Notes under the pieces: generated by a model
What the model was told of the DNA's origin: nothing
The model's input: only the letters and a program-made list of their open reading frames with translations
The model's database searches: none
Translations under genes and position numbers: made by a program
Source of the DNA: a virus
DNA length: 25,778 nt
Direction: 5' to 3' (one strand)
Virus record (IMG/VR): IMGVR_UViG_3300027896_000197
Location: 1-25,778 of that record
Shown: piece after piece, positions 1-25,778 of the stretch
Position numbering within the stretch: the first letter of the stretch is position 1
Layout of the letters: the number at the start of each line of letters is the position of its first letter

Positions 1-8347: not shown

Positions 8348-9526
8348 TTATTTTGATATAAGTTTTAATTTGTGAAACATATCCCCCACGGATTTATTTT
8401 TTAGAAATTTATATAGATATTTTTTCGAAAATCCATATTTTTCACAAAATTCACTTTTATCTATTATTCTTTCTATGTGATTATCAGGAAATAGAAAATT
8501 GATATTTTTATAGATGGGACTATTATTAGTCATCGCATCCTCTAAAGAAGTTTCTGATAATCTCCAAAGTTTATGGTGTTTTGATTTTTTGTTCAACACT
8601 TCTTTTATTCCACTTAAACTTAGATTGTGTTCTCTACAAAACTTCAAAATTGACCGAAATTCATAAACAGTTCCATCCGGCGAACATAATTTTTTCGATA
8701 ACGGCGTCATATATGTAAAATTGGGGTCTATATGCCATCCTTTATGATGTTTTTTTATACCATCCAAAACATCTGTAATACCTTTTTTTTCTAAATGATA
8801 TTCTTTACAAAAATTACATAACCCCACTACTTTTACTATTTCGTTAGATGGTGAAAATATATTAGTTATAACGGCTTTTTTACTATCATTTTCTTCATAG
8901 TATTTAAGAAGGGAATTTCTCTGTTTTTCTATTCTTTCTGTGGTTAAAGATTTTGCAGTATTTTCTCTATGTTTTTTCTTACATTCTTTATTTAACCACC
9001 ACATATTTCCCGAGCGCATATTATTCTGTTCATTTTCCGTTTGAGAACAAAACCAATTTTTCATTTTTTCGGTGTGTTGTTTTTTTCTCTCATCCGTCCA
9101 ATATTCTTTTGCTTTTTTTCTTTGTTTTTCTCTTTGTTCAATTGTAACTATATGACCCGTTGTTCCATCTCCACCAAAAGTACAATTATACCCGTTATTT
9201 TTTGTATCATAATATTCTATTAATAACTTTTCAATTCTAATCAAATATTCCTTTGGACATTCTAACAATCTTACTACCCTAAAATTATCGATGCCATATT
9301 TTCTTATAGCATTTTCTATTTTGATTAAGTTTTGTGGTTTGTTATTCCTAAAATTATTCATTTCGCAATATACTCTTTTATACAGATTATTTGCTCGTCC
9401 GATATACATTTTACCGTTAATTTCATTTACCCACGCATATATTCCGGAAATTTTGGAGTTCCATTTTATACGCATTTTGTTTTTTAACATTATCAACGGA
9501 AGATTTAATATTTTTTCATTTTTCAT
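8348..9526 (-). CDS. GIY-YIG homing endonuclease with three NUMOD-like DNA-binding repeats
   Basis: The 392-residue protein starts with a GIY-YIG nuclease domain: GIYAWVNEINGKMYIG (residues 28-43), R51 in LYKR, a probable metal-binding E99 in RIEKLLIEYYDTKNNGYN and N114. A charged linker (about 130-215) leads to three repeats of roughly 45 residues, each with a phrase like SPxxEIxxV, an FCKEYxL helix and a closing HHKGW: about 220-265, 275-320 and 335-385. These repeats bind DNA in related phage and intron endonucleases. The gene lies immediately upstream of the sheath gene, and its stop is 74 bases before the sheath ATG. No strong Shine-Dalgarno is seen. It is free-standing: the sheath frame is intact, so there is no intron to explain it. 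Confidence 0.93.
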   Translation of the reverse strand: MKNEKILNLPLIMLKNKMRIKWNSKISGIYAWVNEINGKMYIGRANNLYKRVYCEMNNFRNNKPQNLIKIENAIRKYGIDNFRVVRLLECPKEYLIRIEKLLIEYYDTKNNGYNCTFGGDGTTGHIVTIEQREKQRKKAKEYWTDERKKQHTEKMKNWFCSQTENEQNNMRSGNMWWLNKECKKKHRENTAKSLTTERIEKQRNSLLKYYEENDSKKAVITNIFSPSNEIVKVVGLCNFCKEYHLEKKGITDVLDGIKKHHKGWHIDPNFTYMTPLSKKLCSPDGTVYEFRSILKFCREHNLSLSGIKEVLNKKSKHHKLWRLSETSLEDAMTNNSPIYKNINFLFPDNHIERIIDKSEFCEKYGFSKKYLYKFLKNKSVGDMFHKLKLISK

Positions 9527-9604
9527 ACCAAGATATACTATCGTGTTATATAGGTATAAATATACACCACCAAATCAAAACACTAACATTTCACAAAAAT
9601 TAAC

Positions 9605-9736
9605 ATGTATTTTCGTCAATCAAAACAATATTTATATTATGTTGGGAAACCAACAGAATTGGTTATATGGCGCAGAGATGTGTGGTCGGAATATTACAAT
9701 GTTCATTGTTTTTTGACTGCCACCACATTATCTTAA
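9605..9736 (+). CDS. Possible rightward mini-gene, 43 aa
   Basis: Between two leftward endonuclease genes a rightward frame runs from ATG 9605 to TAA 9734-9736. It encodes a Trp/Tyr-rich peptide beginning MYFRQSKQYLYYVGKPTELV and ending CFLTATTLS. This stretch is less AT-rich than its surroundings, and the stop is 1 base before a terminator that works in both directions. An exact TATAAATA, the T4 late-promoter octamer, lies at 9555-9562, 43 bases before the ATG. Against it: no Shine-Dalgarno, tiny size, opposite strand to its neighbours, and TATAAATA is not rare in such AT-rich DNA. It could instead be the coding shadow of a structured RNA, or a relic. Confidence 0.25.
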   Translation: MYFRQSKQYLYYVGKPTELVIWRRDVWSEYYNVHCFLTATTLS

Positions 9737-9737
9737 A

Positions 9738-9778
9738 GAAAAACGCTTTTGCAGACCGGTTCTGTGAGGGCGTTTTTC
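9738..9778. terminator. Bidirectional intrinsic terminator between HNH gene and the intergenic region
   Basis: GAAAAACGC at 9738-9746 pairs with GCGTTTTTC at 9770-9778 (9 bp), enclosing a smaller CAGA/TCTG hairpin at 9752-9764. Both orientations end in a U-run. The right arm includes the HNH stop codon (9777-9779), so it mainly ends the leftward endonuclease transcript, and it could also end a rightward one. Confidence 0.75.
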
Positions 9779-10346
9779 ATGTACATCGGTGAACTTTCCA
9801 TCCTTCGTAAAGGTTTCTATCTATGATAATTTTTTTATCATGTTCCAATTCTTCCAATAATTTGCGTGTCAAACTGATGGAAGAACCACTGATACTTAAT
9901 TCATCAACGTGTTTTGGATAAGATGGGAGTTGAATAAGTACCTGTTCTTTTTTGTTGTTTCGTTGACGTTTCTTTTCAGCATTTTTGACTGATACGTTAT
10001 GTGTTGTGTCGTGACATTTATTACATAAACACACCAATCCACGAATACCATCAACAAGAAGTATATGTTCTTCGCCGTGGTGTTTGTTACCTTCTTCTGT
10101 GTGATGAACCTGAAGACCTTCTCTACATCCACAAATACATTTCCAATTTGCCCGTCTTTTTACTTCATCGGATATAATCTGCCAGTAAGATGTTTTTAGA
10201 AAGTAAAAATATCTCAATTTGAGAATAACAGACTTTATTTCTTCCCAGTTGAGAGTTTGTATGATAGAATACATCTTTGCATACGACCCAGAACCAGTGT
10301 CTTGATCTGCTTTTAAATATTCAAAAATGAATTCCGATGGGGTCAT
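9777..10346 (-). CDS. HNH endonuclease, free-standing
   Basis: The 189-residue protein has an HNH nuclease core at about residues 55-117: YWQIISDEVKRRANWKCICG, LQVHHTEEG with the paired histidines, the CICGC and CNKC metal-site cysteines, and the closing CNKCHDTTHN. A helical N-terminus precedes it, and a basic linker (KNAEKKRQRNNKK) and a C-terminal helix follow. The gene starts 18 bases after the stop of the GIY-YIG gene, with a GGGGA-like ribosome site, and ends inside a terminator. It is one of three nuclease genes lying in a row between the coiled-coil protein gene and the sheath gene. Target and activity are not visible from the sequence. Confidence 0.9.
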   Translation of the reverse strand: MTPSEFIFEYLKADQDTGSGSYAKMYSIIQTLNWEEIKSVILKLRYFYFLKTSYWQIISDEVKRRANWKCICGCREGLQVHHTEEGNKHHGEEHILLVDGIRGLVCLCNKCHDTTHNVSVKNAEKKRQRNNKKEQVLIQLPSYPKHVDELSISGSSISLTRKLLEELEHDKKIIIDRNLYEGWKVHRCT

Positions 10347-10364
10347 AGGAAATCCCCATAATGT

Positions 10365-11348
10365 TTAGATTTTAGTTCGTGAAAAATGATTTTTCCACCT
10401 ATTTTTATTAGAGTTCGAATAAATTTTATGTTTAACATTTTTAATGTATTCTTTAATTGAAAATCCGTTTGTGTTTGTGTATTTTATAAATCCTTTGTGT
10501 GTTAATGATTTTCCTTGTAATAAACATCGTAAACTTGTATCTGTTAAATTATTTTCTCTACAAAATTTAGGAATATCTGTAAAAGTATGTATTATACCAT
10601 TAATATCAATAACACGATATTCTGGATTATTTAAAATAGTTGTTGGTAAAGTCCATCCTTTATGTTGTTTAATTTTACCACGAATGACTTTATAAAGGTT
10701 CGCATTTCCTAAATTATTTTCTCTACAAAATTTATTTATATTTTTTATGGTAATAATTTCGCCAGTCGGAGATTTTAGTGTTATAGATTTAGAAATCCTA
10801 TCAATATAACCAGATTTAATCATACCAATTTTAGTTTTTATAGATACTTCTTCTCTGTGTTTTGGATCTCCCATCCAAAATTTAGATTTTTTTGACATTA
10901 TTTTTAATGAGGATTGATTATGATGTTTTCCTAAAAACGGATGCTCGTGATTTTGAAGCCACTTTTTTGTATTTAATGACATTCTCTGTTTTAATTCTTC
11001 CGAAACTTTTAACCCACATACTCCATCTCCACCATCTGTTAGATTACATAATGGACCCAATCCCAAATTAGACCTACCCAACCGTTTTATTTCTTTTATT
11101 TCTTTCAGTAGAGCATTCTGTTCGTCTATATTTTCTATGATTTTTTCATATTTTATTTTTCCACAACAACTTAATATTTTTTTAATTTTATAAAATAAAT
11201 GCGGATTGTTATTTGGATATTTATTTTTTAAAACGAGTTTTTCATGACAATACATTCTATTACCATATCCCTTTCCAACATAAAACGGTATATTGGTAAT
11301 GGGATTTATTAAATGATAGACATAAAATATGTTATTTTTTGGGTCCAT
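10365..11348 (-). CDS. GIY-YIG-type homing endonuclease, second subfamily
   Basis: The 327-residue protein begins with a variant GIY-YIG domain: FYVYHLINPITNIPFYVGKG (residues 8-27), R31 and a likely catalytic glutamate near 83 in LLKEIKEIKRLGR, then LCNLTDGGDG (100-109). Two C-terminal DNA-binding repeats like those of the other GIY-YIG protein follow, at about 190-235 and 240-285, each with an FCRENNL helix and an HKGW/HKGF ending. The domain differs clearly from the gene at 8348 (YVY/YVG instead of GIY/YIG), so the two are not recent copies. Its ATG lies within the end of the coiled-coil gene, a 17-base overlap. An AAGGAG 12 bases upstream may serve as ribosome site, though the spacing is long. 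Confidence 0.88.
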   Translation of the reverse strand: MDPKNNIFYVYHLINPITNIPFYVGKGYGNRMYCHEKLVLKNKYPNNNPHLFYKIKKILSCCGKIKYEKIIENIDEQNALLKEIKEIKRLGRSNLGLGPLCNLTDGGDGVCGLKVSEELKQRMSLNTKKWLQNHEHPFLGKHHNQSSLKIMSKKSKFWMGDPKHREEVSIKTKIGMIKSGYIDRISKSITLKSPTGEIITIKNINKFCRENNLGNANLYKVIRGKIKQHKGWTLPTTILNNPEYRVIDINGIIHTFTDIPKFCRENNLTDTSLRCLLQGKSLTHKGFIKYTNTNGFSIKEYIKNVKHKIYSNSNKNRWKNHFSRTKI

Positions 11349-11616
11349 TACTTACAAACACTCCTTGTGACACATCCAAATTTCCTTCGCCGTACTTCTG
11401 CAAGAGTTTGTCCATCAATTCATTTTCCATTTTTTGCAAATTTGTCCATTCCTCCCAAGTTTTGGTTTCTTGTTCAGCAAGGTTCTTTACTGATGTTTCT
11501 AGTTGCTTTTTTTGAAGAAACAATTGTCCCAACTGATAAAGTTTCTGTTGGAATTTTTCTTGTATCATTCTAACTTCTGCTAATTCGTTTTCCGTTATTT
11601 TAATTGAATCTGCCAT
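11332..11616 (-). CDS. Small coiled-coil phage protein, 94 aa
   Basis: Residues 5-75 are an almost continuous amphipathic helix with heptad-like Leu/Ile spacing (ENELAEVRMIQEKF, QLGQLFLQKKQLETSV, then EEWTNLQKMENELMDKLLQK), which predicts a coiled coil, and a short tail follows (YGEGNLDVSQGVF). Proteins of this size and pattern are common beside structural genes in T4-like phages, usually without assigned function; a chaperone or oligomerising virion part is plausible. A clear AAGGAT ribosome site lies 9 bases before the ATG. The next gene, an endonuclease, starts inside its last codons, which suggests the nuclease inserted at the 3' end of this gene. Confidence 0.8.
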   Translation of the reverse strand: MADSIKITENELAEVRMIQEKFQQKLYQLGQLFLQKKQLETSVKNLAEQETKTWEEWTNLQKMENELMDKLLQKYGEGNLDVSQGVFVSNGPKK

Positions 11617-11680
11617 ATAACATTATCCTTTTCTCTCTATATATGAATTTTATCTGTGTTAAAGTTTTTTTATATTATTT

Positions 11681-14600
11681 TTAATTATGTAAAATAGCTG
11701 TCCATTGCCAATATCCATTAAACCCCGCATCGGGACCATTAACTTCAAATTGTGTTGCCGATTTATTAGTAGCAATTAAATATGGTGGGGATGATGGATA
11801 TGGTATTCCAGCACTTCCTGTGAAATCAAATATTACGTTATAAAACTCATTGGGAAACGGAGTACTGAATATTATAGTAGAAGGTATTGTAGCACCACTG
11901 GAAGGACCTCCAGCACGAGTGTAGATATTAACAAAATTATCAGCCCAAGAAGCTGTTCCGTGGAATCGATTAGCAGTTATCGTATCAGTACTTGGATTAT
12001 AAGTAATACTCGACGTAGCATAAACATTTTCATAATTTGGTAATGAACTATAATCTGCACCACCAGACATAAAGAGAATTGGTTGATCTCTATTCACGTT
12101 ACTTACTTGCACATATACCTTATCGGCATTTGATACTGCAACATTTTCTGCCCAACTTGCAGTACCAAAGAATGACACAGTATTAGAACCATTATTAGAC
12201 CCCGTAGCAGTTCCATACAAATAACTTGAAGATATCGAACTAGATGCCCAACTTGCACTTGTAGCGGTCAAAGATTGACTTGACCAAGAAGCCGATGTAG
12301 CATAAAATGAACGTGATGCCCACGAAGCAGAAAGTGATGCTGATGAGTAAAATGATGACAAAGATTGACTTGCCCACGAAGCAGTATCCGAATAGGTGGC
12401 CTTTGTAACTGTACCACCAGGCGCCCAAGAGGCAGATATTGTAAAAGAAGAACTATCTGCATACGAAGCTGTTCCTAGGAATTTTCCTCCCGTTGGAGTT
12501 ATATTTCCTGTATTATCAATACTTATTGAACCGCCTCCAACTGATGTGATTAAGAAATTGGTAGCACGAAATTCCATAGGTTCGTTAGCATTATTGGCAT
12601 CATTTACTGAAGACAAACTTACACCAGTCGTTAAACCTTGATGTCCATAAAAAGTTAAATTTTCATCAGTTGCTAAATATGACCTAATACTATTATTTTC
12701 ATAGGCCATATGATATGTAGGTCCAAGTTGTAAATATGAGGCAGTAGAACTTGGGGTTGATGGTGCCCATGAAGCACTCTTAGCATATGATGCAGACATT
12801 CCATGATTAGAATAAGACGCGGTCCCAGTTAACAACGGAGAGTCCACTTGAACGGTAGCTGTAAGTATCCCACCACCGTCAGTATAAACTCCAACTCCTG
12901 CTCTCACAGGGAGGTTACTTGATGTATTGGTTGCTAATAAAACATAATAAGGTCCATTAGGATTAGAAGTAATAATATTTACATTATTTGTGTTAACAGC
13001 CCAATTCGCACTTAATGATTGAGATGACCATGAAGCACTCTTAGCATAATCGCTGGGAGTTGATGGTGCGTATGAAGCACTTATAGATTTATTCGACCAG
13101 GAAGATGTTCCAACAAAACTGGTAGCGGTTATTGCATTAGTGCCAGGATTGTATGTAGCAGACCCGCCTTCATATACACTAGCATTTGCTGGAAAGGCAT
13201 TAGGTAATGTAAATAAAATTGGATCTTCTTGATTGGTGTTGTTTGTATTTATTAATACAGTTGTAGCATTTGTCGCGTTGGTGGCATTCGTAGCATTTGT
13301 AGCGCTAACAGCGAATGTAGAATATGAAGAACTTAATGATTGACTAGCCCACGAAGCACTACTTACACTTCCCACAGACTGAGTAACAATAGTTGTAATG
13401 GAATAAGAAGCAGTATCAGCATGTGAAGCACTTACCGCATGTATTGCCCATGAAGATGTCCCAACAAAACTGGTAGCAGTTATGGTATTAGTTCCTGGAT
13501 TGTATGTAGCAGACCCGCCTTCATATACACTAGCATTTGCTGGAAAGGCATTAGGTAAAGTAAATAAAATTGGGTCTTCTTGGTTAGTGTTATTTGTATT
13601 TATTAATACGGTTGTTGTGTTTGTTGCATTCGTAGCATTTGTAGCATTTGTAGCATCTATAGCGCTAACAGCGAATGTAGAATATGAAGAACTTAGTGAT
13701 TGAGATGCCCAAGAGGCACTTTTAGCATAATCCGATTGTGGTGTTGATGGAGCCCAAGATGCACTTAATGACTGACTTGCCCAAGATGCACTTATTGCAT
13801 AGTTACTTGGTGTTGATGGAGCCCAAGATGCACTTATTGATTTATTTGCCCACGAAGATGTTCCAATAAAATTAGTAGCAGTTATCGCATTAGTACCAGG
13901 ATTGTATGTAGCGGCGCCTCCCTCATACACACTAGCATTTGCTGGGAAAGCATTTGGTAAAGTAAATAAAATTGGATCTTCTTGATTGGTGTTGTTTGTA
14001 TTTATTAATACAGTTGTAGTATTTGTAGCGTTAGTTGCATTTGTAGCATTAACAGAAAATGCAGAACTTAACGATTGAGATGCCCAAGAGGCACTAATCA
14101 CACTTCCTACAGACTGAGTAACAATAGTTGTAATGGAATAAGAAGCAGTATCAGCATAACTCGCACTTAACGATTGGGCCGCCCATGAGGAACTTATTGC
14201 CCAAGAAGCAGTGCCATTAAATAGAGACGCTGTAATTACTGAACAACTTATATTACCTGTTACATCTAATGTATTTATAGCACTATTATTACCAATAGAT
14301 ACTTTAACTGCATCAACACCAGTACCACCTATTACACAAGTATTTGACGCAGATACTTTAGCATTGTATCCTATAGCAATTGATTTTGTTACGTTAAGAG
14401 CGGAATTCAACGCATCAGCATTAGTACCAATAAATATAGTATTACTTCCTGTTTTTGCATTATATCCAGCACTGTTTCCAATTTGAACTGCATTAGTAGC
14501 ATTGGTTGACCTTTGTCCAGCATTATAACCAATTTGAACTGCATTGGATGCAGTTATAGAATAATATCCAACATTATAACCAATTTGAACCGTATTATTT

Positions 14601-15817
14601 ACGTTAGTAGCGTTAGCCCCAGCATTGGGACCAATTTGAACTGCATTAGTAGCATTAGTTGAATATTGTCCAGTACTATTTCCAATTTGAACTGCGTTCT
14701 GAGCATTAGTTGAATATGTTCCAGCGCCACTACCAATTTGAACCGTATTATCTACATTAGTAGCAAAAGTTCCAACACCTGCACCAATTTGAATTGCACT
14801 AGAGGCAGTAGTTGAATTTTGTCCGGCAGCAATACCAATTTGAATTGCATCACTAGCATTAGTTGAATTTTGTCCGGCACCATTACCAATCTGAATTGCG
14901 TTGGTCGCATTTATTGAATTTCCACCAGCATTATAACCAATTTGAACTGCATTGGATGCAGTCGTTGAATTATATCCTACCTGATAACCAATTTGAACAG
15001 TATTATCAGCAGTCGTTGAATTATATCCTACCTGATAACCAATTTGAACTGCATTGGATGCAGTTGTAGAATAATATCCCACATATGGTCCAATTTGAAC
15101 TGCACTAACAGCTAACATTGAACGATATCCGGATGAAACACCTATTTGAATTGCACTGTCTGCCGCATATGAATTATATCCTGCCTGATATCCTATTTGA
15201 ACTGCATTATTTGCATTTGTTGATTGATACCCAGCTTGGTTGCCGATTTGAACCACTGAATTTGAACTAGTAGAATAATACCCAGCATAATCCCCCATTT
15301 GAACAGCTTGGTAACTATCATTATTTCTATTGATATTATAACCAATTTGTACTATTGATGTATCTGGAACTCCTACTCCCAGTCCTCCGATTTTAGCACC
15401 AGCATTTGCAATAATAATACTACAAGAAGCATTGCCATTATATACGGCATTTCCATTAATTACTGACCACGGATATGATGAACTAATTGAACTAGATGCC
15501 CACGAAGCACTCACTGCTGCACTACTTGGTGTTGACGGAGCCCAAGATGCGGATAATGACTGACTGGCCCACGAAGCACTCACTGTTGCACTACTTGGTG
15601 TTGACGGAGCCCAGGATGCGGAGACTGCATTATTAGCATATGAACTTGATATGCTACTAGATGCCCATGAACAAGATAATTGGTATTGTTGTGGATATAA
15701 GTTAGGGACATAACTTGATGACACTGCTTGCAATGCCAATGAGGCACTACTAATCAACAAGCCATCTGGCAAAATGACTCTACTTAAAGGATTATATTGT
15801 GCAATATATGTTTTCAT
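11681..15817 (-). CDS. Giant repeat-built tail fibre / adhesin, 1378 aa
   Basis: The protein is built almost wholly of repeats. An N-terminal block of SASWASQSLSASWAPSTP-type repeats (about 30-115) leads to about 18 copies of a 17-residue repeat (AVQIGYNAGYNSTTASN type, about 155-450) that resembles the left-handed beta-roll of YadA-like trimeric adhesins. More SASWA blocks follow, with three long near-identical modules around FTLPNAFPANASVYEGG. The last 80 residues form a distinct cap ending in GYWQWTAILHN, like the tip of other phage fibres. Such fibres trimerise and bind the host surface. No signal peptide is present, and no intramolecular chaperone is recognised. The gene follows the tailspike gene after 17 bases, with only a weak ribosome site. 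Confidence 0.88.
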   Translation of the reverse strand: MKTYIAQYNPLSRVILPDGLLISSASLALQAVSSSYVPNLYPQQYQLSCSWASSSISSSYANNAVSASWAPSTPSSATVSASWASQSLSASWAPSTPSSAAVSASWASSSISSSYPWSVINGNAVYNGNASCSIIIANAGAKIGGLGVGVPDTSIVQIGYNINRNNDSYQAVQMGDYAGYYSTSSNSVVQIGNQAGYQSTNANNAVQIGYQAGYNSYAADSAIQIGVSSGYRSMLAVSAVQIGPYVGYYSTTASNAVQIGYQVGYNSTTADNTVQIGYQVGYNSTTASNAVQIGYNAGGNSINATNAIQIGNGAGQNSTNASDAIQIGIAAGQNSTTASSAIQIGAGVGTFATNVDNTVQIGSGAGTYSTNAQNAVQIGNSTGQYSTNATNAVQIGPNAGANATNVNNTVQIGYNVGYYSITASNAVQIGYNAGQRSTNATNAVQIGNSAGYNAKTGSNTIFIGTNADALNSALNVTKSIAIGYNAKVSASNTCVIGGTGVDAVKVSIGNNSAINTLDVTGNISCSVITASLFNGTASWAISSSWAAQSLSASYADTASYSITTIVTQSVGSVISASWASQSLSSAFSVNATNATNATNTTTVLINTNNTNQEDPILFTLPNAFPANASVYEGGAATYNPGTNAITATNFIGTSSWANKSISASWAPSTPSNYAISASWASQSLSASWAPSTPQSDYAKSASWASQSLSSSYSTFAVSAIDATNATNATNATNTTTVLINTNNTNQEDPILFTLPNAFPANASVYEGGSATYNPGTNTITATSFVGTSSWAIHAVSASHADTASYSITTIVTQSVGSVSSASWASQSLSSSYSTFAVSATNATNATNATNATTVLINTNNTNQEDPILFTLPNAFPANASVYEGGSATYNPGTNAITATSFVGTSSWSNKSISASYAPSTPSDYAKSASWSSQSLSANWAVNTNNVNIITSNPNGPYYVLLATNTSSNLPVRAGVGVYTDGGGILTATVQVDSPLLTGTASYSNHGMSASYAKSASWAPSTPSSTASYLQLGPTYHMAYENNSIRSYLATDENLTFYGHQGLTTGVSLSSVNDANNANEPMEFRATNFLITSVGGGSISIDNTGNITPTGGKFLGTASYADSSSFTISASWAPGGTVTKATYSDTASWASQSLSSFYSSASLSASWASRSFYATSASWSSQSLTATSASWASSSISSSYLYGTATGSNNGSNTVSFFGTASWAENVAVSNADKVYVQVSNVNRDQPILFMSGGADYSSLPNYENVYATSSITYNPSTDTITANRFHGTASWADNFVNIYTRAGGPSSGATIPSTIIFSTPFPNEFYNVIFDFTGSAGIPYPSSPPYLIATNKSATQFEVNGPDAGFNGYWQWTAILHN
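13101..14069. repeat. Three long near-identical modules within the fibre gene
   Basis: Copies lie at about 13101-13334, 13452-13694 and 13854-14069. Each encodes the NTNNTNQEDPILFTLPN / FPANASVYEGG / YNPGTN..TATSF module and a variable run of NAT triplets. Differences are mostly scattered single bases, with length changes in the NAT runs, as expected from unequal crossing-over. Confidence 0.88.
14460..15358. repeat. Array of 51-base repeats encoding a beta-roll
   Basis: About 18 units of mostly 51 bases (17 residues) share the core VQIG or IQIG, two diverged ones (IFIG, IAIG) ending the run. Neighbouring units differ at many third positions, so the array is older than the long modules to its left. 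Confidence 0.88.
15495..15550. repeat. 56-base SASWA repeat shared with another gene
   Basis: This stretch differs from 18610-18665, in a separate gene, by one base. A further close copy follows at about 15567-15621. The encoded phrase is ASWAPSTPSSAAVSASWAS. Confidence 0.9.
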
Positions 15818-15834
15818 AATATGTTCTATTATTG

Positions 15835-18297
15835 TTAATGAGTCCCTATTTCTTGGCTATATAATGAAGACCCATCCGACCAATATTTCATTAATGCACC
15901 TTTGAGATTAATAATCATATAATTGGTTACTGAACCAACTGTGCCGCCTATGATAGCAGCCGTAGGGGCACTTGCGTTTTGTATAAATATTCCACCATTT
16001 CCATAATAATGCTGTGCGTGAGCATCTCCCATTACATCAAGCTTATAGCCAGGAGCGTTTGTTCCAATACCAACATTACCATCATTATTGATCCGCATCC
16101 GCTCAACCACACTTGTTCCTTCCGTAGTCAGGAACGAAAGCGCAGAGCTATATCCAGAGAATTTAAGACCATATGCACCCAAATGAATTGTAGAAATAAT
16201 ATTCAAAGCGCCCCCAACAGTACCGTCCACACCGAACCCTCCCGAAAATGCGGGGCTTCCTGGGTCTGTCGGAGTGTTCACCCACAGAGAACCGCCAGTC
16301 GATTTTTTGCCAACGGTCAACGCACCGAAACTACTATCTGAGTCATTCGACCACGTTACTAAATTAGTACCAGTATTGATTCCAACATTACCATCATTAT
16401 TGATCCGCATCCGCTCAACCACACTTGTTCCTTCCGTAGTCAGGAACGAAAGCGCAGAACTGTACCCGCTGAATTTCAAGCCGTAAGCGCCAAGATTCAC
16501 GGTGGAAACGAGATTCAATGTTCCCCCTACTGTCCCATCCACCCCAAACCCTCCTGAGTATTGTTGTTCGCCTGGGTCAACAGGAACGTTTACCCATAAC
16601 GACCCGCTGTTTTGTCTGTTGCCGATAGTCAACGCACCGTAACTATTGTCCCCATAGCCAGACCATGTTATTGAGTTCGTTCCTGTGCCGATATTAACGT
16701 TTCCGTTTTCGTTGACATTGATTCGCTGGTTTCCTTGGCCATCTGCAATAATGATGTTGCCCGACAACGCAGCATCAAGTCCTGAGACATTGGCTCCAAT
16801 AATTGTATTATATGAACCGCTAACAATTCCCCTCCCCGTGTTGTATCCAAATGCGCTGTTATTGCTTCCCGATTTATTATCGAATAATACATTGCCACCC
16901 ATTGCAGTGTTGTATGACCCGTCGGCATTCAACACCAACGACAATGTACCATTGGCAGTATTGAAAATCCCGTTCGTGTTATAATTGAGCGAATCGGCCC
17001 CTGCGCCGGTATTGAAATTCCCTGTCAAGTTAGATGATAGAACGCCGTATCCCAATGCAGTGTTATAGTGCCCATTCACGTTGTTTGACAATGCTAATCC
17101 ACCGCCAACAACGGTGTTTCCATCGCTACTTCCAGGGCCAACTCCTATTGATATTCCACTTACTAACATGTCCTGTGAAATAACCCTTTTTCCATTACTG
17201 GTACCATCAAGCAGGGTTCCATAACCGCCGCCCATTGAAAAGTTGTCAAGTAACGAACCTATGGCTGTATATTTACAGTCCTTGAAAGTCGTGTTGGTAG
17301 CGGTGTTCAATCCGCTAGCCTCCACCCCTATCCAGCAACTATCGAATGTCCAGTCTGATACGTTGTTAAGGTCTATCCGTCCGCCTATCAAGCATTCTCG
17401 AAAAGTGATTGCTGAAGAGAATCCGCCTCCCGAAACTTGTGGAGCAACAATGTTCGTAGGTGTACCCTCAAACCAAATTCGGCTGAAGGTTGCAAGCATC
17501 GGTTGAAATGGAATATTATTGCTGGCGATGATAGCAACTCCATAGCTAGTGTTGCTTTCGATGACACAATCCTCGACGTTCGGCATGCCATTGTCCAATT
17601 CAATACCGATGCGGTTTAATCTAAATGTTGAATCGTGTACTCTCAACACAGTCGAATTTCCAGACATTCTAAGACCAATGCCGTTTCTCGCACCAGAGCA
17701 TTTCGACAACACGCTGGAATTGACTGTTGCATTGGCGTTAAAGCCTGCTCCTAGGAAATCGGAACATGTCACCGAATCGATGTTGCACATTCCCCCGAAC
17801 GTAATCCCGTTTGTACAAACCGATTCACCGCTCAAGTAGAGATTGCGAATCGTTGGCAGAAAATTCGTCGAACAGTCTATCGCTGTACCCAAATTCGTTG
17901 GAAATCGGAGAATTGTTTCCGAATAGGTTTCCCCTCCATAGTCTATCACAGGAACAGCACCCTCCAATGCATATCTAGCGTAAGGCAAATACAAAGTTTT
18001 GTATATTCTATAGTTCCCTGGCGGGAAATAGACATGTGTCGGATTGTGGCTGATTGCCGACTGAATTGCCGCTGTATCATCAGTAGCATTATCGCCTTTC
18101 GCCCCCCAAAATTTCACGTTGGAAGAATCCCACACATCAGCTTTGGCTATTAACGGCTTATCAAAGGCGTTTGTCCCAAAGAATGTCTGGTTAATGTTAG
18201 TGCCTGCGGGCGTAACACTTGTACCTGGAGTTACATTTGCAAACAATGATATTGTCATCATTGTCATTAGTATTACAATATTAAATAGTCTTTTCAT
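15835..18297 (-). CDS. Tailspike-like protein with pectate-lyase-type beta-helix and apparent signal peptide
   Basis: The 820-residue protein starts like a secreted protein: MKRLF, a hydrophobic core (NIVILMTMMTISLF) and a likely cut near FA|NV at residue 20. A pectate-lyase-3-type start follows (VKFWGAKGDNATDDTAAIQ, about residues 62-80, then THVYFPPGNYRIYKTL), with right-handed beta-helix coils to about residue 340. Next are repeats of the GxxNTALGYGVLSSN type (about 400-510), then two 104-residue modules (SLWVN, GGFGVDGTVGG, VVERMRINNDGNVGI), and NAPGYKLDVMGD near the end. The fold suggests a polysaccharide-binding or -cleaving spike; no catalytic residues can be named. Base composition is richer in G+C than its neighbours, suggesting a recent origin elsewhere. 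It starts 5 bases after the upstream gene's stop. Confidence 0.82.
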   Translation of the reverse strand: MKRLFNIVILMTMMTISLFANVTPGTSVTPAGTNINQTFFGTNAFDKPLIAKADVWDSSNVKFWGAKGDNATDDTAAIQSAISHNPTHVYFPPGNYRIYKTLYLPYARYALEGAVPVIDYGGETYSETILRFPTNLGTAIDCSTNFLPTIRNLYLSGESVCTNGITFGGMCNIDSVTCSDFLGAGFNANATVNSSVLSKCSGARNGIGLRMSGNSTVLRVHDSTFRLNRIGIELDNGMPNVEDCVIESNTSYGVAIIASNNIPFQPMLATFSRIWFEGTPTNIVAPQVSGGGFSSAITFRECLIGGRIDLNNVSDWTFDSCWIGVEASGLNTATNTTFKDCKYTAIGSLLDNFSMGGGYGTLLDGTSNGKRVISQDMLVSGISIGVGPGSSDGNTVVGGGLALSNNVNGHYNTALGYGVLSSNLTGNFNTGAGADSLNYNTNGIFNTANGTLSLVLNADGSYNTAMGGNVLFDNKSGSNNSAFGYNTGRGIVSGSYNTIIGANVSGLDAALSGNIIIADGQGNQRINVNENGNVNIGTGTNSITWSGYGDNSYGALTIGNRQNSGSLWVNVPVDPGEQQYSGGFGVDGTVGGTLNLVSTVNLGAYGLKFSGYSSALSFLTTEGTSVVERMRINNDGNVGINTGTNLVTWSNDSDSSFGALTVGKKSTGGSLWVNTPTDPGSPAFSGGFGVDGTVGGALNIISTIHLGAYGLKFSGYSSALSFLTTEGTSVVERMRINNDGNVGIGTNAPGYKLDVMGDAHAQHYYGNGGIFIQNASAPTAAIIGGTVGSVTNYMIINLKGALMKYWSDGSSLYSQEIGTH
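16070..16458. repeat. 312-base in-frame duplication in the tailspike gene
   Basis: A 77-base block is identical at 16070-16146 and 16382-16458, exactly 312 bases (104 codons) apart. The rest of the two modules is similar but diverged. This part encodes the VVERMRINNDGNVGI segment. Confidence 0.92.
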
Positions 18298-18302
18298 AAT
18301 AG

Positions 18303-18746
18303 TTATAAAGCCGTTGCGGTAATCATTCCACTTGAGTTAATGGAGAGTCTCCATTGTTGTCCGTTTTCATCGGTCAAAGATACATATGAAGCAGATGGCG
18401 TATTGGTGTAAACTGTGCCGATGTTAATAAATGTGTTAAGACCATAAGCAGGCGTTTGGTCTATTGCTAACGTTACAATGCCACTATCGTTTACTAACGT
18501 TACAGGATAAACATTTGTATCAGTAGATTGTAAATATAGACACGTATTACTACCTGAAAAGTTAGATAATGTGCTTGTGGTTAATGCATATGAAGAACTT
18601 AGTGATTGAGATGCCCACGAAGCACTCACTGCTGCACTACTTGGTGTTGATGGAGCCCAAGATGCACTTATCGCCCAAGAAGCAGTTACAGGACTTGGAA
18701 AAATAAATTTAGTCGGATTAAATACTACTGTGTTAAGATTGTTCAT
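18303..18746 (-). CDS. Small SASWA-repeat structural protein, 147 aa
   Basis: Residues about 20-55 carry the same SASWAPSTPSS / SASWASQSLSSSYA repeats as the giant fibre, followed by a compact beta-rich C-terminal domain (YPVTLVNDSGIVTLAIDQTP, then GTVYTNTPSASYVSLTDENG and GQQWRLSINSSGMITATAL). It looks like a short fibre or fibre adaptor: the repeat is a stalk and the C-terminal domain a tip. One 56-base stretch of the repeat is nearly identical to DNA in the gene at 11681-15817, so sequence has moved between the two genes. It is the first phage gene after the TnpB insertion; no Shine-Dalgarno is visible, only very AT-rich DNA upstream. Confidence 0.75.
   Translation of the reverse strand: MNNLNTVVFNPTKFIFPSPVTASWAISASWAPSTPSSAAVSASWASQSLSSSYALTTSTLSNFSGSNTCLYLQSTDTNVYPVTLVNDSGIVTLAIDQTPAYGLNTFINIGTVYTNTPSASYVSLTDENGQQWRLSINSSGMITATAL
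18610..18665. repeat. 56-base SASWA repeat, partner of 15495-15550
   Basis: Identical to 15495-15550 except for one C/T difference. It lies in the small SASWA protein gene. Confidence 0.9.
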
Positions 18747-18956
18747 ATAATCATAAATATATAAATCTATATAATCTTATCATATATATGTTATATATAT
18801 TCCATCACATCTTGTTATCGATATATCTAAATTATGTCAATTCATATTTTTTCTCGTTGCGGAAACCCCTATCCCTTTAGGGTAGGGGAGGAGCAACGAA
18901 ATATCTCACTTTCTTTGTTGTTTCGTGTTTCTTCACAATATGTATATCCAGTAATA

Positions 18957-20117
18957 ATGAAAACATACAACATTCAACTGATTTTTGATAATGATGAAGA
19001 TAAGCAATCTATCATAAAGTCGCTTGAACTAAAGAGAAATGCTTTCAATATCATATCTAAAATCCGTTTCGGTATGAAGTCCTGTAATGGTCTTATGCCT
19101 CTCCACCAACGATGCTATAAGATGGTTAGAGACCAACTTCCAATGCTTCCAAGTCAGTTCGTCATTAAGGCAGAACAAGACGTAGTTGCCAAATACCAAT
19201 CTCTTCGGTCTAACTTTCACAAAATCACAGAACCAGTTGAGACAGACCGATTGAATATCCAACTGGACACTCGTATCTATACTTGGATTAATAATGCCCA
19301 CGATGCCATTAAACTTACGACTTGTAATGGTCGTATTACTACCAAACTTCTCAAGTATGATAAGGTCAATGAACTATTTTCCAAATACAAACTCAAAGAC
19401 CCATCTCTTTTCGTGAGAGACGATAAAGTATTTCTTTCTGTTGTTTTTGATGACACCGCTTCGTTTAATGACAACAAAAAATGTATTGGAGTTGATTTGG
19501 GTCTTAAACGACTTGCTTCTACCAGTGAAGGCATCATTACCAAAGGCAATGAGTTTAACCGAACCAAACGCAAGATACGTTGGAACAGACGAAAACTCCA
19601 ATCCCATAAATCACACTCTGCCAGAGTTAAACGAACCAATCTCCGCAGACGTGAATACCATTTCTCAAAGAACTACATACACAATATTGTAAATCATCTT
19701 CTCACCACAAAGGCAAATACCATTGTGGTTGAGGACTTAACCAAGATTAAGTCCAAATCCAAAGGACGAAGATTTAACAACAGAAACTCACAAATGCCAT
19801 ATTTCCTTTTGAGGAACATATTGACCTACAAGGCATCTGCTCTCGGTAAGAGAGTAGTAATCGTTAAACCCCATTATACTTCGCAGTTAGACCACAGAGG
19901 TCTTGACAACGGAGTAAGAAAAGGTTGTAGGTATTATGCCCTTGATAAAGTCGTATTGGACGCAGACCTTAACGCTGCGAACAATATTACTTTTAGATAT
20001 GACAAAGAACACTCCATCTCGTGCTCTGCACTGGACGGACAGGTTGTCGTCAACCAACCAATCGTCAGAGGTTCTTCTCTGGCAAGCACCGACCCTTTAG
20101 GGTCGTGTGTATTTTGA
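18957..20117 (+). CDS. tnpB: TnpB-family RNA-guided nuclease, zinc-ribbon cysteines missing
   Basis: From the ATG at 18957 the protein has 386 residues; an in-frame ATG at 18834 is rejected because it would translate the left-end hairpin. The RuvC-like nuclease triad is complete: IGVDLGLKRLAS (D180), TIVVEDLTKIK (E259) and VVLDADLNAANNI (D335/D337). A basic helix rich in Arg/Lys (RTKRKIRWNRRKLQSH, RVKRTNLRRREY) lies between the first two, as in TnpB. In most TnpB the TSQ segment is followed by a CxxC...CxxC zinc ribbon; here it reads PHYTSQLDHRGLDNGVRKG, with no Cys pairs. TnpB cuts DNA guided by an omega-RNA and helps the element persist. The 3' coding end overlaps the likely omega-RNA. Confidence 0.9.
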   Translation: MKTYNIQLIFDNDEDKQSIIKSLELKRNAFNIISKIRFGMKSCNGLMPLHQRCYKMVRDQLPMLPSQFVIKAEQDVVAKYQSLRSNFHKITEPVETDRLNIQLDTRIYTWINNAHDAIKLTTCNGRITTKLLKYDKVNELFSKYKLKDPSLFVRDDKVFLSVVFDDTASFNDNKKCIGVDLGLKRLASTSEGIITKGNEFNRTKRKIRWNRRKLQSHKSHSARVKRTNLRRREYHFSKNYIHNIVNHLLTTKANTIVVEDLTKIKSKSKGRRFNNRNSQMPYFLLRNILTYKASALGKRVVIVKPHYTSQLDHRGLDNGVRKGCRYYALDKVVLDADLNAANNITFRYDKEHSISCSALDGQVVVNQPIVRGSSLASTDPLGSCVF

Positions 20118-20151
20118 CCCCACCCGCTAAAGCAAGTGGGATTTCTTGCCA
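20080..20151 (+). ncRNA. Candidate omega-RNA (reRNA) 3' scaffold of the TnpB element
   Basis: TGGCAAG at 20080-20086 pairs with CTTGCCA at 20145-20151 and encloses two hairpins: CGACCC-TTTA-GGGTCG (20090-20105) and CCCAC/GTGGG (20119-20140, with an inner GC-TAAA-GC). The result is a three-way junction at the end of tnpB and the element's right end, where omega-RNAs of known TnpB systems lie. The guide would then start near 20152, in flanking phage DNA. The 5' end of the RNA cannot be seen. Confidence 0.5.
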
Positions 20152-20158
20152 CTGAGAA

Positions 20159-20320
20159 TTAAAATTCAAACGCTCTTCGTCTTGGTATTGTTGTTACACC
20201 CTCATCTCTATCTTCAACTGGAGTTTCATTCTGCCAAACATCAAACTCACCCGAAGAATTAGCACTTACTACAGGTGTTTCATTTTGCCATACAACCAAT
20301 TCATTTACTTTAGCATCCAT
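20159..20320 (-). CDS. Small phage protein with duplicated WQNETPV motif, 53 aa
   Basis: I translated this short leftward frame from ATG 20320 to TAA 20159-20161. It encodes VVWQNETPV near the N-terminus and DVWQNETPV in the middle, about 21 residues apart, then an acidic stretch (EDRDEG) and a basic tail (IPRRRAFEF). The repeated phrase, clean reading frame and tight fit (ATG 2 bases after the upstream gene's stop) support a real gene. Function is unknown; as a member of the fibre operon it may be a small virion or assembly protein. The TnpB right end stops about 8 bases beyond its stop codon, so the element inserted right behind this gene and may have cut it off from the gene that once followed. 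Confidence 0.7.
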   Translation of the reverse strand: MDAKVNELVVWQNETPVVSANSSGEFDVWQNETPVEDRDEGVTTIPRRRAFEF

Positions 20321-20322
20321 AA

Positions 20323-21012
20323 TTATAACGTTATTATATGGTCAAAAAATGCAGGTGTATTATATTCATTTGTATTATTATTCCAAAGTTCCACCCAACA
20401 AACTCCCGTTCCTGTAGCAGTAAAGGATACAGAAATTTGAACCCATTCTTGGCCAACTGTTGCCGAACTTGATATATCGGCATTCAATCCTACACTTGAA
20501 TTTGATTTAACAATTATACTTGGAGGATAGAATACATTAACGTAAGGAAAAGACCCAGATAAAAAGTGTGGTTGTTTAGCATTTATATATATAGATCTTG
20601 GTCCGGGTTTAATAACCCATCTAAATCGCCAAAACCCAGTATAAGTTAATTGCAAACAAGGCGATGAAGGATTTCCTTCACTCATACTTTGAGTTACTCC
20701 AACTTGCATATGTCGCCCAAAAGTTCCATCATCCAAATAAGTTGTTGGCACTCCCGAAAATGCTATTCCTTTTAAAGCACCAATAACAGTTTGACCCCCC
20801 ATTTTACTTTTATTTCCATAAGAAAATAGTGGGATTGATCCAGCCTTATCTCCTTTTAATGCGGGATTGAAAATAAAAGTTGATGGTTTTGCTTTGTCTC
20901 CATTATATGCAGAATAAATAAAAGATGGTCCCGAGGTATCCGCCTTTGCTGTATTAATAGTCAGCGGAATTCCATCGGATAAATCAGATTTTATTGAACC
21001 TGTAATAGCCAT
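20323..21012 (-). CDS. Beta-rich virion protein, possibly carbohydrate-binding, 229 aa
   Basis: No named family is recognised. The first 60 residues are repeat-like and polar (GSIKSDLSDGIPLTINTAK, then GDKAKPSTFIFNPALKGDKA). The rest looks like a jelly-roll: alternating strands (CLQLTYTGFWRFRWVIKPG, SIYINAKQPHFLSGSFPYVN) and an end typical of carbohydrate-binding sandwiches (EWVQISVSFTATGTGVCWVE, FFDHIITL). It directly follows the four-paralogue array (6 bases from the stop of the last one) and precedes the WQNETPV gene, so it probably belongs to the same particle or fibre. Carbohydrate binding is an inference from pattern only. Confidence 0.65.
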   Translation of the reverse strand: MAITGSIKSDLSDGIPLTINTAKADTSGPSFIYSAYNGDKAKPSTFIFNPALKGDKAGSIPLFSYGNKSKMGGQTVIGALKGIAFSGVPTTYLDDGTFGRHMQVGVTQSMSEGNPSSPCLQLTYTGFWRFRWVIKPGPRSIYINAKQPHFLSGSFPYVNVFYPPSIIVKSNSSVGLNADISSSATVGQEWVQISVSFTATGTGVCWVELWNNNTNEYNTPAFFDHIITL

Positions 21013-21018
21013 TTGCTG

Positions 21019-22050
21019 TTAGTTAGTTTCTACTGTGTTACTTATTTCCATGCAAAACACAGTTCCCTGATTATTTGCGTTTCCAGCTTTTACGATTTGA
21101 AATGTTTTTCCTGCAAATGTTCCTGTATTACAAACAAATATTTGACCATCTACGAAATTCGTTGTTGGATGTAATATATGATAAAATCCTCTCATACGAC
21201 CCCTTATAGTAGATGTTGTATTCTCATGTACCCATACTGGGCTTACCCATAAAGAATTATCAACTGAGTTTGGAAATTGAGTAATTCCCAACAAATATGC
21301 TGAACTTCCTTTATTGGCGTCTCCATGTTTCCCACAAGTTATACTGACTGCGGCGCCACTAAATGAACGTTGCATATAATGAGTGGATGTTGCGGCATTT
21401 ACTAATGTCAATGCATCTAATGTATCATTTCCACCTGCATATGAATTTCCTTCTGAACTTCTTCCAATGATTACACATTTTGATGTATCTACACTTCCTG
21501 ATTTTATAGAGTAAATATCTCCAAAAGCAAATCCAATATAAACTCCGGGAGAATCTCCTGAATTTATGAATCCATACATACTACTGGAATCTGCAAAAAT
21601 TATCCATGCTCTTTCAATAGAATTTATAGTAGCACTTTTTCTTATTCCAACCGCATTTACTCCAGTATTCAATGGATTTTGAGCTACTGTTGGAAAGGGA
21701 TTGCTACCCGTTATATTAAAACTAGATGCAGTAAATTGTGTAATATAATCATATCCCGACATTCGAGCATTTTGTAATCCACCGCCACTTCCACAATCTG
21801 ACATAAACATTGTTGCTTGAGAACCAGTTGGTTGAACAAATATACCACAACTACCACTATCGGGTATTGCTAAACCAGCCGCAGGACCAATTGATCCTGT
21901 TTTTGTCCATCCTGCTCCTGGCTTAGAACCATACCCAGTAATAAGACAAGCATTCAATACTGCCAACAATGACCCAGACGTTCCTCCTGTTAATACAGGA
22001 TGCCCAATATCATTAGAACTATAAATTGTAAATTGACTTGTATATGCCAT
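21019..22050 (-). CDS. Tandem virion-protein paralogue, copy 4 in transcription order, 343 aa
   Basis: One of four neighbouring paralogues. The shared plan is MAYTSQFTIYSS, then SGSLLAVLNACLITGYGSKP / GAGWTKTGS near residues 25-52, a middle with GYDYITQ, an IRKSATINSIERAWIIFADS strand pair, FGDIYSLKSG, and a C-terminal block (RGRMRGFYHILHP, FAGKTFQIVK) ending in ISNTVETN. The pattern of short beta-strands without signal peptide suits a virion surface protein. I have seen this GYGSK..AGW-type family in tailed phages but know no function for it. It starts 4 bases after the stop of the copy before it, with no ribosome site, so translation is probably coupled. Confidence 0.72.
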   Translation of the reverse strand: MAYTSQFTIYSSNDIGHPVLTGGTSGSLLAVLNACLITGYGSKPGAGWTKTGSIGPAAGLAIPDSGSCGIFVQPTGSQATMFMSDCGSGGGLQNARMSGYDYITQFTASSFNITGSNPFPTVAQNPLNTGVNAVGIRKSATINSIERAWIIFADSSSMYGFINSGDSPGVYIGFAFGDIYSIKSGSVDTSKCVIIGRSSEGNSYAGGNDTLDALTLVNAATSTHYMQRSFSGAAVSITCGKHGDANKGSSAYLLGITQFPNSVDNSLWVSPVWVHENTTSTIRGRMRGFYHILHPTTNFVDGQIFVCNTGTFAGKTFQIVKAGNANNQGTVFCMEISNTVETN

Positions 22051-22054
22051 AACA

Positions 22055-23089
22055 TTAATTTGTTTCTACTGTTGCCGAAGTTTCCATACAAATCATTCCT
22101 GAATTAGGTGTTGTTTTAAGAATTCGAAATGTTCTTCCTGCATAATCTCCGGTGGTAAAACTAATAATCTGACCATCTGAAAAATTTGCTATAGGATGAC
22201 ACACATGCCAAAGTCCTCGCATCCGTCCTCTTATACAAGCACTTGCATTTTCATGCACCCATATCGGACTTAAATATAGCCCGCTGTCGGGTCCATTTAC
22301 ATATTGTGTAATTCCGAGTAATACGGTAGTGCTCCCTTTAGCACCGTCTCCATGTTTCCCACAAGTTATACTGCCTACGGTGCCACTATAACTTCGTTGT
22401 AAAAAATGAGCAGTGGTCGAGTCATTTACTAAAGATAATACATCGAAATCATCATTGGTTGTACCATATCCAGCTTGATTTACATGATTTGCAATAACCA
22501 TCGCTTTATATGCATCTTGACCGCTCGACTTTAATGAATAAATATCTCCAAAAAAATGTCCTATATATACACCAGCAATGTCTCCCGTAGCAAAAAACAT
22601 ATATACACTACTAGAATCTGCAAAAATTGTCCATTGTCTTTCTGTAGCATCGTTACTAGTACTTTTTCTTATAGAAACATATCCAGAGCCACCGCCAATA
22701 CTTATTTGTGTGTTTGTTGGAAATTGATTACTTCCAGTTATATTGTTTGGAGAACTTCCCGTTTGAGGTCCGGTTTGTGTAATATAATCATATCCTACTA
22801 ATCTTGCGGTTCGGCCCGCAGGTACATCCAATCCACCATCCATCACATAAAATGTTGCCCCCGACCCAGTTGGCATGACAAATATACCACTACCTGTAGC
22901 ATCTGATATTGCAATTCCATTGGCAGGACCAATTGATCCTGTTTTTGTCCATCCTGCTCCTGGCTTAGAACCATATCCAGTCACAAGACATCCATTCAAT
23001 ACTGCCAACAATGACCCAGATAATCCATTTAACACTGGATGACTTGCATCTACGGAACTATAAACTGTAAATTGACTTGTATATGCCAT
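22055..23089 (-). CDS. Tandem virion-protein paralogue, copy 3, 344 aa
   Basis: It is the closest relative of the copy at 21019-22050. Both share the N-terminal HPVL / SGSLLAVLN / TGYGSKPGAGWTKTGSIGPA run, and the DNA there is almost identical for about 90 bases (around 22920-23015 against 21885-21980). The middle differs more: it has TARLVGYDYITQTGPQTGSS and a longer glycine-rich loop (ISIGGGSGYVSIRKST). The C-terminus ends in TSATVETN. The ATG lies 6 bases after the stop of the preceding copy. The pattern of a conserved N-terminus with a variable middle suggests a fixed attachment part and a changing exposed part. Confidence 0.72.
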   Translation of the reverse strand: MAYTSQFTVYSSVDASHPVLNGLSGSLLAVLNGCLVTGYGSKPGAGWTKTGSIGPANGIAISDATGSGIFVMPTGSGATFYVMDGGLDVPAGRTARLVGYDYITQTGPQTGSSPNNITGSNQFPTNTQISIGGGSGYVSIRKSTSNDATERQWTIFADSSSVYMFFATGDIAGVYIGHFFGDIYSLKSSGQDAYKAMVIANHVNQAGYGTTNDDFDVLSLVNDSTTAHFLQRSYSGTVGSITCGKHGDGAKGSTTVLLGITQYVNGPDSGLYLSPIWVHENASACIRGRMRGLWHVCHPIANFSDGQIISFTTGDYAGRTFRILKTTPNSGMICMETSATVETN

Positions 23090-23095
23090 AACGTA

Positions 23096-24112
23096 TTAAT
23101 TTGTTTGTACAGTAGCCGAAGTTTCAATTAAATATACTCCACTGTTAGAACTTTGTTTAACCATATAAAACGTTCTTCCCGCATAATCACCTGCTCCATT
23201 GAACATCTGACCATCACTAAAACTTCCCACCGCATGTAATGTATGATAAAATCCTCGCATTGTTCCTTGTAATGTAAAGTTCGCATCGTGTATCCATACA
23301 GGACTTATATATAATCCATTATCAGCAGCATTTGGATACTGAGTAACACCTATTAAAAGGGAAGTACTTCCTTTAACTCCATCTCCATGTTTCCCTATAG
23401 TTATGCCTATTCCTGTTCCTGAAAAGGAACGTTGTAAAAAATGTCCAGTTGTAACGGTTCCCAATACATTTAATTGATCTAATCTATCATTAGTAGCAGT
23501 ATTAGCAGCGGCTTCAGCTATTCTTCCCGCAATCATTGCTTTATAAGGCGCAGTACTTCCCGACCTTAATGAGTAAATATCTCCAAAAGCAAATGCTCCA
23601 CCATATACACCAGCAGTATCAAGAGGGTTAATAAATAAATACATGCTACTTGAATCGGCAAACATTATCCATTGTCTTTCGGTAGAAGAAATGTCAGTAC
23701 TTTTTCTTATTACAACTGCACCATTACCCACTGCTAATTGTGTTAGAGTTGGGAATTGATTACTTCCAGTTACACTTGAATTGACATACGATGCCGTAAA
23801 ACTATTCACATAATCAAATCCTGTAGCTCTTGCTTCTCGCAACCCTCCTGCGCCAGGAGCATTATCTATAATAAATAATGTTGCTTGTGATCCAGTAGGC
23901 ATACATAATATTCCACAACTTGCACTATCTGGAAGTCCTGAATTTACTCCTAATGAACCAGTTTTTGTCCATCCCGCTCCTGGCTTAGACCCATAACCAG
24001 TTATCAAACAGGAGTTTAACAGCGATAATAATGACCCCGATGTTCCACTTGTTAATACCGGATGCCCATTATCGTTCGAAGTGTACATTATAAATTGACT
24101 ATTATACGCCAT
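23096..24112 (-). CDS. Tandem virion-protein paralogue, copy 2, 338 aa
   Basis: The same architecture as its neighbours: MAYNSQFIMYTSNDNGHPVL, SGSLLSLLNSCLITGYGSKP, GWTKTGSLGV, then ATGFDYVNSFTAS, VIRKSTDISSTERQWIMFAD, FGDIYSLRSG and the end RGFYHTLHAVGSFSDGQMF / YAGRTFYMVK / ATVQTN. It is the shortest copy. Unlike the two copies after it, it has a clear Shine-Dalgarno (AAGGAG, 7 bases before the ATG), so it may be an independent translation start for the rest of the array. Function unknown beyond a probable virion role. Confidence 0.72.
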   Translation of the reverse strand: MAYNSQFIMYTSNDNGHPVLTSGTSGSLLSLLNSCLITGYGSKPGAGWTKTGSLGVNSGLPDSASCGILCMPTGSQATLFIIDNAPGAGGLREARATGFDYVNSFTASYVNSSVTGSNQFPTLTQLAVGNGAVVIRKSTDISSTERQWIMFADSSSMYLFINPLDTAGVYGGAFAFGDIYSLRSGSTAPYKAMIAGRIAEAAANTATNDRLDQLNVLGTVTTGHFLQRSFSGTGIGITIGKHGDGVKGSTSLLIGVTQYPNAADNGLYISPVWIHDANFTLQGTMRGFYHTLHAVGSFSDGQMFNGAGDYAGRTFYMVKQSSNSGVYLIETSATVQTN

Positions 24113-24122
24113 ATATTTCTCC

Positions 24123-25238
24123 TTAATTTGTTTCTACTGTGTTACTTATTTCGACTGCGAAAAATCCACCCCATAAACCAGCAAACTTAACTATTTGAAA
24201 TGTTTTACCTGCATAATCGCCCGCTGCATTAATTATTTGACCATCAGAAAAGTTTGCTGCTGGATGACAAAGATGATACATGCCCCTCCATCGTCCTCTT
24301 ATACATGCTGTAGATGGTTCTATAATACTAATGGGAGAAACATAAAATGTATTATCTGTTGGGTTTGGTGTTTGTAAAAGTCCAGAATAAAGCCAATAAT
24401 TATATATACCAGTTATTGTTACAGATGTAAACGATAATTTACTTGTATCTCCCGATTTTCCCACATTGATAGAACTTCCCATACCACTCCAACCACGAGC
24501 CATATAATGACCAGAATGTGCTTGTAAAGAGTTTACCATAGGCGCCGTCATTGCCCCACCACCAGCAAAAACAATATCCATAGTATCTGTAAAAATATTA
24601 AGCGCAGCAGTATTTCCGACAGAATTGTTTTCCGTTTGCCGACCAATCAATAAGCATCGGTATGCATCATTATTTCCATTAAGAGAATATATATTTCCGA
24701 ACGATGATCCATAATAATATCCGGCGGTATCTCCAGTATTTATAAATAAATGCGCTGTATAAGCATCTGCAAACATTATCCAATATCTACCATTAGTATC
24801 TGCCGTTGAACTTTTTCTCCAAATAAGATGTCCACCAGCAGAAGTTATTAAAGGAGTTGGTGAACTCAATGGAATTTGTAATGGTGTTGGGAACTGTCCA
24901 TATCCCGAACCAACCGACCCTGTAAAAAATGCTGTATTAGATGAAGTTAAAGCAGTCATGCTCTCCCACCCTACTGTCCAAGCTTCCTTTCCACCCGCAG
25001 TAACATTCCCTCCTGCATCATTTACAAATAACGTCATTTTTGACCCCGAAGCTGGTAAATAAGCCGATAAACTTCCTGATATAGTTCCTAACGGTTTTGT
25101 CCATCCTACATATTTTTCACCATATCCAGTAACAAGACATGCATCGAGCATTGATATTAAAGATCCAGTCAAACCATTTATTGGTCCTGGACCTCCAATA
25201 TCAGAAGAAGTAAAAATTGTAAATTTGCTATTTGCCAT
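24123..25238 (-). CDS. Tandem virion-protein paralogue, copy 1, most divergent, 371 aa
   Basis: This is the most diverged of the four. It keeps FTIFTSSDIGG, GLTGSLISMLDACLVTGYGE, GWTKPLG, FGNIYSLNG and the C-terminal RGRWRGMYHLCHPAANFSDG / YAGKTFQIVK / ISNTVETN. It has GPGPIN where the others have HPVL, and an insertion around residues 205-260 containing FTDTMDIVFAGGGAM and GHYMARGW. It follows the SASWA fibre fragment after 15 bases without a Shine-Dalgarno. Its C-terminal ISNTVETN equals that of the last copy, which fits shuffling between copies. Confidence 0.72.
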   Translation of the reverse strand: MANSKFTIFTSSDIGGPGPINGLTGSLISMLDACLVTGYGEKYVGWTKPLGTISGSLSAYLPASGSKMTLFVNDAGGNVTAGGKEAWTVGWESMTALTSSNTAFFTGSVGSGYGQFPTPLQIPLSSPTPLITSAGGHLIWRKSSTADTNGRYWIMFADAYTAHLFINTGDTAGYYYGSSFGNIYSLNGNNDAYRCLLIGRQTENNSVGNTAALNIFTDTMDIVFAGGGAMTAPMVNSLQAHSGHYMARGWSGMGSSINVGKSGDTSKLSFTSVTITGIYNYWLYSGLLQTPNPTDNTFYVSPISIIEPSTACIRGRWRGMYHLCHPAANFSDGQIINAAGDYAGKTFQIVKFAGLWGGFFAVEISNTVETN

Positions 25239-25253
25239 AATGATTATATATAG

Positions 25254-25778
25254 TTAAGCGTTTGATATTTCCGTTATTATAGTCCAATTCTGCGCCGTTC
25301 CTAATGTGGTGATATTAAATCTCAATTTATCTCCGCTAGTTACAGTAGATAAAGATCTAGTATATACTTCATAAGATGAAGTTGGTAAAATAACCGTCCC
25401 CACAAGAGTTGGTATAAATAATCCATTGTAAGATGATTTTTCAATATTAATAGATGAACCGGTAGTTTCCACAGTTTGGGTTCTCAATGACAATCGTTTA
25501 ACATTCCAAGATATACTCGAACTTCCATCCAATGGATTAAATGGGATTGTTATCTCGGCGGCATCGGCACCGATCAAAACGGGTGTATATGCAGAACATA
25601 AAACTATTGAACGTCCGTATGTAAACGTCCCAACGGAAGGTGCCCAAGATGCACTCAAGGATTGACTTGCCCAACTCGATGATACTGAGGACCCTTGAGA
25701 ACCACCGGGTGCCCATGAAGCACTTACTGCATACGAAGAACTCAAGGATTGACTTGCCCAACTCGATGATACTGAGGA
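25254..25778 (-). CDS. SASWA-repeat fibre protein, C-terminal part, start lies beyond the right edge
   Basis: The frame is open to the last base of the window: the codons at 25778-25746 read SSVSSSWASQSL and continue straight into the protein, so a start at the TTG codon 25745 is rejected. The visible 174 residues begin with SASWA repeats (about the first 50) and end in a beta-rich domain (FTYGRSIVLCSAYTPVLIGA, ISWNVKRLSLRTQTVETT, then SSYEVYTRSLSTVTSGDKLR and WTIITEISNA). It has the same repeat-stalk-plus-tip plan as the 147-residue protein. The repeat DNA at the very edge is duplicated within 100 bases, so the upstream part is probably a longer repeat stalk. Confidence 0.78.
   Translation of the reverse strand, partial: SSVSSSWASQSLSSSYAVSASWAPGGSQGSSVSSSWASQSLSASWAPSVGTFTYGRSIVLCSAYTPVLIGADAAEITIPFNPLDGSSSISWNVKRLSLRTQTVETTGSSINIEKSSYNGLFIPTLVGTVILPTSSYEVYTRSLSTVTSGDKLRFNITTLGTAQNWTIITEISNA

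What the first reader, a model, noticed from the sequence alone, without database searches (positions are those of the whole stretch)
18849..20158. TnpB element with a complete RuvC site but no zinc-ribbon cysteines, and a foldable omega-RNA
Seen: D/E/D motifs intact, CxxC pairs absent after TSQ, shared CCCTTTAGGG hairpins at both ends, and a three-way-junction fold at 20080-20151 closed by TGGCAAG/CTTGCCA. Known: TnpB nucleases use an RNA from the element's right end with the flank as guide. Inference: this phage carries a compact TnpB variant, without its own transposase, whose guide would match the phage's own fibre region. That would let it act against related phages lacking the insertion, much as homing endonucleases do.
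Basis: partly seen in the sequence, partly recalled or inferred. Interest (0 to 1): 0.75.

Follow-up and report, generated by a model that had tools for sequence, protein, structure and literature searches.

The report
Phage transposon encoding zinc-free TnpB nuclease
A phage DNA fragment carries a small IS605-type transposon whose TnpB nuclease, probably RNA-guided, has lost its usual zinc-binding cysteines, and whose inherited guide matches the end of a rival phage transposon rather than a phage gene, so two selfish elements may be pitted against each other.

Summary
Relatives with unrelated flanks fix the element at 18846-20118 (1273 bp). It lies 3' of TTCAT and ends in TTGAC, the layout of IS200/IS605 elements without tnpA. 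The TnpB (386 aa) keeps RuvC D180/E259/D337, and these and a cysteine-free TNB hold in its relatives at 36-91% identity, so this is a lineage trait. It evolves under purifying selection (dN/dS about 0.09). The omega-RNA is real: covarying stems and a GTCAA/TTGAC pseudoknot, and a model built without the window's subfamily finds it at E 8e-10. That flank is an inverted left end of a second transposon family carrying a zinc-ribbon TnpB. The uninterrupted site exists in three other viral contigs, and the predicted guide plus TTCAT matches it there. Best reading: a trans-mobilised IS605 element whose guide targets a rival transposon's end. Cleavage activity is inferred. Cysteine-free TnpBs also occur on cellular plasmids.

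The parts
18841..18845 (+). TTCAT, insertion target and predicted TAM
   Evidence: TTCAT lies within 32 nt upstream of the left-end GGAA-hairpin in 16 of 18 left ends with different flanks (alignment). On the bottom strand it is ATGAA of the interrupted LE2.
18846..20118 (+). whole IS200/IS605-family element without tnpA (1273 bp)
   Evidence: Homology to L002-L006 begins and ends at these bases with unrelated flanks; joined flanks occur uninterrupted in L044, L052, L053.
18854..18899 (+). left-end structure: outer stem TCGTTGC/GCAACGA, guide GGAAA (18861-18865), hairpin CCCCTATCCC-TTTA-GGGTAGGGG (18866-18888)
   Evidence: 62/63 identity with the left end of the complete tnpA+tnpB element in L005; conserved in all close relatives.
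18957..20117 (+). tnpB, 386 aa, RuvC D180/E259/D337, TNB domain without zinc cysteines
   Evidence: AF2 model pLDDT 80 matches Cas12f, TnpB and Fanzor structures; dN 0.053, dS 0.627 against L002.
20004..20118 (+). omega-RNA scaffold (5' boundary not determined), overlapping the 3' end of tnpB
   Evidence: Covarying alignment A5 of 23 sequences; model R1, built without this subfamily, hits 20026-20118 at E 7.9e-10.
20042..20059 (+). stem GGTTG/CAACC with loop GTCAA (20049-20053)
   Evidence: 4 of 5 pairs show double compensatory changes across relatives.
20086..20110 (+). right-end hairpin GCAC-C-GACCC-TTTA-GGGTC-GTGT with CAAG 5' of it
20114..20118 (+). TTGAC, right-end cleavage site; pairs with GTCAA 20049-20053 (pseudoknot)
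   Evidence: 99.1% of cells paired; the two ATCAA members have TTGAT.
20119..20138 (+). predicted guide CCCACCCGCTAAAGCAAGTG
   Evidence: Follows the pseudoknot end; TTCAT plus the first 12-15 nt of the guide matches exactly in L044, L052 and L053.
20119..20156 (-). LE2 relic, outer part: left end of a second IS605-type element, interrupted by this element
   Evidence: Matches LE2 of TnpB2 elements in L044 and L053 and MITE-like copies in L040, L051.
18826..18845 (-). LE2 relic, inner part, on the other side of the insertion
   Evidence: Joined with 20119 onward: 56/58 to L053, 53/54 to L044, 40/40 to L052.

Best explanation
The feature is a non-autonomous IS200/IS605-family element (18846-20118). 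Shown by comparison: it sits 3' of TTCAT, ends in TTGAC, has subterminal hairpins with matching guide triplets, and encodes a TnpB with an intact RuvC triad, a cysteine-free TNB domain and a canonical omega-RNA closed by a GTCAA/TTGAC pseudoknot. Inferred: a Y1 TnpA of the L005 type moves it in trans as single-stranded DNA. TnpB binds the omega-RNA made from its own 3' end plus about 16-20 nt of flank and cuts TTCAT-flanked copies of the empty site, so that repair restores or spreads the element. Here the inherited guide is the left end of a second transposon family (LE2), so the expected targets are uninterrupted LE2 copies in co-infecting or co-resident phages, not a fibre gene.
For: Boundaries with unrelated flanks. 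Complete tnpA+tnpB relative L005 with 62/63 identical left end (Y1_Tnp E 3e-36). TnpA homologues in related viral contigs G002, G003, G004, G008. Omega-RNA covariation and held-out model. RuvC triad invariant and purifying selection. Fold match to Cas12f and TnpB. Empty site and exact TAM+guide matches. Gene-drive behaviour of IS605 TnpB shown by others in plasmids (PMC11870625); TAM equals the TnpA target in ISDra2 (PMC8612924).
Against: No expression, RNA or cleavage data. The zinc ribbon is absent, and no characterised TnpB without one was found in the papers searched. The guide is self-complementary (CCCAC...GTGGG) and the flank can pair with the right-end GGCAAG, which could hinder folding or target binding. 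Only 3 viral contigs with an intact target were found.
Confidence: 0.72

Rival explanations
1. A dying TnpB that lost its zinc ribbon and nuclease function, carried along by a mobile end pair.
For: No zinc cysteines; no tnpA in the contig; truncated TnpB copies exist in L024/L048 and L002.
Against: dN/dS about 0.09; D/E/D invariant in 20 proteins; the cysteine-free TNB has its own conserved motif (G319, R321, G323, R325, D337) at 36-91% identity, so the loss is ancient and maintained.
Confidence: 0.12
2. A TldR-like exapted RNA-guided repressor that binds without cutting.
For: Phage-borne, TnpB-derived, conserved guide scaffold; phage TldRs are known (PMC13418256).
Against: Catalytic triad intact in all 20. 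Guides differ in nearly every copy, as expected for a mobile element rather than a fixed regulator.
Confidence: 0.06
3. One reading: a TnpB homing-like weapon aimed at the fibre locus of sibling phages, using the three-way-junction RNA at 20080-20151.
For: The fold exists (z -5.4); the element lies between tail genes; an empty site exists.
Against: The 3' arm lies outside the element; its sequence recurs in L024 only because that copy is also inserted in LE2. The conserved fold is another one. The target is LE2 wherever LE2 lies.
Confidence: 0.08

Closest known systems
ISDra2 (IS200/IS605) TnpB and omega-RNA, Deinococcus radiodurans
   Same: TTNAT-type target equal to the TAM, TnpB with D-E-D RuvC, RNA from the 3' end of tnpB plus right end, pseudoknotted scaffold, no target duplication
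   Different: Target TTCAT rather than TTGAT; TNB has no CCCC zinc finger (ISDra2: C331, C334, C351, C354; PMC10097598); no tnpA in this copy; phage-borne
IS1341-type TnpB-only elements
   Same: tnpB alone between IS605-like ends
   Different: Here a close relative with tnpA (L005) is known, and the omega-RNA and TAM were inferred by comparison
AsCas12f1 and other Cas12f effectors
   Same: Best fold matches of the AF2 model; compact RuvC effector
   Different: Cas12f has a zinc-finger TNB and CRISPR guides; this one is a transposon component
Homing endonuclease genes of phages (GIY-YIG, HNH)
   Same: Selfish cutting of the empty allele
   Different: RNA-guided, and the target site changes with each insertion
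Cysteine-free TnpBs on cellular plasmids (Thiodictyon IS607-type, Methylovirgula)
   Same: TSQ-x-D...G-x-R-x-G-x-K-F-Y...AD-x-NAA motif without zinc cysteines
   Different: Longer (462-467 aa); the Thiodictyon copy is next to an IS607 transposase

Membership tests
IS200/IS605 family element | Insertion 3' of a short fixed target with no target duplication | tested here: met
   TTCAT in 16 of 18 left ends; the empty site joins TTCAT directly to the right flank
IS200/IS605 family element | Subterminal hairpins at both ends with guide bases pairing to the cleavage sites | tested here: met
   GGAA + hairpin at left (TTC), CAAG/CAAA + hairpin at right (TTG) in relatives
IS200/IS605 family element | Y1 HUH transposase TnpA | tested here: not met
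   Absent from the contig and thus from this copy; present in relative L005 between the same ends. tnpB-only members are placed in the family, with some uncertainty (PMC3627910)
TnpB RNA-guided nuclease | RuvC D-E-D triad and OrfB_IS605/TNB domains over curated cut-offs | tested here: met
TnpB RNA-guided nuclease | C4 zinc finger in the TNB (part of the motif in PMC3627910) | tested here: not met
   No CxxC in any of the retrieved relatives. PMC10711439 says 'many', not all, TnpBs have it
TnpB RNA-guided nuclease | Conserved structured RNA at the 3' end of tnpB/right end | tested here: met
   the model also hits right ends of zinc-bearing Gloeobacter (E 1e-7) and Bacteroides (E 2.5e-4) TnpB genes
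TnpB RNA-guided nuclease | Guide-dependent cleavage of TAM-flanked DNA | not testable with these tools
   Needs bench work
TldR (nuclease-dead TnpB-derived repressor) | Mutated RuvC triad | tested here: not met
   Triad intact

The most novel reading that the evidence does not exclude
A clade of zinc-free TnpB nucleases has spread in huge phages, where transposons of different families insert into each other's ends and so acquire guides that cut the rival family: a transposon-against-transposon gene drive inside phage populations. Two element subtypes (the window's, and the 75% identical copy in L048) occupy the same TTCAT of LE2, as repeated targeting would give.
Probability: 0.25. Interest if true: 0.68.

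Novelty: new variant of a known kind. Interest (0 to 1): 0.45.

Why it matters
If the cysteine-free TnpBs cut DNA, the zinc ribbon would not be essential to TnpB, which bears on how the TNB domain diversified in Cas12 enzymes and offers compact zinc-independent nucleases. The nested insertion gives a concrete, testable case in which the guide of one phage transposon is predicted to attack another.

Tried and rejected
Rfam at gathering threshold found nothing in the window. Searches of phage genomes with the right flank and of viral contigs with the neighbouring 229-aa protein found no phage with the same flanks. The neighbouring 820-aa spike gave only partial matches, and 21019-22050 found nothing in G004/G007. 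Two genome-contig scans gave no relative; their short patterns make this weak evidence of absence. A search by phylum around a plasmid locus was not possible. The paper that classifies TnpB diversity (10.1073/pnas.2308224120) is not held, so whether it names this clade is unchecked. The idea that 20119-20152 is part of the element was rejected, because it is LE2 in three contigs without the element. The idea that L024 and the window share one old insertion is not excluded, but their elements are 75% identical.

Full report
What the window is. The window is a 25,778-bp IMG/VR virus record from the tail region of a myovirus (tail sheath 5049-8273). Its sheath is 54-64% identical to those of two contigs of 303 and 369 kb, so it probably comes from a jumbo-type phage.

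The element. The TnpB gene at 18957-20117 (ATG start supported by relatives) scores over the curated cut-off for RNA-guided endonuclease TnpB. Close relatives at 70-91% protein identity lie in five other viral contigs, and more distant ones (down to 36%) in about 20 more loci. In the close set, similarity starts immediately after TTCAT and stops immediately after TTGAC, with unrelated DNA outside. Across the wider set TTCAT precedes the left hairpin in 16 of 18 cases, and every right end is TTGAC or TTGAT (the right ends were picked by that motif after the hairpin). The element is therefore 18846-20118. In IS200/IS605 elements short guide sequences beside the hairpins pair with the cleavage sites (my own knowledge). 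Here GAA beside the left hairpin can pair with TTC of TTCAT, and CAA beside the right hairpin with TTG of TTGAC, in relatives as well.

Transposase. No Y1 TnpA is in the window. L005 carries a divergent tnpA (Y1_Tnp E 3e-36) between a left end that is 62/63 identical to the window's and a tnpB only about 70% identical at the DNA level. Ends this alike suggest that a TnpA of this type can act on both. TnpA relatives also lie in the contigs G002, G003, G004 and G008. Movement in trans is inferred.

The protein. D180, E259 and D337 are invariant in 20 aligned proteins. The region after TSQ has no CxxC pair in any retrieved relative; instead it follows roughly TSQ-x-D-x(3-4)-G-x(3)-G-x-R-x-G-x-R-x(6-8)-D-x-N. 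ISDra2 TnpB binds zinc there through C331, C334, C351 and C354 (PMC10097598), and a C4 zinc finger is part of the motif shared by TnpB and Fanzor in an early survey (PMC3627910), although a later one says 'many' have it (PMC10711439). Against L002, dN is 0.053 and dS 0.627, so the protein is under purifying selection. The AlphaFold2 model (pLDDT 80, pTM 0.53) best matches Cas12f, with TnpB and Fanzor structures also found. Cysteine-free TnpBs also occur on plasmids of Thiodictyon (next to an IS607 transposase) and Methylovirgula. The trait is therefore neither unique to this phage nor limited to viruses.

The RNA. In an alignment of 23 right ends made without structural guidance, RNAalifold finds 15 pairs, 11 of them with double compensatory changes. 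For the structure including the pseudoknot, 94.1% of cells pair, against 32-40% when the partners are slid, and 76 cells change on both sides against 23 in shuffles. The loop GTCAA pairs with the terminal TTGAC in 99% of cells, and the two members with ATCAA end in TTGAT. A covariance model built without the window's subfamily finds 20026-20118 at E 8e-10. It also finds right ends of zinc-bearing TnpB genes in Gloeobacter (E 1e-7) and Bacteroides (E 2.5e-4). The RNA is thus a standard IS605-type omega-RNA. Codon identity at conserved residues is also highest where the RNA overlaps tnpB in the comparison with L002 (0.87 against 0.65-0.79).

The flank and the guide. Joined window flanks match uninterrupted DNA in L053 (56/58), L044 (53/54) and L052 (40/40). 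In L044 and L053 this DNA is the left end of another element (LE2) followed by a TnpB gene; in L044 that TnpB has an ordinary zinc ribbon (CSCG...CPMC). MITE-like copies of LE2 occur in L040 and L051. L048 (same contig as L024) holds a TnpB2 element with a truncated copy of element 1 inserted at the same TTCAT; that copy is 97-98% like L004/L005 but 75% like the window's. So two subtypes sit in the same site, by independent insertion, by targeted repair or by old descent; the data do not decide. The guide CCCACCCGCTAAAGCAAGTG with TTCAT is matched exactly in L044 and L052, and with one mismatch at position 18 in L053.

How it most likely works. By established knowledge of IS605 elements, TnpB with an RNA carrying the 3' flank as guide cuts the empty site next to the TAM, which would keep the element after excision (PMC8612924) and can drive it through multicopy replicons (PMC11870625). 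Applied here (inference), the element would cut uninterrupted LE2 copies. A caveat is that this guide is self-complementary, so activity may be lower than in other family members.

Verdict. This is a well-resolved new variant of a known kind: an IS605-type element in a phage with a zinc-free TnpB clade and a guide that happens to target another transposon.

Noticed in passing
window 8348-9526 (-), 9777-10346 (-), 10365-11348 (-): Three adjacent genes just beyond the tail sheath look like homing endonucleases: two with GIY-YIG and NUMOD-like domains and one small protein with an HNH-like CxC...HH...CxxCH pattern (by eye).
   Followed up: partly
IMG/VR contig of L018 (G004, 369 kb): 12 matches to this TnpB in one huge phage contig, plus a TnpA fragment; G007 has 5 and G008 has 6.
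   Followed up: partly
L048 791-812: The nested element is deleted from exactly the TTCAT junction to about codon 290 of tnpB, leaving the right end intact; possibly a failed excision.
   Followed up: partly
L002 7133-7597: A second, truncated cysteine-free TnpB with an intact omega-RNA and TTGAC right end lies about 2 kb from the full copy in the same phage.
   Followed up: partly
window 15835-18297 (-): Pectate-lyase-like tail spike candidate whose N-terminus (MKRLFNIVILMTMMTISLFA) reads like a signal peptide, odd for a virion protein.
   Followed up: no
window 11681-15817, 18303-18746, 25254-25778 (-): Tail proteins rich in ASWAPSTP/SASWASQSLSSSY repeats, similar in style to the end of L053.
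   Followed up: no
window 1728-2222 (-): 5'-3' deoxyribonucleotidase of phage type (phrog_2643).
   Followed up: no
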